Source: Bdellovibrio bacteriovorus (GTDB lineage: Bacteria > Bdellovibrionota > Bdellovibrionia > Bdellovibrionales > Bdellovibrionaceae). Taken from it: 64,000 bases of DNA. The DNA is taken from assembly GCF_001592755.1 (NCBI RefSeq), contig NZ_LUKF01000006.1, positions 1 through 64,000 of the forward strand, in the 5' to 3' direction. The position numbers and the translations under genes were made by a program. The notes beneath the pieces are model-generated. The model made no database searches, was not told the DNA's origin, and saw only the letters and a list, made by a program, of their open reading frames with translations. Below, one piece after another: positions 1 through 64,000 of the stretch. How positions within the stretch are numbered: position 1 is the stretch's first letter; each line of letters begins with the position of its first letter.

Positions 1-43
1 ACAGTTGCGTGAAGAGAACCGTATTTGGCTGAAGCTAAAATAA
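1..43 (+). CDS. 3' end of an unidentified gene
   Basis: The frame starting at base 2 reads QLREENRIWLKLK and stops at a TAA at 41-43. It is followed within 20 bases by a strong hairpin terminator, which supports a real gene end. Thirteen residues are too few to identify the protein. Confidence 0.55.
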   Translation, partial: QLREENRIWLKLK

Positions 44-60
44 AGACAAGGGCTCAAACT

Positions 61-90
61 AAAAAACCGCCTGACGGGCGGTTTTAATTT
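61..90 (+). terminator. Rho-independent terminator
   Basis: A 9-bp stem (AAAACCGCC pairing with GGCGGTTTT) with a short TGACG loop is followed by a T-rich run. It lies just after the partial gene at the left edge, which it probably terminates. The A-rich left flank means it could also work from the other strand, downstream of the tRNA. Confidence 0.8.
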
Positions 91-165
91 GGAGCGGGAG
101 ACGGGGCTCAAACCCGCGACCTATGCCTTGGCAAGGCATCGCTCTATCAACTGAGCTACTCCCGC
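90..165 (-). tRNA. tRNA-Gly (GCC anticodon)
   Basis: On the minus strand the 76-base sequence folds as a complete cloverleaf. The acceptor arm is GCGGGAG/CTCCCGC, the D arm contains AGCTCAGTTGATAGAGC, and the anticodon stem ATGCC/GGCAT encloses TTGCCAA, giving anticodon GCC. The T arm is GCGGGTTTGAGCCCCGT. A T discriminator and CCA are encoded (positions 93 down to 90). It decodes GGC/GGU glycine codons. Confidence 0.97.
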
Positions 166-228
166 GCTCGAAGAGAAACCAAAATTACAGTTGCCAGGCT
201 TAGTTGTCAACGGGTAAAAATCAAAAAA

Positions 229-378
229 ATGAAGGCTTTACTGTACAGTCGCATCAAAAAATGGATGATTTTTGCTCTTATCGGATGTGTTGCTTATTTT
301 GTGGGCTATATTTGGGGCCACAAGAACCATAAGCCGCAAGAAAACTCACAACCGCCGGCTCTCACGGCTCCAAAATAG
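229..378 (+). CDS. Small single-span membrane protein (49 aa)
   Basis: An ATG-started frame of 49 codons has a short basic N-terminus, a hydrophobic span from about residues 13 to 30 (MIFALIGCVAYFVGYIWG) and a hydrophilic, Pro/Gln-rich tail. This is the usual layout of a small bitopic membrane protein. No strong ribosome site is visible. The stop lies 8 bases from the convergent stop of the sulfatase-modifying-like gene. I do not recognise a family. The call rests on the coherent membrane-protein layout and the otherwise empty interval. Confidence 0.5.
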   Translation: MKALLYSRIKKWMIFALIGCVAYFVGYIWGHKNHKPQENSQPPALTAPK

Positions 379-386
379 GCCTCATA

Positions 387-1256
387 CTATTTTCCCGCCG
401 CTTTCGGGATTCTTACTACTCTGAAGCCGATGTCACCGTAACCTTTGTTTGGGGGAGCGTATCCGCGCCATGTGGCAGAGATTAGATTCGTATCATCAAG
501 GAAGCTTCCACCGCGAGTGGTGTGAACTGCGTTGGGTTCACCTTTCACTGGTTCGTTTCCGTTCGTGGGAGCGCTATCATATCCTCTTACGAAAACATCT
601 TCGGTTAATTCCCAGACATTTCCCAGCATATGGAAAAGTCCGTATTGATTAGCGCAGTAGCCGGGCATTCTGTTGTTCAGATAAGGAACGGGACAGGAGT
701 CAACGGCATGGGCATAGCTCTCGCTGCCGATGTTGCCTGCGAAGAAAGGAAAGTTTGAGTCCATCTCGTCACCCCAGTAATACGTCGTCTTTGTGCCACC
801 GCGAGCTGCGTATTCAAATTCAGCTTCAGTCGGAAGACGATAAGTGGCTGTCGGATCAATTAAATTCAAAGTGCGCGTGAATTGTTTGGCCTGTTCATAC
901 GAAATCCAGACAGCGGGATTGCTGTCCCCTTCTTGCACGTACGTCAAAGGTGAGCCATTTGCCATCCACGGTTCTGACTGCATAATTGTTTTATACTGAA
1001 GTTGCGTCACCGTGAATTGGCCAATTTGAAATTTTTGAAAGTTGCGAGGCTTTGCAGGCGCGGCTTCGAAATCATCGTTATTTCCAATCATGACTCCGTC
1101 GGCCGCCGGTATTTCACAAAAAGTCATCGTGACATAACCGTCAAGAACGACAGTTTTTTGATTTTTACAGGCACTCTCTTTCGCGAATGCGGATTCAACG
1201 CTCGCTAAAGTAGTTAAAGTGAATGCGGCAAGAAGGAAGGATTTAAGGTTTTTCAT
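387..1256 (-). CDS. Secreted SUMF1/FGE-fold protein
   Basis: The frame extends upstream to 1355. The start at 1256 is preferred because it gives a clean signal peptide (MKNLKSFLLAAFTLTTLA, cleavage near AFA-KES) and has a GGAG box nine bases upstream. The mature protein is a formylglycine-generating-enzyme-type (SUMF1/PvdO/EgtB-like) domain. It shows the family signatures YRLPTEAEFEYAARGG, the GLFHMLGNVWELTEDVF block, TRGGSF, and the terminal GFRVVR. These domains modify protein or small-molecule thiols, or act as non-catalytic folds. The paired active-site cysteines of true FGE are not evident, so the reaction cannot be assigned. It is exported, about 289 residues, and apparently monocistronic. 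Confidence 0.85.
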   Translation of the reverse strand: MKNLKSFLLAAFTLTTLASVESAFAKESACKNQKTVVLDGYVTMTFCEIPAADGVMIGNNDDFEAAPAKPRNFQKFQIGQFTVTQLQYKTIMQSEPWMANGSPLTYVQEGDSNPAVWISYEQAKQFTRTLNLIDPTATYRLPTEAEFEYAARGGTKTTYYWGDEMDSNFPFFAGNIGSESYAHAVDSCPVPYLNNRMPGYCANQYGLFHMLGNVWELTEDVFVRGYDSAPTNGNEPVKGEPNAVHTTRGGSFLDDTNLISATWRGYAPPNKGYGDIGFRVVRIPKAAGK

Positions 1257-1472
1257 TTTTAGTCTCCAGGATTGTTTGTTTTCAGAGAATTGATATTGCA
1301 GTGTCGATGCCAGCCTCTGCCCACCTGCTTTCAACAACTTATGTGGGTATTTCAAAAACGCTGCCGGGCCTCCGTCAGGTCTTTTCGCCGAGATCCTGGC
1401 TGCTGCCGAAGTTTCGGCAACCTCTTGCTTTATGAGCCTTGACAGATTCGCCTAACGACTCACCTTGTTACT

Positions 1473-1631
1473 ATGAGTTTGAAGAAGATTCTCTTCTATT
1501 CTTTACTTCCCCTCTTCTTCCTTTTGGCTATGGTGGGAGTTCCTCCTCCTGCGCTCTTTGTGGAAAGAAAAAAAGGACCTACTGAACAGGCACAAGTCCT
1601 CGATGAAGAAGAGGTGGGTAAGAAGAACTAA
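1473..1631 (+). CDS. Small secreted or membrane-anchored protein (52 aa)
   Basis: An ATG frame of 52 codons begins MSLKKILFYSLLPLFFLLAM. The lysine-rich start and long hydrophobic core are typical of a signal peptide or membrane anchor, and a charged tail (VERKKGPTE, then DEEEVGKKN) follows. No clear ribosome site is visible. Its 5' side is a GC-rich, hairpin-rich stretch. No family is recognised. The hydrophobic/charged layout is the only support. Confidence 0.45.
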   Translation: MSLKKILFYSLLPLFFLLAMVGVPPPALFVERKKGPTEQAQVLDEEEVGKKN

Positions 1632-1722
1632 GTCCGTTTCTAACAAATCGTTTATGTAGGTTAACGGAAAGAAACATGACTCCTGCAATGAATCCGCTAA
1701 AAGATTCTTAAAAGGAGTCTTT

Positions 1723-2316
1723 ATGAAATTTAACATCATTCTGTCGGCCCTGGTATTTTTCGGCCTCAACGCTCAGGCTTCTACTTTTGAAAATGTTCGT
1801 GGGACTTATAAAATCCTTAATTGCAAAAATGAATCGGCGAATCCGTCTGTGGGAGATGCCAAGCTTTGCAACAACAAACAAGTCACCATTCATCCTGAAA
1901 CTTACGGAACTTCTATTTACTTTTCTCAATGGGTGAATGGCGAAGAAGCAGTCCGCTCTTTTGGTCTTCCTAAAAACATGAGTCAACTGCCTCACGGAAA
2001 GTATTCTGAAAAAGGCGATTACTATGCTTCGTTCATCAATGATCAGTATGGGTATGGCGAAGTGATTATTATGCGCAAAGTTTCCGGTGACCTGTATCAC
2101 CTTTCCATGCATCGTCGCTCTGATACTTTGAAAACTTTAGATATCTTTGAGATGGATCTGGAAAGAACGTCCCGAACATCAGAGCCTCTTCCCGCGATTC
2201 CGGAAATTGAAGATGGTGGTGACCCTTGTGGCCTACCCGAGTACGACCTTAAAGCGTCGCCAGCTAGCTGTGATGACCAAGACCGCCATGGCGGTAAGTA
2301 TAAGAACATTAAATAA
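1723..2316 (+). CDS. Secreted protein of unknown function
   Basis: The ATG is preceded by AAAAGGAG at good spacing. Residues 1-19 form a signal peptide with an AQA-S cleavage site. The mature part is about 178 residues with a few cysteines (ILNCKNES, AKLCNN, GDPCGLP, ASCDD) that could form disulfides in the periplasm. No domain is recognised. The last 84 bases of the frame overlap the convergent ABC permease gene, so the two 3' ends share coding DNA. Confidence 0.75.
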   Translation: MKFNIILSALVFFGLNAQASTFENVRGTYKILNCKNESANPSVGDAKLCNNKQVTIHPETYGTSIYFSQWVNGEEAVRSFGLPKNMSQLPHGKYSEKGDYYASFINDQYGYGEVIIMRKVSGDLYHLSMHRRSDTLKTLDIFEMDLERTSRTSEPLPAIPEIEDGGDPCGLPEYDLKASPASCDDQDRHGGKYKNIK

Positions 2317-3309
2317 GATCAGGCGTGCATCCCCGCCCTTCAGCATAATATTGCGAAGAAGCTCGATGAAATAAGTCAGCGGATTGATGTACGAGAAAAT
2401 TCTTAAGACCCAGGGCATGTTTTCAATGGGAAAAACAAGCCCTGATAGCAGTACTGACGGAAAAAGATAAAGAAATCCCCCCATCATCGACTGCTGCTGG
2501 TTCTTAGCGACAGTAGAAATAAATAAACCAATTCCCACCGTACAACACACAAATACAAACGAAGAAAGAAGCAGAATGAAAAGACTGCCTCTTAAAGGCA
2601 TTCCAAAAAGAGCGACGGCCACACCGACAATCAGAGGAATATTGCTCATTCCTAAAAGAACAAAGGGCACGGTCTTCCCAAAAATCACTTCTTCTGGTTT
2701 TACCGGAGCGGAAATCAAAGTCTCGAATGTGCCTATTTCTTTTTCTTTGGTGATGGACATACTGGTCAGAAGAATCGTGATTAAACAAACCAACAAACTC
2801 ATCACGCCAGGCACAAGGAACAACGCCGTTCTTAGAGCCGGATTATAAAGCACGCGCACATCAAACTGAAACGGCGCTAACTGAGGATACAAGGACTGCA
2901 CGATGTTTAGAAAATATCTTTCGATACTTTGCGCGCGCGTGACGTTAGTGGCATTAACAAGAAGCTGGACCTTTCCTTCACTTCTTCCCAAGCTTTTATC
3001 TAAACCACCCATCGGTGCCACGAGGACAGCATCAGCTTCACCTTTATTAATTTGATCAAAAGGATCTAATGAAGAAGTTTTTGCCGGGATAAACCACCCC
3101 GAGGCTAAAGCTTTGCGGTAAATCTCTTGAAGACTTGTATCGTTAGGGGCCCCGAAAACGCTCAGTCGAATATTCTTTGCTTCCGTAGATAGAGCCACAC
3201 CAAAGATCGTGAGTTGCACACACGGCGCCACAAACAAAAGCATGCGCATGCGTGGGTCACGCAAGGTTTGTAAAAATTCTTTCCTGATAAATCCTAAGAG
3301 CGTCTTCAT
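2233..3309 (-). CDS. ABC-2 type transporter permease (distal)
   Basis: This 358-residue integral membrane protein has the ABC-2 permease layout. One N-terminal span follows the amphipathic KEFLQTLRDPR motif, then comes a large extracytoplasmic domain (about residues 40-170), then five C-terminal spans with the family motif EKEIGTFETLISAPVKPEE. It is last in a five-gene minus-strand operon and overlaps the upstream permease by ATGA (3306-3309), implying translational coupling. With its paralogue it should form the membrane channel of a YbhS/YbhR- or YhhJ-like exporter. The 3' end overlaps the convergent secreted-protein gene by 84 bases. Confidence 0.9.
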   Translation of the reverse strand: MKTLLGFIRKEFLQTLRDPRMRMLLFVAPCVQLTIFGVALSTEAKNIRLSVFGAPNDTSLQEIYRKALASGWFIPAKTSSLDPFDQINKGEADAVLVAPMGGLDKSLGRSEGKVQLLVNATNVTRAQSIERYFLNIVQSLYPQLAPFQFDVRVLYNPALRTALFLVPGVMSLLVCLITILLTSMSITKEKEIGTFETLISAPVKPEEVIFGKTVPFVLLGMSNIPLIVGVAVALFGMPLRGSLFILLLSSFVFVCCTVGIGLFISTVAKNQQQSMMGGFLYLFPSVLLSGLVFPIENMPWVLRIFSYINPLTYFIELLRNIMLKGGDARLILFNVLILTAMAVLVITASWRRFKVVLG

Positions 3310-4412
3310 GGTTCGACATCCTTTTTAAATTTTTTCGTCGCCAGAAGAATCATCAAACAAAAGAGCGCGCACAACGCCAGAAATGAAGGCAAGATATCGA
3401 AAAAGCTCGAACCTTGTAAAAAAAGCTGACGACTGATTTTAATGAACCAACGTGCCGGTAAAATCATCGTCAAGTAGTAAAAAAAAGAGGGCATGTGTTC
3501 GTTAGGAAAAATAAAACCTGATAGTAAAATCGTCGGCAGAAGACCCGACAGCATCGCAATCTGCATACTGAGTTGCTGCTTGCGGGTCACAACAGAGATC
3601 AAAAGACCTTGCGCCAAATACGTGCTTAGAAAAATCATGCAAGCAACCAAGTACACAAAAAAGTTTCCCTTAAACGGCACAGAGAACACCAATTGCGACA
3701 TGATAAATACGAAAAACACGGCCACCATCCCCATCACCGAGTACGGCAGAAGTTTTCCCAGAATGATTTCTATGGGTCTTACAGGTGTCGCCAGCAATAA
3801 CTCCATCGAGCCGTTTTCCCACTCACGCGCCACAGTTAAAGCCGTCAATAAAATAGAAAGAATGGCAATGATCGCCGCCGCCAACCCCGGTACGACAAAC
3901 CAGCGGCTGTTCAACTCGGGGTTAAATAGAAACCGCGTTTTTACTTCAAGCGGTGCTTTGATTTTTCCAAACTCGTTTTCCAGTATGCGACGATGGATGC
4001 CTCCTAGATAACCAACGATCGAACCCGCCGAAGAGTTGTCCGAGCCATCAATTAACACCTGCACTGACGCGCTTGAAAAAGGCTTTAGATCCTGAGTCAA
4101 TGTCGGTGGAATAACCAAAGCAGCATGCACCCGGCCCTCATCCAATGCCTGCACCGCTTCTGCAGGGCTGTGCACTGGGCTAGAAATAAAATATCCTGAA
4201 CTGGTGAAGGTCTTTTCGATATTCCACGAGGTCTGCGTTTTATTCCCATCAAAAACAGCAAGGCCGATCCGGTCCATATTAAATTCGATCGCATATCCGA
4301 AAAACAAAACCATAACGACCGGCATTCCCAACGCCAGAGCCATCGTGAAAGGATCACGAACGATATGAAAAACTTCTTTTTTTGCTATCGCCAAGATGGA
4401 GCGAAATTTCAT
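3306..4412 (-). CDS. ABC-2 type transporter permease (proximal)
   Basis: This 368-residue paralogue of the downstream permease has the same topology. An N-terminal span follows KKEVFHIVRDPFT, a periplasmic domain of roughly 150 residues follows, and five C-terminal spans come after REWENGSMELLLATPVRP. It overlaps its upstream ATPase gene by ATGA (4409-4412) and its downstream permease by ATGA. The two permeases probably form a heterodimer fed by the two ATPases of the operon. The substrate is unknown. E. coli homologues of this architecture export drugs, cations or amphiphiles. Confidence 0.9.
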   Translation of the reverse strand: MKFRSILAIAKKEVFHIVRDPFTMALALGMPVVMVLFFGYAIEFNMDRIGLAVFDGNKTQTSWNIEKTFTSSGYFISSPVHSPAEAVQALDEGRVHAALVIPPTLTQDLKPFSSASVQVLIDGSDNSSAGSIVGYLGGIHRRILENEFGKIKAPLEVKTRFLFNPELNSRWFVVPGLAAAIIAILSILLTALTVAREWENGSMELLLATPVRPIEIILGKLLPYSVMGMVAVFFVFIMSQLVFSVPFKGNFFVYLVACMIFLSTYLAQGLLISVVTRKQQLSMQIAMLSGLLPTILLSGFIFPNEHMPSFFYYLTMILPARWFIKISRQLFLQGSSFFDILPSFLALCALFCLMILLATKKFKKDVEP

Positions 4413-5149
4413 TTTCCCTCCACCTGATGAATGAAAACATCTTCAAGAGTGACTGAGTGAGGATCCTTATCGGGAAAACTATTATGTTTCAGACCTGACG
4501 GAGAATCTAAGGCGATCAATTCCCCGGAGCGCATTAAGACAATGCGCTCACATTGCTCGGCTTCGTCCATGTAATGAGTGGTGACGAAAACAGTTTTTCC
4601 GTCTTTGGCAAGCTCACGAATCAAAGCCCAGAAGCGCTGGCGATACGCGGGGCTAACGCCGGCGGTAGGCTCATCTAAGAAGACCAATTCAGGATCATGA
4701 AGCAGGGAAGCGACAAGACTCACCTGCTGCTTCACGCCGCCGGGAATATCACGCACTAAGACTGTTTCGGATTCTTTGAATTTAATAAAACCAAGAAGCT
4801 TTTCCTTCTGCGCTTTAAAATTCGCATCGGGAATTTTTCGAAGTGCCGCGGTGAACGCCAGATTTTCTGCCACACTCAAATCATCGTACAGTGTGAACTT
4901 CTGAGACATGTATCCGACTTTTTGCTTCACTTGAAATGAATCTTTTAAAACGTCGATACCACAGACGAAAGTTTTTCCGTGGGTGGGCAACAGCAAGCCA
5001 CAAAGAACGCGAATGGTTGTGGTTTTGCCGGCGCCATTTGCGCCAAGAAATCCAAAGATCTCCCCTTTTGAAACTTGAAATGAAATGTCCTTCACGGCAA
5101 AGTAATCACCGAACTTAACAGAAAGTCCTTCGACTTCGACCGCGTTCAT
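4409..5149 (-). CDS. ABC transporter ATPase (second)
   Basis: A 246-residue nucleotide-binding domain. The Walker A motif is GANGAGKTT (residues 36-44), the Q loop lies in YMSQKF, and the Walker B motif is ELVFLDEPTAGVSP. The switch His is in VTTHYMDEAEQC. The signature motif is PGGVKQQ rather than LSGGQ, which is common in YbhF/RbbA-type proteins. It overlaps its neighbours by ATGA on both sides. Together with the adjacent ATPase it corresponds to the two halves of E. coli YbhF, here encoded by separate genes. Confidence 0.93.
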   Translation of the reverse strand: MNAVEVEGLSVKFGDYFAVKDISFQVSKGEIFGFLGANGAGKTTTIRVLCGLLLPTHGKTFVCGIDVLKDSFQVKQKVGYMSQKFTLYDDLSVAENLAFTAALRKIPDANFKAQKEKLLGFIKFKESETVLVRDIPGGVKQQVSLVASLLHDPELVFLDEPTAGVSPAYRQRFWALIRELAKDGKTVFVTTHYMDEAEQCERIVLMRSGELIALDSPSGLKHNSFPDKDPHSVTLEDVFIHQVEGK

Positions 5150-5886
5150 AACGCCTCCAAAGAGGAGTCGTACTGCAAAAACACCTCATCAAAACTTTTA
5201 CAGTCCTTCTGTTTCAATATTTCCTGTGGAGGACCCTCTAACAACGTCTTTCCATCAAAAAGCAGATGCACCTGCTGGCACTTCAACGCTTCGTCCATGT
5301 ACGACGTGGTGACCAGAATAAGAATATCTTCTTGCTCTTTCAAATCATAAAGAAGTTCCCAGAAATCCCGACGACTTAAGGGATCGACGCCATTGGTAGG
5401 TTCATCCAACAACAAAACCTTCGGAGACGACAACAACGCGCAAATCAATCCCAGCTTCTTATACATGCCTCCCGATAACTGCGAAGCCAGACGGTCGGTG
5501 ACACCTTCCAAACGAGCCATGTGCAAGAGTTTCTGACGACGGTTTTTATAGTCCTCTTCAGGAAGCTGATACAGAGTTTTAAAAAATTCCAGATGTTCAT
5601 GAATGCTGAGCTCGGGATACAGACTTTGTGTTTGCGGCATATAGGCAACGAGCTCGCGAATTTTTGAAAATGTCACTGGTGAGTCTTGATCAAGGAAAAT
5701 AATTTCACCTTGATCCGGCTTTAAAAGACCCATGATATGGCGAAGGAAAGTGGTTTTACCTGCGCCCTCCGGGCCAATGATTCCGTGAATCTGATGAGGA
5801 GTAAACTGCATAGAAAGACCTTTGAGAGCTTGCGTCTGTCTTAACTTCTTCCAGACATTCAGAGCCTTCAAAGAAATGTCTTTCAT
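5146..5886 (-). CDS. ABC transporter ATPase (first)
   Basis: A nucleotide-binding domain of 246 residues. The frame opens at 5904, but the ATG at 5886 is preferred because it makes an ATGA overlap with the upstream fusion-protein gene, as elsewhere in this operon. Walker A is GPEGAGKTT (residues 38-46), the Q loop lies in YMPQTQ, the signature is LSGGMYKK, and Walker B is VLLLDEPTNGVDP. The switch-loop position has TTSYMDEA, with Ser where the His of the sister ATPase sits. One of the two ATP sites may therefore be degenerate, as in asymmetric exporters. Confidence 0.92.
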   Translation of the reverse strand: MKDISLKALNVWKKLRQTQALKGLSMQFTPHQIHGIIGPEGAGKTTFLRHIMGLLKPDQGEIIFLDQDSPVTFSKIRELVAYMPQTQSLYPELSIHEHLEFFKTLYQLPEEDYKNRRQKLLHMARLEGVTDRLASQLSGGMYKKLGLICALLSSPKVLLLDEPTNGVDPLSRRDFWELLYDLKEQEDILILVTTSYMDEALKCQQVHLLFDGKTLLEGPPQEILKQKDCKSFDEVFLQYDSSLEAL

Positions 5887-6620
5887 GGCTCTTCTGCCGC
5901 CCACTCAAGGGTCATTCCCGGCTTTAAAATGCCTTCCGGATTATTAAAGTAGATTTTAACAGCATATACCAGCCGTGTTCTTTCATCACGAGTCTGAACA
6001 TTTTTGGGCGTGAACTCAGCTTCGGGATTGATATAAGAAATAACACCTTCAAAACTCTTATCATCGAGCTCAGGAACTTGCGCACGAACTTTTTGTTCAA
6101 GCTTCAACTTTGAAATCTCGTCGTGAGGCAAATAGAAATAAGCATAAACTTCTTCAAGATTCCCCACGGTGAGCAGCTTGGCTCCTGGAGACACCATCTC
6201 TCCGGGTTCAAAGTAAGTCGTTAAAACTGTGCCTTTTAACGGTGACGCAATATCACACCAGCCCTGGCGCAATGAAACATCATCCATTTTATTTTTCACG
6301 TGATCGTAAGCTTCTCGCGAAATGCCGCCACTGCGAAACAAACTATTGGAGCGATCATAACTGCTTTTGATCAGGCGATAAGAAATACGGATGTCTTCGC
6401 AAGCCAGCTTTACAACCTGCTGTCCTTTGTCGACAATCTGACCTTCACGCACCTGAAACTCTTCAATCACAGAAGACACCCGAGCAGGAATATCCACTTT
6501 CGTCACTTCGACGGTGCCCGCATAAGCAAATTCAGTTTTAAATAAGAAAACTTTCGCCACATAGGCAAGAACGAGAATCAAAACGATGAGAACAACCGGG
6601 ATGATTTTCTTTTTTGACAT
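5883..6620 (-). CDS. HlyD/YbhG-type membrane-fusion protein
   Basis: The first gene of the exporter operon. The frame opens at 6686, but the ATG at 6620 (MSKKKIIPVVLIVLIL) gives a normal N-terminal membrane anchor (about residues 5-27) and a 245-residue protein. A lipoyl/barrel-sandwich hybrid domain is split around a short helical hairpin: ARVSSVIEEFQVREGQIV, then SPLKGTVLTTYFEPGEMV. A beta-barrel domain ends in GILKPGMTLEW. It is the periplasmic adaptor that would link the ABC permeases to an outer-membrane channel. No TolC-type gene is in the operon. Confidence 0.87.
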   Translation of the reverse strand: MSKKKIIPVVLIVLILVLAYVAKVFLFKTEFAYAGTVEVTKVDIPARVSSVIEEFQVREGQIVDKGQQVVKLACEDIRISYRLIKSSYDRSNSLFRSGGISREAYDHVKNKMDDVSLRQGWCDIASPLKGTVLTTYFEPGEMVSPGAKLLTVGNLEEVYAYFYLPHDEISKLKLEQKVRAQVPELDDKSFEGVISYINPEAEFTPKNVQTRDERTRLVYAVKIYFNNPEGILKPGMTLEWAAEEP

Positions 6621-6660
6621 AACTAACGCTAACGTGAGTTTGCCACCAGAGTAAATATGT

Positions 6661-6697
6661 AAAAAAAGCCGATGCTGTCGAGACATCGGCTTTCTTT
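6661..6697 (-). terminator. Rho-independent terminator
   Basis: A 10-bp stem, AAAGCCGATG/CATCGGCTTT, flanks a 9-base loop. On the minus strand it is followed by seven T residues. It lies downstream of the secreted metalloprotease gene and isolates it from the exporter operon. Confidence 0.85.
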
Positions 6698-6719
6698 CAT
6701 TTTCTATTTTAAGAAAATA

Positions 6720-7607
6720 TTAACGACCTGGGAAGAACCAGCAGCGAGGGCGCACACCCGCGACATCGCGAGGAGCATAGCAAGAACCTTGCTTGTAATC
6801 AGAGTTGCTGACCGCTTCGCTTTCTTTAGCAACGCACAACATACCTTGGAAGTATGTATCCAAACGACATTGAGTGTCTGGATGTTGATCGTTCATACGG
6901 CTCACTTCGCGTTTATCGGGAGTGCCGAAGTTAGGCGCTGTTGTTTCTTTACGCAAAGATTGGAAAAGATTTGCAACAGATTGACCCGCTAAAGACGTTC
7001 TTAGGCAGATCAAACGCTCTTTCTCGTCAGAGAATTGCGCTTCACAACCGGCAACTGCGTACGGATCTAAATCAAGATCTTTCAAGATCGCTGCGTTGTC
7101 GTCTTCAGCAAAGAAACGGCGAAGACATTTCAAAGTGGCAAAATAGTCCGAGCCACCTTCATTTGTCGCCCATGACCCCATCCAACCAGAAATTTTTGGT
7201 GCCCCACCATTGTGATGACCGAACTCATGACAAGCTACTAATGCAAACCCCTCTACATTTGTTGCTTGGTGACGAGCCAATCCGCCATACATATTGAGGA
7301 TCTGAGTCTTGCCTGATCTTTGCGCAGAAGCGTTCACTGTCGCATCTTTCCAAAGACGGTTGATCTTCAAAGTATCGCCCATTCTTTCGACGTCAGTTTT
7401 GTAGATTCTTTCCAAACGATCCAAGACGTCATTGAATTGCTGCTCTGTGATACCGCCAGCAGTGAATACTCCCACTGGAATTCTCATATCATTTTCTGGA
7501 ACGAAACCGTGGCAAAGAGAAACTGTGTCCGTAGTTTTATGCGTGAAGCCGAGTGTTGCGATCAATGCAACAGCCGCCGTCACACGCGTAAGCGTTGATT
7601 TTGTCAT
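6720..7607 (-). CDS. Secreted zinc metalloprotease (HEFGH)
   Basis: A 295-residue protein. The ATG follows a strong AAGGAGGGG ribosome site. Residues 1-22 are a signal peptide. The zinc motif is HEFGH at residues 127-131, and a downstream Glu in NEGGSDYFA (about 25 residues on) is a plausible third ligand, giving a gluzincin-like arrangement. Cysteines in the mature part suggest disulfides. Such exported proteases fit a predator that digests prey, but the substrate is unknown. Monocistronic, with a terminator downstream and a possible sigma70 promoter upstream. Confidence 0.8.
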   Translation of the reverse strand: MTKSTLTRVTAAVALIATLGFTHKTTDTVSLCHGFVPENDMRIPVGVFTAGGITEQQFNDVLDRLERIYKTDVERMGDTLKINRLWKDATVNASAQRSGKTQILNMYGGLARHQATNVEGFALVACHEFGHHNGGAPKISGWMGSWATNEGGSDYFATLKCLRRFFAEDDNAAILKDLDLDPYAVAGCEAQFSDEKERLICLRTSLAGQSVANLFQSLRKETTAPNFGTPDKREVSRMNDQHPDTQCRLDTYFQGMLCVAKESEAVSNSDYKQGSCYAPRDVAGVRPRCWFFPGR

Positions 7608-7641
7608 GACTTTCCCCTCCTTGAGTCTAGACGTACTAAAA

Positions 7642-7671
7642 ATCGTAACAACCTACTGAGGCCACATTCAA
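7642..7671 (-). promoter_or_regulatory. Possible sigma70 promoter of the metalloprotease gene
   Basis: On the minus strand TTGAAT (7671-7666) and TACGAT (7647-7642) are separated by 18 bases. They lie about 35 bases upstream of the ATG at 7607. Both hexamers match the consensus in four or five positions. Confidence 0.35.
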
Positions 7672-7738
7672 TTAAATAACTTTAACGTTTCGCACCGCAC
7701 CTAGGTCCATACAACGGGCTCACATTTTACAAAAGACT

Positions 7739-7766
7739 TAAAGTTCCGCAATTTTCCAGTCGAGAA
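7739..7766 (+). promoter_or_regulatory. Possible sigma28 (FliA) promoter of the chemoreceptor gene
   Basis: TAAAGTTC, 12 bases, then GTCGAGAA resembles the FliA consensus TAAAGTTT-N11-GCCGATAA. The spacer is one base longer and two of eight positions in the -10 differ. It lies 44 bases before the chemoreceptor start. Chemoreceptors are classic members of the motility regulon. Confidence 0.4.
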
Positions 7767-7809
7767 GACTTTAGAAGTACTCATTAATTTTCTTACCGGG
7801 AGCATTGGA

Positions 7810-9468
7810 ATGAATTCAGGAAAATTGGGATCATGGTTTAAAGGTTTGCGTGGCAAGCTCTTCTTGTCAGCAATGCTGCCCGTGCTAGCTTTCGCTGTAC
7901 TCACAGGAATTTCGCTGACTTCGATGAGTCACCTCGGCGATATGCTTACTGATGCTTATACAGATGTTATTCCAAATATGGATGGCTTAGGCCGCATCGG
8001 GATGCAACGCGCCCGTATTGGTTATTTTATCTGGGCTTCTCTTGCGAACAATCATGATAAGAAATCTCGCGACAACTTTATCAAGAAGGCCAAAGAGGCT
8101 TTTGCTGACTTTAAAGAAGGTCAGGCTTACTACGAATCCACCCGCCTCGATGAAGAAGAACAGAAAAATTACGCCAAAGCTCGTGAGGTCAAAGAACAGT
8201 TTTACACTCTGACTGAAAATATGATTGCGGGATTAGAGAAAAATACTCCCGAAGACGATGCAAAAGTACATACCGCAATGAACGGCGGAGAGTGGCATAT
8301 TTTGGCTCTTCACACACAAGCCGCTATTGCAACTAACATGGAATTGTACAACAAGCGCTCATTTGAAAATAATAAGCTGCAAAAAGAAAGAAGAGCTTTT
8401 GAAACTCAGCTTCTTCTTTTGATCGCGGGTTTCTGTGCGACAGCCATGTTCGGTCTTTTAATGTGGATTGCTTACCGCGTATCAAATACCGTCAGTGGTA
8501 TTGCGGCGGGATTGGATGAATCGGGTTCACAAGTAGCTTCTGCCATCACTCAACTTTCCGCTGCCGGACAGACACTGTCTGAAGCTTCGACTGAAGCCGC
8601 CGCTTCCCTAGAAGAAACCGTGGCGTCACTTGAAGAAATGTCTTCGATGGTAAAGATGAATTCCGACAACGCAAAACAGGCCGCTGCACTTTCTCAGTCA
8701 TCGAAAGACGCCGCCGAGCACGGCCAGCAAGAGATTCATCATTTGATTGAGTCTATGCGTGACATCTCGTCGTCTTCTAAAAAGATCGAAGAAATTATCA
8801 GCGTGATCGACGATATCGCTTTCCAAACGAACTTGTTGGCCTTGAATGCTTCGGTCGAAGCTGCTCGTGCCGGTGAGCACGGAAAAGGTTTTGCCGTGGT
8901 TGCTGAAGCCGTTCGTACGCTAGCGCAACGCTCCGCAGTGGCAGCTAAAGACATCAACGGCCTTATCAAAGAGAGCGTTGAAAAGGTCGAGAAAGGATCC
9001 ACTATCGCCGACCGTTCTGGCGAAGTTCTTTCTAATATCGTGAACTCGGTAAAAAAGGTGGCTGATCTAAACAATGAAATTTCAGCAGCCAGCGGCGAAC
9101 AAACAACCGGCATTCAACAGATCAGCCGTGCGATGAACCAACTGGATCAAAGCTCACAGTCTAACGCCGCGTCTTCCGAAGAAGTGGCCGCTTCCGCAGA
9201 GGAAATCAACGCCCAGGCTCTCAATATGAAGAAGATGGTCGAGAACTTAAATGCTGTTATTTTAGGCTCTTCAGACGGTCCTTCGGTGAAGCCTACTCAC
9301 CACAAAACTGTGGCAAAAAAAGATGCCAAAGTCCTCTCTTTCCAAGAGAAAAAATCCTCTGATAAAGCCGTTCGCCCCGTGGGGAAAAAGTCACAGGCCG
9401 CGTCGAGCGTCATTCCATTTGATGATGACGGTCCCACTCGTAAAGTCGGCACTACAGACGGCTTTTAA
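7810..9468 (+). CDS. Methyl-accepting chemotaxis protein
   Basis: A transmembrane chemoreceptor of 552 residues. TM1 is at about residues 16-38. A roughly 155-residue helical periplasmic sensor (four-helix-bundle type) follows, then TM2 at about 197-222. The cytoplasmic signalling domain has the invariant hairpin tip around AFQTNLLALNASVEAARAGE and GFAVVAEAVRTLAQRSA. A C-terminal tail of about 70 residues, rich in Lys and Ser, lacks an NWETF-type CheR tether. It should signal to CheA/CheW, and a CheY, CheX and HD proteins occur further along the window. The ligand is unknown. The RBS is GGGAG, eight bases upstream. Confidence 0.95.
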   Translation: MNSGKLGSWFKGLRGKLFLSAMLPVLAFAVLTGISLTSMSHLGDMLTDAYTDVIPNMDGLGRIGMQRARIGYFIWASLANNHDKKSRDNFIKKAKEAFADFKEGQAYYESTRLDEEEQKNYAKAREVKEQFYTLTENMIAGLEKNTPEDDAKVHTAMNGGEWHILALHTQAAIATNMELYNKRSFENNKLQKERRAFETQLLLLIAGFCATAMFGLLMWIAYRVSNTVSGIAAGLDESGSQVASAITQLSAAGQTLSEASTEAAASLEETVASLEEMSSMVKMNSDNAKQAAALSQSSKDAAEHGQQEIHHLIESMRDISSSSKKIEEIISVIDDIAFQTNLLALNASVEAARAGEHGKGFAVVAEAVRTLAQRSAVAAKDINGLIKESVEKVEKGSTIADRSGEVLSNIVNSVKKVADLNNEISAASGEQTTGIQQISRAMNQLDQSSQSNAASSEEVAASAEEINAQALNMKKMVENLNAVILGSSDGPSVKPTHHKTVAKKDAKVLSFQEKKSSDKAVRPVGKKSQAASSVIPFDDDGPTRKVGTTDGF

Positions 9469-9477
9469 TCCATTGCT

Positions 9478-9506
9478 CCCTCATGGTGCTTAGGCTACGA
9501 TGAGGG
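9478..9506 (+). promoter_or_regulatory. Hairpin covering the rffA ribosome site
   Basis: CCCTCAT (9478-9484) can pair with ATGAGGG (9500-9506), leaving a 15-base loop. The right arm contains the GAGGGGG Shine-Dalgarno of the next gene. This could lower translation initiation of the sugar operon or make it regulable. It could equally be chance complementarity to a G-rich ribosome site. Confidence 0.35.
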
Positions 9507-9509
9507 GGT

Positions 9510-10649
9510 ATGAAAATCCCTTTTAATATTCCACCGAAAAGCTCTAATGAAGAGAAATATATTTCTCAGGCCATCGCCAATAAAAAACTAAGCGGCGAAG
9601 GTTCATTCAATAAAAAATGTGCTGAATGGTTTAACAAAAATCTTCCGACCTTGATGACGGTTATCACTCCTTCTTGCACATCGGCTCTTGAAATGGCGAT
9701 GGTGCTTGCAGATATCGGACCGGGAGATGAAGTTATTCTTCCCTCTTTCACTTTCACATCGACAGCCAATGTCGTGGCCCTTTATGGTTCTGTCCCCGTC
9801 TTTGTCGATGTTGATCCGTTGACAATGAATATCGATCCTGCCGCGATTCAACAAGCCATCACTCCTCGCACGAAGGTGATTATGCCTGTGCACTACGCCG
9901 GTGTGGGATGTAAGATGGATGAGATCATGGCTCTGGCCAACCAGCACGGTATTTGGGTGGTGGAAGATGCCGCGCAAGGGATCTTTGCTTCCTACAAAGG
10001 AAAAGCCTTGGGAACTTGGGGTCACATGGCCGCTTTCAGTTTTCACGAAACTAAGAATATTGTGTGCGGTGAAGGTGGCGCTTTAACAATCAACGATCCA
10101 CGTTTGGTGGCGCGCGCAGAAATCGTGCGCGACAAAGGAACCAATCGTCAGCAATTTCTCAACGGCCAAGTGGATAAGTACACTTGGCAGGATAAAGGCT
10201 CGTCTTATCTTCTTTCTGAACTTTCTGCAGCCTTTCTTCTTTCTCAGTTGGAAGAAGGCAAAGAAATTACGGCGAAACGTTTGGCCTTGTGGAACCAGTA
10301 TCACCAAGGCTTGGCGGACCTTGAAAAAAACGGTCACTTGCAACGCATGACGGTTCCTAGTGACTGCCAGGCGAATGCTCATATCTATTATCTGCTTTTA
10401 AACTCAGTGGAAGTGCGCACCGCTTTGTGGAGTTACTTGAAAGAGGCCGGCATTCAGTCGACCACGCACTACGTGGCACTTCACTCGGCGCCTGCGGGTG
10501 TTAAATACGGTCGCGTTTCGGGATCGATGAAAGTCACTGATGATCTTTCCAATCGCCTGTTGCGCCTTCCGATGTGGGCCGATCTTTCCAGTAACGAAGC
10601 GGCCTTGGTTCTTGAAAAAATTCATTCCTTCTTTAAGGGGCAAGCATGA
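9510..10649 (+). CDS. rffA: dTDP-4-amino-4,6-dideoxygalactose transaminase
   Basis: A DegT/DnrJ/EryC1/StrS-family PLP aminotransferase of 379 residues. It most resembles RffA/WecE, which converts dTDP-4-keto-6-deoxyglucose to dTDP-4-amino-4,6-dideoxygalactose (dTDP-Fuc4N). The family start is seen as IPFNIPP. D153 in VVEDAAQGI and K182 in SFHETKN are the expected cofactor residues, and GEGGAL follows the lysine. It is the first gene of an operon and overlaps rfbA by ATGA. The next two genes make its keto-sugar substrate, which supports the assignment. Confidence 0.9.
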   Translation: MKIPFNIPPKSSNEEKYISQAIANKKLSGEGSFNKKCAEWFNKNLPTLMTVITPSCTSALEMAMVLADIGPGDEVILPSFTFTSTANVVALYGSVPVFVDVDPLTMNIDPAAIQQAITPRTKVIMPVHYAGVGCKMDEIMALANQHGIWVVEDAAQGIFASYKGKALGTWGHMAAFSFHETKNIVCGEGGALTINDPRLVARAEIVRDKGTNRQQFLNGQVDKYTWQDKGSSYLLSELSAAFLLSQLEEGKEITAKRLALWNQYHQGLADLEKNGHLQRMTVPSDCQANAHIYYLLLNSVEVRTALWSYLKEAGIQSTTHYVALHSAPAGVKYGRVSGSMKVTDDLSNRLLRLPMWADLSSNEAALVLEKIHSFFKGQA

Positions 10650-11533
10650 AGGGAATCATTCTAGCGGGCGGCGCGGGATCGCGTCTTTATCCAATGACCC
10701 GGGTTATGACCAAGCAGCTTCAGTCTGTTTACGATAAACCCATGATTTATTATCCGCTCAGCATTCTTATGCTCGGTGGTATTAAAGACATTCTTTTAAT
10801 CACCACACCGGACGATCAACCTTTGTTTAAAAAACTATTGGGTGATGGTTCTCAGTTTGGCGTGAAGCTCAGCTACAAAATTCAGGAAAAGCCGAACGGA
10901 CTCCCAGAAGCTTTTGTCCTGGGCGAAGATTTTATTGGCAATGATCACGTGTGCCTGATCTTGGGGGACAATCTTTTCTATGGAGATTTGGATTTCTTCC
11001 GTCGCGCCATTGAAGAACAAAAGGCGAAAAAATCAGATCTTCACGGACGGGTTTTTGCTTACTACGTAGCGGATCCTACCGCTTATGGCGTTGTTGAATT
11101 TGATAAGACCACTAAAAAAGTGAAGTCGATCGAAGAAAAACCAAAGCAACCGAAATCCAATTACGCTATTCCGGGTCTTTATCTTTTCGACAACACGGTT
11201 TCCAAACGCGCTAAAGAATTAAAACCTTCTCCGCGTGGGGAAACGGAAATTGTGGATTTGATTCTTTCTTACCACAACGAAGGAAAGCTTGGTGTGGAGA
11301 TGATGTATCGTGGTCTTGCTTGGCTGGACACGGGCACTCCCCGCTCTCTTCTGGATGCGGCGGCCTTTATCGGTGCCATCGAAGAACGCCAAGGCATGAA
11401 AGTCGCCTGCCTTGAAGAAATCGCTTACCGCATGAAGTTTATTAATCTGGAGCAACTACAAAAAATCACTTCGGAACTTCCCAAGTGTTCTTATCGCTCG
11501 TATTTAGAAAAAATCATTTCTGAGGAACTATGA
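10646..11533 (+). CDS. rfbA: Glucose-1-phosphate thymidylyltransferase
   Basis: A 295-residue RmlA/RfbA/RffH-type enzyme that joins dTTP and glucose-1-phosphate to dTDP-glucose. The N-terminal nucleotide-binding signature reads GGAGSRLYPMTRVMTKQL (from about residue 8), followed by YDKPMIYYPLS. LGDNLFYG and EEKPKQPKSNYAIPGLY are further family blocks. Length is normal for the family. It overlaps both neighbours by ATGA, so the three sugar genes should be translated as a coupled unit. Confidence 0.97.
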   Translation: MKGIILAGGAGSRLYPMTRVMTKQLQSVYDKPMIYYPLSILMLGGIKDILLITTPDDQPLFKKLLGDGSQFGVKLSYKIQEKPNGLPEAFVLGEDFIGNDHVCLILGDNLFYGDLDFFRRAIEEQKAKKSDLHGRVFAYYVADPTAYGVVEFDKTTKKVKSIEEKPKQPKSNYAIPGLYLFDNTVSKRAKELKPSPRGETEIVDLILSYHNEGKLGVEMMYRGLAWLDTGTPRSLLDAAAFIGAIEERQGMKVACLEEIAYRMKFINLEQLQKITSELPKCSYRSYLEKIISEEL

Positions 11534-12516
11534 AACAAACGGTTTTATTGACCGGCTGTGCTGGCTTTATTGGATCTAACTTTGTAAGAACGGTGGCTTG
11601 CCGTGATGACATCAAAGCGCACTATGATTTTGTGATCGTGGATGCTCTGACTTATGCAGGCAATCTTGCGAATATCCAAAAAGAATTGGATACACATCCG
11701 CATTTGAAGTTTTATCACTTGGACATCCGCGACTCTCACAAGATGGACGAGCTTTTTAAGAAATATCAATTCAGTGGCGTGATCAACTTCGCGGCCGAGT
11801 CTCACGTCGATCGCTCTATTGAAAGTCCCAACATCTTTGTAGAAACAAATGTTTTGGGCACGTTGAATCTTTTAAAAGAAAGCCTGGCTCTTTTTGAAAA
11901 GAATCCGAACTTCCGCTATCTGCAAATCAGTACGGATGAGGTCTACGGCACCTTACAGATGTCAGACCCTGCTTTCACGGAAGACACTCCGATTTCTCCG
12001 AACAGCCCTTACAGCGCTTCTAAAGCCAGTGCGGATCTTTTGTGCCGCTCTTTCTTTGAAACTTACAAACTTCCGGTGATGATCACACGTTGCTCAAACA
12101 ACTATGGTCCTTTGCAGGTAGAAGAAAAATTTATTCCCTTGATGATCAAACGGGCTTTAGCAAATCAACCGCTTCCTATCTACGGAACAGGCATGAATAT
12201 CCGCGATTGGATTTACGTGGATGATCATAACGAAGGTGTTTGGAAAGTCTTCACTTCCGGTCGCGCCGGTGAGGTTTACAATCTGGGCGGCAACTCCGAA
12301 AGACAGAATCTGGATGTGGCAAAACTGATCTTAAAACACTTGGGAAAACCCGAATCTCTTTTAAGCTTCGTACAGGATCGCAAAGGCCATGATTTCCGCT
12401 ATGCGATCAATTTCTCGAAAGCGCAAAAAGAATTAAACTGGAGCCCGACAGTGAAGTTTGAAGAGGAAGGCCTTCTTCGCACCATCAATCACTACAAAGC
12501 TTTATGGGCGAAGTAA
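11530..12516 (+). CDS. rfbB: dTDP-glucose 4,6-dehydratase
   Basis: A 328-residue extended short-chain dehydrogenase (RmlB/RfbB/RffG). The NAD-binding motif is GCAGFIGSNF (residues 9-18). The catalytic block STDEVYG and the YSASKAS motif (Tyr and Lys of the active site) are both present, as is NNYGPLQ. It makes dTDP-4-keto-6-deoxyglucose, the substrate for the RffA-type transaminase in the same operon. No RmlC/RmlD is present here, so dTDP-rhamnose cannot be made from this cluster alone. It overlaps the following glycosyltransferase by 13 bases. Confidence 0.97.
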   Translation: MKQTVLLTGCAGFIGSNFVRTVACRDDIKAHYDFVIVDALTYAGNLANIQKELDTHPHLKFYHLDIRDSHKMDELFKKYQFSGVINFAAESHVDRSIESPNIFVETNVLGTLNLLKESLALFEKNPNFRYLQISTDEVYGTLQMSDPAFTEDTPISPNSPYSASKASADLLCRSFFETYKLPVMITRCSNNYGPLQVEEKFIPLMIKRALANQPLPIYGTGMNIRDWIYVDDHNEGVWKVFTSGRAGEVYNLGGNSERQNLDVAKLILKHLGKPESLLSFVQDRKGHDFRYAINFSKAQKELNWSPTVKFEEEGLLRTINHYKALWAK

Positions 12517-13657
12517 AAGTTCTTCACTGTATTCATTCACTTTCATGGGGAGGCCTTGAAATCTACACTGTCGAGCTGATCCAAAAGCTCGCAGAAAAAG
12601 GCCTTTCCCAAAAAGTATTATGTTCCGCGCACTCGCGCGTGACGGAAGAACTAAAAAAATCCGGCGTCGAAGTTTTACCTTTTCCAGAAAAAAACTTTCG
12701 AAATTAAAAACGGCACGCTTGATTAGAAATATCATCAAAGAGCATGGCATCACTCACCTGCACTCTCACACGCGTCTGGATATGTGGGCCTGCGCTTTGG
12801 CGAAATGGAATCTTCCAAAGATCAAACACATCTACAATCTTTACATGAACGCGACTCCGAAAAGAGATTTTGTTCATAAATGGCTATTTTCTAAAGTGGA
12901 TGCCTTGTGCAGTTCTTCAGAAAATATCCTGGACGATGTTAAAAAGAATTTTCCCATTGCCCCAGAAAAACTCCACTTGATCCGCTACGGGCGCAAGACT
13001 GAAAACTTTAAGCACGATGGATTAAAACGCCAAGAGCTGCGCGATAAATATGGTGCTCGCATTGAACAAATTGTTTTTGGAACTCTTTGCCGTATTGATC
13101 CAGGCAAAGGGGTTCGAGAACTGGTTCAAGCCCTGGAATACCTGAACGATCATGAATTAGAGAAAACTCAGCTCTGGATTGTCGGCGATCCCACTATCAT
13201 CGGAAAAAATTCGGATGGCACCCCTATTTTTGAAGGCCCTTCTGAAGAATTAAGTCGCTGGATTGCCGAGCGCATGGAAAACCCACGTTACAAGGATCAT
13301 ATCGTTCGCATTCCTTTTCAAAAAGACTATGTGTCCTACATCGATGCGTTAGACGTATTTGCACTCGCCTCTTACAACGAGACTTATTCTTTAAGTGTAT
13401 TAGATGCGATGATGATGGCTAAACCCGTGATTGGCACTAATGCCGGCGGAACACCTGAGCAAGTGGGCTTGCACCATGAGCGGGGTCTTTTAGCTGAGCC
13501 TAAAGATGCCGAGTCGCTTTCTCAAGCCTTCCGTCACTATTTACAGCGACCGGAAGACATTCAGATTCAAGGTCATAAGGCGCAGGAGTGGTCTTTAAGC
13601 AAACACAATTGGCCCGTGACTCAAGAGGCTTTTTTAAGCCTCTATAAATCGATTTAA
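12504..13657 (+). CDS. Family 4 glycosyltransferase interrupted by a -1 frameshift
   Basis: Two frames together encode one GT-B glycosyltransferase of about 384 residues. Frame one (12504-12707) gives the N-terminal donor-side start MGEVKVLHCIHSLSWGGLE, up to PFPEKN. The -1 frame from about 12695 continues with LKTARLIRNIIKEHGITHLH and contains the GT4 C-terminal block FALASYNETYSLSVLDAM and NAGGTPEQV. The switch is at seven A residues followed by C, read GAA AAA AAC in frame one, which is the canonical slippery heptamer A-AAA-AAC. A -1 slip, transcriptional slippage, a recent mutation or a missed base would all explain it. It ends the nucleotide-sugar operon and probably transfers a sugar to a surface glycan. 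Confidence 0.8.
12689..12695 (+). other. A-AAA-AAC slippery heptamer
   Basis: The heptamer is correctly phased on zero-frame codons AAA AAC, and the zero-frame stop TAA comes three codons later (12705-12707). A tandem -1 slip joins exactly to the frame encoding the rest of the glycosyltransferase. No obvious upstream Shine-Dalgarno-like stimulator is visible and downstream structure is weak. Confidence 0.6.
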
Positions 13658-14490
13658 CCTTCGGGATTTAAAATCAGATCTGCCAGTTGAGCTTGGTGGG
13701 TCTGAACATAGCGCGGGAACTCAGAGTCGACAGCGACAAATTCAGATTCAATCTCTTGACCATAAAGACTTCCACCTTTGCGGATGATCTCTTCCACTTT
13801 TTTGGGGTCTTTGAACGTGTCTTTATTGTGTTCCTTATGGGCGTAAGCTTCGATTTTTTCGATCACTTTTTTGGCTCCGCCTAAATAGCTGAAATGCCAG
13901 CCTCCATTGGGAATCACAGTAATATCTTTCGTGCTTTGGCGCGTCTCGCGATACAAACGAGTCTTTTTGATTGTCTGAATGTCTTGGTAATTCAACATCA
14001 CCGTTCCATACCAAGGCATGTAGCCGTTCACTAAAGGAATAGGTTCTGGATACTTTTTCACAAAGCAGTTCAGGTAATAGTAATAAAGCTTTTGTTGAAA
14101 CACTTTGATTCCAGGTTGGTGCGCATACTGTTTCACCAACTCGGGGCGAGGGATTTCATCAACATCCGACACGATGATGACGTCATCGGGCTTTGCGTTC
14201 TTCAAACCTTTTAAGATCTGCTCTTTTTGATGATCGTCATAGTCCCAGGTTTTTGGAACGCGCCATTTAGAAAAGAAGGTCGGATATTGATCAACAACGA
14301 CGTGTTCAATCTTGTGCAAGAAAGGCTTAAATCTTTCTTTATTCTGCTCAAAGAAAAGCGGCTTGTCTTTCTTTTGGAATGTGCGAGTTGCTTCGACTAA
14401 AACAAAACGATCCACAACGTCGTTTAAAGTATTCAAACGAATTTCTAAAAGATCCATTTCGTTAAAGAATGCAAAACAATCGTAAATCAT
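13654..14490 (-). CDS. Family 17 glycosyltransferase
   Basis: A 278-residue protein of the GT17 type (beta-1,4-N-acetylglucosaminyltransferase-like). It starts MIYDCFAFFNEMDLLEIRL and shows the family blocks FVLVEATRTFQ, ILKGLKNAKPDDVIIVSDVDEIPRP with the DxD-type VSDVDE, and NGGWHFSYLGG. No signal or membrane segment is visible, so it acts in the cytoplasm, presumably on a glycan precursor. It is the last gene of the feoAB-glycosyltransferase string, overlapping the upstream gene by ATGA and the convergent GT4 gene by four bases. Confidence 0.9.
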   Translation of the reverse strand: MIYDCFAFFNEMDLLEIRLNTLNDVVDRFVLVEATRTFQKKDKPLFFEQNKERFKPFLHKIEHVVVDQYPTFFSKWRVPKTWDYDDHQKEQILKGLKNAKPDDVIIVSDVDEIPRPELVKQYAHQPGIKVFQQKLYYYYLNCFVKKYPEPIPLVNGYMPWYGTVMLNYQDIQTIKKTRLYRETRQSTKDITVIPNGGWHFSYLGGAKKVIEKIEAYAHKEHNKDTFKDPKKVEEIIRKGGSLYGQEIESEFVAVDSEFPRYVQTHQAQLADLILNPEG

Positions 14491-15545
14491 GATCTCCCCA
14501 ATACTTTCTTATACACTGCGACCGTGTCTTGCGCACACTTTTCCCAAGTGAAACGCGGAGCTTGTTTCAGCCCTTTTTGAGTCAAAGCTTCACGGTAAGC
14601 TTGATCCGTTAAAACTCTGCTTAATGCGGCCGCCATCTCCGTAGGACTTCCCGGGTCTACAAGACTTGCGGCATCTCCGCTGATTTCTTCAAGAACTCCG
14701 CCAGCGCTGGTCACGACCGGAGTTCCTAAAGACATAGCTTCTAAAACAGGAATTCCAAAACCCTCATACCAAGACGGAAAAAAGAAAACACTTGCTCGCT
14801 GATAAAGCTCGGAAAGTTTTTCTGTGGGAACATAGTTTAAGTGAATAATGTCATTTTTAAACGGAGAACTTTCTAATGCCCGTTGAATTTCTTCAGCCCC
14901 AAATCCCCATGCCCCGGCCAGCACCAGTTTTTCTTCGAAACCTTGAGCCTTTAAGGCCTCAAAGGCACGAATGACTCCCAAGACGTTTTTGCGTTTTTCT
15001 AAGGTCGCCAGAAATAAAATATACTTTTCAGGCAGGCCCAACGAAGGACCTTGTCCGGCCATGCGCGAACGATTGCAACCAAGATAAGTCAGGTGCAGAC
15101 GGTCTTCCAACTGCGGGAAATATTTTAAAACCTGATTTTTTGTAAACTGCGAATTCACGATCACGGCGTCCACGGAGGAATTTAAAACATTCGTCATATC
15201 GCGAATGCCTTTTAGAAAAAACTCCGGGCGGTTGTATTTTTCTTCAAAGACAATCATATCGTGAATGGTCACGATACGCGGTAAAAAACCTTTTAAGTTC
15301 AGTTTAAAATCAGGGCCATGATAAAGGCTGTCAGAAGCCCACTTTAGCAGCAGAAAGCTTTCTGCATGGTGACTGGGAAGAATGCTTTCGATGTTTTTTT
15401 TATTTTTATAGCGCGAGATTTTAACGGCGGGGCGAACCTCTAAATCCTTTTCTTTTGAAAAGTGTTCAAGGAGCTGAAGCATATAAACTCCAACTCCGGT
15501 CACTTTCTGCGGATTCAAGGTGCTGACATCAAAATATATTCTCAT
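14487..15545 (-). CDS. Family 4 glycosyltransferase
   Basis: A 352-residue GT-B glycosyltransferase. The N-terminal domain has the glycine-rich loop near VTGVGVYMLQLLEHF. The C-terminal nucleotide-sugar domain has ILFLATLEKRKNVLGVIRAF, followed by the EX7E-type block FFPSWYEGFGIPVLEAMSLG (around residue 260) and TSAGGVLEEI. It overlaps feoB by ATGA at its start and the GT17 gene by ATGA at its end. The acceptor is unknown. Cell-surface polysaccharide is likely given the neighbouring sugar genes. Confidence 0.93.
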   Translation of the reverse strand: MRIYFDVSTLNPQKVTGVGVYMLQLLEHFSKEKDLEVRPAVKISRYKNKKNIESILPSHHAESFLLLKWASDSLYHGPDFKLNLKGFLPRIVTIHDMIVFEEKYNRPEFFLKGIRDMTNVLNSSVDAVIVNSQFTKNQVLKYFPQLEDRLHLTYLGCNRSRMAGQGPSLGLPEKYILFLATLEKRKNVLGVIRAFEALKAQGFEEKLVLAGAWGFGAEEIQRALESSPFKNDIIHLNYVPTEKLSELYQRASVFFFPSWYEGFGIPVLEAMSLGTPVVTSAGGVLEEISGDAASLVDPGSPTEMAAALSRVLTDQAYREALTQKGLKQAPRFTWEKCAQDTVAVYKKVLGRS

Positions 15546-17461
15546 GGAACGCCTATGAATCTTAAGCCTTGAACTATCAAGACTACAAGAACATAGGCGA
15601 AGAGATTAAAGGCAACAAGTTGCGTTACCGCAAACTTCCAAGAACCACTTTCACGGATCTGAACACCGACCGTGGACATACACTGCAAAGCGATAAGGAA
15701 GAAGACCATAAGACCGATGACGGAACTGACGGTAAAGATTTTTTCACCTTGTGCATTGGTCGCCGCACTCATCTGAGTCAGAAGAGCCTCTTGCTGAGAG
15801 TCTTCATCACCGTCGGTGATATTAAAAGTCACCGCCAATGAGGAAACAAAGACCTCACGGGCCGCAAAGGCAGAAATCAAGCCGACGCCGACGCGCCAGT
15901 CAACTCCCATAGGGGCCACAACAGGTTCGATCACTTTACCCAACTGCCCCACATAACTTTCTTCAAGTTTTTGATGAGCATCTTCTGTTTGGTAATTCGG
16001 GAAAGTAGACCCCACCCAAACAATCACCGCGAAAGTAAAGATGATAGGTCCGGCACGCTTCACGTAAGACAAAGTTCTTGTCCACGCATGACGAAGAAGA
16101 ACACGGAATTTGGGACGACGGTAAATCGGAAGCTCCATCATGAACAAAGAAGGCTCCTGACGAGGAATGAACTTACTTACAATCCCCGCAGCCAAAGCCC
16201 CTAAGAACATGGATCCGATATAAAGAGCTGCCAGCGCAAGACCCGCTTTTAATGGCGATTCTCCATGGAAAAGAAAGGCGATACACAGCGCATACACCGG
16301 CAATCGCGCCGAACAACTCATCAAGGGAATCACGAAGTTCGTGATCATACGATCTTTCGTGGATGGAATATTACGAGTGGCGATAATGGCCGGCACCGCG
16401 CACGCAAAACCCGAAAGAAGAGGGACGAAGGAACGACCGCTCATACCTAAAGCTGAAAACGGACGGTCAATCAAAGTTGCCGCACGAGCTAGGTAGCCTG
16501 TACTTTCTAAGATTCCAATACCCAAGAACAAGATGAAGATTTGGGGCACAAACACCATGAACGCCGCAAAACTTGTGATCACACCGTTTGCCAAAAAGTC
16601 CGCCCACAAAGTTCCAGGACCAAGTCCAGCCACCCACTCGTTCGCTACTGAGAACCAACCATCGATCATATCCATGAAGGGTGTCGCCAACCAGTAAACG
16701 CTTGAAAACAAAGCACTCATGATCACGATAAATAAAGCAAATCCTAGGAAAGGATGAAGAAGGACGCGGTCCAACTTTTCCGTTGTTGCCACAATGCGAT
16801 TCAAGCGCTCTTGGGCGTGATCTGTTTTATGCGACAAAGCTTCTTTCGCGATTTGTTCACACTGATTAAGTTTTGTCTCTTGAATTTCAAAAGTCCATGG
16901 CACTGGACGCGCAGGCTCTTTCGTCCAATGAAGTTTTTTTGCTTCAGCTACAATCTCTTTCAGGCCGCCCGCCAACAAGCCATCAAACTGCAGAACCGGA
17001 CAGCCCAAAGTTTTTTGCAAATACGGAATGTCGATCTCAATACCTTCTTTACGAAGAAGATCTGACATGGTGATAACCACCATTAAGGGGAACCCAGTTT
17101 CACGAAGTTGCATCACCAATTGCAGATGACGAGAGATTTGAGTTCCGTCGACCACAACGATAATGCCATCGATTTTTTTAACTTTGGGATTTTCGTAAAT
17201 AGATTTTAAAGTCACCCACTCGTCAGCACTTTTCGGATGCAGACTGTAAGTGCCCGGAGTGTCCATCACCATCATATGGGACTCCCCCAGGTGGGAAGCC
17301 AAATGGCCTAAAGAAAACTCCACAGTGGCCCCTGGATAATTCACGGTCTTAAAGCGTGAACCCGTCAGCCAGTTATACAGAGTGGTTTTTCCAGAGTTCG
17401 GTGCGCCGACAAGCGCGATAGAAAGTTGCTCAACAGCTAGTTCAGTTTCACTCGTGCGCAT
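15542..17461 (-). CDS. feoB: Ferrous iron transporter FeoB
   Basis: A 639-residue inner-membrane Fe2+ importer. The N-terminal G domain has G1 GAPNSGKT (residues 19-26), G3 MDTPG and a G4-like TMSD. The membrane part carries the conserved gate motifs (GYLARAATLIDR, GFACAVPAIIATRNI, PLMSCSARLPVYAL) and the second gate repeat. It is shorter than the about 773 residues of E. coli FeoB, as in many other bacteria. It overlaps feoA by 25 bases and the downstream glycosyltransferase by ATGA. Confidence 0.97.
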   Translation of the reverse strand: MRTSETELAVEQLSIALVGAPNSGKTTLYNWLTGSRFKTVNYPGATVEFSLGHLASHLGESHMMVMDTPGTYSLHPKSADEWVTLKSIYENPKVKKIDGIIVVVDGTQISRHLQLVMQLRETGFPLMVVITMSDLLRKEGIEIDIPYLQKTLGCPVLQFDGLLAGGLKEIVAEAKKLHWTKEPARPVPWTFEIQETKLNQCEQIAKEALSHKTDHAQERLNRIVATTEKLDRVLLHPFLGFALFIVIMSALFSSVYWLATPFMDMIDGWFSVANEWVAGLGPGTLWADFLANGVITSFAAFMVFVPQIFILFLGIGILESTGYLARAATLIDRPFSALGMSGRSFVPLLSGFACAVPAIIATRNIPSTKDRMITNFVIPLMSCSARLPVYALCIAFLFHGESPLKAGLALAALYIGSMFLGALAAGIVSKFIPRQEPSLFMMELPIYRRPKFRVLLRHAWTRTLSYVKRAGPIIFTFAVIVWVGSTFPNYQTEDAHQKLEESYVGQLGKVIEPVVAPMGVDWRVGVGLISAFAAREVFVSSLAVTFNITDGDEDSQQEALLTQMSAATNAQGEKIFTVSSVIGLMVFFLIALQCMSTVGVQIRESGSWKFAVTQLVAFNLFAYVLVVLIVQGLRFIGVP

Positions 17462-17667
17462 GCCGCTTCCTCATTTCGCAAAGCTAGAAAACTCGTGTTA
17501 AAACGGATCAAAAGAGGACCGCCAAATGGAGCACGACCTAAAATCGTGATCAACATGCCGACTCTTAAGCCCATTTCGTGCAAACGCTCACGGAACACAT
17601 TGTCTGACGTGAATCCGGTGATTTCGACCTTCTGGCCTGGCTTTAATGATTTATCCAGTAAGTTCAT
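17437..17667 (-). CDS. feoA: Ferrous iron transport protein FeoA
   Basis: A 76-residue SH3-like protein. It shows the family pattern LKPGQKVEITGF, then RERLHEMGLRVGMLITIL, APFGGPLLIRF and ALRNEEAACARV. FeoA is a cytoplasmic partner required for FeoB function. It is the first gene of the minus-strand operon and overlaps feoB by 25 bases. The upstream region to 17875 has no obvious Fur box that I can call by eye. Confidence 0.95.
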   Translation of the reverse strand: MNLLDKSLKPGQKVEITGFTSDNVFRERLHEMGLRVGMLITILGRAPFGGPLLIRFNTSFLALRNEEAACARVKLN

Positions 17668-17875
17668 AGAGTTTCCCTTGGGATCAGTAAGCCTCTAGTT
17701 AAAAGCATGACCCCACAAAAGGAAGTTCTTTAACCCCCTGCGTACCAATTGAAAACAAAATGAGAACCAACATCAATTTCCCCTCGTAAAACAGACGAAA
17801 ATATGAGCCCAACCATAGTCTTGTTTTTAAGACCAAAGGTTAAGTTCCACAGACCAAGACCGATCTGAAGTCTAT

Positions 17876-18931
17876 ATGGATTTTAGTATTAAGACTTCCT
17901 TGAGTATTAGCGCCGCGATCCTTACTTTCAGCCTTTCTGCACAAGCTTCAGAAGTAGTGTATCTTCCGGCTTACTGCGCTCCCGAACACTTAACGGTTTT
18001 TGTAAATAATAAGTCCGCAGAACCTGAGCGCATCTGGACTCAAACGCGCTTTGATCAAGATATCCAAGAGCTTCACTATGATGTTGAAGCAAAATCTCAG
18101 ATTAAAATTCGTGGAACTGAATTTCTGCCAACGAAGATGGCCGCCTCCCTCAAGTACTTCTCGAAGAGTTTGCAAGTCAGTGCCACCTGCGAAGAAAGTG
18201 CAAGCACTCCTTTAACTTCAAACGTAGGTCCTTCGGCATCCCACTATCTTCCTGCGAATACCAATTCCGTGAAGATGCATTTGTTAAACCTATTCTTGAA
18301 GTCAAATTCGATTCAGTTGAAAGCCTTCAACAAACTGGGGTCTTTGATCGCAGAAAAATCCCTCTCACTTCAGAACTATTATGATACGGAAACTTTGAAA
18401 TGGAGCTTTCAACAAAACGTCGCACGCATCGAAGTGCAAGGTGCGGAACGTGTTCACTCACTTCTGTTCTTTGATTCCAATGGGACCGAAAAACCAAGTC
18501 CGGCTGTGTCCCTCAAGCCTGTCCCACTAGACCCTCCTTTTAAGAAGACTTACTTTCTGGTGTCTACAAAAGATCCCCGTGCCGACGAAGCTTTTGTTGT
18601 TGGTTTTGAAGACGAAATCCAGATCCGAACGGCGCGAGAACAAATTCAAAATCCTTCTTTAGAAAAGATCTTAGTTGCCGGTATTGAATTGGGATCTGGT
18701 GGATTTAACCGCGCTTTTTACAGTAAAGACAAAGCGCCTTATTCGTGGTCGGTGAATCGCGTGGACGCCTTTGCGGATTTTGCCCACATTGATTGCGATG
18801 GCAGTCCGGATCTTACCGAAGAAAGATTGATGCTAAAGCTGAACGAAGGCGGTCGCATCTGCTTCTGGCGCTACCGCATCGTGCGCGAACTGACAGCGGA
18901 CGAAGTTCGTAGCGGCAAGCTTAAGCCTTAG
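17876..18931 (+). CDS. Secreted protein of unknown function
   Basis: A 351-residue protein with an N-terminal export signal ending near LSAQA-SEV. No conserved domain is recognised. The mature part looks mainly beta (many short alternating segments) with four or so cysteines. The sequence TTAAGTTC-N11-ACCGATCT just upstream (17840-17866) weakly resembles a FliA promoter. The 3' end overlaps the convergent pterin-synthase gene by 11 bases. Confidence 0.75.
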   Translation: MDFSIKTSLSISAAILTFSLSAQASEVVYLPAYCAPEHLTVFVNNKSAEPERIWTQTRFDQDIQELHYDVEAKSQIKIRGTEFLPTKMAASLKYFSKSLQVSATCEESASTPLTSNVGPSASHYLPANTNSVKMHLLNLFLKSNSIQLKAFNKLGSLIAEKSLSLQNYYDTETLKWSFQQNVARIEVQGAERVHSLLFFDSNGTEKPSPAVSLKPVPLDPPFKKTYFLVSTKDPRADEAFVVGFEDEIQIRTAREQIQNPSLEKILVAGIELGSGGFNRAFYSKDKAPYSWSVNRVDAFADFAHIDCDGSPDLTEERLMLKLNEGGRICFWRYRIVRELTADEVRSGKLKP

Positions 18932-19421
18932 AGGGCTCGACGGTCGAGGCTCCCTGTCCTTGCGTTTCAGCGACGTAGACTCGCACCTGTCTGACTCCAT
19001 ATTGTTTAAATTCGTTATAGAATTCTTCGGCCAACAATCTTGAAAGCTGTTCGACGCTGGTGTTTGTGACTGGCAGTAACACGACTTCGCTCACAGGAAA
19101 AATATAGAAACGATCACGGAATGTGACCTCCAACCCCTTCGAAGTTTCCTTAAATTTCATGTCGGGATGCTGCTTCGGCAAAAGAACGATCTCGTCCCAT
19201 TGATCCAGGCGCGTCTTGATGTATTTTTTAAAAACGTTGAAATCTAGGAAATAGCCATCGGCATGAAGCTCTGCCTCTGCCGGAGTTTTAATGTCCACAC
19301 GCACTTGATAGTTGTGTCCATGCAGGCGCTCGGCATGAGTTTCATCAAAGATCAGAAAATGGGCGGCGGAAAATTTGAAATTCTGCTTCGCCAAATGCAA
19401 TGTGGTCGTGGACATAGTCAC
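18921..19421 (-). CDS. 6-pyruvoyltetrahydropterin synthase family, PTPS-III-like
   Basis: A 166-residue member of the PTPS/QueD family. It keeps the zinc histidines H21 (FSAAH), H34 and H36 (HGH). The catalytic Cys of the CxxxHGH motif is absent; instead it has E31 in ERLHGHNY, the ExxHGH arrangement known from PTPS-III proteins, which release 6-hydroxymethyl-dihydropterin and can replace FolB in folate synthesis. The usual DHxxLN motif is also altered. A folate role is an inference from the motif. It is divergent from the QueD-like paralogue with only 23 bases between the start codons. Confidence 0.75.
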   Translation of the reverse strand: MTMSTTTLHLAKQNFKFSAAHFLIFDETHAERLHGHNYQVRVDIKTPAEAELHADGYFLDFNVFKKYIKTRLDQWDEIVLLPKQHPDMKFKETSKGLEVTFRDRFYIFPVSEVVLLPVTNTSVEQLSRLLAEEFYNEFKQYGVRQVRVYVAETQGQGASTVEPSKA

Positions 19422-19444
19422 CTCAAAGTGCTTATATCAATAAC

Positions 19445-19804
19445 ATGAAATTCGAACTGAAGCAGCATTTTCAAATTGAATCCGCCCGTTTCTTACCGCA
19501 CTTACCGAAAGAGCACCCTTGCTCTCGGATGCATGGGCATAGCTTTAAAATCATTCTGACTTTGGTGGGAAATCTAGATCCCAAAATTGGCTGGGTGATT
19601 GACTATAACGACATTCAAGCCAAAATGAAGCCGCTGCTAGAAAAAATAGATCATCGCGTTTTAAATGAAGTCGAAGGCTTGGAAAATCCCACGTCGGAGC
19701 TTTTAGCAAAATGGGTCTATGACCGCGCGCTCCCTGCCCTGCCGATGTTAACGCGTGTTTCTATTCTAGAGACTCCGTTCACGGAGTGCTCTTACCCTGC
19801 TTAA
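19445..19804 (+). CDS. queD: 6-carboxytetrahydropterin synthase
   Basis: A 119-residue PTPS-fold enzyme with the QueD pattern: C26 in CSRMHGHSF, H30, H32, then DYNDIQ, KIDHRVLNEV and NPTSELLA. QueD converts dihydroneopterin triphosphate to 6-carboxytetrahydropterin in queuosine and deazapurine synthesis. The residue aligning with the first zinc His of E. coli QueD appears to be Arg (ESARFLP), with His nearby at H19, so zinc ligation deserves a check. queG occurs later in this window, supporting a queuosine pathway. Confidence 0.88.
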   Translation: MKFELKQHFQIESARFLPHLPKEHPCSRMHGHSFKIILTLVGNLDPKIGWVIDYNDIQAKMKPLLEKIDHRVLNEVEGLENPTSELLAKWVYDRALPALPMLTRVSILETPFTECSYPA

Positions 19805-19876
19805 AAGCCTGCAACCTGCGCCTGATCTTTAACAGAACGACTGGCGCCCTCTGACGCTCTCAAGAATACTCGGCCC

Positions 19877-20902
19877 ATGCGGGGATTTTTAAAGGGCGTT
19901 TTTCTTGTCACAACTTTGCTGCTGACGTTTCCAGCTTTTGGAAATGAGCTGGAGCTGATTTTTTACCGCGCGCCCTCCCCTTTAAACTGGTCCACTCCGG
20001 GAAGCTTAGTCCGAAGTACTTTTAAGAATTTAAAATTCAAAGTGGGAAATCATCCCTATCCTCACGGAATCTCTCACGTGAACGTGCGCTTGCAGTGCGG
20101 AAAGAATTCTTCGGTTTATCGAGGCATGACTTCAAAGAAGTCCAACTTTTCTTATGCTTGGGATTTTCTGATTGAAGGAAAAGCGCTGGATACATTTTTG
20201 ATTAACGTCAAAGGACGTTTTTACACTGAACAAGAAATACGTTCGTGGCTTCCGATTTTAAAATCGAAAGGTTATGTTCGCACTTTGAAAGTTCTTTTGA
20301 ATGACTCTCAGTGCGCTCGGGCTGAGCGGTATCTTTCGATGTATGAAGATCTGGGTTTACAACACATTTACGGTGGATTGCGATCACTCCCCTTGCAAGG
20401 TGAAGGTGCCGGTTGCGCCGCCTTTGCCGTGAGCTTTCTGCAAATTTTAGATTTATTTCCTGTCGAAATTGACGAGTACTGGAAAAGACGCCTTTACGTT
20501 CCATTAGAAATTCTTTCGACTCAAGAACGAAAAGCCCGCATCGGCGCCATCGGCTATATGCGTGGCATAGATCGCTCGTGGGCACTTCCTTCAGAAAAAC
20601 ACATCGTGCTGGATTTCTGGGATCCAGAAAAGATGTTTCAGTGGCAGGCCCACATGCTTTCGCGAAAAAGACAGCTCCCTGCTTATATGTCTTGGGAAAA
20701 AGATCCGGGAAATATCTTTGAACGACTGGTCTGGGATGCACGGAACTATCTGACTCCGACAACATACTTCTTTCAGTATCGTCGTGGCGTCTTAGAAAAA
20801 ACCGTGAATTATCATATTAAGAATCGCGAAAGGCTTTTGACTCGGGAAGAGGTTTTAGATCGCTCTTCCCAAGAATGTCGCAACTTTTCAGTGTGTCGCT
20901 AA
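19877..20902 (+). CDS. Secreted protein with a possible papain-like core
   Basis: A 341-residue protein with signal peptide (cleavage near AFG-NEL). A conserved-looking stretch GEGAGCAAFAVSFLQ places a Cys at a helix start, and an upstream His lies in HGISHVNVRLQC. This order recalls permuted NlpC/P60 or related thiol peptidases, but no full motif is seen and the assignment is weak. The ATG is at 19877. It ends in a four-base convergent overlap with psd. Confidence 0.7.
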   Translation: MRGFLKGVFLVTTLLLTFPAFGNELELIFYRAPSPLNWSTPGSLVRSTFKNLKFKVGNHPYPHGISHVNVRLQCGKNSSVYRGMTSKKSNFSYAWDFLIEGKALDTFLINVKGRFYTEQEIRSWLPILKSKGYVRTLKVLLNDSQCARAERYLSMYEDLGLQHIYGGLRSLPLQGEGAGCAAFAVSFLQILDLFPVEIDEYWKRRLYVPLEILSTQERKARIGAIGYMRGIDRSWALPSEKHIVLDFWDPEKMFQWQAHMLSRKRQLPAYMSWEKDPGNIFERLVWDARNYLTPTTYFFQYRRGVLEKTVNYHIKNRERLLTREEVLDRSSQECRNFSVCR

Positions 20903-21726
20903 ACGATCAACGGAGCGTTGACCTTCACTGCAGGTCCCGTATCCAGATGTTTTTCAAACTTCTGACGGAAACTTGGTGGATACAACATCACCACTGTAGA
21001 GCCCATGCGGAACATGCCCAACTCAGAACCTTTATGAACCGGGATTTCAGGACTGTAGTTTTTGTGAGTAAAGATATGCGGGCCCTTTTGGTTTCCGCGC
21101 ACTTTATCATCAAAACTCAATACAATGTGGCCGACGTTCGTAGCGCCGACAAAGACAACTCCCACAGGTCCCATATCTGTTTCGATCTCAACCAGCACAC
21201 GCTCATTCACCGAGAAAAGATTGGGAATATTTGTCGTACTCCATTCATTCACGGGCCACAATTCGCCGGGCATGTAACGCACGTTCGTGATCACACCATC
21301 AACCGGAGAATGCACGCGGTGGTAATCCGTAGGGCAAAGATAGTAAGTCAGGAAAAAGCCTCCCGCCCATTTTTTCTGGCATTCAGGATCTTGGGTGAAT
21401 TCATCCAACTTATAAGAAAGGCCTTTTGCCTGAATCAGTGTTCCGCCATCAATGGGATAGGCTTGAGTGATACGGCTGTCAGCCGGATGAACCGCCCAAG
21501 ACGAGCCGACCGGGCGCAGGCTCGGCTTTAAGCGGCGAACAAAGAAGTCCCCGATGGATTTGTAAGAGGTGTATGGCATCTCCGCCTCTTCCAAATTAAT
21601 GTTATAAAAACGGGCAAAGGTTCTGATACTCAGGTGCATAAGCCACGCAGGGCCTTCCCAGTGCATAAGATGACCGACCCAGCGGCTTAAAACTCGTTTT
21701 GGCAGAACTCTTGTAATTGCAGACAT
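20899..21726 (-). CDS. psd: Phosphatidylserine decarboxylase proenzyme
   Basis: A 275-residue pyruvoyl-dependent decarboxylase making phosphatidylethanolamine at the inner membrane. Expected elements are D83 in HPADSRI, the His motif TDYHRVHSPVDG (residues 133-144), and the self-cleavage site near the C-terminus. That site reads MGST (241-244) in place of the usual LGST. Ser243 would become the pyruvoyl group. Length fits the bacterial family. It starts close to the divergent flavoprotein gene, so the two may share a promoter region. Confidence 0.95.
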   Translation of the reverse strand: MSAITRVLPKRVLSRWVGHLMHWEGPAWLMHLSIRTFARFYNINLEEAEMPYTSYKSIGDFFVRRLKPSLRPVGSSWAVHPADSRITQAYPIDGGTLIQAKGLSYKLDEFTQDPECQKKWAGGFFLTYYLCPTDYHRVHSPVDGVITNVRYMPGELWPVNEWSTTNIPNLFSVNERVLVEIETDMGPVGVVFVGATNVGHIVLSFDDKVRGNQKGPHIFTHKNYSPEIPVHKGSELGMFRMGSTVVMLYPPSFRQKFEKHLDTGPAVKVNAPLIV

Positions 21727-21754
21727 AAAATATTTATATCTGACTCACAGCCAT

Positions 21755-23377
21755 TTGTCACCTGAAGAGCTATCAGCTAGGATGCTTGAAACCTTTTTGA
21801 TGCTTAACAAGCATCCCCAGGAGCCAAGAACCGTGTCTAAGATATTCCAGAATATCGAAATCCCTATTGATGCTGATTTAGATGAAAAGTTGCAATGGTT
21901 GATGCCCGACCACGGTCCTTATCGCATTCTTCGCCAAAGTGTTGATGCGAGACGCTCTCACTCTCCGCATTTTGTCTATTCGATCGAAGTCGCGGAAAAA
22001 GGTGAAACTCTTCAGATTCCTCAATTCGAGTTAGAGAAAATCTCAAACGCCAAAGAAAAACCACTGATTGTCGGTACGGGGCCTGCGGGTCTTTTTGCCG
22101 CTTTACGCTTTGTCGAAAGAGGCGTTCCTTGCGTGCTTTTTGAGCGCGGGTCTGACAGTGGCGAGCGCATTAAAGGTATCAACCAATACTGGCGTTACGG
22201 AAAATTAGATCCACGCAACAACGTTTGCTTTGGTGAAGGCGGTGCGGGTCTTTATTCCGATGGTAAATTGATCACGCGTATTAAGTCTCCGCACATTCCT
22301 TACGTGATGAATCGTTTGGTGAAGTTTGGGGCTCCGGAAGAAATTCAGTGGCTTTCAAATCCTCACGTAGGTTCGGATCGCATTCGTCGTGTGATTCCTA
22401 AAATGCGTGAATTCTTAAAAGCCAATGGCTGCGAAATTCATTTCAATACCCAAGTGACGGAGATCCTTCTGGAAGGTTCGCAAGTCGTGGGTGTTCGCAC
22501 CGAGCATGGAACTGAATTTAAATCTCCTCACGTGGTTTTAGCTACGGGTCACTCTGCAGAAGACATGATCAATCACTTGCGTGATATTGGTGTGCACTTG
22601 GATGGAAAGTCCTTTGCGATGGGCCTTCGTGTAGAGCATTCTCAAGCTTCTATTAACAAGATTCAGTATCGTCAGTTTTCTGAGCATCCTAAATTAGGTG
22701 CCGCGAACTATAAACTGGCTCATCACAATGATAAAACTGGAATCGGCGTGTATTCATTCTGCATGTGCCCGGGTGGCTATGTGCTTTCGTCAGGCACCGA
22801 AGCGGACGGTATTGTCTGTAACGGGATGAGTAACTACAACCGCAATTCTCCGTTTGCGAATGCGGCGATTGTGGTCAGCATTGATCATGAAAAGAATTTT
22901 GGGAAAGACGTTTTTGGCGGTATGAAGATGCGTCGCGATTTAGAAACACGCGCTTATCAGTCCGTATTAGATGCGGGTGGCAGTCGTGAACTTCCGGCGC
23001 AGAATCTTATGGACTTCTTGTATGGAACGAATTCTAAAACAGGTCCTCGCGCTTTGCGTGCGGGCTCTTCACCCTCGGGCGCCATTAATATTCGTTTGGA
23101 TGAACTTCTTCCGAAAAACATGCGGGATCGTTTGCGCGAAGGTTTTGAAAAATTCCAAGGCAGCATGAAGGGCTTCTTAACTGAAGACGCGCAAGTTTAT
23201 GGTATTGAATCGCGTACGAGTTGCCCTGTTCGTGTAACCCGTGACAATGACAGCTTAGAGAGTATTTCGCACAAAGGTTTGTATCCTGCCGGTGAAGGTG
23301 CGGGCTATGCGGGCGGAATCACTTCGGCCGCATGTGATGGTATACGCATCGCAGAAAAAATTATTGAACAACTTTAG
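21755..23377 (+). CDS. FAD-dependent dehydrogenase of the COG2509 type
   Basis: About 540 residues. A short N-terminal domain is followed by the dinucleotide-binding motif LIVGTGPAGLFAALRFVERG. Further on come a GDG-like FGEGGAGLYSDGKL block, a long substrate domain, and a C-terminal FAD-contact segment GLYPAGEGAGYAGGITSAA. These are the hallmarks of the uncharacterised COG2509 flavoproteins; the reaction is not known. The frame opens with a TTG at 21755. An ATG at 21782 is an equally likely start, and neither has a strong ribosome site. Confidence 0.88.
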   Translation: MSPEELSARMLETFLMLNKHPQEPRTVSKIFQNIEIPIDADLDEKLQWLMPDHGPYRILRQSVDARRSHSPHFVYSIEVAEKGETLQIPQFELEKISNAKEKPLIVGTGPAGLFAALRFVERGVPCVLFERGSDSGERIKGINQYWRYGKLDPRNNVCFGEGGAGLYSDGKLITRIKSPHIPYVMNRLVKFGAPEEIQWLSNPHVGSDRIRRVIPKMREFLKANGCEIHFNTQVTEILLEGSQVVGVRTEHGTEFKSPHVVLATGHSAEDMINHLRDIGVHLDGKSFAMGLRVEHSQASINKIQYRQFSEHPKLGAANYKLAHHNDKTGIGVYSFCMCPGGYVLSSGTEADGIVCNGMSNYNRNSPFANAAIVVSIDHEKNFGKDVFGGMKMRRDLETRAYQSVLDAGGSRELPAQNLMDFLYGTNSKTGPRALRAGSSPSGAINIRLDELLPKNMRDRLREGFEKFQGSMKGFLTEDAQVYGIESRTSCPVRVTRDNDSLESISHKGLYPAGEGAGYAGGITSAACDGIRIAEKIIEQL

Positions 23378-23455
23378 GTGGTCTCATTTTCCCACCGACA
23401 ATTTTTGGCCTAGACCTTGCAATTTCTCCCCGATGTATCTTTTGGAGGAGAAAAC

Positions 23456-25141
23456 ATGTCTACAAAACCACTTATCGGAGTCATTCTGACTCTTTTCTTG
23501 GGTGCGCAATCGTTTGCGACGACTCCCCAAGAGAAAAAACAAGATGTCGTAACAAGAACTGCGACTAGCGGACAAACTGTTCGCTCAGAGCTTTCTTTGA
23601 ATGTCACCCGCTCGGAACCTTATCAAGACACTTATACTGAACAAGTTCCCTATCAAGCGGAAGAAACTTACTACGTCGACATCCCTTACGAGACGACCGA
23701 AACCTATTACGAAGATGTTCCTTATTATGAGCAAGAAACCTATTGGGAAAACGTTCCTTACACAGAACGTGTCGCTTACACGGACTATGAAGAATATTAC
23801 GACAATGATTATGTTTGTCGTAACGTAACAAAATACCGTGAAGAGTGTTCTAATGAACGCGTCTGCGAACCAGGTCGCAATGTCTGCCGTCAAGTTGAAG
23901 AGTGCGGTACGAATGCCCATGGACAACGGATCTGTAAGACACGCAAAGTGTGTGAAGATGGTCCTCGCGAATGCCGTGACCTGCGTCAGTGCCGTCAGGT
24001 CCCTTATTCTGACCGTGAATGCGGCTACGAACGTGTTCGTAAAACTCGACCTGTAACACGTTACCGCGAAGAAACTCGTTATCGTCAAGAACAGCGTACA
24101 CGCACAGTCACTAAGTACCGCAAGGAACTTCGCACACGCAAAGTGACTAAATATCGCCAGGAAGAGCGCACTCGCACAGTTACAAAATACCGTGAAGAAA
24201 CACGTTGCTGCGTGACTCGTTATAGAGATGTCTTTGACCACCAGTTCACGCAGCCGGCTTCGGTGATCTTCCCTGCTGGGTCTGAGCTTTTGGCGAACGA
24301 AACGGAGTCTGTGAAGTTTGTTCTTTCAGGAACAGAGACCGCACCGGTGGTTACTGTCAGTGTGAAATCAGATTTCTTTACTTACACCGTCGCAGAAACT
24401 CGTCAGGATGGACGCGAAAAAGTATTCGTTCTTGCGGTTGCACCGAAGTGGTCTGTTGAGAATGCGGGTACGACTTCAGTCAAAGGATTGAAACTTGCGT
24501 TTACGAAAGGTCAAGGAAAGATCTCTTTCCAAGAAACAGTGGCGGGTTCGCGTTTGACTTCAACTTACGCAGTTGAAGTGCGTGATTCACAAAGCCAGTC
24601 TTTGGTTTTTGAAAATCGTTTTGAAAATTCCGAGGCGAAAACCGTTGAGATCGCAACTCCGGGTCTAGCTCGTGAAGGTAAGTACACGATCACCCTTCGC
24701 GTGGAACGCCAAGGCCAGAATGTCGCTGGTGGTTTGATTCAGTTTGAACAAACAGCGGAATACGAAAAGAAAGGTCTTGCTGACGAAGAGATCGGTCTTT
24801 TGAGCGACTCTAAACAAGTGGCGATCGTCGGTATCGAAGGCACGGGTGCAGATCGCGTGGTTGCGATTCGCGATAACACTCCTCATATCGAAGAAGTTCA
24901 ATCGACTTATAAACTTGTGGTTTGGAAAAAACTTTCCAGCGGCAAGATTGAATGGCTGGGCGAAAAGAATTTCGCGCGCGATGCGATCCAACGTGCCGAT
25001 GGCAGCTTGGGTATTGCTCTGAAAGAGATCGGGCTAAATCCATCTTCGAGCACGAAGCTTTACATGGATCTTGTGGTTCGTCGCGAGAGTGCGCAGTACT
25101 TGAAAAATCGCGTGCAGTTTATTGTGAATAAAACATTTTAA
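23456..25141 (+). CDS. Secreted repeat protein with acidic and basic 12-residue repeats
   Basis: The ATG at 23456 follows TTTTGGAGGAG, and the signal peptide ends near SFA-TTP, giving 561 residues. Residues 55-119 hold about five 12-residue acidic, Tyr-rich repeats of the type TYYEDVPYYEQE. Residues 120-190 are Cys-rich (about ten Cys). Residues 191-257 hold basic 12-residue repeats of the type RTRTVTKYRKEL. The remaining 300 residues look like beta-sandwich domains. The repeat style recalls the YTV repeats of planctomycete surface proteins, but I cannot confirm homology. The equal period and opposite charge suggest the two halves may pair. Confidence 0.85.
   Translation: MSTKPLIGVILTLFLGAQSFATTPQEKKQDVVTRTATSGQTVRSELSLNVTRSEPYQDTYTEQVPYQAEETYYVDIPYETTETYYEDVPYYEQETYWENVPYTERVAYTDYEEYYDNDYVCRNVTKYREECSNERVCEPGRNVCRQVEECGTNAHGQRICKTRKVCEDGPRECRDLRQCRQVPYSDRECGYERVRKTRPVTRYREETRYRQEQRTRTVTKYRKELRTRKVTKYRQEERTRTVTKYREETRCCVTRYRDVFDHQFTQPASVIFPAGSELLANETESVKFVLSGTETAPVVTVSVKSDFFTYTVAETRQDGREKVFVLAVAPKWSVENAGTTSVKGLKLAFTKGQGKISFQETVAGSRLTSTYAVEVRDSQSQSLVFENRFENSEAKTVEIATPGLAREGKYTITLRVERQGQNVAGGLIQFEQTAEYEKKGLADEEIGLLSDSKQVAIVGIEGTGADRVVAIRDNTPHIEEVQSTYKLVVWKKLSSGKIEWLGEKNFARDAIQRADGSLGIALKEIGLNPSSSTKLYMDLVVRRESAQYLKNRVQFIVNKTF
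23618..23812 (+). repeat. Acidic Tyr-rich 12-residue coding repeats
   Basis: Tandem 36-base coding units give segments such as TYYVDIPYETTE, TYYEDVPYYEQE and TYWENVPYTERV. The repeats have diverged at the DNA level but keep Tyr at positions 2-3 and Pro-Tyr at 7-8. Confidence 0.75.
24026..24226 (+). repeat. Basic Arg-rich 12-residue coding repeats
   Basis: Tandem units encode RTRTVTKYRKEL, RTRKVTKYRQEE and RTRTVTKYREET, with less regular copies before and after. The period matches that of the acidic block of the same protein. Confidence 0.75.
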
Positions 25142-25176
25142 ATAAAAATCGGCGACCTCCTGGGTTTGTTGGTTTC

Positions 25177-25209
25177 GGCTCTGCTCCCCAAGGCAGGGCC
25201 GTTTTTTTT
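25177..25209 (+). terminator. Rho-independent terminator
   Basis: GGCTCTGC and GCAGGGCC form an 8-bp stem with one G-T pair, followed by a run of eight T residues. It terminates the repeat-protein gene. Confidence 0.8.
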
Positions 25210-25246
25210 CCTTCCCCTCTCTGTTGATTCGTGGGCTTTGAGCTTC

Positions 25247-25419
25247 GAGCGGGGGTTTGGGTTGGAGGGAGGTTTAGGGTGTGAAACGCTTCGGTCGGCA
25301 CGCCGTCCGGGCTCAGTTGCCGCCGAGCCTGCGGCTCGGTTCGCGCCATCGTGGCGCCGGCAAAGGCCTCTCTTCGGTTTCACACCCTAAACCTTCCTCC
25401 AACCCAAACTTTGCTCGAG
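25247..25419. repeat. Long inverted repeat (element A)
   Basis: A left arm of about 41 bases (25247-25287, ending GGTTTAGGGTGTGAAAC) pairs with a right arm at 25377-25419 (beginning GTTTCACACCCTAAACC), with few mismatches. The 89-base centre is GC-rich and contains its own palindromes, CCGAGCC/GGCTCGG and GCGCCA/TGGCGC. The whole forms a branched hairpin between two plus-strand genes. It could be a non-autonomous mobile or repetitive palindrome, or a structured RNA. Confidence 0.7.
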
Positions 25420-25712
25420 AACAAGATCACGGATTTTGAGAGGGGAATTTCAAAGTTTTTGGCTGGCTGCCGCTGGTTGTTTTATTTGTTAGGTGGGTTA
25501 GTTGATTGTTTGTTTGGTTTTTTAGTTGGGCTGTTTTTTGGTTTTTTCGTGGCTATTAATCTACTTATCTTGATTTTTTGTCTTGGTATTGGAGTTTCAG
25601 TCTTTAAGATTTAGATATTTAATTCTTTAGAGCTTTAATCGTTGCTCGTTCTTTTTAATTCATAATTTAAGCCATTAAACATAAGTACCCTTCCCTTCAC
25701 AGGAGGTACTCT

Positions 25713-25742
25713 ATGATCATCCTTGATTGCCTACATTCCTGA
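25713..25742 (+). CDS. Nine-codon ORF with perfect Shine-Dalgarno (possible leader peptide)
   Basis: ATG at 25713 is preceded by AGGAGG at 25701-25706 with six bases between. The frame reads MIILDCLHS and stops with TGA at 25740-25742. AGTACC upstream can pair with GGTACT over the ribosome site. A palindrome begins 11 bases after the stop. The layout resembles a leader peptide followed by RNA structures, but no regulated gene follows closely; the next gene starts at 26206. Confidence 0.3.
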   Translation: MIILDCLHS

Positions 25743-25753
25743 CGCATGCGCTT

Positions 25754-25946
25754 ACCGCCACGGTGGCGGTAGAATTTTGGACTTTCGCTTTCGACACCTT
25801 CAATGTTTGTTTAACTTCTTATATGAAGAGCAGACTTCCTGCTCAGCTTGTTGTCTTAACGCAAGTGCTTACTGCCACCGTGGCAGTGAAATTTTGAATT
25901 TAATTTTTAGCCTTTTGAAGTGGTGTTTTACTTCCACGGTGGAAGT
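25754..25946. repeat. Three related 17-bp palindromes
   Basis: ACCGCCACGGTGGCGGT (25754-25770), ACTGCCACCGTGGCAGT (25871-25887) and ACTTCCACGGTGGAAGT (25930-25946) share the core CCAC-GTGG. Differences in the arms are compensatory (C-G to T-A, GC to TC/GA), so the palindrome is kept while the bases change. The first two copies also share flanks (ACGCA..G.GCTTAC before, AATTTTG after). Confidence 0.75.
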
Positions 25947-26205
25947 AAGTCTGTGGTGAAATCCTATCGGGTGTTTTGGACTACGGGAATATTTCTTTTG
26001 AAGAATAGACTCTATAACTTCGTCGCAAATTAACCATATTCAACTTTTGATTCAGATTTTCTGTGGCCTTATTTAAAAGCAGATTCTGTTTTATTTTCTT
26101 GTCCTTCTTTTGCATTTTTACACTTGGTTTTGATCTTTGGTGATTCGCTGGGCTTTGTTTTTGAAAATGAAGTTTGTGCAGGCCATTTACTAAGGAGCTT
26201 TTGAT

Positions 26206-26451
26206 ATGGGTATTATTGGCACTATTGTTATCGGATTTATTGTGGGTTTGATCGCGCGGTTTTTGATGCCTGGTAAGGATAAGATGGGGTTCATCTTAAC
26301 TACTATTCTGGGGATCATTGGGGCGGTTGTTGGAACCTATATTGGAAGTGCACTGGGTTGGTATGAGGTTGGCGAGGAAGCAGGATTTCTTGCTTCGGTT
26401 GTCGGTGCGATGATTGTTTTGTTGATAGCGCGGCTTTTGGTCAAAAGATAA
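26206..26451 (+). CDS. GlsB/YeaQ/YmgE-family membrane protein
   Basis: An 81-residue, very hydrophobic protein with three predicted spans (about residues 3-20, 28-48 and 57-77) and many glycines, such as GIIGTIVIGFIVGLIARFLM and ILGIIGAVVGTYIGSALGWY. This is the transglycosylase-associated/GlsB family, often induced by stress. The name is historical and no enzymatic role is established. The ribosome site TAAGGAG is well placed, and the gene stands alone, followed by a bidirectional terminator. Confidence 0.92.
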   Translation: MGIIGTIVIGFIVGLIARFLMPGKDKMGFILTTILGIIGAVVGTYIGSALGWYEVGEEAGFLASVVGAMIVLLIARLLVKR

Positions 26452-26514
26452 CTCTGAAGTCTTATGTTACGGCAAGCTTAGAGGAATTGGAGACTTCCTA
26501 AACGCCTCATCTAC

Positions 26515-26546
26515 AAAAAAAGGCACCCTTTTGAGGTGCCTTTTTC
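26515..26546. terminator. Bidirectional Rho-independent terminator
   Basis: AAAAAGGCACC and GGTGCCTTTTT form a stem around a CTTTTGA loop, with A and T runs on the two sides. It lies between the convergent membrane-protein and mutase genes. Confidence 0.88.
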
Positions 26547-26569
26547 AATTAAAATGAATGCGTAATCCC

Positions 26570-29500
26570 CTACAGATTTCTTCTGTATTGGCCGCCCACT
26601 TCGTAAAGGGCTTGAGTCATTTGATACAAACTGCAGTGTCTTGCTGCAGTCATCAACGCTGCGAAGATGTTGCCGCCGTTCAGAACTGTGTCTTTCAAGT
26701 TCTGCAATTGGCGTTCGCCTTCGGTTTGATGGTCTTTTTGGTATTTCTGCACATTGTTTAGCTGCGCGTTTTTCTCTTCGTACGAAGCACGAGCTAGTTC
26801 GATCTTTGGTGGCACGTAGTCAGCCGCCATTGTTTTTGGATCGATGAATGTGTTCACACCAATGATTGGCAAAGTGCCGTCGTGTTTAAGTCTTTCATAG
26901 TATAGCGACTCTTCTTGGATTTTCGAGCGTTGGTATTGAGTTTCCATCGCGCCCAAAACGCCGCCGCGTTCGTTGATCTTTTTGAATTCGTTTAAGACCG
27001 CTTCTTCAACTAAGTCTGTGAGTTCTTCAATGAAGTACGAACCCTGCATTGGATTTTCGTTCTTCGTCATACCGAACTCACGGTTGATGATCAGCTGAAT
27101 CGCCATCGCACGACGAACAGATTCTTCTGTTGGTGTCGTAATAGCTTCGTCATACGCATTCGTGTGCAAGCTGTTGCAGTTGTCGTAAAGAGCAATCAAG
27201 GCCTGCAACGTCGTACGAATATCGTTGAAGTCGATTTCTTGCGCATGCAATGAGCGACCTGACGTTTGAATGTGGTACTTCAATTTTTGTGAACGATCGT
27301 TTCCTTTGTAAAGGTCACGCATCGCCACCGCCCAGATACGGCGGGCGACACGTCCCAAGACTGAATACTCAGGATCTAGACCGTTACTGAAGAAGAAACT
27401 TAAGTTCGGAGCAAAGTCGTCCACTTTCAGACCACGAGCCAAATAGTATTCAACGAAAGTGAAACCGTTTGAAAGTGTGAACGCCAACTGAGAAATTGGA
27501 TTCGCACCCGCTTCGGCAATGTGGTAACCCGAAATACTGACGGAATAGAAATTTCTGACTTTGCTATTTACAAAGTACTCTTGAATATCGCCCATCATCT
27601 TCAAAGCGAAGTTGATAGAGAAGATACAAGTATTCTGACCCTGGTCTTCTTTTAAGATGTCGGCTTGAACTGTGCCGCGCACTTGTTGCAAAGTCCAGTT
27701 TGCGACGTCACTCCACTCTTCTGGAGTCAGCTTACGACCTAGCTCGCTTTCTTTCTTTTCAACCTGTTGATCAATCGCCGTATTGAAATAGAAAGCCAGA
27801 ATCATAGGAGCTGGACCGTTGATGGTCATACTCACGGAGGTATTTGGATTGATAAGATCAAAGCCTGCATAAAGCTTTTTCATATCCGCCAACGTACAGA
27901 TGCTAACACCTGACTCACCGACTTTACCGAAGATATCAGGACGCTGATCGGGATCTTGTCCGTACAAGGTCACAGAGTCAAAAGCCGTCGAAAGACGATG
28001 AGCCGTCTCCCCTTTAGTAAGGTAATGGAAACGACGGTTTGTTCTTTCCGGAGTTCCTTCGCCCGCGAACATACGCTTTGGATCTTCATCCGCGCGTTTT
28101 AATTGGAACACACCTGCTGTGTAAGGGAATTCTCCCGGAACGTTTTCAAGTTTTAAATATCTGAAGCGATCGCCCCAGTCTTTAAACTTAGGAACAACCA
28201 CGCGACGGATTTTCGTGCCCGACAATGACTCCCGCACCAAAGGTTGGCGGATTTCTTTATCACGAACCTTAAAGACCAACTCGTCGCCAGAGTAAGTTTC
28301 AATCAACTTTTCGTAACCTTGCAGTTGATCAATCTCTTCTTGAGTGAAGTCGGAAGAAAGCTCCGCTTCGACTTTTTTTACAGTTTCAGGACTTGTTCCC
28401 AAAAGCGGAGCGACTTTCTTAAGCCCCCCCAACTGAGAAGCTTTTTCAGCCAATGTTTCCGTACGCTTTTTATACTTGTGAACCGTTCCAACGATCTCAG
28501 CCAAATAGTTTTGGCGATCGGCTGGAATGATTACGTGTTCTTCCGCGGAAAGAATATTGGCTTTGAATTTAGGATCCACCTGCCATTTAGCTCCCTGACG
28601 AGCTTCAAGAAGATCAGCAAGTTGGAAGAATAATTTATTCACGCCGCCGTCGTTAAATTGTGAAGCCTGAGTTAAAAACACAGGAACTTGCACTTTTTCA
28701 TCAAAGATCTTGCGAGAGCGTTTGTATTGTTTCGTCACATCACGAAGAGCATCTAAAGCCCCGCGACGGTCGGCCTTATTTACGGCGATCAAATCCGCAA
28801 AATCGATCATGTCGATCTTTTCAAGTTGCGACTGCGCTCCGAAATCAGAGGTCATCACGTACATGGACATATCACTGACTTCCGTGATCGCCATATTTCC
28901 CTGACCGATCCCTGAAGTTTCAGCAATAACGAAATCAAAGTCTAATTGACGGATGAATTTCAGAATCTCGGGCAAAGAAGACGCAATCTCACGACCTGAC
29001 CCACGTGAAGCGACAGAACGCATGAACACGTGGTTGCGAGACAAAGAGTTCATACGAATACGGTCACCCAACAACGAGCCACCCGTTTTACGTTTCGAAG
29101 GGTCTACGCAGACCACACCGATTTTTTTATTGGGATAGGCATTCAAGAATCTTTGCACAAGTTCGTCGATCAAAGAAGACTTACCTGCGCCACCTGTCCC
29201 GGTGATACCTAAAACTAAAGGCTCGCCATTTTTCGCTTTGAAATTCTGCAAGCCAAAGTTTTCCAATGAATAATCTTTGTGACCGTTTTCAATCGCCGTT
29301 AAAGCCACGCCCAATTCCACAGAAGGAATGGTGTCGCCCGCAAAGATATTCTTTTTCGTTTTAAATTCTTTTTGTTTTTCTAAGACATCAAAGTCACAGC
29401 CACGAATGACTTGTTCAATCATTCCCTCAAGACCCAGTTTGCGACCGTCTTCCGGGTGGAAGATTTGCGCGATTCCGTAAGCTTCAAGTTCACGTTTTTC

Positions 29501-29812
29501 TTCGTGAACGATCACTCCGCCGCCACCGCCGTAAATACGCACGTAACCTGCGCCCGCTTCGTCTAGAAGATCCTTCATGTACTTGAAGTACTCCATGTGA
29601 CCGCCCTGATAAGAGCTGATGCAGACCCCTTGAGCACCTTCTTGCAAAACGGCTTTCACTACATCACTGACCGAGCGGTTGTGACCTAAGTGAATAACCT
29701 CAGCGCCCATATCTTGAAGAATACGGCGCATGATATTGATGCTGGCGTCATGGCCGTCGAAAAGTGCGGCGGCCGTTACGATACGAATAGGATTCTTAAG
29801 TGTATATGCCAT
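26570..29812 (-). CDS. icmF: Fused isobutyryl-CoA mutase IcmF
   Basis: At 1080 residues it has the length and domain order of IcmF. A cobalamin-binding domain comes first (about residues 10-140, with DGHDASI holding the cobalt-ligand His21). A MeaB-type G-protein chaperone domain follows (Walker A GITGTGGAGKS at 202-212, DPSKRKTGGSLLGDRIRM, NKAD). The radical mutase substrate domain fills the C-terminal half (AGEGTPERTNRRFHYL, SVSISGYHIAEAGANP). IcmF interconverts isobutyryl- and n-butyryl-CoA, and some act on isovaleryl-/pivalyl-CoA. It ends an operon with a crotonase and a hydroxyacyl-CoA dehydrogenase, five bases after the crotonase stop. Confidence 0.95.
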   Translation of the reverse strand: MAYTLKNPIRIVTAAALFDGHDASINIMRRILQDMGAEVIHLGHNRSVSDVVKAVLQEGAQGVCISSYQGGHMEYFKYMKDLLDEAGAGYVRIYGGGGGVIVHEEKRELEAYGIAQIFHPEDGRKLGLEGMIEQVIRGCDFDVLEKQKEFKTKKNIFAGDTIPSVELGVALTAIENGHKDYSLENFGLQNFKAKNGEPLVLGITGTGGAGKSSLIDELVQRFLNAYPNKKIGVVCVDPSKRKTGGSLLGDRIRMNSLSRNHVFMRSVASRGSGREIASSLPEILKFIRQLDFDFVIAETSGIGQGNMAITEVSDMSMYVMTSDFGAQSQLEKIDMIDFADLIAVNKADRRGALDALRDVTKQYKRSRKIFDEKVQVPVFLTQASQFNDGGVNKLFFQLADLLEARQGAKWQVDPKFKANILSAEEHVIIPADRQNYLAEIVGTVHKYKKRTETLAEKASQLGGLKKVAPLLGTSPETVKKVEAELSSDFTQEEIDQLQGYEKLIETYSGDELVFKVRDKEIRQPLVRESLSGTKIRRVVVPKFKDWGDRFRYLKLENVPGEFPYTAGVFQLKRADEDPKRMFAGEGTPERTNRRFHYLTKGETAHRLSTAFDSVTLYGQDPDQRPDIFGKVGESGVSICTLADMKKLYAGFDLINPNTSVSMTINGPAPMILAFYFNTAIDQQVEKKESELGRKLTPEEWSDVANWTLQQVRGTVQADILKEDQGQNTCIFSINFALKMMGDIQEYFVNSKVRNFYSVSISGYHIAEAGANPISQLAFTLSNGFTFVEYYLARGLKVDDFAPNLSFFFSNGLDPEYSVLGRVARRIWAVAMRDLYKGNDRSQKLKYHIQTSGRSLHAQEIDFNDIRTTLQALIALYDNCNSLHTNAYDEAITTPTEESVRRAMAIQLIINREFGMTKNENPMQGSYFIEELTDLVEEAVLNEFKKINERGGVLGAMETQYQRSKIQEESLYYERLKHDGTLPIIGVNTFIDPKTMAADYVPPKIELARASYEEKNAQLNNVQKYQKDHQTEGERQLQNLKDTVLNGGNIFAALMTAARHCSLYQMTQALYEVGGQYRRNL

Positions 29813-29817
29813 TTGGA

Positions 29818-30618
29818 CTATTGACCTTTAAAGTTCGCCTTACGTTTTTCAATGAAAGCGGAAGTGCCCTCTTTCACGTCTTCAGAGTCGAAAAGATCCG
29901 CAAAGATCTTCGCTTCATTTCTTTGCGCCTCTTCCACATCCATGTCCCAAGCTTGGTTGATGGATTTTTTCGCAGAACCCACCGCAATCGGAGCTTTTGC
30001 TAAAATAGCTTCTACTGTTTTCATCACAGTGTTCATAAGCTCTGCTTGCGGAACGACTTTATTCACAAGACCCATTGTATGCGCTTCAGCGGCCGTGATC
30101 ATGCCCCCCGTGTAAGTCAATTCACGTGCGCGACGTTGACCGATAGCGCGAGCCATACGAACCGTCCCGCCAAATCCTGGGATCAATCCCAAGCTCACTT
30201 CGGGAAGACCGAATTTTGCATTTTCAGAAGCATAGATGAAATCACAGCCCAAAGCCAATTCACAACCGCCACCCAAAGCAAAACCGTTCACCGCTGCGAT
30301 GACTGGAATTTTCAAAAGAGTCAGCTCATGGAAAATGCTTTGCCCACGTTGAGCAAAACTTAAAGCTTTTTCTTCGTCGAGTTCGTGGATCTCTTTGATA
30401 TCCGCGCCAGCAACGAAAGCTTTTTCGCCACTGCCTGTGATGATAAGAGCGCGCGCATCTTCGTAGTGCATTTCACCGATTTGACGAAGAGCTTCGCCCA
30501 TCTCGTTCAGCACCATCGAGTTCAAAGCGTTGAGAGCTTCAGGACGGTTCACCGTCATCACCCAAACGCCGTTTGGTTTTTGTTCAACTAAAATTGTCTT
30601 GTAAGTAAAACTGCCCAT
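29818..30618 (-). CDS. Enoyl-CoA hydratase
   Basis: A 266-residue crotonase-fold enzyme. The oxyanion-hole segments FVAGADIKE and ALGGGCELALGCDF are present, and the catalytic glutamates fall in GGCELALGCD and in GLPEVSLGLIPGFGGT. It hydrates trans-2-enoyl-CoA, most likely short-chain, since the neighbours handle C4 acyl-CoAs. It sits between icmF and the hydroxyacyl-CoA dehydrogenase gene with gaps of 5 and 9 bases. Confidence 0.93.
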   Translation of the reverse strand: MGSFTYKTILVEQKPNGVWVMTVNRPEALNALNSMVLNEMGEALRQIGEMHYEDARALIITGSGEKAFVAGADIKEIHELDEEKALSFAQRGQSIFHELTLLKIPVIAAVNGFALGGGCELALGCDFIYASENAKFGLPEVSLGLIPGFGGTVRMARAIGQRRARELTYTGGMITAAEAHTMGLVNKVVPQAELMNTVMKTVEAILAKAPIAVGSAKKSINQAWDMDVEEAQRNEAKIFADLFDSEDVKEGTSAFIEKRKANFKGQ

Positions 30619-30627
30619 TTTTAAAAC

Positions 30628-31488
30628 CTATTTCGCTGAATAGTCGTAGAAACCACGACCTGTTTTACGTCCCAACCATCCTGCTTCAACATACTTCACA
30701 AGCAATGGACATGGACGGTATTTAGAATCTCCCAAACCATCATGAAGCACGTTCATGATCGCAAGGCATGTATCAAGACCGATAAAGTCTGCCAAAGTCA
30801 AAGGACCCATCGGTTGGTTTGTTCCCAACTTCATCGCGGAATCGATAGATTCAACAGAAGCAATGCCTTCATGAAGAGTGTAAACCGCTTCGTTAATCAT
30901 CGGCATCAAGATGCGGTTCACGATAAAACCTGGCATGTCTTTGACCGACTCAACAAAAACCTTATCCATTTTTTCTGCCAAAGCTTTTACGGTTGCGAAA
31001 GTCTCGTCGGAAGTTTGCAGACCACGAATACCTTCTACAAGCTTCATCAAAGGAACCGGATTCATAAAGTGCATGCCCGCGACTTGAGTTGGACGCTTCG
31101 TCACGGCCGCGATCTTTGTAATAGAGATTGAAGATGTATTAGAAACAAGCAAAGCCTCTGGCTTCACGGCTGCGCCTAGGTCTTTAAAGATTTTCAATTT
31201 CAAATCGATGTTCTCTGTCGCCGCTTCAATCACGATGTCGCAGTCTTTAAGAGCCGAAGCTTCTTGAGCAGTTTTAATACGACCCAACAATGTCGCTTTG
31301 TCCGCCTCGCTCATGCCGCCTTTTTTGATAATGCGGTCACAAGAACCAGAGATCGTGGCGATCCCTTTTTCCAAAGCAGCGCCGTTGACGTCCATCATGA
31401 TGACGTTGAAGCCAAAGTTTGCCGCTACTTGTGCGATGCCGTTACCCATTTGCCCAGCGCCGACGACGCCGATCGATTTGATATTCAT
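30628..31488 (-). CDS. 3-hydroxybutyryl-CoA dehydrogenase
   Basis: A 286-residue single-domain 3-hydroxyacyl-CoA dehydrogenase. The NAD-binding loop is [17 protein letters not shown], with the acidic residue in MMDVN. The catalytic region includes [24 protein letters not shown] and [11 protein letters not shown]. The length and motifs match the butanoyl-type (Hbd/PaaH-like) dehydrogenases. It is the first gene of the icmF operon, so the operon covers C4 acyl-CoA isomerisation, hydration and oxidation. Confidence 0.93.
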
Positions 31489-31531
31489 TTACCACTCCGC
31501 GTTAAAATACTGTTGAAAATCGAACTGTTTA

Positions 31532-31560
31532 CCAGTACTTCACTTTAGTCTGGAGGTCAA
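31532..31560 (-). promoter_or_regulatory. Possible sigma70 promoter of the icmF operon
   Basis: On the minus strand TTGACC (31560-31555) and TACTGG (31537-31532) are separated by 17 bases. The -10 match is poor. They lie about 45 bases upstream of the dehydrogenase start. Confidence 0.25.
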
Positions 31561-31605
31561 AAGTTCTGGTCTTGAGCGCAGAGCCTAAAGCCTCAAAATA
31601 GAGAG

Positions 31606-32979
31606 ATGCGGTCCGTAGTATCAAAGACATTGGCGTTTCTCTTTCTTTCCTCGAATTCGTGGGCCGCTCTGGCGACAGATGCAAGTGCTGCTGTCTCTTT
31701 TTTTCGCAGCAAAAACAGCCTTTTTCCCTCTGGCCAGGTGAGTCGAAACGCCCTAGATAATAAACTTTTACGAACCGAGACCGAAATCGCTTACCGCACC
31801 TCCTGGGACAAAAAAGAATATGTTCTGCAGGCAGCGCAAATTCTTCGCGACATTCATGTGTCTCGTTATGCCGATACGAAGACGGTCGCGGTTCTTTTGA
31901 GCGTGGATCGCAGCGATGCGCCGGCGGTGAAAACTCTTCCCGCAAAAGCCGCTTTAGAGATTTTATCGACGGACGATTATTGGGCGCGCGTGAAAGAAAG
32001 ATCCACCGGCACTCAAGGGTATCTGCCACTGCATCTTTTGCAGGCTCGGCATGACGATGTCGGCGTTTATGTGAACATCATCGACACCTATCTGCGCAAA
32101 GAGGCGACCTCTCAAGGCCGCGTGATTACGACTCTTCCCCGTCTGCAAAGAATTATTCCTTTAGAGATCACAAAGAACTTTTTAAAAATTCAATATGCTG
32201 AAAACATCGGTTACGTGGACGTGACTCATTTTGTGTCTCGCGCGGATTACGCGAATCTAGCTTATCATCCAAAGAAAAACTGGATGGCGGCCCTTTATCG
32301 TAACAATGATGTTCTGATCACACAAAAACGCGAAACCGTTCCCTTGAAAGAAATTTTGGGATACGTAACCAACAGTCATCGCGGCGTTGTGATTCGCCCT
32401 GAATCTTCTTCTTACGGTCCTCCCCTTCGCGCGCGCGTAGAAATTCTTAAGCCAGAAGCCCACATCTGGGGCGTCAGCAAGCTTGATGGCCATGGTGAAG
32501 TTTGGTGGAAAAGAAAAAACCTTCTGGTCGAAGAAAAAGAAAGCGTTTCAGAGACCACGGTTTCCACCGACACTTTGATGAAAAGAGAAATTTATTCTAT
32601 CGCGTTTGAAAATAAGAACTCTGTGCGTGGTTTAGTATCATCAGAGGGCGTTTATAGAACTGAAGACGGCCTTACCTGGACACTGATTCCGCAATTTGGA
32701 AAACAAACTTATCCCGTCAGTATTCACCCTGATGGGACCTGGTTTGTGGGTGCCTTCAAAAGCACGAATCAAGGAAAAAGCTTTGAGCCTTTCATTCGCT
32801 GGGACAATATTGCCGAAGCCATCGAAGCCGCTTATCACCGCAATCCAAAAATCTTGCGCCTGACGCAGATCGAAGCTTTACCTAACTCAAAAGTTCAAAT
32901 CTATGTCGATACGGGAAGCAGCAAAGTAAAACTTCGCAGCTCTATCGGAAATCTTCATTGGGATGTTGTTAAGAACTAA
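31606..32979 (+). CDS. Secreted protein with SH3-like and Asp-box segments
   Basis: A 457-residue exported protein (signal peptide to about residue 20, SWA-ALA). Two or three SH3-like stretches can be seen: LPAKAALEILSTDDYWARVK, then a second with VITTLPRLQRIIPLEI. The C-terminal third has Asp-box-like turns (TEDGLTWTLI and TNQGKSFEPF) typical of beta-propeller repeats. This suggests cell-wall or surface binding. No catalytic motif is seen. It ends one base from the convergent DUF962 gene. Confidence 0.75.
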   Translation: MRSVVSKTLAFLFLSSNSWAALATDASAAVSFFRSKNSLFPSGQVSRNALDNKLLRTETEIAYRTSWDKKEYVLQAAQILRDIHVSRYADTKTVAVLLSVDRSDAPAVKTLPAKAALEILSTDDYWARVKERSTGTQGYLPLHLLQARHDDVGVYVNIIDTYLRKEATSQGRVITTLPRLQRIIPLEITKNFLKIQYAENIGYVDVTHFVSRADYANLAYHPKKNWMAALYRNNDVLITQKRETVPLKEILGYVTNSHRGVVIRPESSSYGPPLRARVEILKPEAHIWGVSKLDGHGEVWWKRKNLLVEEKESVSETTVSTDTLMKREIYSIAFENKNSVRGLVSSEGVYRTEDGLTWTLIPQFGKQTYPVSIHPDGTWFVGAFKSTNQGKSFEPFIRWDNIAEAIEAAYHRNPKILRLTQIEALPNSKVQIYVDTGSSKVKLRSSIGNLHWDVVKN

Positions 32980-32980
32980 T

Positions 32981-33274
32981 TTACTTCCAGAGTTTTCCAG
33001 CGCACATCAAATAAAACATTTTAAAATCGCCCCGCAAGGACCACAGGGGATGCGTGAAGGTCGCAGGTCGATTCTTTTCGACGATAAAGTGACCTATCCA
33101 GGCAAAGCCATAGCCGATCACGGGTAAAAGCCACAGAATCATCCAGGCCTTTGTGACGAAGGCATAAATCAAGATGGCGTGAACCAAAAGTGTGCCTACA
33201 AAATGTAAACGACGATTGCGCGGATCGGAATGTTCGCGCAAATAAAACGGCCAAAATTCTTCGAAGCTTTTCAT
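32981..33274 (-). CDS. DUF962/Mpo1-like membrane protein
   Basis: A 97-residue protein with the family pattern FYLREHSDPRNRRLHFVGT, two hydrophobic spans (about residues 28-64) and GHFIVEKNRPATFTHPLWSL followed by GDFKM. The yeast relative Mpo1 is an Fe2+-dependent dioxygenase acting on 2-hydroxy fatty acids. Whether bacterial members do the same is not shown. The conserved histidines H15, H24, H62 and the His in FTHP are present. It is third in an operon after the acyltransferase, which fits a lipid role. Confidence 0.88.
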   Translation of the reverse strand: MKSFEEFWPFYLREHSDPRNRRLHFVGTLLVHAILIYAFVTKAWMILWLLPVIGYGFAWIGHFIVEKNRPATFTHPLWSLRGDFKMFYLMCAGKLWK

Positions 33275-33292
33275 GGAAACCTCGCGAATACG

Positions 33293-34030
33293 TTACGCTT
33301 GAGCCTCTGGGAAATAAGGCTGCATCATATGACGAACCTTTTCTTGCAACTGAGGACGTGACTCTAAAGCATATTGAGTCGCATCCACTGGAGGCAACAC
33401 ATACAATGTCACCGTGCGCTTCCACACACCCCAATTCGGCACAATATGGCCTTTAGGAAGAATGGCGGCAGCCCCTTTAACCACAACAGGCACAATCGGA
33501 GATTTTGCATTGATCGCAAAGATAAAAGGACCGGACTTGAAAGAGCCCAGTCTTTCTGTCACCTGTCTTGTTCCTTCGGGAGCTAAGGCGAAACGCTCGC
33601 CCGCTTTGATACGAGTTTCAGCTTCTTTATAAACCTTGAAAACTTCCTCGCGGCGGTCGCGGGCAATCGGCAGAATCCCTGCTCGGCGCATGGCTGGACC
33701 AAAAACAGGAATGCGGAAAAGTTCAATCTTCGCGCCGAAACGGAAACTTCCCAAGTATCCATTCATAGCGAAAATATCAAAGAAGCTGGTGTGATTGAAA
33801 ACGTAAATAAATCCGCCCGGAGGTTGATTCTCTCGACCTTTTACGATGACTTCGACACCAAACATACGGCAAGCGCCGCGAGTCCAAATTTCGACAATAC
33901 GATCTTCTAAGGGACGATTTTTCATCGTCAGATTCACAATAATCAACGAAATGGAACACAACATCGTGTGAATCGGAAAATAAATAAGGGCTAAAATGGA
34001 GCGAGGATATGAAAGTAATTTCCAAAACAT
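33293..34030 (-). CDS. 1-acyl-sn-glycerol-3-phosphate acyltransferase
   Basis: A 245-residue PlsC-family acyltransferase with N-terminal hydrophobic segments, the catalytic NHTSFFD (HX4D), and the APEGTRQ phosphate-binding motif. It acylates lysophosphatidic acid or a related lysolipid at the inner membrane. The start is two bases after the stop of the upstream 368-residue gene, so the two are coupled. Confidence 0.92.
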   Translation of the reverse strand: MFWKLLSYPRSILALIYFPIHTMLCSISLIIVNLTMKNRPLEDRIVEIWTRGACRMFGVEVIVKGRENQPPGGFIYVFNHTSFFDIFAMNGYLGSFRFGAKIELFRIPVFGPAMRRAGILPIARDRREEVFKVYKEAETRIKAGERFALAPEGTRQVTERLGSFKSGPFIFAINAKSPIVPVVVKGAAAILPKGHIVPNWGVWKRTVTLYVLPPVDATQYALESRPQLQEKVRHMMQPYFPEAQA

Positions 34031-34031
34031 A

Positions 34032-35138
34032 TTAACTCATCTCAGGGAATAAGCGCTTGCGTGCCGCCGTTCTCTGTCTTTCTTTGTACGCTTGATGCTC
34101 TGAAGGTCCCGACAAGATTCTTTCGTGAGCGGATTGATCCATGATCTGCACTTCGAAAGGATAAAAGAAACTAAATGCTTCTTGGCTTCCTTGAGGTTTG
34201 ATTTGAATCAATTTACGAGAAATAAACTTAATAAATTTATAATCAGCGCCAGAAAAGAAATTTTCTTTGCGCAGGTACTGCACATTTTCACCCATCTCAG
34301 AAAGCTTTTGATCAAACGCCGCCTGAATACTTTGTTCATCTAAAGTATCCAAACGATGCGAAAGATCGTCACACACTTCCATGAAAATATTCACTGGGTA
34401 AAGGTTGTTAGAACTTTGATCTGGCATGATGTGCGGAAAACTAATCACGTTTTCTTTCACCAAAAAACGCACCACTTGGAAAGTATCAAAAAGATTGCGC
34501 GTGATAAAACGTACACCCAGCTTATCAAAGATCTTCATCGCCAAAGCATCTGGTTTTGCCAGAAGCTTGATCACCGTGCTCGAAGACGTTTTAAAAGGCT
34601 TCACTTCAAAACCTAGAAGTTCAATAGGATCTAAGATGTGCTCACCAGCCGTAGAACTTTGCAAAAAAGTCCGGTGAGTCGTGCCGTCATAGCGGATGCA
34701 TTCTTGAAATGGTGAAAGTATTTGCGATTGGATCTCTTCAGAAAAAGAACTGAATAAATCGTTTTCTGCGTGAACAAAAACGTGCATGCAGCGAAGAATC
34801 GCACAGGCCCAGCGCTGCAGTTGAACCTGATCGGGGTCTTGCGAGCTTGCGTAAATTAATAGCTGACGGATGTCCCCAAGGTGACGACGGTCTCTAAAAA
34901 TCTCGGGAAGTTCTTTATCTTCAAACCCCAGCTTTTCTAGCATCAGAACCAGGGCACGACGATGGTAGTACCAAAGTTTTTCTAAATCATTTTCTTTTGT
35001 GACATCAAAACCATAGCTTAAAAGAAAAGACGTCGCGGCCTCGAGCGAATGAATATTGAGTCTAGGAATTTCGATGGCAGAATGACCACCGACAACCGAG
35101 TTTAGAATGGAAGAATCAAAGATGAAACGTTGAGGCAT
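34032..35138 (-). CDS. TIGR04552-like protein with RelA/SpoT-reminiscent motifs
   Basis: A 368-residue cytoplasmic protein, alpha-helical over about residues 30-150. From residue 205, DKLGVRFITRNLFDTFQVVR resembles the DLLGxRxIV segment of RelA/SpoT synthetase domains. YKFIKFISRK (300-309) resembles their YxSIH strand, and PFEVQIMD (327-334) resembles EIQIRT. These are in the right order, but spacing is wide and the ATP/GTP residues cannot be confirmed. The family name is from memory. It heads an operon with plsC and DUF962 genes. A hairpin CCCCTATC/GATAGGGG abuts the start codon. Confidence 0.6.
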   Translation of the reverse strand: MPQRFIFDSSILNSVVGGHSAIEIPRLNIHSLEAATSFLLSYGFDVTKENDLEKLWYYHRRALVLMLEKLGFEDKELPEIFRDRRHLGDIRQLLIYASSQDPDQVQLQRWACAILRCMHVFVHAENDLFSSFSEEIQSQILSPFQECIRYDGTTHRTFLQSSTAGEHILDPIELLGFEVKPFKTSSSTVIKLLAKPDALAMKIFDKLGVRFITRNLFDTFQVVRFLVKENVISFPHIMPDQSSNNLYPVNIFMEVCDDLSHRLDTLDEQSIQAAFDQKLSEMGENVQYLRKENFFSGADYKFIKFISRKLIQIKPQGSQEAFSFFYPFEVQIMDQSAHERILSGPSEHQAYKERQRTAARKRLFPEMS

Positions 35139-35139
35139 T

Positions 35140-35164
35140 CCCCTATCTTCAAACTCGATAGGGG
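35140..35164 (-). promoter_or_regulatory. Hairpin abutting a start codon
   Basis: CCCCTATC and GATAGGGG form an 8-bp stem with a 9-base loop, ending one base before the ATG at 35138. It would hide the only G-rich ribosome-binding candidate. It lies between a lipoprotein gene and the next gene on the same strand, so it might also act as a weak attenuator. Confidence 0.45.
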
Positions 35165-35186
35165 GTGAAGCAAGACGCAGCGCTTA

Positions 35187-35843
35187 TTATTGGATCAAAG
35201 CACAAGTGTAGGCTTTGAACTGACCAAGAGTACCAGAAGCCGGAGAATATCCATTTACAGCCGTACGGTTTTGGTAAGTCACATTTCCTTGAGCAAGAGT
35301 GCCGTCGTATTGACCTTGGAACACGATATCGCCGTAAGAGTCGCTAAACTTGACTGTGAATTGACGCGTATTGCGATTGATTGTTCCCGAAGCCGCCGCA
35401 GAAAACTCTACTTGGTAAGGTTGGATCACTTGGCCGTTGTAAGATTGACCTGCATAAGAGTCGAAGATCTTAATAAGAACAGTCGAAGAACCCGCTACTA
35501 AATTTCCAGAAGAATCAAATTTGAAGGCTCCAAAGAAATCAATACCCGTCTTATCGTTGATATTGCCGCTGATCGTACCCAGTGTCTGAGGATCTAAAGT
35601 GGCAGAAATAAAGCTCTTCACTTGAGATTCAAAAGCGCCCGAATTCGTGTAGTCGTAGATCTTACCCACATTCATGGAGGTATTACCGCAGCTATTCACC
35701 GCATTGGGCTGAGTGACTGCTGGTGTGTTGGAGCGACCGGCAACGCGTGTGGCGCTGGATTCCTTCTTCGCACAAGCTGATAAGGACAAAGCCGCTAGGA
35801 CCAAGATTCCCATCACTGATTTGTTAAAGAAAGATGTTTTCAT
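35187..35843 (-). CDS. Lipoprotein of unknown function
   Basis: The frame opens at 35864, but ATG 35843 has a good GGAGG box and gives the signal MKTSFFNKSVMGILVLAALS with lipobox LSAC-A. The mature protein has about 195 residues, is rich in Gly, Ser and Asn, and looks beta-stranded (FGAFKFDSSGNLVAGSSTVL and GDIVFQGQYDGTLAQGNVTY). It is probably anchored at the outer membrane. No family is recognised. Confidence 0.8.
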   Translation of the reverse strand: MKTSFFNKSVMGILVLAALSLSACAKKESSATRVAGRSNTPAVTQPNAVNSCGNTSMNVGKIYDYTNSGAFESQVKSFISATLDPQTLGTISGNINDKTGIDFFGAFKFDSSGNLVAGSSTVLIKIFDSYAGQSYNGQVIQPYQVEFSAAASGTINRNTRQFTVKFSDSYGDIVFQGQYDGTLAQGNVTYQNRTAVNGYSPASGTLGQFKAYTCALIQ

Positions 35844-35935
35844 AAAAGCCTCCATGCCAATCATAGAGGCAAGAGGCGGACCATCAAAAATGCAATATAT
35901 TAGATTTGAGAGCGAAAACCCGTCTCATCCTGAAA

Positions 35936-35962
35936 CATCCCTCCTTCGAGGGACGTTTTAAG
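35936..35962 (-). terminator. Possible terminator of the large metalloprotease gene
   Basis: ACATCCCTC and GAGGGACGT can pair around a CTTC loop (9-bp stem with one G-T). The following T run on the minus strand is short, so strength is uncertain. Confidence 0.4.
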
Positions 35963-35994
35963 TGCTCGGGTGTTTAATATTTGAACAATGAAAA

Positions 35995-38658
35995 TTAGCG
36001 CAATTTATCGAAGGCCAAGAGCACGTTGATTTCCGCTGTCAGCCATAAGGAACCCGCAGAATCCACCAGGCCTTGATTCAGAAGCTGCGCCGGTAGCTCC
36101 GCCGGCTTTTTAATAGAAGCCAAATCAAAGCTTGGATCTACTTCTTTTAAAACGGCATTCACTTTGTTGTACTGCTCGCTACGGATTAGAGCCTTTTTCA
36201 TTTCAACTTCAAAGCGCAAACCACGAGACGAAAGCAAGTTCATCCATTTCGTACGTTCTTCCGCCGTCAGGTAGCTGCGCGCGACTTTCACTTCTTTAGT
36301 AAGCCCGTGTCCTAGTCTTAAAGTCGTCTCACCGTTTTCTACAGCCGTAAGATCCAAGTAAAGTGCTGCCAGAATATCCGCATCTTGCGCTGTAATGATA
36401 TTACGTGGAAGAACCTGACTGACAATCGTAAGAGCTCCTTTGGCGTCGGTTTCGCTTTCATCGACTTTAGGCAGAAGAGCGGAAAGGCCCGAAGCCAGTG
36501 TCTTTTTATTCACCAAAGAAAGCTGGTGGAAGAACGAAAGAATGCGATTTTGCTGCAAACTCGTCAGCGTGTACTCCCGTCCACCCAATGTTTTACCTTG
36601 AGCGAAGTAAGGACTGTTCGCAAGCTCGGTGATTTGTCTTTCAATAAAGTCTTTAGCAATGCTGCCGTCAGAGTTTCTCCAAAGATCATTCAGCATCGCC
36701 GCGTATCCACCGGCTTCGGCCAAAGAGCGTGTGCGCTCGCGACCTAAGGCATCGTCCATTCCCGCTTTGGAATAATGGATCTGACCTGACTTTACGTTTT
36801 CAATTGAAGCAAACTGAGGCGATGGGACAGAGTTGACTGTTTTATCTAAAAGAACCTGATTAATAAACTTCAATGTATCAAGATTGACCTTCCCCCACTT
36901 CACGGTGTCTTGAAGAACCACGTCGATGTCGTTAACAACCGTCGGCTGATCTGCAGGGTACAAACGGCCAATGATGGATGCAAAAAGAACCTTAATGAAA
37001 CGTTCTTTTTCATATTTCGTATCCAAGTATTTGCGAAGAAGCGGATTGTTTCCAGCATCGAAGCGCTCACAACCATAAATCTGCAAAGCTTGGCTTGAGG
37101 CTAAAGCGATATCATCATCCGTGCAGTAGCGAGAGATCTTTTCGTCTAAAGCTGTGTGGTCCGCCGAGTAAGCCCAATCCATCGCCATCTTATCATAGGA
37201 AAGAGGCGCATATTTGATTCTGGCTGCCATCAAGACGTCATCAATACCGCTGACATAGTCCATGATACTTGTCGACGTTTCTAGGCCTTGGTGGTTGGGA
37301 TCTTGAAGATAGTTTTTCGCCGCAGCTTCAATGTCTTTTGTAGACACCTTCGCAGAGAAAGATCCCGCAAAGTTATGACGAAGTCCCAAAGCATGTCCTA
37401 GTTCGTGAGCCACAGTGGCGCGCACGCTGTCTTGAGCTAGGCGAAGTCGTTGAGAATCGTTGGCCTCTTTCGCAATCGCATCTAAAGCCACTAGATTTTG
37501 AGTAAGATCACAAGACACCGCACCGGGGGCGACCGGAGTGTCATTATTAAGATGAACTAGATCACCAGAACCGACTTTCGTGAATACGGATGGCATAAAT
37601 ACTTGAGCTCTTAAGACTTCACCCGTCAGAGGATCTGATTGGCCAATGGCGTAAGCGGCCCCTGAATCTTCCCAAGGAATCCAGCGCACCATGATGCTGC
37701 GATCTTCAGGACCGGCTTGAGGATCCACATTTGTTTTCACGCTGATCACATCACGGCCAAAAACTTTATTCCAGTAAAGAGCGCCCTCTTTCACAGCATC
37801 CAGATATTGCGCCGGAACGGCATCAGAAATACGGATCACGATGGGACCTTTTTTAGGAGACAAATCCCACTTCGTGATTAGATTGATGATGTCTTTACTA
37901 TGTTCTTTTTTACCCAGCTTCGTAACGAAGAATCCGACGCGACGACTTTTATCGTATTCTTTAGGACGGAAATCCGGAGTGAGATTGTAAGCGCGGATTT
38001 GCACGTTCATCGCGACTGTCTCTTCACGATTTTCTACGGTCGATGTATTGCGATCAGGACCGGATTTAACAAGATCAGAGCGGATCTTGATGATTTGCTC
38101 TAGCTCGATGTTTTTTTCATCAAACTTAATACCGCGAACAAAAGAGTCTTCAACAACCAAAGAAGGAAGAGAACTCTCCGTTAAGTCATCGCTATTGCCG
38201 CGAGGAATATCCGTGTCATAGGAACGCTGTTGAACAAAGGTTTTTAAGCCTTGCCCCCAATCAAAAGTAATGGAGTCAGTCTCTTCAGAAACGACTTCGA
38301 AAGTTTGAATCAGGTTCACCGTTTGAATTTCTTTGTAAATGCTATTGTAGTTCTGAGCTAACAAGGCAATGCGTCCGCCGGACTTATCGAATGTGACCAC
38401 CTGAGGCTTCAAGTCGTACCATTGCGGTGTGGATCCTGATGTCTTCCCCGAAGAGATCAAAAGAAAGACTTTTCCTAAAGAGGATTTTTGAATCGTGATG
38501 CAGGATTTATTCGCACAGACATCCGTGGTATTGCTCGTAAACGACTCGAGCATATTGTTTGGAGCCTGCTTTTCGATGATAGTTTCTTTCGTACATGCTG
38601 ACAGTAACAAAGAAGAAAGAGCAATGCTGAGAAGCCCGATGCGCTGATTCGAATTCAT
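35995..38658 (-). CDS. Zinc-dependent metalloprotease lipoprotein (metzincin type)
   Basis: The start at ATG 38658 (GGGGG box eight bases upstream) gives an 887-residue lipoprotein with lipobox LSAC-T. The zinc motif HELGHALGLRH (HExxHxxGxxH, near residue 415) is followed about 65 residues later by a Met-turn SIMDY, the metzincin signature. N-terminal beta-rich segments and a long C-terminal helical region flank it. It resembles large bacterial zinc proteases of the DUF4953/DUF5117 group. It likely sits in the outer membrane and cleaves proteins outside the cytoplasm, plausibly of prey. Confidence 0.88.
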   Translation of the reverse strand: MNSNQRIGLLSIALSSLLLSACTKETIIEKQAPNNMLESFTSNTTDVCANKSCITIQKSSLGKVFLLISSGKTSGSTPQWYDLKPQVVTFDKSGGRIALLAQNYNSIYKEIQTVNLIQTFEVVSEETDSITFDWGQGLKTFVQQRSYDTDIPRGNSDDLTESSLPSLVVEDSFVRGIKFDEKNIELEQIIKIRSDLVKSGPDRNTSTVENREETVAMNVQIRAYNLTPDFRPKEYDKSRRVGFFVTKLGKKEHSKDIINLITKWDLSPKKGPIVIRISDAVPAQYLDAVKEGALYWNKVFGRDVISVKTNVDPQAGPEDRSIMVRWIPWEDSGAAYAIGQSDPLTGEVLRAQVFMPSVFTKVGSGDLVHLNNDTPVAPGAVSCDLTQNLVALDAIAKEANDSQRLRLAQDSVRATVAHELGHALGLRHNFAGSFSAKVSTKDIEAAAKNYLQDPNHQGLETSTSIMDYVSGIDDVLMAARIKYAPLSYDKMAMDWAYSADHTALDEKISRYCTDDDIALASSQALQIYGCERFDAGNNPLLRKYLDTKYEKERFIKVLFASIIGRLYPADQPTVVNDIDVVLQDTVKWGKVNLDTLKFINQVLLDKTVNSVPSPQFASIENVKSGQIHYSKAGMDDALGRERTRSLAEAGGYAAMLNDLWRNSDGSIAKDFIERQITELANSPYFAQGKTLGGREYTLTSLQQNRILSFFHQLSLVNKKTLASGLSALLPKVDESETDAKGALTIVSQVLPRNIITAQDADILAALYLDLTAVENGETTLRLGHGLTKEVKVARSYLTAEERTKWMNLLSSRGLRFEVEMKKALIRSEQYNKVNAVLKEVDPSFDLASIKKPAELPAQLLNQGLVDSAGSLWLTAEINVLLAFDKLR

Positions 38659-38891
38659 GTAAGAACCCCCAAAAACCATATTCAAGAGACACTTATGCCA
38701 AAGAAACCCCCAGGGCAAAAGGTGTCTGAAAAAAAGTATGAAATGTTGATAAGGTAGACAGATCTTAAGCTCGTCAGAACGCTTATAGACCAGCTGAGGT
38801 CAACTCCCCGAGGGAGACCTGTATTTCTGCATGGGACCTTGAGGGCCTTCCCACCCCTTTAGACAATAAGAGCGTAACTTAAGAGGTCCTT
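38659..38891 (+). other. Intergenic region with a compact hairpin
   Basis: AGGT-CAA-CTCCC-CGA-GGGAG-ACCT (38797-38820) forms a hairpin with one bulge. It lies about 70 bases before the CPxCG gene, in what would be its leader. No clear promoter hexamers are seen. Confidence 0.35.
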
Positions 38892-39107
38892 ATGGAATGC
38901 AAAGTACAGTGCCCATATTGCCGGGAAAAGTTCTCTATTCAAGTCTTTCGCGAGGACGGCGAAGACCAGGAATTTATTTGGGATTGCGAGATTTGCTGCC
39001 GCCCTATTGATATTCATGCGCATTGGGACGAAGACCACCGTCGGTTTAGGCTGATGGTAGGACAAGGCGGCGATTTCGATGAAATGCGAATTGACCCGAT
39101 TTTTTGA
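38892..39107 (+). CDS. CPxCG-motif cysteine-rich protein
   Basis: A 71-residue protein with CPYC near the start (residues 7-10) and CEICC about 25 residues later, giving a zinc-ribbon-like four-Cys site. The C-terminal half is acidic with HAHWDEDHRRFRL. This matches a small family of predicted zinc-binding proteins of unknown role. The ribosome site AAGAGG is adequate. A GNAT gene follows within about 20 bases. Confidence 0.85.
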   Translation: MECKVQCPYCREKFSIQVFREDGEDQEFIWDCEICCRPIDIHAHWDEDHRRFRLMVGQGGDFDEMRIDPIF

Positions 39108-39125
39108 TTATGTATTTATGTGCTT

Positions 39126-39677
39126 ATGCACATTCGTCCTTTAGAACTTCGTGATCTTCCGGCGGTTAAGACTTTCACCGATGCTAGCATCGGCCTGAAT
39201 TACTTTACTTTGAAAGAACTTGAAGAGTGCTTTCAAAAATCTTTTTCAGGCGAAGTGATGTGCTCTTTTGTTTTAGCCAATTCTCAAGATGAAATTTTTG
39301 GTTTGCGCTTGGCTTATCCGCCGGGCTCTTGGAGTAAAGGCAAAGGAAAGAAACTGCGCCCTGATCTTTGGAAAGTTCCACTAGAAAAAGTCGGCTATTT
39401 TCAAAGCTTGTTTTTATCAGACGCGGTTCAGGGACAAGGCTGGGGTCCCAAACTTTCCGACTCCTCGATCGAGAGTTTTAAGCTTGTGGGAACGGAAGCT
39501 ATTGTCACCCATGCGTGGAAGGAATCTCCGAACAATTCTTCGATTCGCTATTTGACTAAGTTTGGTTTTGAAAGTGTTGCGACCCATCCTGAATATTGGA
39601 TTGATGTGGACTATGAATGTGTTCGCGACGGAAAACCCTGCCGATGCACGGCAGAGGAAATGATAAAATATCTGTAG
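39126..39677 (+). CDS. GNAT-family N-acetyltransferase
   Basis: The frame opens with a GTG at 39120; the ATG two codons later is taken as the start (MHIRPLELRDLPAVKTF). Family elements are the N-terminal IRPLELRDLPAV strand-helix, a QSLFLSDAVQGQGWGPKL acetyl-CoA-binding motif (RGxG/A-type), and NSSIRYLTKFGFESV. The C-terminus has a DGKPCRC Cys pair. The acceptor is unknown. It is followed by an amino-acid-oxidase-like gene six bases downstream. Confidence 0.85.
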   Translation: MHIRPLELRDLPAVKTFTDASIGLNYFTLKELEECFQKSFSGEVMCSFVLANSQDEIFGLRLAYPPGSWSKGKGKKLRPDLWKVPLEKVGYFQSLFLSDAVQGQGWGPKLSDSSIESFKLVGTEAIVTHAWKESPNNSSIRYLTKFGFESVATHPEYWIDVDYECVRDGKPCRCTAEEMIKYL

Positions 39678-39683
39678 GTCTCT

Positions 39684-40856
39684 ATGAGTATTTCTTATTG
39701 GCTCGATTCTGCAACTTCCTCATCCACATCCGCAAAAACCTATGACTTCCTCATAGTCGGCGCAGGCATTGCGGGGCTTTCAACGGCCTACTGGTTGCAA
39801 AAAGAAAATCCCACCGCTCGCATTGGGATCATTGAAAAACACCGCTTGGGATTTGGCGCTTCAGGAAGAAACGCAGGCTTTGTGACTTGCGGATCCACCG
39901 AGCACTTTATCAAACTCAATGAACAATTTGGTTTACAAAAAGCCACAGAGATTTGGAAGTTTTCCGAAGACAATCGCAAACTTCTTTTAGAGCACATTAT
40001 TGAAGACAAAGCCGATGAACTGGATTTCCGTCACACGGGCTCTTGCACGGTCGCTCCAAGTTCAGAACATTGGCTGAAATACAGAATGACGGCAAAACTG
40101 ATGCAGTCCGCTGGCATTGATGTTCATGAAATCGGACCTACTGACTTAGAAAAAGATTTCGGAGTCACCGGTTTTGAAGGCGGCATTCAATACACGGGTG
40201 ACGGTTACATTCATCCGGTAAAACTTCTGCAGCGTCTTCGCGGTAAAATCAAAGCCGATATTCACGAAGGCACGGAAGTGTTTTCGGTAAAAGACAAAGG
40301 CACAACCCAAGTCTTACGCACGGATCACGGAGATTTTGAAGCGCCTCAAGTGATCTTCACCTTGAACGCTTATTTGCCATTAGTTTTAAAGAATTTTGAA
40401 TCTTTGATTAAGCCTGGTCGCGGGCAAATCCTTGTTACAGAACCCTTACCGGCGTTTGTGCGAGGGCCTTGTTATCTGACGAAGCATCTTTGCTACTTCC
40501 GTCAACTGCCAACGGGACACTTGCTGATTGGTGGCTTCCGAAATTTAGCGATTGATGTCGAGAATACTTATTCTGATGAAACCACTTCTTTAATCCAAAC
40601 CGCCCTTTTTGATTTCGTAAAGAGCCACTTTAAGTACGGAAAAGAAGCAAAGATCGCCTACCAGTGGTCCGGCATCATGGGCTTTTCCCCAGACGGACAA
40701 ATGATTCTGGGAGCCCTTCCTGAAAACAAAAACATCCACATCATGGCCGGCTGCTCAGGTCACGGCATGGGCCTAAGCTTCAACGCCGCCAAAACCCTTG
40801 TCGCAGGCATGCACGGAACCGAGATCCCAAAACACCTCTCCATCTCCCGCTTCTAG
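39684..40856 (+). CDS. FAD-dependent oxidoreductase (DAO family)
   Basis: A 390-residue flavoenzyme of the glycine/D-amino-acid oxidase group. The FAD motif DFLIVGAGIAGLSTAYWLQ starts at about residue 22. GFGASGRNAGFVTCGSTEHF resembles the PuuB/gamma-glutamylputrescine oxidase type. The C-terminal FAD contact is GIMGFSPDGQMILG, with HIMAGCSGHGMGLSF after it. It should oxidise an amine or amino acid; the substrate is not known. The stop lies two bases from a remarkable perfect inverted repeat. Confidence 0.9.
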   Translation: MSISYWLDSATSSSTSAKTYDFLIVGAGIAGLSTAYWLQKENPTARIGIIEKHRLGFGASGRNAGFVTCGSTEHFIKLNEQFGLQKATEIWKFSEDNRKLLLEHIIEDKADELDFRHTGSCTVAPSSEHWLKYRMTAKLMQSAGIDVHEIGPTDLEKDFGVTGFEGGIQYTGDGYIHPVKLLQRLRGKIKADIHEGTEVFSVKDKGTTQVLRTDHGDFEAPQVIFTLNAYLPLVLKNFESLIKPGRGQILVTEPLPAFVRGPCYLTKHLCYFRQLPTGHLLIGGFRNLAIDVENTYSDETTSLIQTALFDFVKSHFKYGKEAKIAYQWSGIMGFSPDGQMILGALPENKNIHIMAGCSGHGMGLSFNAAKTLVAGMHGTEIPKHLSISRF

Positions 40857-40858
40857 AG

Positions 40859-40926
40859 GTGCCTGCTTCTTTTTTGCACTTCGCTGCAGCAAATGCTGCG
40901 CTGAAGTGCAAAAAAGAAGCAGGCAC
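40859..40926. repeat. Perfect 24-bp inverted repeat (element C)
   Basis: The arms at 40859-40882 and 40903-40926 are perfect reverse complements (GTGCCTGCTTC at the outer end). The 20-base centre carries a further 6-bp stem GCAGCA/TGCTGC with a 2-base loop and a symmetric 3-base bulge. Total hairpin length is 68 bases, immediately after the oxidoreductase stop and before a separate bidirectional terminator. Confidence 0.9.
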
Positions 40927-40930
40927 TCCA

Positions 40931-40970
40931 AAAAAAAGCCCAGCGTTTTTTAGCTGGGCTTTCTTTTTTT
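40931..40970. terminator. Bidirectional Rho-independent terminator
   Basis: AAAGCCCAGC and GCTGGGCTTT form a 10-bp stem with an 8-base loop, bordered by an A run on the left and a T run on the right. It serves the convergent oxidoreductase and fadJ-like genes. Confidence 0.9.
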
Positions 40971-41008
40971 ACGCGGGCCAGTTGGAAATACTCCCCTGGC
41001 ACCTTTTC

Positions 41009-43162
41009 TTAGTTGTAGAACTTGCGGTTTGATTTTGCCATGTTCGTTAGAGGAACAGATGGTTTCAAACGGCCGGCTTTACGAGTGGAAGCGTACATCG
41101 CTAATTGATCAGCGACGTATTGAGTTCCTACGGTGTCTGTGTACTTCAGAAGACCGCCGCGGAATGGTGGGAAGCCTGTTCCCATGATCATCGCAAGGTC
41201 AACTTCGTGCGGAGTTTCAACGATGCGGTCTTCAACCAAAGCCAAAGAACACTCGTTCACCATCGCAAACACGCCGCGCTCGATGCACTCTTTAGAGTCG
41301 TAGGGATTTGTGGGTTGACCCAATCCCAAAGCCGCATAGATGCTTTGATCGACGTCACCACGTTTTCCATCTTCAGAGTAGTGATAGAAGCCTTTGCCAT
41401 TCTTACGGCCCAAGCGGCCGGATTTTTCAAGAGCTTCCATGCAAGGAGCCATCTCGATGCGCTCACCAAAAGCTTTTTTGAAAATCTTAAGAACCTTGAT
41501 ACAAACATCAAGACCGACTTCATCCATCAACTCAAATGGTCCCATCGGCATACCGAATTCTTTAACGTAAGCCTTGTCGACCACTTCAATGCTCATACCT
41601 TCTTGCATTAAGAAAGCCGCTTCAGCCATGTACGGAAGAAGAAGACGATTCACTAAGAAACCAGGACCGTCTTTAACCACGACAGGCATTTTTCCCATCT
41701 TCTTAGTCAATTCAAAGATTGTCGCAATAGTTTCATCTGAAGTTTTTTCACCACGAATCACTTCAACCAAAGGCATTTTGTTCACCGGATTAAAGAAGTG
41801 CATACCTGCAAAGTACTCTGGACGAGGATGGCCTTTAGACATCTCTGTCACTGACAACGAACTTGTATTCGTCGCGATGATAGCGTCAGGGCGCATATGG
41901 CCGGCGCACTCACCGATCACTTTTTGTTTAATGCCCATGTCTTCAACAATGGCTTCTACAACGACATCAAGATTTTTAAATCCCGAGTAATCTGTCGTCA
42001 CAGACACCATGTCCATTTTTTGTTGGTACTGATATTTATCGATAGATTTACGTTTAAGAAGCTTCATCCAAAGATCGGAAGCATGCTTAAGACCTTTACC
42101 CAAAGCATCGGTATTTAAGTCCTTCATACGAACCTGAACACCTTTATCCGCAGCGACGTAAGCGATACCACCACCCATTGTGCCGGCACCAAGAATACCC
42201 ATGCCTTTCACTTCGCGTGGTTTGACATCAACGCCCGGAACGCCGTTTTGTTTTTTAACCATTTCGGTCAAATAGAAAACGTGGATCAAGTTTTTAGAAA
42301 TATCCGTGATGCCCAACTCACAGAAGCCTTCACGCTCAATGCGCATACCTGCTTCACGATCGCTCATGCCGTAAGTTTTTTGAATCACTTCCAAAGCTTT
42401 CAAAGGAGCGGGATAGTGACCTTTCGTCGCCTTTAAAACACCCTCACGAGCTTTTTTGAAAACGATACCGCGACCCAAAGCTCCCTCAAGAACTTTATTC
42501 ACGGCCCCTTGAGGTTGGAATTTCTTACGACGCTTTTTCGCACCGCTAGAGATAATCTCTTTCGCCCATTTAACAGCTTGTTCATCCAAAAGATTGGGAT
42601 GCACGACTTTATCAACAAGACCTGACTTCAAAGCCTTTTTCGAGTTCACAGATTTACCAGCCAAGATAATATCCAAAGCCGCCTGCAAACCAATCACGCG
42701 AGGCATACGTTGCGTACCACCGAAGCCCGGCAAGATACCCAACTGAATTTCTGGAAGACCAATTTTCGTAGAGGAATCATCAGAAGCGATACGATAATCA
42801 CAAGAAAGAATGAACTCACAACCTCCACCCATACAAGCACCATGGATAGCCGCCATCGTCGGCATCGGCAGATCTTCCACCATATTCATGATGTCCTGAC
42901 CACCCTTCACCGCCGCCTCAAACTGATCTTTCGTCGTCATGCTTTTGATTTCTTCAATATCAGCACCCGCAATAAAAATCTTAGGCTTCGCCGACTTAAA
43001 GATCACCGCTTTGTAAGAAGACTTCTTAAGCTCTTCAAGAACTTCCTTAAGTCTCATCATAACCGGAGTAGAAAACTTATTAACCTTCTCCCCAACCAAA
43101 TCAAAAACAACAACCGCAATCTCACCCTGAGGAACGATCTTAATACTCTCTTGAACAGACAT
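41009..43162 (-). CDS. fadJ: Fatty-acid oxidation complex alpha subunit (FadJ/FadB type)
   Basis: A 717-residue bifunctional enzyme. The N-terminal crotonase domain (residues 1 to about 190) has FIAGADIEEIK, GGGCEFILSCDYRI and GLPEIQLGILPGFGGTQ. The 3-hydroxyacyl-CoA dehydrogenase domain starts near residue 325 with GILGAGTMGGGIAYVAA and has NTSSLSVTEMS, GMHFFNPVNKMPLVEVI and PGFLVNRLLLPY. It carries out hydration and oxidation steps of beta-oxidation. It lies downstream of a thiolase gene on the same strand, with a 280-base gap filled by a long inverted repeat. Confidence 0.94.
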   Translation of the reverse strand: MSVQESIKIVPQGEIAVVVFDLVGEKVNKFSTPVMMRLKEVLEELKKSSYKAVIFKSAKPKIFIAGADIEEIKSMTTKDQFEAAVKGGQDIMNMVEDLPMPTMAAIHGACMGGGCEFILSCDYRIASDDSSTKIGLPEIQLGILPGFGGTQRMPRVIGLQAALDIILAGKSVNSKKALKSGLVDKVVHPNLLDEQAVKWAKEIISSGAKKRRKKFQPQGAVNKVLEGALGRGIVFKKAREGVLKATKGHYPAPLKALEVIQKTYGMSDREAGMRIEREGFCELGITDISKNLIHVFYLTEMVKKQNGVPGVDVKPREVKGMGILGAGTMGGGIAYVAADKGVQVRMKDLNTDALGKGLKHASDLWMKLLKRKSIDKYQYQQKMDMVSVTTDYSGFKNLDVVVEAIVEDMGIKQKVIGECAGHMRPDAIIATNTSSLSVTEMSKGHPRPEYFAGMHFFNPVNKMPLVEVIRGEKTSDETIATIFELTKKMGKMPVVVKDGPGFLVNRLLLPYMAEAAFLMQEGMSIEVVDKAYVKEFGMPMGPFELMDEVGLDVCIKVLKIFKKAFGERIEMAPCMEALEKSGRLGRKNGKGFYHYSEDGKRGDVDQSIYAALGLGQPTNPYDSKECIERGVFAMVNECSLALVEDRIVETPHEVDLAMIMGTGFPPFRGGLLKYTDTVGTQYVADQLAMYASTRKAGRLKPSVPLTNMAKSNRKFYN

Positions 43163-43299
43163 TCTGAAAACTCCTAAGTTGCAAAAACAAAAAAAAGAAA
43201 ATTAAAAAATCAAACCTAAAACGCCCCAAAAACCCAAACCGCCGAAGGCCAAAAAAAACAAAAACCAATACCGTCCTTGAAACGAAGAACGAACACGTT

Positions 43300-43429
43300 C
43301 TTTGCCGCGAACTCTGTGCTGGCCTCTGTACTCAGTGGCGAGTTCCGCAGCAGTAGCCCCAAAGGGGCACGTCCGCGAGGACTGTCCGAGCCAATGAGAA
43401 CAGAGGCCAGCACAGAGCTCGCGGCAAAG
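43300..43429. repeat. Long inverted repeat (element B)
   Basis: Arms of 30 bases (43300-43329 and 43400-43429) match in 29 positions; the left begins CTTTGCCGCGA. The 70-base centre has a GCCCC-AAA-GGGGC hairpin and further GC-rich stretches. A short outer complement (GAACGAA, about 43290 versus 43450) extends the pairing. It lies between the thiolase and fadJ-like genes and so probably within their shared transcript, where it may cause polarity or processing. Confidence 0.85.
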
Positions 43430-43442
43430 CACCGAGATCGAC

Positions 43443-44786
43443 CTACCCTTCGTTCTCAAGAACCATTGATCCGCCTTGGCCTCCGCCAATACAAAGTGTC
43501 GCCAAACCGAATTGAACATTTCTGCGCTTCATCTCTTTAGCCAAAGTAAGAACGATACGAGTTCCTGTTGCCCCCACAGGGTGACCGAAAGCGATCGCTC
43601 CGCCGTTCACATTCAAGATGTCATCACGGATTTCGCCCACTTTGGAAGTTAAGCCTAATTTTTCTTGAGCAAATTTGTCAGAATCCATAGCTTTTTGGCA
43701 GGCCATGACTTGGGCTGCGAATGCTTCGTTCAACTCGACAAGTCCCATGTCTTTCATTGAAAGACCCGCACGCTTTAATGCCAACGGCGAAGAGTACGCA
43801 GGACCTAATCCCATGCGCTCGGGCTCTAGCCCCGCAAAACCATAAGAACGGATTGTTGCAAGTGGCTTGTAACCTAAAGAGTCCGCTTTTTCACGCGACA
43901 TCATCAGCACCATCGCTGCACCATCTGTGATCGGGCAAGAGTTCCCTGCAGTGATAGAACCTGTGGCTTTATCGAAGAATGGTTTCAACTTCGCCAAAGC
44001 TTCCATCGTTTGTGATTCACGAGGACCGATGTCGTCAGAAACGACTTCTTTGTATTCAGGAGACAGATACACCGGAGTGATCTCTTCCTTCATACGTCCT
44101 TCTTTCATCGCTTGCGCCGCCCTTAAGTGTGAGCGCAAAGCAAACTGATCTTGCATATCGCGAGACAAGCCCCACTCTTTTGCTAAGATCTCTGCCGTTT
44201 GTCCCATGTTGATGCCGACGAAAGGATCTGTCAGACCTAGCATCACAGAGATTTGCGGGAAGTGCTCGTCACGCATATTTCCTTGCAACAAAGCTTTGAT
44301 CTGATTCATGTCTGCTTTGAAAAGCTTCCACAACAAAGGCAAAGCCTGCTTCGGACCTTTCGCAGCGAAAAGACCGTCATAGATGTCTTGGAATTTTTTT
44401 GGAAGAAGCGTCGGCATTTGCGACATGCTTTCTGTACCACCCGCAAGAACGACATCCATTGTTCCTGATTTGATTTTTTCGTAACCGTTAGAAATAGATT
44501 CCAAAGCGGAAGCACAGTTTCTATGCACAGTGTACGCTGATGTTTTCAAAGGAATGCCTGAGTTCAAAGCAACAACGCGAGAAATATTAACGGCATCAGG
44601 AGGATTTCCGGTGTTGCCGATAATCACTTCGTCAACACTGTTCACATCAAGATTTGTTTTTGCGATGAGTTGTTTTAAGGCAGTTTTTCCAAGTTCTGCC
44701 GGATGAACTTTTTTAAGTTTTGTCCCTGCTTTTGCGAATGGTGTACGAACCCCTTCAACAAGAACCACATCACGTGGTGATTTCAT
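43443..44786 (-). CDS. fadI: Acetyl-CoA acyltransferase (3-ketoacyl-CoA thiolase)
   Basis: A 447-residue thiolase with nucleophile Cys in VHRNCASALES (about residue 90), the NGGAIAFGHPVGATGTR active-site His motif, and the second catalytic Cys in TLCIGGGQG. The extra length in the loop domain (around residues 130-170) resembles FadI rather than FadA. It cleaves 3-ketoacyl-CoA in the last beta-oxidation step. The ribosome site AAGGAG is strong. The fadJ-like gene follows beyond element B. Confidence 0.92.
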   Translation of the reverse strand: MKSPRDVVLVEGVRTPFAKAGTKLKKVHPAELGKTALKQLIAKTNLDVNSVDEVIIGNTGNPPDAVNISRVVALNSGIPLKTSAYTVHRNCASALESISNGYEKIKSGTMDVVLAGGTESMSQMPTLLPKKFQDIYDGLFAAKGPKQALPLLWKLFKADMNQIKALLQGNMRDEHFPQISVMLGLTDPFVGINMGQTAEILAKEWGLSRDMQDQFALRSHLRAAQAMKEGRMKEEITPVYLSPEYKEVVSDDIGPRESQTMEALAKLKPFFDKATGSITAGNSCPITDGAAMVLMMSREKADSLGYKPLATIRSYGFAGLEPERMGLGPAYSSPLALKRAGLSMKDMGLVELNEAFAAQVMACQKAMDSDKFAQEKLGLTSKVGEIRDDILNVNGGAIAFGHPVGATGTRIVLTLAKEMKRRNVQFGLATLCIGGGQGGSMVLENEG

Positions 44787-44976
44787 GCAATTCTCCTTAA
44801 TTGATATAAGCCATTAAAATCATATGTCTTTTCGGTTGTTCCACCAAATATAAATAGCAAGAAAATGAGGCAGATCTGGACCTGACGCACTGCACTCTTT
44901 GGTGGCAAGAACCCGAAAGCCTTATCCAGCTTGAAGAAGAGCTAAGAAAATAGAAGCCGAACTCTAGAAGTGAGGA

Positions 44977-45027
44977 AGGGTCAACTAGACCCTAAAGAAA
45001 AAAGGCTCACTTTAATCGCGAGCCTTT
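44977..45027 (-). terminator. Terminator (with an extra hairpin) of the secreted-protein gene
   Basis: AAAGGCTC/GAGCCTTT (45001-45008 with 45020-45027) is followed on the minus strand by a T-rich run. Just beyond, AGGGTC/GACCCT (44977-44993) forms a second short hairpin. Together they terminate the gene ending at 45055. Confidence 0.75.
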
Positions 45028-45054
45028 CTATAGCTTGAACGACAGACTGGTGTA

Positions 45055-45720
45055 CTAGTCTCTAATGACCGGATTTAAGAAGAACACACTTTGCCAGAAA
45101 AGACGCGTGTGTGCATAGTTCATCGCAGGGAAGTCTTCCTTAGAAAAAATAGACGAGACGAAAAAACGTGTAAGATCACTTCGGAATTCCGTCGATAAAG
45201 GGTCAATCGCTGAATAGACGATTTCGTGAATCACCAGCGCGACTTTATTCACATCATCCAAACGCTGCCACATCGCTCGATCAATGCGTATGACATTCAC
45301 GCGACGCTCAGCCAGTTGCACAAGCTGATATCCTTGCCAACGGCCATCAAGAAACGTGTCATCGGCCGTCAGTGCCAACGGTCCTTCCACCAACTGCCAC
45401 TGCAAACGACGAGCGGTATTATACAAACGCATCATCACTTCGGGAGAGAACTGATTTAACTCCAGCAGCTTAAGATAGATTTTCTCTCGCGGGAACGAAG
45501 CGGGAAACGCACGAAACACCACTTCTTTTTTCAATCCAAAAACAAAAGGTTTCTTCGCGGGAAGATAAGCGTCGTAAGGAGTCCGTTCCAATAAATCTAA
45601 AAGATAAGCTTTGTTACCAACAACAATACCCTTGCCACCATTGCTTTCACGATTTTCTAGCGGCCCCGCCATCGCAGCTAGTGAAAACATCATTATGAAA
45701 AAAAGGACGAAAGTTTTCAT
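45055..45720 (-). CDS. Secreted protein with an HEIVY segment
   Basis: A 221-residue protein with a signal peptide (MKTFVLFFIMMFSLAAMA-GPL). The mature part contains VALVIHEIVYSA, an HExx-like segment without a second His in the HExxH position, so a zinc-protease role is not supported by the motif alone. It lies nine bases downstream of a TIGR02147-type regulator gene on the same strand, a common pairing in Bdellovibrio-like genomes. Confidence 0.75.
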   Translation of the reverse strand: MKTFVLFFIMMFSLAAMAGPLENRESNGGKGIVVGNKAYLLDLLERTPYDAYLPAKKPFVFGLKKEVVFRAFPASFPREKIYLKLLELNQFSPEVMMRLYNTARRLQWQLVEGPLALTADDTFLDGRWQGYQLVQLAERRVNVIRIDRAMWQRLDDVNKVALVIHEIVYSAIDPLSTEFRSDLTRFFVSSIFSKEDFPAMNYAHTRLFWQSVFFLNPVIRD

Positions 45721-45729
45721 GGCTGTCTC

Positions 45730-46527
45730 CTAAGTTTTATCAATTAAGGGGTAAAGAGAAATACTGAGTTGATAAATCTGATCTTTTTCATCACAGTCGT
45801 CTAAGAATTGCCCGAGTTTACGACGGAACTGCTTGATCATTCTTTTGGCTTCCAGAAGTTTTTTTGCACTGGTGGCCATCATCATCGACGACTGATCTCG
45901 CTCTTCAAGAGTGAACTTTTCCAACGCTTGATGGGCACGCACTAATATTTCCGATTGCATTTTTCGATGCGCTTCCGAGGCGCGAGTTTCACTTAAAATA
46001 TCCGTGCTAAATCCTTCAGAGGAGTCCGTCCAACGCCCCTTCTCATCGATTTGCAGAAGCCCCACGCGCATCAATCGATCCCGACACTCTGTCGCTTGTT
46101 TCTCTGAGATTCCGATGGCTTTAGCCACCCATTTGAGATTGGGTTCAAAGCTCTTTAGCTTCATCAACTCAAGAACCTGATAATGAGTGATATCGGAAAT
46201 AATTCTAAAAGAGTCTTCTGAAATTTGTTTGTAAGGAACGATTTTCTTGGGAGTTACGGGAAGGGCTTTGCGACGGTATTTATTAGCTTCTAGAACCTTA
46301 TAGCGATCAATTTCCTCGCTGCTCAGGCGTAGTTTCTTACCAATACGCTCAACCAATTCTGGATGGACCGGGCGTTCATTGCGCAGAATCTTAGACAGTC
46401 GCGAGTTGTCGACATCAATAAACAAAGCAAATGATCGCAATGAATAACGAGGATTCACCTTTTTTTTGGCGTCAAATGTGAATCGCAGAAAGTCTACGAA
46501 ATCTTGGTTTTTCTTGCCGTCATTCAT
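45730..46527 (-). CDS. TIGR02147-family regulatory protein
   Basis: The frame opens at 46602. The ATG at 46527 (MNDGKKNQDFVDFLRFTF) is preferred because family proteins start this way; it gives 265 residues. The N-terminal region has an HTH_3-like segment YSLRSFALFIDVDNSRLSKI followed by RPVHPELVERIGKKLRLSSE. The C-terminal part carries a winged-helix-like GLLQIDEKGRW stretch typical of TIGR02147 proteins. These are likely DNA-binding regulators with many paralogues in predatory bacteria. A perfect palindrome upstream could be its operator. Confidence 0.85.
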   Translation of the reverse strand: MNDGKKNQDFVDFLRFTFDAKKKVNPRYSLRSFALFIDVDNSRLSKILRNERPVHPELVERIGKKLRLSSEEIDRYKVLEANKYRRKALPVTPKKIVPYKQISEDSFRIISDITHYQVLELMKLKSFEPNLKWVAKAIGISEKQATECRDRLMRVGLLQIDEKGRWTDSSEGFSTDILSETRASEAHRKMQSEILVRAHQALEKFTLEERDQSSMMMATSAKKLLEAKRMIKQFRRKLGQFLDDCDEKDQIYQLSISLYPLIDKT

Positions 46528-46542
46528 GGGGCCATATGAACC

Positions 46543-46585
46543 GTGCGTACAGACTCTTGTCAATAAGCGGGTACGTTTAACGTAC
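46543..46585. promoter_or_regulatory. Palindrome that may be an operator
   Basis: GTACGTTTAACGTAC (46571-46585) is a perfect 7+1+7 palindrome. A second related half-site GTGCGTAC lies at 46543-46550. Both sit just upstream of the regulator start (46527) and in the intergenic region shared with the divergent KH gene. Confidence 0.45.
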
Positions 46586-46718
46586 GCAAGTTCTGGAACC
46601 ACAAAGAAATTTCAGGGACAAATGTACTCGAAATCCGCTACAGATCTGCAATCTAGGAAAGACTCCCTCGAATTCTCGTTGCTAAAATGAAGCTTCAACG
46701 CTCACAAGGATAGGCATC

Positions 46719-47012
46719 GTGAATTCAAATACTGTTGCAGTCAGACGCAACTCTTCCCTGACCCGCGAAGAGGTTCGCACTCTTCTAGAAAGTCTTGTTC
46801 AAGCTTTAGTTCCTCACCCCGGAAGCATCCGTGTCAATTACACCCAAGCAGAAAGAACGACGATCTATCACATCGATTGCCCTAAAGAATGCATTGGGCA
46901 CCTCATTGGAGCTAAAGGCCGTACGGTCTCAAGTTTACGAACACTTCTCACAGCCATCACCGCAGGACATGGCTTTCGGTCCATTATCGAGATCCCCTTC
47001 TACGAAATATAG
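46719..47012 (+). CDS. KH-domain RNA-binding protein (KhpA-like)
   Basis: A 97-residue protein started by GTG with AAGGA upstream. The KH fold is seen in VNYTQAERTTIYHIDCP, the GxxG loop GAKG (residues 64-67) inside CIGHLIGAKGRTVSSLRTLL, and the last strand RSIIEI. The domain resembles KhpA/YlqC proteins, which bind RNA with KhpB. No KhpB is in the window. An N-terminal extension of about 25 residues precedes the domain. Confidence 0.85.
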   Translation: MNSNTVAVRRNSSLTREEVRTLLESLVQALVPHPGSIRVNYTQAERTTIYHIDCPKECIGHLIGAKGRTVSSLRTLLTAITAGHGFRSIIEIPFYEI

Positions 47013-47096
47013 ACGATTCGAGGGGTTTACCCCATGCGCCAAAGGCTCGATACGTTGACCCTTTCTGCCCCTCTCTGTAGAGTAATGGCACTTGTC

Positions 47097-47154
47097 GCAG
47101 GACTTTCCTAACCCCTTGAAATGGGTTGATAAATTCTCCAAAAGAAAGTCCTGC
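47097..47154 (+). promoter_or_regulatory. Structured leader of the malic enzyme gene
   Basis: GCAGGACTTTC (47097-47107) and GAAAGTCCTGC (47144-47154) form a perfect 11-bp outer stem. AACCC/GGGTT forms an inner stem inside the loop. The element ends about 35 bases before the likely TTG start, so it would sit in the 5' leader. Confidence 0.6.
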
Positions 47155-47189
47155 TTAACAGCTAAGCATTGGCAGGAAAGGGAGTATCC

Positions 47190-49517
47190 TTGGATACAAA
47201 AACAGAAACAAAAGCCGGCATCAGCAATCTAGATCAAGAGGCCCTTCATTATCACCAAATGGGCAAACCAGGAAAAATCGAAGTTATTTCTTCGAAACCC
47301 TGCATGACAGAAAAAGATCTGTCGCTGGCGTACTCTCCGGGTGTGGCGGCGCCTTGTAAAGTGATCGCCAAAGATCCTGCTAAAGTTTACGACTACACAG
47401 CCAAGGGAAATCTTGTCGCGGTGATCTCTAACGGCACGGCAGTTTTAGGTTTGGGAGACATCGGACCCCTGGCAGGAAAACCTGTCATGGAAGGTAAAGG
47501 GATTCTTTTCAAACAATTTGCCGGCATCGACGTCTTCGACATCGAAGTCTCTACGAAAGATGTTAACGAGTTCTGTAACGCCATTCGCGTTCTGGAGCCT
47601 ACTTTCGGTGGTATTAACTTAGAAGACATCAAAGCTCCAGAGTGTTTCGAAATCGAAGAGCGTTTGAAAAAAGAAATGAAAATTCCGGTTTTCCATGATG
47701 ACCAACATGGAACAGCCATCGTTTCAGGCGCCGCTCTTTTGAATGCCTGTGAAATCACGGGTCGTAAAATGCAAGACATCCGCATCGTAGTAAACGGCGC
47801 GGGAGCTTCTGCGAATTCTTGTGCGAAGATCTTTATTGCATTGGGTGCTCGTCGTGAAAACATCATCATGTGCGACTCTCAAGGCGTGATTTACAAAGGC
47901 CGCACCAACGGCATGAATAAATACAAAGAGTTCTTTGCTTCTGAAACCGAAGCGCGCACATTGAGTGAAGCTTTAAGAGGCGCTGACGTTTTCGTGGGCC
48001 TTTCTGTCGCGGGCGCTTTGACTCCGGAAATGCTCAAAGATATGGCCAAAGATCCTATTATCTTTGCAATGGCAAACCCAGAGCCTGAAATCACTCCTGA
48101 CAAAGCGCGCGCCGCTCGTCCGGATGCGATCATCGCAACAGGCCGTTCTGACTATCCAAACCAAGTGAACAACGTTCTGGGCTTCCCGTCTATTTTCCGT
48201 GGCGCCTTGGATACACGTTCCACACAAATCAACGAAGAGATGAAGCTCGCAGCGGTGCACGCTCTAGCTAAGTTGGCACGTGAAGATGTTCCCGACAACG
48301 TTTCTGCAACTTACGGCGGTAAGAGCTTTAAGTTTGGTCGCGAATACTTGATCCCAAAACCTTTCGATACGCGGGTGTTGTTGTGGGTGGCTCCGCAAGT
48401 GGCGAAAGCCGCAATGGATACCGGCGTCGCAACAAAAAACATTGAAGACTGGGATGCGTACCGCAATTCCCTAGAGGCTTTGCAAGGTCCTTCTAAAGTC
48501 TTTATCCGTTCGGCGATCAATCGTGTTCATCAAAACTCAGCAGCGGCTGGTGGCGAGCTTCCAAAAATCGTTTTCCCTGAAGGCACAAGCTCTAAAGTTC
48601 TTAAAGCCTTGGCGGTATTGGTTGAAGAAAAAATCTGTCAACCCATCCTTCTTGGCTATCCAGAACGCGTGAAAGAAAAAATCAATGCTTTGGATATTCC
48701 TGCATTGAAAAACGTGCCGGTGATTCATCCGTCGAATTATCCGAAATATTACGCGTACGTTGAAAAGCTTTACTCTTTAAGACAGCGCAAAGGCATCAAC
48801 TTGCGTGAGGCAGAGCGCCTCATGGCGGAACCAAATTACTTTGCTGCGATGATGGTTCACATGGGTGATGCTGACGGTATGGTCAGTGGTGCATCTATCA
48901 ACTATGCAGATGCCGTTCGTCCGATCTTACAAACTATTGGTGTTTACCAAAATGGCGTGCCTGCAGGTTTGAACTTTATTCTTCTTGAAGACAAGTTCTT
49001 GGTTCTTGCCGATACGACGGTGAACTTTAATCCGACAGCAGAACAGTGCGCCCAGATCGCCATTCAAGCGGCGAAAATCGTTGAATACTTCGGCATTGAA
49101 CCGCGCGTAGCAATGTTGAGTTACTCAAACTTTAGTGGTTCAGGCAGCACTCCAAGTAAAATGGCGCAAGCTGCAGACATCGTGAAGAAACTTCGTCCTG
49201 GCATCATGGTTGACGGCGATATGCAGGCGGATACGGCGGTCAATCCTGAAATCATGGAAAGACTTTTCCCATTCTCAGATCTTAAAGGCGGCGCCAATGT
49301 TCTGGTGTTCCCGAATTTAGAGTCTGCGAATATCGCTTACAAATTGATCCAACAAGTGGGCAAGGTGGAAGTGATTGGACCATTCTTGACGGGTGTCAGA
49401 CGTTCAGCGAACGTCCTGCAAAGAACAACGACGGTGGATGGCATCGTGAACTCTGTCGTATTCACGGCTCTTGAAGCTCAATTCATCAAAGAAGTTCTCA
49501 AGTCGCGTGGTAAGTAA
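47190..49517 (+). CDS. maeB: NADP-dependent malic enzyme with phosphotransacetylase-like domain
   Basis: A two-domain MaeB-type enzyme. The frame is open from a TTG at 47169, but a second TTG at 47190 has AAAGGGAG at ideal spacing and is preferred (775 residues). The malic enzyme half has LAYSPGVAAPC, KGNLVAVISNGTAVLGLGD, FHDDQHGTAI and the NADP motif VVNGAGASANSCAKI. The C-terminal half (from about residue 440) resembles phosphotransacetylase (KIVFPEGTS, YSNFSGSG) and is thought to be regulatory, binding acetyl-CoA. It decarboxylates malate to pyruvate and makes NADPH. Confidence 0.94.
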   Translation: MDTKTETKAGISNLDQEALHYHQMGKPGKIEVISSKPCMTEKDLSLAYSPGVAAPCKVIAKDPAKVYDYTAKGNLVAVISNGTAVLGLGDIGPLAGKPVMEGKGILFKQFAGIDVFDIEVSTKDVNEFCNAIRVLEPTFGGINLEDIKAPECFEIEERLKKEMKIPVFHDDQHGTAIVSGAALLNACEITGRKMQDIRIVVNGAGASANSCAKIFIALGARRENIIMCDSQGVIYKGRTNGMNKYKEFFASETEARTLSEALRGADVFVGLSVAGALTPEMLKDMAKDPIIFAMANPEPEITPDKARAARPDAIIATGRSDYPNQVNNVLGFPSIFRGALDTRSTQINEEMKLAAVHALAKLAREDVPDNVSATYGGKSFKFGREYLIPKPFDTRVLLWVAPQVAKAAMDTGVATKNIEDWDAYRNSLEALQGPSKVFIRSAINRVHQNSAAAGGELPKIVFPEGTSSKVLKALAVLVEEKICQPILLGYPERVKEKINALDIPALKNVPVIHPSNYPKYYAYVEKLYSLRQRKGINLREAERLMAEPNYFAAMMVHMGDADGMVSGASINYADAVRPILQTIGVYQNGVPAGLNFILLEDKFLVLADTTVNFNPTAEQCAQIAIQAAKIVEYFGIEPRVAMLSYSNFSGSGSTPSKMAQAADIVKKLRPGIMVDGDMQADTAVNPEIMERLFPFSDLKGGANVLVFPNLESANIAYKLIQQVGKVEVIGPFLTGVRRSANVLQRTTTVDGIVNSVVFTALEAQFIKEVLKSRGK

Positions 49518-50610
49518 TCTGATTTGGCTCTTCCTCAGGCTGGGCGCCACCTCTTTTGGTGGCCCTGCCGCGCACATCGCGATGATGGAGGAAGAGTTCG
49601 TTCATCGTCGTCAATGGCTGACACGAGAAAAATTCCTTCATCTTCTTGGCCTGACTCAACTCATTCCCGGACCTAACTCGACAGAAATGGCCATTCATAT
49701 CGGCTATACTCGCGCAGGTTGGAAAGGCTTTTTTATAGCCGGCCTTTGCTTTATCCTGCCTGCTTTCCTTTTGGTTTTAGGCTTGGCTGTGCTTTATCAG
49801 AAATACGCCAGCCTGCCCGACTTCCAAAGTTTTCTTCTGGGAGCAAAGTCCGTTGTTATCTCGGTGATCGCTCTCGCTCTGTGGCGTTTTTTAAAAAGCA
49901 GTTTTGAAGTTCAAAATGCACAGGATTTTTTTAAGGGCTCGTTCTGGAAAGAAAAACAAAACATCCTTCTTACTTTCATCTTTTTAGCCGCGCTTTACAT
50001 GAAGTCAAAAGACATTTCTGAAATCGTCATCCTTTTAAACTGTGGCTTGATTTCACTTTTTATTTCTCGCAGTCCTTCATTTCACACGCGAGAACTCGGA
50101 AGTTTATTTTGGGTGTTCGTTAAAATTGGCTCGCTTCTTTTTGGCAGCGGGTACGTCTTATTAAGCTTTCTGAAAACAGAGTTGATTGAAAAAAGAAACT
50201 GGATCACCGAAACGCAGCTCTTAGATGGAATTTTGGTAGGACAGTTTACTCCGGGCCCTGTCTTTACGACGGCGACTTTCTTAGGATATCTGACGGATGG
50301 ATTGAGTGGATCCGTCGTCGCCACAGTGGGCATCTTTTTACCTGCTTTCGTCTTTGTGGCGCTGACAATTCCTTTCTATTCAAGACTGGAATCCTCTTTG
50401 ACCGTGCGAATGATTTTAAATGGCGTGGTGGTGGGATCATTGGGCCTTCTCACCTTCACTCTTATAGCCTTAGGTCGGGATGTCTTTGCGAGCGGATTTT
50501 TGAGCGTTCTTGCTGTGGTTGCATTTTTAGCGATGATAAAAACGAAAACTCCCAGCTCTGTTTTGATTTTGTTAGGCGGATCTTTATCCTATTTTTTCAG
50601 CAAAATTTAA
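49507..50610 (+). CDS. chrA: Chromate-type anion transporter ChrA
   Basis: The open frame begins at 49471, but the part before 49507 only mirrors maeB. A GTG at 49507 gives VSNLIWLFLRLGATSFGGPA and an 11-base overlap with maeB. The protein (367 residues) is a long-chain CHR transporter with two homologous halves. The first carries FGGPAAHIAMMEEEFV, LTQLIPGPNSTEMAIHIGY; the second FGSGYVLLSFLK, GQFTPGPVFTTATFLGY. About ten to twelve spans are expected. The substrate may be chromate or another oxyanion. Confidence 0.9.
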   Translation: MVSNLIWLFLRLGATSFGGPAAHIAMMEEEFVHRRQWLTREKFLHLLGLTQLIPGPNSTEMAIHIGYTRAGWKGFFIAGLCFILPAFLLVLGLAVLYQKYASLPDFQSFLLGAKSVVISVIALALWRFLKSSFEVQNAQDFFKGSFWKEKQNILLTFIFLAALYMKSKDISEIVILLNCGLISLFISRSPSFHTRELGSLFWVFVKIGSLLFGSGYVLLSFLKTELIEKRNWITETQLLDGILVGQFTPGPVFTTATFLGYLTDGLSGSVVATVGIFLPAFVFVALTIPFYSRLESSLTVRMILNGVVVGSLGLLTFTLIALGRDVFASGFLSVLAVVAFLAMIKTKTPSSVLILLGGSLSYFFSKI

Positions 50611-50694
50611 CTTTGTCGGCACTGTCACATATGCTATCTTAAGTCTAGGAGCTCCAAGAATCGGAGTGACATACTTCAGGGAGGATTGTTTTAA

Positions 50695-51960
50695 TTGACT
50701 AATCAAGCCCATGTATCTGCCCAAGATAGAGTCATCGTCATCGGCGTCGGCTTAAAGACCGAACCACTCACCGAAATTAAAGAAAATCTGTTGGAACTTG
50801 AAGAACTCGTCTCTGCCGCTGGTGGCGAAGTCGTGGGTTCTATTATTCAAGTTTTACCTCAATGGAATCCCGCCACCTTGATCGGTACGGGAAAGGTTGA
50901 GGAAGTGGCCGAGATGGTCCGCGACAGTCGCGCGAACATCGTGGTCATGGACCACCAGCTTTCAGGTGTTCAACAGCGGAACTTAGCCCAAGTGGTGAAA
51001 GCTCGCGTGATTGACCGCAATCAATTAATTCTAGATATTTTCGCTCAGCGCGCGCAGACCTTTGAGGGAAAACTTCAAGTGGAGCTTGCACAGTTGCTGG
51101 ATCAGATGCCTCGTATGGTCGGCGCTTGGTTAGAATCCTTATCCCGCCAAGGTGGTGGTATCGGAACTCGTGGTCCGGGTGAAACGGCCTTAGAGAATGA
51201 CCGTCGTCGCATCCGCGAGCGCGTTGCGATCATTAAGAAAAAGCTTGAAGGTGTCCGTAAAAACCGCGCACAACACAGACAATCCCGTCGCCGTCACGAG
51301 ATCCCCTCTTTCGCTTTGATCGGTTACACGAACTCAGGCAAGAGCTCATTACTCAATCGTCTTACGGGCGCGCAGGTGATGGCAAAGAATCAGGTGTTTG
51401 CGACCTTGGATCCGACGACACGCAAGATTTTCTTACCTGACGGTCCTCCTGGTGTTGTCACTGACACGGTCGGATTTATTCGCAAGCTCCCCACACAGTT
51501 GATTGAAGCCTTTAAAGCAACGCTTGAAGAGTCTTCAGATGCTGACGTGCTTTTGCATGTGATTGATCTTTCTTCACCTAATATGGAACGCCAGGTGGAA
51601 GTCGTTGAAGCTTTAATTAAAGAATTCAACTGGCAGGATAAAAAGATCATCCACGTGTACAATAAGTGTGATGTCGCGCCTTTAGAAAGACAGTTTAGAG
51701 TGAAACACTATCCACGTGTCTTTGTCAGCGCTCTGACCGGACAGGGAATGGAGCAGTTGAAGAAACTCATGGCGCAAACTGTGAGCGAAATGCAGACGGA
51801 TGTGCAACTTTACTTCCCACGATCTGAAGAATACAAAATCTTTGATTTGGGACGAGAAGCACAGATCACTCGTAAAGAAACAGCGACCGAAGGAACGGTT
51901 TGTTATACTCAGCTGACTCCTTCGCTCTTGAATCGCTGGAAAGATTATATCGTAAAATAA
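50695..51960 (+). CDS. hflX: GTPase HflX
   Basis: The start codon is TTG with CAGGGAGGA about nine bases upstream; 421 residues. The N-terminal HflX domain has PATLIGTGKVEEV and RVIDRNQLILDIFAQRAQT, then the glycine-rich linker GGGIGTRGPGETALE. The G domain has G1 GYTNSGKSSLLN (about residue 210), the switch/G3 region DTVGFIRKLPTQLI, and G4 NKCD. HflX binds the 50S subunit and rescues or splits stalled ribosomes. A terminator follows. Confidence 0.96.
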   Translation: MTNQAHVSAQDRVIVIGVGLKTEPLTEIKENLLELEELVSAAGGEVVGSIIQVLPQWNPATLIGTGKVEEVAEMVRDSRANIVVMDHQLSGVQQRNLAQVVKARVIDRNQLILDIFAQRAQTFEGKLQVELAQLLDQMPRMVGAWLESLSRQGGGIGTRGPGETALENDRRRIRERVAIIKKKLEGVRKNRAQHRQSRRRHEIPSFALIGYTNSGKSSLLNRLTGAQVMAKNQVFATLDPTTRKIFLPDGPPGVVTDTVGFIRKLPTQLIEAFKATLEESSDADVLLHVIDLSSPNMERQVEVVEALIKEFNWQDKKIIHVYNKCDVAPLERQFRVKHYPRVFVSALTGQGMEQLKKLMAQTVSEMQTDVQLYFPRSEEYKIFDLGREAQITRKETATEGTVCYTQLTPSLLNRWKDYIVK

Positions 51961-51966
51961 GAAACG

Positions 51967-52001
51967 TCTGCTCCTGGAACACTCTTGGAGCAGATTCTTT
52001 T
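51967..52001 (+). terminator. Rho-independent terminator
   Basis: TCTGCTCC and GGAGCAGA form an 8-bp stem with a 12-base loop, followed by TTCTTTTC, directly after the hflX stop. Confidence 0.75.
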
Positions 52002-52076
52002 CATCAACTCGACCTAGGTCGCTAGATGTGCCCACTTTTTCCTTAATGTTCAGAGACACTCACCGATAAGGCCAAG

Positions 52077-53210
52077 GTGAGGCTATTCTTATTTTCATTC
52101 TTTTTCGTATTTCTAATGATCGGCGCTGCGAACGCACAGCATGCTTGTATTAATGATAAAGGTGGCCTTAAGGGCGTCCAGAGTCAGTCTATCAATAAGT
52201 CTTTTGAAAACTCTCGAGATGCGCTCACGCTGGATTATCAGCTTAGCACCAATGGCATTCCTCGGGCACCTGGATACTGTGCTCGCTGTGCCACCGCAAA
52301 ACCTCAGCAAGTCCAAGCTTTAACCGATCAACTTCAACAGGTGGTCGCAGAAGCAACGAAGACAAAGAAAATCAAACGCTCTTGCATTGAGGCTTCTTTA
52401 CAGCGCGAAGTTGGAAACACCGGCTACACTTGCACTGGCGGCACCAAGAAGGCCTTCGATAATGCCGGCGCTTCCGCTCCTTGCTTAAACCAGAATGTGG
52501 TTAACTTTATTCAATTTGCACTGAATAAAGCCATCAACTGCATGTCGACCGGAAGAGATCCTATCGACAGTCGTTTCATTCTTAAAAAAATCAACAATGA
52601 AACCGCTTTCAATTTTTTCTTAGCTTATAACGGGGGCGTCGGAATCGGACAATTGACTTCAAATCCCGTGAAAGAAATCGCGGGCTGGAAAGAAGGAAAA
52701 ACCCTACATGAAGGAAACGCCAAACACGTTCTCGAAGGTGTCTTGAACAGCCCGAATCCAGCGTGCACTCCCTTTGCTGAGCTGCTAAAAAATGAAGATG
52801 AAAAAGCCCCGCCCCTTCCCGGTTCACCGAAGAACTATTGCAAATGGGTCAGTCCGGGCGAAGGCATTGGTCGAAATTTAATTTATGCGCTAGGATACTA
52901 TGTGTACATGCGTGACGATGTGATTCGTCCGGCTATTGAAAAACGCGCTCCAAATATGGCAAAGAACAACGACCTAGTGAACTACTTCACATTGGTGGCA
53001 TACGGCCCGGGCGGTCCAGCCCAATCACTAGCGATGATTAAAAACTTCCGCTTATCTAACAAATCCAACCCTGCGGATATCCGAACGAAAATTCTGAAAA
53101 ACAGCGGCTACGTCAACCAAACAGAGCAGAAGATGTTAGAGCTTTTAGGACACTTAAAAGAGGAACCATATTCTGCTGACGACAAGAAAGGAAACACATG
53201 TATCGAGTAA
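52077..53210 (+). CDS. Secreted lytic-transglycosylase-like protein
   Basis: A 377-residue exported protein (GTG start, signal peptide ending ANA-QHA). Residues 101-330 contain the SLT-like elements in order: INNETAFN with candidate catalytic E175, GGVGIGQLTSNPVKEI (like the GxxGLMQ segment), and LVAYGPGGPAQSLAMI (like the AYNAGPG segment). Multiple cysteines suggest a disulfide-stabilised periplasmic enzyme. Peptidoglycan cleavage is inferred from these motifs. It overlaps the following small secreted protein by 13 bases, so they may work together. Confidence 0.7.
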   Translation: MRLFLFSFFFVFLMIGAANAQHACINDKGGLKGVQSQSINKSFENSRDALTLDYQLSTNGIPRAPGYCARCATAKPQQVQALTDQLQQVVAEATKTKKIKRSCIEASLQREVGNTGYTCTGGTKKAFDNAGASAPCLNQNVVNFIQFALNKAINCMSTGRDPIDSRFILKKINNETAFNFFLAYNGGVGIGQLTSNPVKEIAGWKEGKTLHEGNAKHVLEGVLNSPNPACTPFAELLKNEDEKAPPLPGSPKNYCKWVSPGEGIGRNLIYALGYYVYMRDDVIRPAIEKRAPNMAKNNDLVNYFTLVAYGPGGPAQSLAMIKNFRLSNKSNPADIRTKILKNSGYVNQTEQKMLELLGHLKEEPYSADDKKGNTCIE

Positions 53211-53617
53211 TCCTTCTTGTCTGCCTTCTGTACAGTCCGACTTTTGCTAAAAACAAAAGTGTTCAGGATTTTTACAGTGAGTCTCAAGCACTGCTTAAAA
53301 AGGCCGAATCAGCGAAAACACTTTCTGAAAAACAGAGTTATCTAAAGACCTTAGAAAAATCCCTGAAAGCTTCTTTGCAGGAATACGAAAAAGAAACCCC
53401 CGAGGAAGCTAAAGGCGAAGAAAAAGAAGTGTCGTTATTTGAAAGCACGCTTGAGCCCGTCTTTGAATTAAAAGACAAAAAATCATTAGCACCTAAAGAC
53501 TGCGACTCAAAAAAGCAGTTCATCATCACCGGCGACAGCATGGGACGCCCTGAAGAAGCGCCACGAACAAAAACAGCGCAAGAAGCCTTGCGCTGGATGG
53601 ATGTTCTTTGCAAATAA
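53198..53617 (+). CDS. Small secreted helical protein
   Basis: A 139-residue protein with signal peptide MYRVILLVCLLYSPTFA. The mature region up to residue 80 is strongly helical and charged (coiled-coil-like SESQALLKKAESAKTLSEKQ). The C-terminal part has a DCDSKKQFIITGDSMG segment and ends in Cys-Lys. It overlaps the transglycosylase-like gene by 13 bases. No family is recognised. Confidence 0.75.
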   Translation: MYRVILLVCLLYSPTFAKNKSVQDFYSESQALLKKAESAKTLSEKQSYLKTLEKSLKASLQEYEKETPEEAKGEEKEVSLFESTLEPVFELKDKKSLAPKDCDSKKQFIITGDSMGRPEEAPRTKTAQEALRWMDVLCK

Positions 53618-53625
53618 TTTAAATA

Positions 53626-54096
53626 TCAGCCGGGCTTCTGTTTAAGACGATGTTCACGACGGGTTTTCGCCTCCACAAAGCGGCGACGATCGTCATCTGT
53701 CTCTAAAGTTAAAACGGGAACTTCTGTGGGCTTCCCATTAGAACCAAGGGCCACGAATGTACAATAAGCCGAAGCGGTATGAAATGTTTCGCCTGTCTTT
53801 GGATTTTCTGCATCGACACGAACGCCGACTTCCATAGAGGTTCTTGAAGTGTAATTCACACTCGCCTTCAGATTCACCACCCAGCCTTTATAGACGGGAG
53901 CTACGAAATCCAGACGATCAATACTCGCTGTTACAACTTCTTTATTAGAATGTCTTTGGGCTGCAATTGCGGCAGCGATGTCGATCCAGGACATGATCGT
54001 TCCACCAAAGATAGTCCCTAAAGAATTCGTATGAGAGGGTAAAACCAATTGAGTCATGATGACTTGAGATGCGGAAACAGGTTTGCCGTATTTCAA
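53626..54096 (-). CDS. Acyl-CoA thioesterase (YciA-type hotdog fold)
   Basis: The frame is open from 54123. A TTG at 54096 with GAAGGGGA seven bases upstream is the best start (156 residues); an ATG at 54057 is the alternative. The hotdog domain shows TQLVLPSHTNSLGTIFGGTI with the helix WIDIAAAIAAQRH, then ASIDRLDFVAPVYKGWVV and SAYCTFVALG. The family hydrolyses acyl-CoAs in the cytoplasm. Chain length preference cannot be read from the sequence. Its leader overlaps the terminator of the LuxR gene. Confidence 0.9.
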   Translation of the reverse strand: MKYGKPVSASQVIMTQLVLPSHTNSLGTIFGGTIMSWIDIAAAIAAQRHSNKEVVTASIDRLDFVAPVYKGWVVNLKASVNYTSRTSMEVGVRVDAENPKTGETFHTASAYCTFVALGSNGKPTEVPVLTLETDDDRRRFVEAKTRREHRLKQKPG

Positions 54097-54112
54097 AGTT
54101 GAGTCCCCTTCA

Positions 54113-54164
54113 GAAAAAAACAAAGCGCAGGATAGCTTAGACCAAAGTCACCGCCGCCTGCGCT
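54113..54164 (-). terminator. Terminator of the LuxR-type gene
   Basis: AGCGCAGG (54124-54131) and CCTGCGCT (54157-54164) form an 8-bp stem with a 25-base loop, followed on the minus strand by a T-rich run (54123-54113). The long loop makes this moderate. Confidence 0.55.
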
Positions 54165-54188
54165 CTTAGAAATCCTAATCAATTATGA

Positions 54189-54584
54189 TTAGATTCCACC
54201 CATACCGATGTCAGAATTACCACCACGGTTCAATCCGCCACCTGGAAGAGTTGTAGTACCACCCGCAACTGTCGCAGATCCTGCTGGGATCGTTTGAGTC
54301 GCGTTGTTATTGAATGCAGTCGCTGCAGCTGCACTTTGGTTGTTGTTTTCAGCGCGAACTTCGCTCTCAACAAAACCAAGGTGAGGTAAGCACCATACGA
54401 TCAACTGTGCACGAGACTTAACATTCATTTTTTTATAAATGTTTGTGAGGTGAAATTTTACTGTTTTTTCAGTAACAAAAAGCTGATTCGCAACTTCCTT
54501 GTTGGACAAGCCCTTTGAAACAAGTTCAGCAACTTCTGCCTCTCTGTTTGAAAGACCTTTTTGAATGAGGACATCTCTGAGCAT
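54189..54584 (-). CDS. Small LuxR-type HTH protein with Asn/Ala/Gly-rich tail
   Basis: A 131-residue protein. Residues 9-68 are a LuxR-type DNA-binding domain: LSNREAEVAELVSKGLSNKE, then LFVTEKTVKFHLTNIYKKMN with the recognition helix. There is no receiver domain. From residue 80 the sequence is low complexity (Asn/Ala then Gly-rich, ending GNSDIGMGGI), unusual for this family. A strong GGGAGGGAG ribosome site precedes the ATG. It is divergent from the CheY gene. Confidence 0.9.
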   Translation of the reverse strand: MLRDVLIQKGLSNREAEVAELVSKGLSNKEVANQLFVTEKTVKFHLTNIYKKMNVKSRAQLIVWCLPHLGFVESEVRAENNNQSAAAATAFNNNATQTIPAGSATVAGGTTTLPGGGLNRGGNSDIGMGGI

Positions 54585-54721
54585 CCTTGCTCCCTCCCGC
54601 TAAATTGTTTTTAAATCCGTCTAAACCTTGTACGCCACCCAGGACTCATGTCCAAAAAGTAGCACGACCACCTGTAATAAAGTCTGACAACAATTTTTAG
54701 AATTCGCAATAGGTTTGGACT

Positions 54722-54739
54722 CTAGTTTTAAAAAACTAG
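54722..54739. promoter_or_regulatory. AT-rich palindrome upstream of cheY
   Basis: CTAGTTTT-AA-AAAACTAG is an 8+2+8 palindrome about 50 bases before the CheY start and in the divergent intergenic region. It may be an operator for the adjacent LuxR-type protein or part of a promoter. Confidence 0.3.
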
Positions 54740-54788
54740 ACCGATATGTATGGTGATTTTACAGGGTTTCACCTTTTCAGGAGATATT

Positions 54789-55214
54789 ATGTTTCCCACA
54801 AATACGAAGTTTTTGGTCGTCGATGACTTCGCAACTATGCGAAAAATCATTAAAAAAGTGCTAAACGAGCTAGGTTACACAAACGTCGAGGAAGCTGACG
54901 ACGGTAAAACGGCCCTACCAATGATCCAGGCTGCAAATGATGCAGGCCAGCCTTACGGCTTCATTATTTCTGACTGGAATATGCCAGGAATGCAAGGTAT
55001 CGACCTTTTGAAGGCTTGCAAAGCAGACCCTCGCTTTAAGTCTACTCCTTTCATGCTTGTAACAGCAGAGTCTGAACAAAAACACATCCTGGAAGCGGCA
55101 AAAGCCGGCGTATCTGATTACGTTGTGAAGCCTTTCAATTCGGCGACGCTTAAAGGAAAAATGGAACGCGTTTGGGCGAAACACAATCCTACTTCACAAG
55201 CAAAAGCTTCTTAA
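54789..55214 (+). CDS. cheY: CheY-type response regulator
   Basis: The open frame begins at 54750, but ATG 54789 has AGGAG at the right distance and gives 141 residues (MFPTNTKFLVVDDFATMRK). Single receiver domain with the acidic pair in VVDDF, phospho-acceptor Asp in ISDWNMPGMQG, Thr in LVTAESEQ and Lys in VVKPFN. The close match to the CheY consensus supports a motility role. It is followed 15 bases later by cheX and then an HD protein gene. Confidence 0.95.
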   Translation: MFPTNTKFLVVDDFATMRKIIKKVLNELGYTNVEEADDGKTALPMIQAANDAGQPYGFIISDWNMPGMQGIDLLKACKADPRFKSTPFMLVTAESEQKHILEAAKAGVSDYVVKPFNSATLKGKMERVWAKHNPTSQAKAS

Positions 55215-55229
55215 GAGCTGGAGTTATAA

Positions 55230-55730
55230 ATGTCGGCTGCACCTAAAGTGGAAACACTGAATCCCCTTTTCGACAAACGTCTTATCAATGCGTTCGTCGA
55301 CGGGGTTATTAAAACTTTAAAAACAATGGCGCAAACAGATGCATCTCCAGGCAAGCCCTTCATCGAACCTCAGTTCGTTTTGAAAGGTGAAATTGCGGGC
55401 ATGGTGGGCATGGTCGCTCCTCCTCTTAAAGGAACTCTTCTGATCTCTTACGGTAAAGACAGCATCTTCCATATTTTGGAAAACATGCTGGGCGAAAAAC
55501 ACACGGCTATTAACGGCGAAGTGTCTGATGCTGTGGGCGAAATGACGAACATGATCTATGGATCTGCGAAAACGACGTTGAACCAATTGGGTTACAACTT
55601 CGAAATGGCAATTCCGACTGTGATCTCAGGCGACTTTAAAATCAGCCATGCTGATAAAGGTGCTACACTTGTTATTCCTTTTAATCTTACCAACGGCTCT
55701 ACATTCTACGTGGAGATAACGGTTCAATAA
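55230..55730 (+). CDS. cheX: CheX-type CheY-P phosphatase
   Basis: A 166-residue CheX/CheC-family domain. The active-site helix has the ExxN motif in GEMTNMIYG (after INGEVSDAV), the arrangement used by CheX to dephosphorylate CheY-P. N-terminal LINAFVDGVIKTLKTM and C-terminal LVIPFNL also fit. Only one ExxN is present, as in CheX. Located directly after cheY, sharing one base with the next gene (TAATG). Confidence 0.9.
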   Translation: MSAAPKVETLNPLFDKRLINAFVDGVIKTLKTMAQTDASPGKPFIEPQFVLKGEIAGMVGMVAPPLKGTLLISYGKDSIFHILENMLGEKHTAINGEVSDAVGEMTNMIYGSAKTTLNQLGYNFEMAIPTVISGDFKISHADKGATLVIPFNLTNGSTFYVEITVQ

Positions 55731-57109
55731 TGAAACCCACTTCAGGTCCTACTGTTGACGTTCTCATCGGGAGTCCCCGGGACTCCTTCTGGGAAACAGT
55801 CAAAGTGGTCCTGAAAGGTTACTACCCTTATCAGCTCAAGCACTTTCACAGTGTTGATGAAGCTCTAGAAAATACCTCTGACAACTTCACTCCGGTCTTA
55901 GCTCTTATCGACGGACAAGATGGCACTGCAAAAACCAATGAATGGGTGCAGTCCACGAAAATGAATTATCCCGACAGTCATGTGATCGTTCTGCACTCCT
56001 CAGCTGCGCCTCTTGATTTTAACGTCGTTAAAAAAAATGGTGCGGATGAAATCATGCATATCAACTTTGACCGAGAGTTTATTTCCGACGTGATCCTGCA
56101 GCTAGCTCCTATCGAGATGGAAGGCGATAATATTCCCATCACCTCGTTAATGCCGGTGGATCTGCGCGACATGGAAGCCCAGGTCAACATCAACTTCGAT
56201 GTTTACGTTCACCTCCCCGCCAATCACCGTTCCGTGTGCATGCGTAAAGCGGGGGACGTCGTCGATGATAGGCATCTTGAAAAATTCAAAGCCTTAAAAC
56301 AGCAGATGTACATCAAGAAGACGCAGATGAACGCCTTCTTTGAATATGCGCGCACAGTGATGAGCTTGCGCAATATTGCTTTACCCGTTTCAATGACGGA
56401 AAAGTTTCATCGTTCTAAAAAGTCCATCTATGAAATCATGGCGCAATTTCTAAACGGAGCGGCCACGGACTATTCAGAAGGCAAAATGATCCTAGAAAGA
56501 TGCCGCAATATCATCGCGGACTTTGAGCTTACTAAAGACATGGAAGCCTCAGCTATTTTCGATGAGATCTTCCGCTTCACTGGCAACACTCGCACACTTT
56601 ATCATGATTGCATTTGTCTTTCGGCTTACGCCGCCTACTTTGCACAACTTTTAGGTTGGAGCACAGAAAAGCGTGAGAACGCGGCGATCGCGGGGCTCTT
56701 ACACAATATCGGCCTTTCGCAAATGCCTCCTACCGCGGGAGACAAGACAATTAAAGAATTCTCTGCCGAAGAACTTCAAGCCTATAATTTTTATCCCGAA
56801 CGTTCGGTCAATATGGTGAAAGCCAAGAAGGTTCCCTTACCTCAAGAGATTGCTGATGCCATTGGACAACACCGCGAAAATAACGCCGGCACAGGATTCC
56901 CCAAGAAACTAAAAGCGGAAGACATTTCTGAGTTCGGTAAATTGATGGCTTTAGCGTATCGTTTCCATGAAATGACGGCTCTTCAAGACAACCGCCAAGC
57001 CACAGCCCCAGTTCAAGCCATCACTCTTCTTAAAGAGGGCGCTTTAAGCGGCAATGGGGAGTTGGATCTTTTAATGACCACCCAGGTTTTCAAAAAATTT
57101 AAAGCTTAA
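55730..57109 (+). CDS. Pseudo-receiver/HD-GYP-like protein with degenerate active site
   Basis: A 459-residue protein. Residues 5-125 resemble a receiver domain (LIGSPRDSFWETVKVVL with ALIDGQDG). The C-terminal half is an HD-GYP-like helical domain, but the HD pair is LLHNIG (His-Asn) and the GYP motif reads HRENNAGTGFP. Metal binding for c-di-GMP hydrolysis is therefore doubtful and a binding or scaffold role is likely. It overlaps cheX by one base and ends in a 39-base convergent overlap with the RDD gene. Confidence 0.85.
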   Translation: MKPTSGPTVDVLIGSPRDSFWETVKVVLKGYYPYQLKHFHSVDEALENTSDNFTPVLALIDGQDGTAKTNEWVQSTKMNYPDSHVIVLHSSAAPLDFNVVKKNGADEIMHINFDREFISDVILQLAPIEMEGDNIPITSLMPVDLRDMEAQVNINFDVYVHLPANHRSVCMRKAGDVVDDRHLEKFKALKQQMYIKKTQMNAFFEYARTVMSLRNIALPVSMTEKFHRSKKSIYEIMAQFLNGAATDYSEGKMILERCRNIIADFELTKDMEASAIFDEIFRFTGNTRTLYHDCICLSAYAAYFAQLLGWSTEKRENAAIAGLLHNIGLSQMPPTAGDKTIKEFSAEELQAYNFYPERSVNMVKAKKVPLPQEIADAIGQHRENNAGTGFPKKLKAEDISEFGKLMALAYRFHEMTALQDNRQATAPVQAITLLKEGALSGNGELDLLMTTQVFKKFKA

Positions 57110-57727
57110 AGACTCTTCAGGTTCTGGCATATATTCAGACATGTCATCCATATAGTCCGTAGCTACGATGTCGCGAAGGTCGACTTTTTTATTCTGCCAA
57201 TCCATCACTCTTAAGATAGCCGCTGAAGATACCAAACCCTCATAGACATAAAGAAAAATTAAAAGACTGCCTGTCACCCAGCGAACTTTGGCGCGACTGG
57301 CTCGGGGCTTGAATTGCACAACACGTGTTTCAGCAACCCAGTCTGCCAAATGGGTGCGATCGTATCTGAAAAAAGCCAATGCATAAACGGCCCAAGAAAA
57401 AAAGAACGTCAATCTTTCGGTCAACGGGCGCAAGATACACTGACGCCAATCCAGGGATTCTGTCGGGTGTGAAAACGGCACAACCTTTAATCCCATAAAC
57501 CATTTGCCCGGGGTCGCCTGCATCATCACTAAGAAAATGAATTCGTAAATGGCCGGGATCAAAAACATCAAACCTAAAGTGTAAAAAGAAACCGGCACTT
57601 GATCGTCGGTGAAAATCAAAAGAAAAAACGGCTTCAAAAAAGGAATATAAAATATCAAGCGAACGGCCTGATCAATTCCTTGAGCCATCAAACGACGAAA
57701 AGTACTAGGTACATATACGTTATCCAT
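57071..57727 (-). CDS. RDD-family membrane protein
   Basis: A 218-residue protein. It starts with the RDD-type RRLMAQGIDQAVRLIFY and has about four hydrophobic spans (about residues 22-40, 48-70, 103-120, 145-165). The loop ATPGKWFMGLKVV and DWRQCILRPLTERL are family traits. Function of RDD proteins is mostly unknown, though some affect ion balance. It overlaps the CCA-enzyme gene by 8 bases upstream and the HD gene convergently by 39. Confidence 0.85.
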   Translation of the reverse strand: MDNVYVPSTFRRLMAQGIDQAVRLIFYIPFLKPFFLLIFTDDQVPVSFYTLGLMFLIPAIYEFIFLVMMQATPGKWFMGLKVVPFSHPTESLDWRQCILRPLTERLTFFFSWAVYALAFFRYDRTHLADWVAETRVVQFKPRASRAKVRWVTGSLLIFLYVYEGLVSSAAILRVMDWQNKKVDLRDIVATDYMDDMSEYMPEPEESLSFKFFENLGGH

Positions 57728-58925
57728 GTTCTTCCTTTTGCAAGTAGCCCTGCAACCAAGCCAGAGCTTTTTCGCGCGAATCCAGACGGCGCTCTAATTG
57801 CAGATTGAAGGCCTCTGCTAAACACGCGCCAATACTTCTCCCAGAAAGTTTTCCTTTTAAGTCATCGCCGTTTAAATACGGCTTTGGCAGTTGAGCCCCC
57901 CAAGATTTCCAATCATCGAAGACGCTTTGAATGCGTGTAGATTCAAACCCTTCAGACAACAGAACCTGCAAGGCCCAAAGGTGCCCCGGTTCTGTCAGAG
58001 ATTGCAACTGCTCTCCCCTTCGTTTTTGTAAGTACAAGGCCGGATTCTGCCAGAGCTCCCAGGATTTAAGAATGCCTCGCTGTTCTTTCACGGAAAGACG
58101 TAAAAGAGCCATCGCTTGTTCTAAATCCTCGCGGGAGGCTTGGCGCATAAATAAAGAAAGAAATTGCCAGGTCTCTTGAGCTCCCTTGCTTTGCGCCCAC
58201 GAATTATCTTGAAGACGAAAGGGAAAAAGCTCTTTCAAAAGTCCCGTATCTTGCATCACTTTCAAACCCCTGGCGGCCGCCTTGGATTTTAAAAGCTTTC
58301 CCATCTCGTCACGCAGTCGTTCACCGCTGACGGTCTTAACAAGGTTTGCCATCTTCCCGATGGCGGCTTCGGTTGTCGCGTCCAAAGAAAAATCCAGTTG
58401 CGCGACAAAACGTGCGGCCCGCAGAAGTCGAAGATGATCTTCTTTGAATCGTCGTTCCGCGTCTCCGACAGTGCGGATCAACTTTATTTTGAGATCTTTT
58501 TCGCCCTCAACAAAATCAAGAACCTTTCGGGCTACGAGGTCATAAAAAAGAGCATTCACCGTAAAGTCCCGGCGTTTGGCATCTTCTTCAGGAGAAGAAA
58601 ACTCAACGTGGTCAGGACGGCGACCATCTTTGTAGTCCCCGTCGGTGCGAAACGTGGCGACTTCAATATCGGCGTCACCGACGATCACCCTCATCACGCC
58701 AAAGACTTTTCCAACATTCACCGTTTTTTCAAAAAGCGACTCGATTTGATCAGGAGTCGCATTTGTGGCCACATCCAAATCATTGGCCGGAATGCCTAAA
58801 AGAGCATCGCGCACGCATCCCCCGGCCAAAAAGGCTTTGTAGCCAGCCGCCTGCAATTTGTGGTAAATTGCATTCACCGAGGGCCAATGAGGATGAGTTT
58901 CCAAAAGATGCTGAACTTGCGACAT
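57720..58925 (-). CDS. CCA-adding tRNA nucleotidyltransferase / poly(A) polymerase family
   Basis: The frame is open from 59057, but ATG 58925 (MSQVQHLLETH) avoids overlap with queG and gives 401 residues. The class II nucleotidyltransferase head has FLAGGCVRDALLG, the DxD in ANDLDVAT, ATFRTDGDYKDGRRPDHVEF and KRRDFTVNALFYD, followed by the RNA-binding helical domain (IRTVGDAERRFKEDHLRLLR). It adds or repairs CCA at tRNA ends, or less likely is a PcnB. No HD domain is obvious in the tail. Confidence 0.9.
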   Translation of the reverse strand: MSQVQHLLETHPHWPSVNAIYHKLQAAGYKAFLAGGCVRDALLGIPANDLDVATNATPDQIESLFEKTVNVGKVFGVMRVIVGDADIEVATFRTDGDYKDGRRPDHVEFSSPEEDAKRRDFTVNALFYDLVARKVLDFVEGEKDLKIKLIRTVGDAERRFKEDHLRLLRAARFVAQLDFSLDATTEAAIGKMANLVKTVSGERLRDEMGKLLKSKAAARGLKVMQDTGLLKELFPFRLQDNSWAQSKGAQETWQFLSLFMRQASREDLEQAMALLRLSVKEQRGILKSWELWQNPALYLQKRRGEQLQSLTEPGHLWALQVLLSEGFESTRIQSVFDDWKSWGAQLPKPYLNGDDLKGKLSGRSIGACLAEAFNLQLERRLDSREKALAWLQGYLQKEEHG

Positions 58926-58971
58926 GGGAACAGTGTAATTTAAAGAAGGCCTTGAAAGAAAGAGTTTGTTC

Positions 58972-60024
58972 GTGACGCCACAGGAGATGACCTCTCTTAT
59001 TGATGAAACTTTGCAGGAATTGGGTTTTTCCCATTTCGGCTTCACGTCGTTAAGCAAACCTTTAAGTTTTGATTACTATAAAGAATGGCTCAAAGAAGGT
59101 CTTCATGGCGACATGAAGTATCTTGAAGAGCATGCCCCCATTAAGGAAGAGCCGCAAATCAAATGGCCCCGAGCTCGAAGTGCTTTGGTTTTTGCGATTC
59201 CGTACTATCCCCACCCTGAAAAGAAAGCTGATTTTCCGTTAAAACAAGCGCGCGTCAGCCTTTATGCCCAAGGCATGGATTATCACTTTTGGTTTAAAGC
59301 ACGTATGGCGGAACTTTGCAAAAAGCTGCAAGAAATCTTACCCGAAGAAGAGTTTTTACCTTTCACCGATAGCAGTCCGGTTTTAGAAAGAGATCTCGCC
59401 AAACGCGCCGGCCTGGGATGGGTGGGAAAAAACACCTGCCTTATTCATCCTAAAAAAGGCAGTTTGTTTTTTATCGGAGAAATTTACACTTCGCTGGATT
59501 TAAATACGACTTTTGAACCACTCCCTGATTTTTGTGGGACGTGCCGTCGCTGCATTGATGTTTGTCCGACCAATGCGCTTTTAGAACCCAAGAAAATGGA
59601 TGCTCGGAAATGCATCTCTTATCTGACGATTGAATCACGGCAGGTTCCCGCTCCGGAGCTGCGAGAAAAGATCGGTGACTGGTTTTTCGGATGCGATCTC
59701 TGTCAAACCGTGTGCCCTTGGAATCAAAAAGTTTTTAAGGGCCAGCTGAATATCGAAAAGAATCTTAGTCTAAACACTCAGCAAGCTGACGACTTAAGTG
59801 AAGACTTGCGCTATATACTTACGGCATCGGGAAAAAAACTGACAAAGGACTTCCTGGGAACACCGCTTGCGCGGGCCGGATCTTTCGGATTAAAGCGCAA
59901 TGCTTTAATAGTCGTGGCGAATCGAAAAATAGTGAGCTTAAAAAATGAAGTGAGTGAGCTTTTGTCCCACGAGAAGCTGGGGGAACTTGCCGCTTGGACC
60001 CTGGCTATTTTAAACACCGATTGA
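58972..60024 (+). CDS. queG: Epoxyqueuosine reductase QueG
   Basis: About 350 residues. The frame is open from a TTG at 58966; GTG 58972 is chosen and ATG 58987 is possible. Family elements are EWLKEGLHGDMKYLEEH, SALVFAIPYYP, the cobalamin-domain segment DSSPVLERDLAKRAGLGWVG, and two 4Fe-4S clusters from CGTCRRCIDVCPTNAL and CDLCQTVCPWN. QueG reduces epoxyqueuosine to queuosine in tRNA, the last step of the pathway in which the QueD-like enzyme of this window acts early. Confidence 0.95.
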   Translation: MTPQEMTSLIDETLQELGFSHFGFTSLSKPLSFDYYKEWLKEGLHGDMKYLEEHAPIKEEPQIKWPRARSALVFAIPYYPHPEKKADFPLKQARVSLYAQGMDYHFWFKARMAELCKKLQEILPEEEFLPFTDSSPVLERDLAKRAGLGWVGKNTCLIHPKKGSLFFIGEIYTSLDLNTTFEPLPDFCGTCRRCIDVCPTNALLEPKKMDARKCISYLTIESRQVPAPELREKIGDWFFGCDLCQTVCPWNQKVFKGQLNIEKNLSLNTQQADDLSEDLRYILTASGKKLTKDFLGTPLARAGSFGLKRNALIVVANRKIVSLKNEVSELLSHEKLGELAAWTLAILNTD

Positions 60025-60685
60025 AGTCATCACGATCTTGTTTTTTTGCAAACACAATTCCCATTTTTGTAGAATTCAAAATGCAGGAAAAATTGTATTT
60101 CTTGGCGTCTCCAAATCCCAACCGCTGGCTGTGATAGATAAGAATATTTCTTTCTGTCAGCATGACGTCGACTCTTTTATTTACCAAAAGTTTCAGGCGT
60201 TTTTCTACGCCTTGCATTTCCTGATAGTCCGCCACTTTTCTAATTTCATCCAATTGGGACTTATCTAGAATGTATTGCGCATTTTTGAACGACACCACTC
60301 GGCGTCCCTTCAAATGCTCCATTTTTTCGATATGGATATTGTTTTCAGCCAAAGTCACCAGACAGTTTTCCGGTTGAAAAAAGCGTTCGCTTTCAAAAAA
60401 ACCCGGAAGAGCCGCTGCTGGAATTAAGCCCCCAGCATCGAGAGCCCCGCTCCTTAAACGCTCAATAGTGCGAGCCGAAGGCATGGCCCGGTATTTTGCA
60501 TCCCACTGACATTTTTTAAAAGCATGCTCCATGGTCTCAAAAGCGACACCACGTCCTTTGCCTTCTTCAAATATCACGTAAGGTTCTTGATTTTCGGGAA
60601 AGCCGACGGTGATGTTTCGTGCCAGTCCTTGCAGAGGAAGTGATAAACCCCATACAAGAAGGACTAGCGCTAACTTCGTCATCAC
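60005..60685 (-). CDS. Periplasmic solute-binding-like protein
   Basis: A 226-residue exported protein (signal peptide to LQGLA-RNI). The type II binding-protein (SBP family 3) pattern is visible: TVGFPENQEPYVIFEEGKGR, GVAFETMEHAF, LRSGALDAGG, then MEHLKGRRVVSFKNAQYIL and LVNKRVDVMLTER. It could bind an amino acid or act as a sensor; there is no transporter nearby. It overlaps the CheZ-tail gene by ATGA and queG convergently by 20 bases. Confidence 0.8.
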   Translation of the reverse strand: MMTKLALVLLVWGLSLPLQGLARNITVGFPENQEPYVIFEEGKGRGVAFETMEHAFKKCQWDAKYRAMPSARTIERLRSGALDAGGLIPAAALPGFFESERFFQPENCLVTLAENNIHIEKMEHLKGRRVVSFKNAQYILDKSQLDEIRKVADYQEMQGVEKRLKLLVNKRVDVMLTERNILIYHSQRLGFGDAKKYNFSCILNSTKMGIVFAKKQDRDDFNRCLK

Positions 60686-61200
60686 AACCCCAGTTTTTTC
60701 AGAAGATCGTCGATCTCGGACTGTTTGAGTTTTTTATCTTTCGTGCCTGTGCCCACACTCATCGAGTACTCTTCACTGAATTGATTTGAGACCCAGCGCA
60801 GTCTTTCGATAAATGCTTGCGGAATTTTTTCACGAAGAGTCTTACCCTCTTCAAAAATATTATCGATTAAAGATTCCAATGTCTCTGTGGCATCCAACAA
60901 AAGAGCGACACAAATGTCGAAGAACTGTTCATTGTCGGTGATTTGAGACGCCTTGTAGCCAACAGCTTTGCAAAGCGCGGCATAGTCAGAAATCATGTGT
61001 AAAGGGTGATCGGGGGGCACCATCATCGCGAGGCTCTTCGCGCCGCCCATAATGCGGTCCACATTGTTTCCGTAATCAGCGAGCTTTGTCACTTGAGAGA
61101 AGTCGCCTTCTATACTTTCGAGAAGGTCTATCAACTCTTCAATCAAGGTCTTTGACTCGCCTACAAAATCTTCTACAATTTCTTTATCAATCGACATCAA
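60682..61200 (-). CDS. HPt-like protein with CheZ/FliM-type CheY-binding tail
   Basis: A 172-residue acidic helical protein. Residues 1-60 resemble an HPt/CheA P1 domain (IVEDFVGESKTLIEELIDLL then NNVDRIMGGAKSLA), but the phospho-His position holds Asp48 (D-R-I-M-G-G-A against HxxKGxA). The last 13 residues QSEIDDLLKKLGL match the CheY-P-binding peptides at the CheZ C-terminus and FliM N-terminus, after a flexible SVGTGTKDKKLK linker. A CheY-P-binding role is inferred from this. It overlaps the binding-protein gene by ATGA and is divergent from an HD-domain gene. Confidence 0.7.
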   Translation of the reverse strand: MMSIDKEIVEDFVGESKTLIEELIDLLESIEGDFSQVTKLADYGNNVDRIMGGAKSLAMMVPPDHPLHMISDYAALCKAVGYKASQITDNEQFFDICVALLLDATETLESLIDNIFEEGKTLREKIPQAFIERLRWVSNQFSEEYSMSVGTGTKDKKLKQSEIDDLLKKLGL

Positions 61201-61231
61201 CTCACGATAACAATCGAAGGATACAGAGGCA

Positions 61232-62158
61232 ATGGATTATGTTTCTATTCGCGTAAGCACCCTGCGCGGAGATCAAAAGATCGACTTCAACGCTTACGTT
61301 AAAATCAATGACAAGATGATCCTCTACCTTCGTCGCGGCGACAGCTTCGAAGGTGAGCGTCTTCAGCGTCTTAAGGACAAAAAACTTCGCAAGATGTACA
61401 TCCTTACGGAAGAAGAAAACACCTACCGCAACTATCTGCAAAAGAATATCGAGATGGCTTACGACAACTCTTCCAACAAGGATATTCAAACGCGCGCGGA
61501 AATCATTCAAGGCTCCCAACAAAGCAACACCGAAGAGGTGTTTGAAAATCCCGATAATGTTGAGTCTTACAACTACTGCAAAGACGCCGCCGGTAAATAT
61601 GTGAATTTCATCCTTAGCAATGCGCAAGCCACGCAGACTATCATGAACATGGAAAATACGGATAAGAACATCGCCCATCATGGCGTGACGGTTTCAACAC
61701 TTTCCATCGCGTTAGCGCAAAAGCTGGGAATCACCGATTCCAGAAAAACGCAGCTTCTGACTTTGGGCGCTCTTCTGCACGACTATGGCCATCATGGCTC
61801 TCCTTTGAATTTAAACCAGCCGCTGGATAAAATGAGCCCCGAAGATAAAAAAATGTGGAATCAACATCCCCACGACGGAGCCCAAAAGGTTCACGATAAA
61901 AAACATTTTGATCAAACCGTGATTAATATCATCGCTCAACACGAAGAAACGATTAATGGTGCGGGTCCGAAGGGCATGCGCGAAAAAGAGATGGATCCTC
62001 TTTCGGTCATCGTCTCTTCCGCCAATGCCATGGACCGTTTGATCACTTTTGAAGGTGTTCCCAAAACGGAAGCGGCTAAAAAACTAATGATTGATCACGT
62101 CGGCAAACATCCGCTGCAACACCTGCAAATGCTGAATGATATCCTGCGCGGAGTTTGA
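61232..62158 (+). CDS. HD-domain protein related to HD-GYP phosphodiesterases
   Basis: A 308-residue cytoplasmic protein. The N-terminal 80 residues (FNAYVKINDKMILYLRRGDS, LKDKKLRKMYI) form a small sensory-like domain seen in HD-GYP relatives. The HD domain (about residues 145-300) keeps HHGVTVSTLS, the HD pair in ALLHDYGHHG, NQHPHDGAQ and IIAQHEE, but the GYP loop reads NGAGPKG. The metal site thus looks intact while the c-di-GMP loop is altered. It may hydrolyse c-di-GMP or another phosphodiester. Confidence 0.88.
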   Translation: MDYVSIRVSTLRGDQKIDFNAYVKINDKMILYLRRGDSFEGERLQRLKDKKLRKMYILTEEENTYRNYLQKNIEMAYDNSSNKDIQTRAEIIQGSQQSNTEEVFENPDNVESYNYCKDAAGKYVNFILSNAQATQTIMNMENTDKNIAHHGVTVSTLSIALAQKLGITDSRKTQLLTLGALLHDYGHHGSPLNLNQPLDKMSPEDKKMWNQHPHDGAQKVHDKKHFDQTVINIIAQHEETINGAGPKGMREKEMDPLSVIVSSANAMDRLITFEGVPKTEAAKKLMIDHVGKHPLQHLQMLNDILRGV

Positions 62159-62161
62159 TTC

Positions 62162-62192
62162 AAGGGGAAGAAGCATTCGCCTTCCCCTATCG
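62162..62192. terminator. Possible bidirectional terminator
   Basis: GGGGAAG (62164-62170) and CTTCCCC (62181-62187) form a 7-bp stem with a 10-base loop between two convergent genes. The T run is weak on both sides. Confidence 0.45.
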
Positions 62193-62206
62193 TTGTTAAA
62201 AACATT

Positions 62207-63043
62207 TTATCTTTTGATGATATCGTTACTAACTAGCTGGGAAAACTTCTTTTCCCATTCTTCCGCTGCGATCGTTGGCGTTACTTCACTTAGCAAAGCC
62301 ATTTGAATCAGTTGTTCTTTTGTGAACTTCCTATCTTCTTGTAGCAAGTCGATAAGTTGCGCCTCATAAAGATCGAGGGCTTTTTCAGAAACCTTGTGGC
62401 TTTTATCACTGAAGACGAAGGCATACACACCCTTGTCTCGATTTAAAACCGAGTTTGCTTGCGACAACGAAACGATTTGCAGACTTGGGTTCACAAAGAC
62501 AAGTCCCGCTTCCATCGCTCCCAAATCAAACGGTTGAATTTCGATCCAAGCTTTCACCCACTCCCAATGAGCCAGTTCGCCAAGTTCTTTGTTATCGGGA
62601 AATTTCTGCTTTAAGAATCCCACGAAATAGCGCCAGTGATCTTGCAAAAGCCAACTGCTCCACTCCATCTCCTCTAAATAGGTGTCACGAACACGCTTTG
62701 CGGCTAATCCCAAGCGCTGCTGCGTGAGGGGGAATATTCGCGAAAACACGGATTCTTGCTCTTTGAGAAAATCAAACTTTTGGCCTTCTTCCGTCTTCAC
62801 CGGGCGAAGCCATTGCAGAGTTCTTAAAAGTTCGGCTTGATAAATCGAGTGAACGGATTGCGGGATGTGCTCTTCGTAAGTTTGCAAAACAAACTTTTTT
62901 GTTTTCTGCAGCTCTTCCAACTGATGGCGACGAACGGCGCCGACACCCACCACATCCACATCGCGAATGATTAAAACTTCAGCACTAGGCACTTCACCAT
63001 TCATCGGAAAATAGAGGTTCTCGGAAGCCGTTTCTTTGGACAT
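62207..63043 (-). CDS. Cytoplasmic protein of unknown function
   Basis: A 278-residue protein without signal peptide. It is mostly helical, with aromatic-rich segments (EEMEWSSWLLQDHWRYF, LAHWEWVKAWIEIQPF), and ends in helices rich in Glu, Leu and Lys. The general layout recalls DUF2063-type putative DNA-binding proteins, but I cannot assign a family. It stands alone on the minus strand. Confidence 0.7.
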   Translation of the reverse strand: MSKETASENLYFPMNGEVPSAEVLIIRDVDVVGVGAVRRHQLEELQKTKKFVLQTYEEHIPQSVHSIYQAELLRTLQWLRPVKTEEGQKFDFLKEQESVFSRIFPLTQQRLGLAAKRVRDTYLEEMEWSSWLLQDHWRYFVGFLKQKFPDNKELGELAHWEWVKAWIEIQPFDLGAMEAGLVFVNPSLQIVSLSQANSVLNRDKGVYAFVFSDKSHKVSEKALDLYEAQLIDLLQEDRKFTKEQLIQMALLSEVTPTIAAEEWEKKFSQLVSNDIIKR

Positions 63044-63198
63044 TAAGAATATCTTATGTGTGCAAACTCATAGGGGCAAGCTACAGGCCCCTAAAATCCC
63101 TTAAAACTGCCCTTCGAATAAGCAGTTGACTCATTTGGTCAAGCACTGGAGTAGGAATACTATTGACCTGATTTTCGAGCCATGAAACAAGGTGGGGC

Positions 63199-63789
63199 AT
63201 GAGATTTTTGCTTTTCGTCCTCAGCCTTGCTGCCACTCCGATGGCTCTTGCTGTTCAACCTATTGAAGGAACAGTTTATAGAGACTCGCGCGGGGTCTAT
63301 TTGTCTGCTTACTCAGACGACAACTGCAAGCTCTACACTATTGAGACGAAATCTGAAGATGCCGCTTTAAGCGTTCGCAAACTTTCTAACGGTGATACTG
63401 TTACGGCTTCAGGTCTGATCGATTCTAAGTCCTGCATGGCAATCATCGAAAGCGTTGATTACGTCGGTCTTAAAAAACTTCTCGGTTACTGGTACAGCCA
63501 AGAAGGCATCATCACAGTTCGTGATTATAATTCTTTGAGCTTCTATCCGATCAACATGAACGATTTCCAAAACGGGAAAGACTTCACGCAGATTGATCCG
63601 ATCACTTACCGTTACAGCGTGACACCGTCTGATGGCAAAGAATGGGTTCTTTTCCTTTCCGACAGTACGAGCACTGTGTTCGCGACGATCTTGTTCAACA
63701 AGAACAACGCGACGATGAGAATCTACGATTCCGAAAACGGAGAGATCATCAAAGTTCTTCGCCTTTCTAAGTGGGGCAATCTGAAATAA
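63199..63789 (+). CDS. Secreted protein of unknown function
   Basis: A 196-residue protein with signal peptide ending AMALA-VQP. The mature part looks beta-rich, with two cysteines (DNCKLY and SKSCMA) possibly bridged. Its repeated two-strand segments (DRDSRGVYLSAYS-like, IITVRDYNSLSFYP) resemble a small beta barrel. It shares one base with the next gene (TAATG), suggesting co-translation. Confidence 0.75.
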   Translation: MRFLLFVLSLAATPMALAVQPIEGTVYRDSRGVYLSAYSDDNCKLYTIETKSEDAALSVRKLSNGDTVTASGLIDSKSCMAIIESVDYVGLKKLLGYWYSQEGIITVRDYNSLSFYPINMNDFQNGKDFTQIDPITYRYSVTPSDGKEWVLFLSDSTSTVFATILFNKNNATMRIYDSENGEIIKVLRLSKWGNLK

Positions 63790-64000
63790 TGAGCTGGTTC
63801 CATCCCATCGACAAACATCTTCTTTTCACCAAAAATGATAAAGAGGATCCGCGTCTGGGTGAATGCGTCCAGCTTTTCCCCAAGGGTGATCTGCAACAAC
63901 TGACATCTTTAGATTTTGATTTCGCTCTTCTTGGCTATCCCGATGACGAAGGCATTGCTTTGAATGGCGGTCGTCCCGGCGCTCAAAATGCGCCCACTCA
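63789..64000 (+). CDS. Arginase/formimidoylglutamase-family protein (5' part)
   Basis: The gene runs off the window after 70 codons. The first residues MSWFHPIDKHLLFTKNDKED and GYPDDEGIALNGGRPGAQ match the N-terminus of formimidoylglutamase/arginase-type ureohydrolases (the GxPxDxGxxxNGGRxGAxxAP pattern). The manganese-binding motifs would lie beyond the window, so the substrate is open. Confidence 0.85.
   Translation, partial: MSWFHPIDKHLLFTKNDKEDPRLGECVQLFPKGDLQQLTSLDFDFALLGYPDDEGIALNGGRPGAQNAPT

Follow-up and report, generated by a model that had tools for sequence, protein, structure and literature searches.

What does a protein do that joins an HPt-like domain devoid of its phospho-histidine to a C-terminal peptide of the kind by which CheZ and FliM bind CheY-P? 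This question is raised by a small gene in a 64,000-nucleotide stretch of Bdellovibrio bacteriovorus DNA (hereafter the window, meaning the whole stretch that was analysed), whose product was described in these terms by an initial annotation. We find that this product represents a new family of chemotaxis proteins, wherein known parts occur in a combination that is unreported as far as the literature searched reaches, and that it is probably a new regulator of the steering of these swimming predators. A literature search of partial coverage (Bd1816/Bd1818, chemotaxis in Bdellovibrio and Bacteriovorax, CheZ with HPt, and pseudo-HPt) yielded no prior description.

The gene and its divergent partner

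The open reading frame was found where the initial annotation had placed it (Table 1), and since 74 of the 143 class genomes conserve it, the gene is real. Translation probably begins at ATG 61197, where homologues start with MSIDKEI, giving a protein of 171 amino acids, rather than at TTG 61200. The product has no Pfam, NCBIfam or PHROG assignment. A Pfam match to ATG17_like (E 0.052) lies far under the cut-off, while PHROGs returned two weak chance matches and NCBIfam none.

Table 1. Positions in the window of the features discussed in the text
Feature	Position	Strand	Basis or remark
Gene for 172-aa protein	60682..61200	-	172 codons from TTG 61200
CheA-P1-type HPt-like five-helix domain, residues 3-142	60775..61194	-	AlphaFold, VIA-align, hhalign
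Codon 45, Asn, at the Arg three residues before the CheA P1 phospho-His	61066..61068	-	Alignment
Codon 48, Asp at the phospho-His position	61057..61059	-	HMMER and hhalign alignments
Low-confidence linker, residues 148-157	60730..60759	-	pLDDT <50 for residues 148-158
C-terminal CheY-binding-type tail LKQSEIDDLLKKLGL, residues 158-172, predicted helix	60685..60729	-	AlphaFold, pattern, hhalign
Divergent partner, Bd1817 orthologue (PDB 3tm8), unconventional HD-GYP protein	61232..62158	+	PDB match
CheY, presumed target	54750..55214	+	53% identical to E. coli CheY
CheX phosphatase	55230..55730	+	
HD_5-domain protein of the cheY-cheX gene run	55730..57109	+	

The end of the gene is overlapped by a solute-binding-like gene (family 3, weak Pfam match; 60005-60685). 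Among relatives in which that flank was read, this neighbour is seen only in G006 (loci L002 and L082), and it therefore looks like a recent insertion between the window gene and a QueG-like gene.

On the other side an HD-domain gene is divergent, as had been claimed. The two start codons (61197-61232) are 34 nucleotides apart, close to the median gap of about 36 in relatives, and this spacing implies that at least one promoter lies inside the partner's coding region. The HD protein of the window spans PDB entry 3tm8 (E 1.4e-179); in genome G004 the copy is identical over 307 of 307 residues. Passages of PMC4159591 describe Bd1817 as devoid of both the GYP tyrosine and c-di-GMP phosphodiesterase activity, and say of its regulatory role that it “still remains to be revealed”.

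The HD gene divergently adjoins 69 of 73 copies in the class, a count that excludes the window and duplicate loci and that includes two exceptions (L050 and L075) at contig ends among its four. Eleven class genomes carry a Bd1817 orthologue without a window-type gene; in ten of these, L151 being the exception, a QueG-like gene directly adjoins and the slot is empty. Loci L142-L153 (G116-G119, G128, G130-G132, G134, G135, G088 and G094) have the orthologue with no adjacent partner, mostly next to the QueG-like gene.

An HPt-like domain with a re-used phosphorylation site

Alignment of the N-terminal helices with HPt domains, proposed from the sequence, is supported by profile comparisons, by the predicted fold and by conservation. 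The AlphaFold model of the window protein (pLDDT 87.7) consists of five main helices and resembles CheA P1 rather than an unrelated fold. Three CheA P1 entries occupy ranks 1-3 of a Foldseek search, with E values of about 0.1-0.2 and none below 0.001. VIA-align superposes the model on CheA P1 (1i5n) with an rmsd of 2.6 Å over 126 of 128 residues and a Z of 14.3, a score that discriminates weakly among helical bundles, given that designed bundles reach 11-14.6 and one designed repeat protein 13.6. A second model, built from the distant member L160, again matches 1i5n (Z 14.7, 2.5 Å, 127 residues) and also many other HPt proteins. The VIA-align rows of both models contain no CheZ chains, and so offer no argument against a likeness to CheZ.

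Profile comparisons point the same way. Aligned by hhalign, 89 homologues match 24 CheA P1 domains from the class with a probability of 95.7, an E of 9.9e-9 and a score of 55.5 over 124 columns, whereas the highest score among 20 column shuffles is 16.1 and the reversed control gives 17.4. Pfam Hpt (PF01627) matches L160 over almost the whole profile, at 27.4 bits versus a cut-off of 24.6; at E up to 1 it matches 15 of 55 family members, and the window protein itself has no match at that threshold. A PDB profile search with HMMER gives weak matches to three CheA P1 chains (E 0.24-0.45). The best PDB profile match of the window protein is an unrelated glutathione transferase (E 0.097). Given the controlled hhalign result, the Pfam match of L160 and the L160 model, the N-terminal domain is likely to be homologous to CheA P1 and HPt domains.

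Replacement of the phospho-histidine by Asp holds throughout the family. Asp48 aligns on the phospho-His both of CheA P1 chains in the PDB (weak HMMER alignments) and of local CheAs (hhalign), and position 48 is Asp in 88 of the 89 aligned homologues, Glu in one and His in none. An active HPt is thus ruled out, and with the phospho-acceptor lost the usual phosphate relay is impossible for the window protein, which belongs to the HPt fold by homology and is not an active HPt. In place of R-x-x-H-x-x-K-G, the family carries the signature [N/Q]45-x-x-D48-R49-x-M51-G52, with Asn or Gln at position 45 in 86 of the 89 homologues, Arg49 in 87, Met51 in 83 and Gly52 in 87. Lys78, Asp103 and Arg133 are near-invariant as well. 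This uniformity is too high for decay and argues that the former phospho-His site is re-used.

A swapped dyad of Asp48 and Lys78 may replace His48-Glu67 of CheA; this pairing is a candidate, and the hhalign alignment to CheA P1 is ambiguous in helix C. Reading [DE]42-x-x-[NQ]45 as an E-x-x-N motif was rejected, position 42 being acidic in only 53 of 89 sequences. Cys77 (column 77 of alignment A1) is invariant in the 69 class sequences; among 20 sequences of other families, 13 have Gly there.

A C-terminal tail of the CheY-binding type

The C-terminus QSEIDDLLKKLGL was confirmed in the window protein. That it matches the CheY-binding peptide of CheZ and FliM, as first proposed, agrees at the level of sequence with a genome-wide pattern search and with hhalign comparison to CheZ. 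FliM from the same genome starts with MNQVLSQSEVDALL, and E. coli CheZ terminates in SQDQVDDLLDSLGF. The pattern Q-x-E-[IV]-D-x-L-L occurs three times in the 3.66-Mb genome and its backward control not at all; the matches are the window tail, the N-terminus of FliM (VLSQSEVDALL) and a site in a 114-aa stop-to-stop frame without obvious function. When a tail regular expression built by the analyst from the family itself was run over the 333 stop-to-stop ORFs of the window, it matched only the C-terminus of the window protein. When the family is compared with E. coli CheZ, hhalign aligns just the last 18 residues of both, with flush C-termini (E 0.00087). Pfam CheZ finds 12 of 55 members when E values up to 1 are admitted (best 0.0011), and on L160 it pairs residues 146-166 with profile positions 178-202 at 10.6 bits versus a cut-off of 30.7. 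AlphaFold predicts a helix spanning residues 158-169.

The tail is not equally preserved everywhere. Operon copies of f12 show it clearly and most f26 copies only faintly, and it is absent from G331, G348, G349 and G350, while FliM keeps [ST]Q-x-E-V-D-A-L-L in all 20 genomes checked in other families. The f26 and f29 relatives with a degraded or missing tail keep the core and N/Q-x-x-D-R, which means that some role of the core is independent of the tail. Tail-less second paralogues also exist in f12 (L243 and L244, from G193 and G185), where FGQ-x-[VI]DRIYG is kept and the end motif is YS[IV]DKKSCA.

Distribution and chemotaxis neighbours

Of 368 genomes in the phylum, 175 contain the family according to a profile made from alignment A1, the named relatives with the gene being Bdellovibrio and Bdellovibrionales. 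Alignment A1 comprises 69 sequences, leaving aside L002 (near-identical) and L080 (divergent); the column table covers 71 of 83 detected proteins, with duplicates and truncated copies excluded; 55 of 89 were taken into alignment A2; and L081 (G094) was never recovered by tblastn.

In raw counts over the 143 class genomes, uncorrected for kinship or for incomplete genomes, FliM is present in 73 of 74 genomes with the gene versus 50 of 69 without it, CheX in 72 versus 27, the CheA dimerisation domain in 67 versus 25, and a Bd1817 orthologue (E up to 1e-40) in 72 versus 11. CheZ is above its Pfam cut-off in none of these 143 genomes, where one sub-threshold partial match occurs in G120.

The initial annotation had placed cheY and cheX 6 kb from the gene. 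Both are indeed nearby, at a distance of about 5-5.5 kb (ends 55214 and 55730). The extent of identity between the window CheY and E. coli CheY makes a conserved docking face plausible. The window CheX contains GEMTNM, which carries the E-x-x-N motif, and a regular expression finds G[EA]E-x-x-NM kept in 10 of 13 CheX proteins from f12. Directly after cheX, the HD_5-domain protein has an N-terminal part that looks receiver-like by eye.

The proposed link to chemotaxis gains support from operons with cheY and cheX in relatives. The f12 sample consisted of 35 loci plus L174, mostly best matches, drawn from 86 f12 genomes with matches. Of these 36 loci, 33 have cheY immediately upstream in the same orientation, and in 29 cheX follows immediately downstream, mostly within 30 nucleotides, a tighter arrangement than that of the window. 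The genus g104 is under-sampled in this set, with the single genome L174, where the HD gene is divergent and no cheY stands beside the family gene. A Bd1817-like HD gene is also found near several f12 loci.

Proposed function

We propose, tentatively and just short of an even call, that the protein is a regulator of CheY-P that acts in the manner of CheZ on a dead HPt scaffold. The parts of this proposal differ in strength. The protein very probably binds CheY or CheY-P, and we think it fairly probable that it lowers active CheY-P by one route or another. The tail would capture CheY-P at the face used by FliM, as the tail of CheZ does, and would thereby allow docking of the P1-like bundle above the active site of CheY in the manner of CheA P1. 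There Asn/Gln45 and Asp48 would most likely do the work of the amide and acid found in CheZ and CheX: they would orient water and contact the active-site Lys, whereby the protein, alone or in concert with CheX, would dephosphorylate CheY-P. As its partner or controller we envisage the Bd1817-type HD protein of the divergent gene.

Passages of PMC3035606 report that CheZ and CheC/CheX/FliY place two groups in the receiver site, an acid and an amide (from Gln or Asn), and that Rap phosphatases need no more than the amide. Asn/Gln45 and Asp48 supply an amide and an acid on one helix face, with an acid (Asp or Glu) at position 48 in 89 of 89 homologues. Their order, N/Q-x-x-D, is the reverse of D-x-x-x-Q in CheZ and E-x-x-N in CheX, and the geometry therefore may not fit catalysis. 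Moreover, the presence of the CheX phosphatase in nearly all positive class genomes, often encoded in the same operon, means that a second phosphatase is not required. For these two reasons we lean somewhat against catalysis as the route by which CheY-P is lowered.

Two other roles appear unlikely to us. The protein could be a non-catalytic sink or competitor whose tail binds CheY-P while the dead P1 domain covers the active site, keeping CheY from FliM or from the P1 domain of CheA. Loss of the His with retention of the fold would suit such a role, as would a tail able to compete with the FliM peptide of nearly the same sequence in the same genome, and plant pseudo-HPt proteins that inhibit phosphorelays provide a precedent. 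However, a mere block leaves the near-invariant residues from Asn/Gln45, Asp48, Arg49, Met51 and Gly52 to Lys78, Asp103 and Arg133 unexplained.

The second of these roles, in our estimate also improbable, is that of an adaptor whose tail delivers CheY-P to a partner bound to the core, be it the Bd1817-type HD protein or CheX, which would thereby acquire a CheY-binding peptide that it is without. The adjacency of cheX in most f12 loci (29 of 36) and the presence of CheX in 72 of 74 positive class genomes speak for this role, as do the divergent HD gene (69 of 73 class copies), the distribution of Bd1817 orthologues (72 of 74 positive versus 11 of 69 negative genomes) and the f26 members that lack the tail and are still paired with an HD gene. 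FimL, a Gln-substituted HPt protein proposed in passages of PMC3019171 as a link between ChpA and CyaB, is a precedent. Yet the partners vary by clade, with HD in the window's class and CheX in f12 (although Bd1817-like HD genes stand near several f12 loci), and 11 genomes have a Bd1817 orthologue without the window-type gene.

It is very improbable that the tail resemblance is incidental and that the protein belongs instead to some other pathway in which the HD protein acts, a notion that would accommodate loss of the tail in part of the phylum and the HD linkage as the strongest in the class, but that sits poorly with the conservation of the tail throughout the class and f12, with its flush alignment to the end of CheZ, and with cheY and cheX genes beside the family gene.

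The preferred reading, a CheZ-like regulator of CheY-P, can be extended into an evolutionary scheme that we regard as doubtful. Within a phylum that lacks CheZ, a CheA P1 domain would have become a stand-alone CheZ analogue by changing Arg-x-x-His to Asn/Gln-x-x-Asp and acquiring a tail of the CheZ type. It would be linked to the catalytically dead HD-GYP protein Bd1817, through which cyclic-nucleotide state could be coupled to CheY in these predators.

If a CheZ-like regulator is indeed encoded here, the chemotaxis set would gain a gene that much of the predator phylum carries between cheY and cheX, and the HPt domain would prove reusable as a CheY-P effector after loss of its His. Bd1817, which has been crystallised but is without a function, would gain a testable place beside CheY. 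Since every component is small and soluble, the matter lends itself to direct assays.

Comparison with known systems

With CheA P1 the window protein shares the five-helix fold over residues 3-142, profile homology and Gly52 of the HxxKG motif. It differs in having Asp for the phospho-His, Met for the motif Lys and Asn/Gln for the Arg at -3, and in being a free-standing protein without kinase domains and with a CheY-binding-type tail. The N-terminal peptide of FliM has a Q-S-E-[IV]-D-x-L-L sequence identical in kind within the same genome, whereas in the window protein this peptide is C-terminal and no FliM domain accompanies it; a Pfam scan of the protein gave no FliM match, and the FliM of this genome is encoded elsewhere.

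Among the CheX/CheC/FliY phosphatases, CheX is an operon partner and FliY also carries a CheY-binding N-terminus, but their fold is unrelated to that of the window protein, which has no Pfam CheX or CheC match. FimL of Pseudomonas aeruginosa, compared by description only, is likewise HPt-like with its phospho-His replaced, in this case by Gln (PMC3019171). Unlike the window protein, it belongs to a type IV pilus system, and the covered part of PMC3019171 reports no such tail.

CheZ differs in its core. The window core is HPt/P1-like and is unmatched by the CheZ model, the window protein has no Pfam CheZ match at E up to 1, and in other members Pfam CheZ matches tails only. The catalytic motif of CheZ is D-x-x-x-Q, and the suggestion that a Gln equivalent to the CheZ catalytic residue be sought led to a negative result: in the column table (71 sequences), no conserved Gln has a conserved acid four residues ahead of it. 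That residue is Q147 in passages of PMC3035606. With its core failing both model and motif, the window-type protein is not CheZ and is CheZ-like by hypothesis. What it does share with CheZ is a CheY-binding-type helix at the extreme C-terminus behind a flexible linker, a conserved acid and amide in the core, and an adjacent cheY in relatives, as in the cheY-cheZ pair of E. coli.
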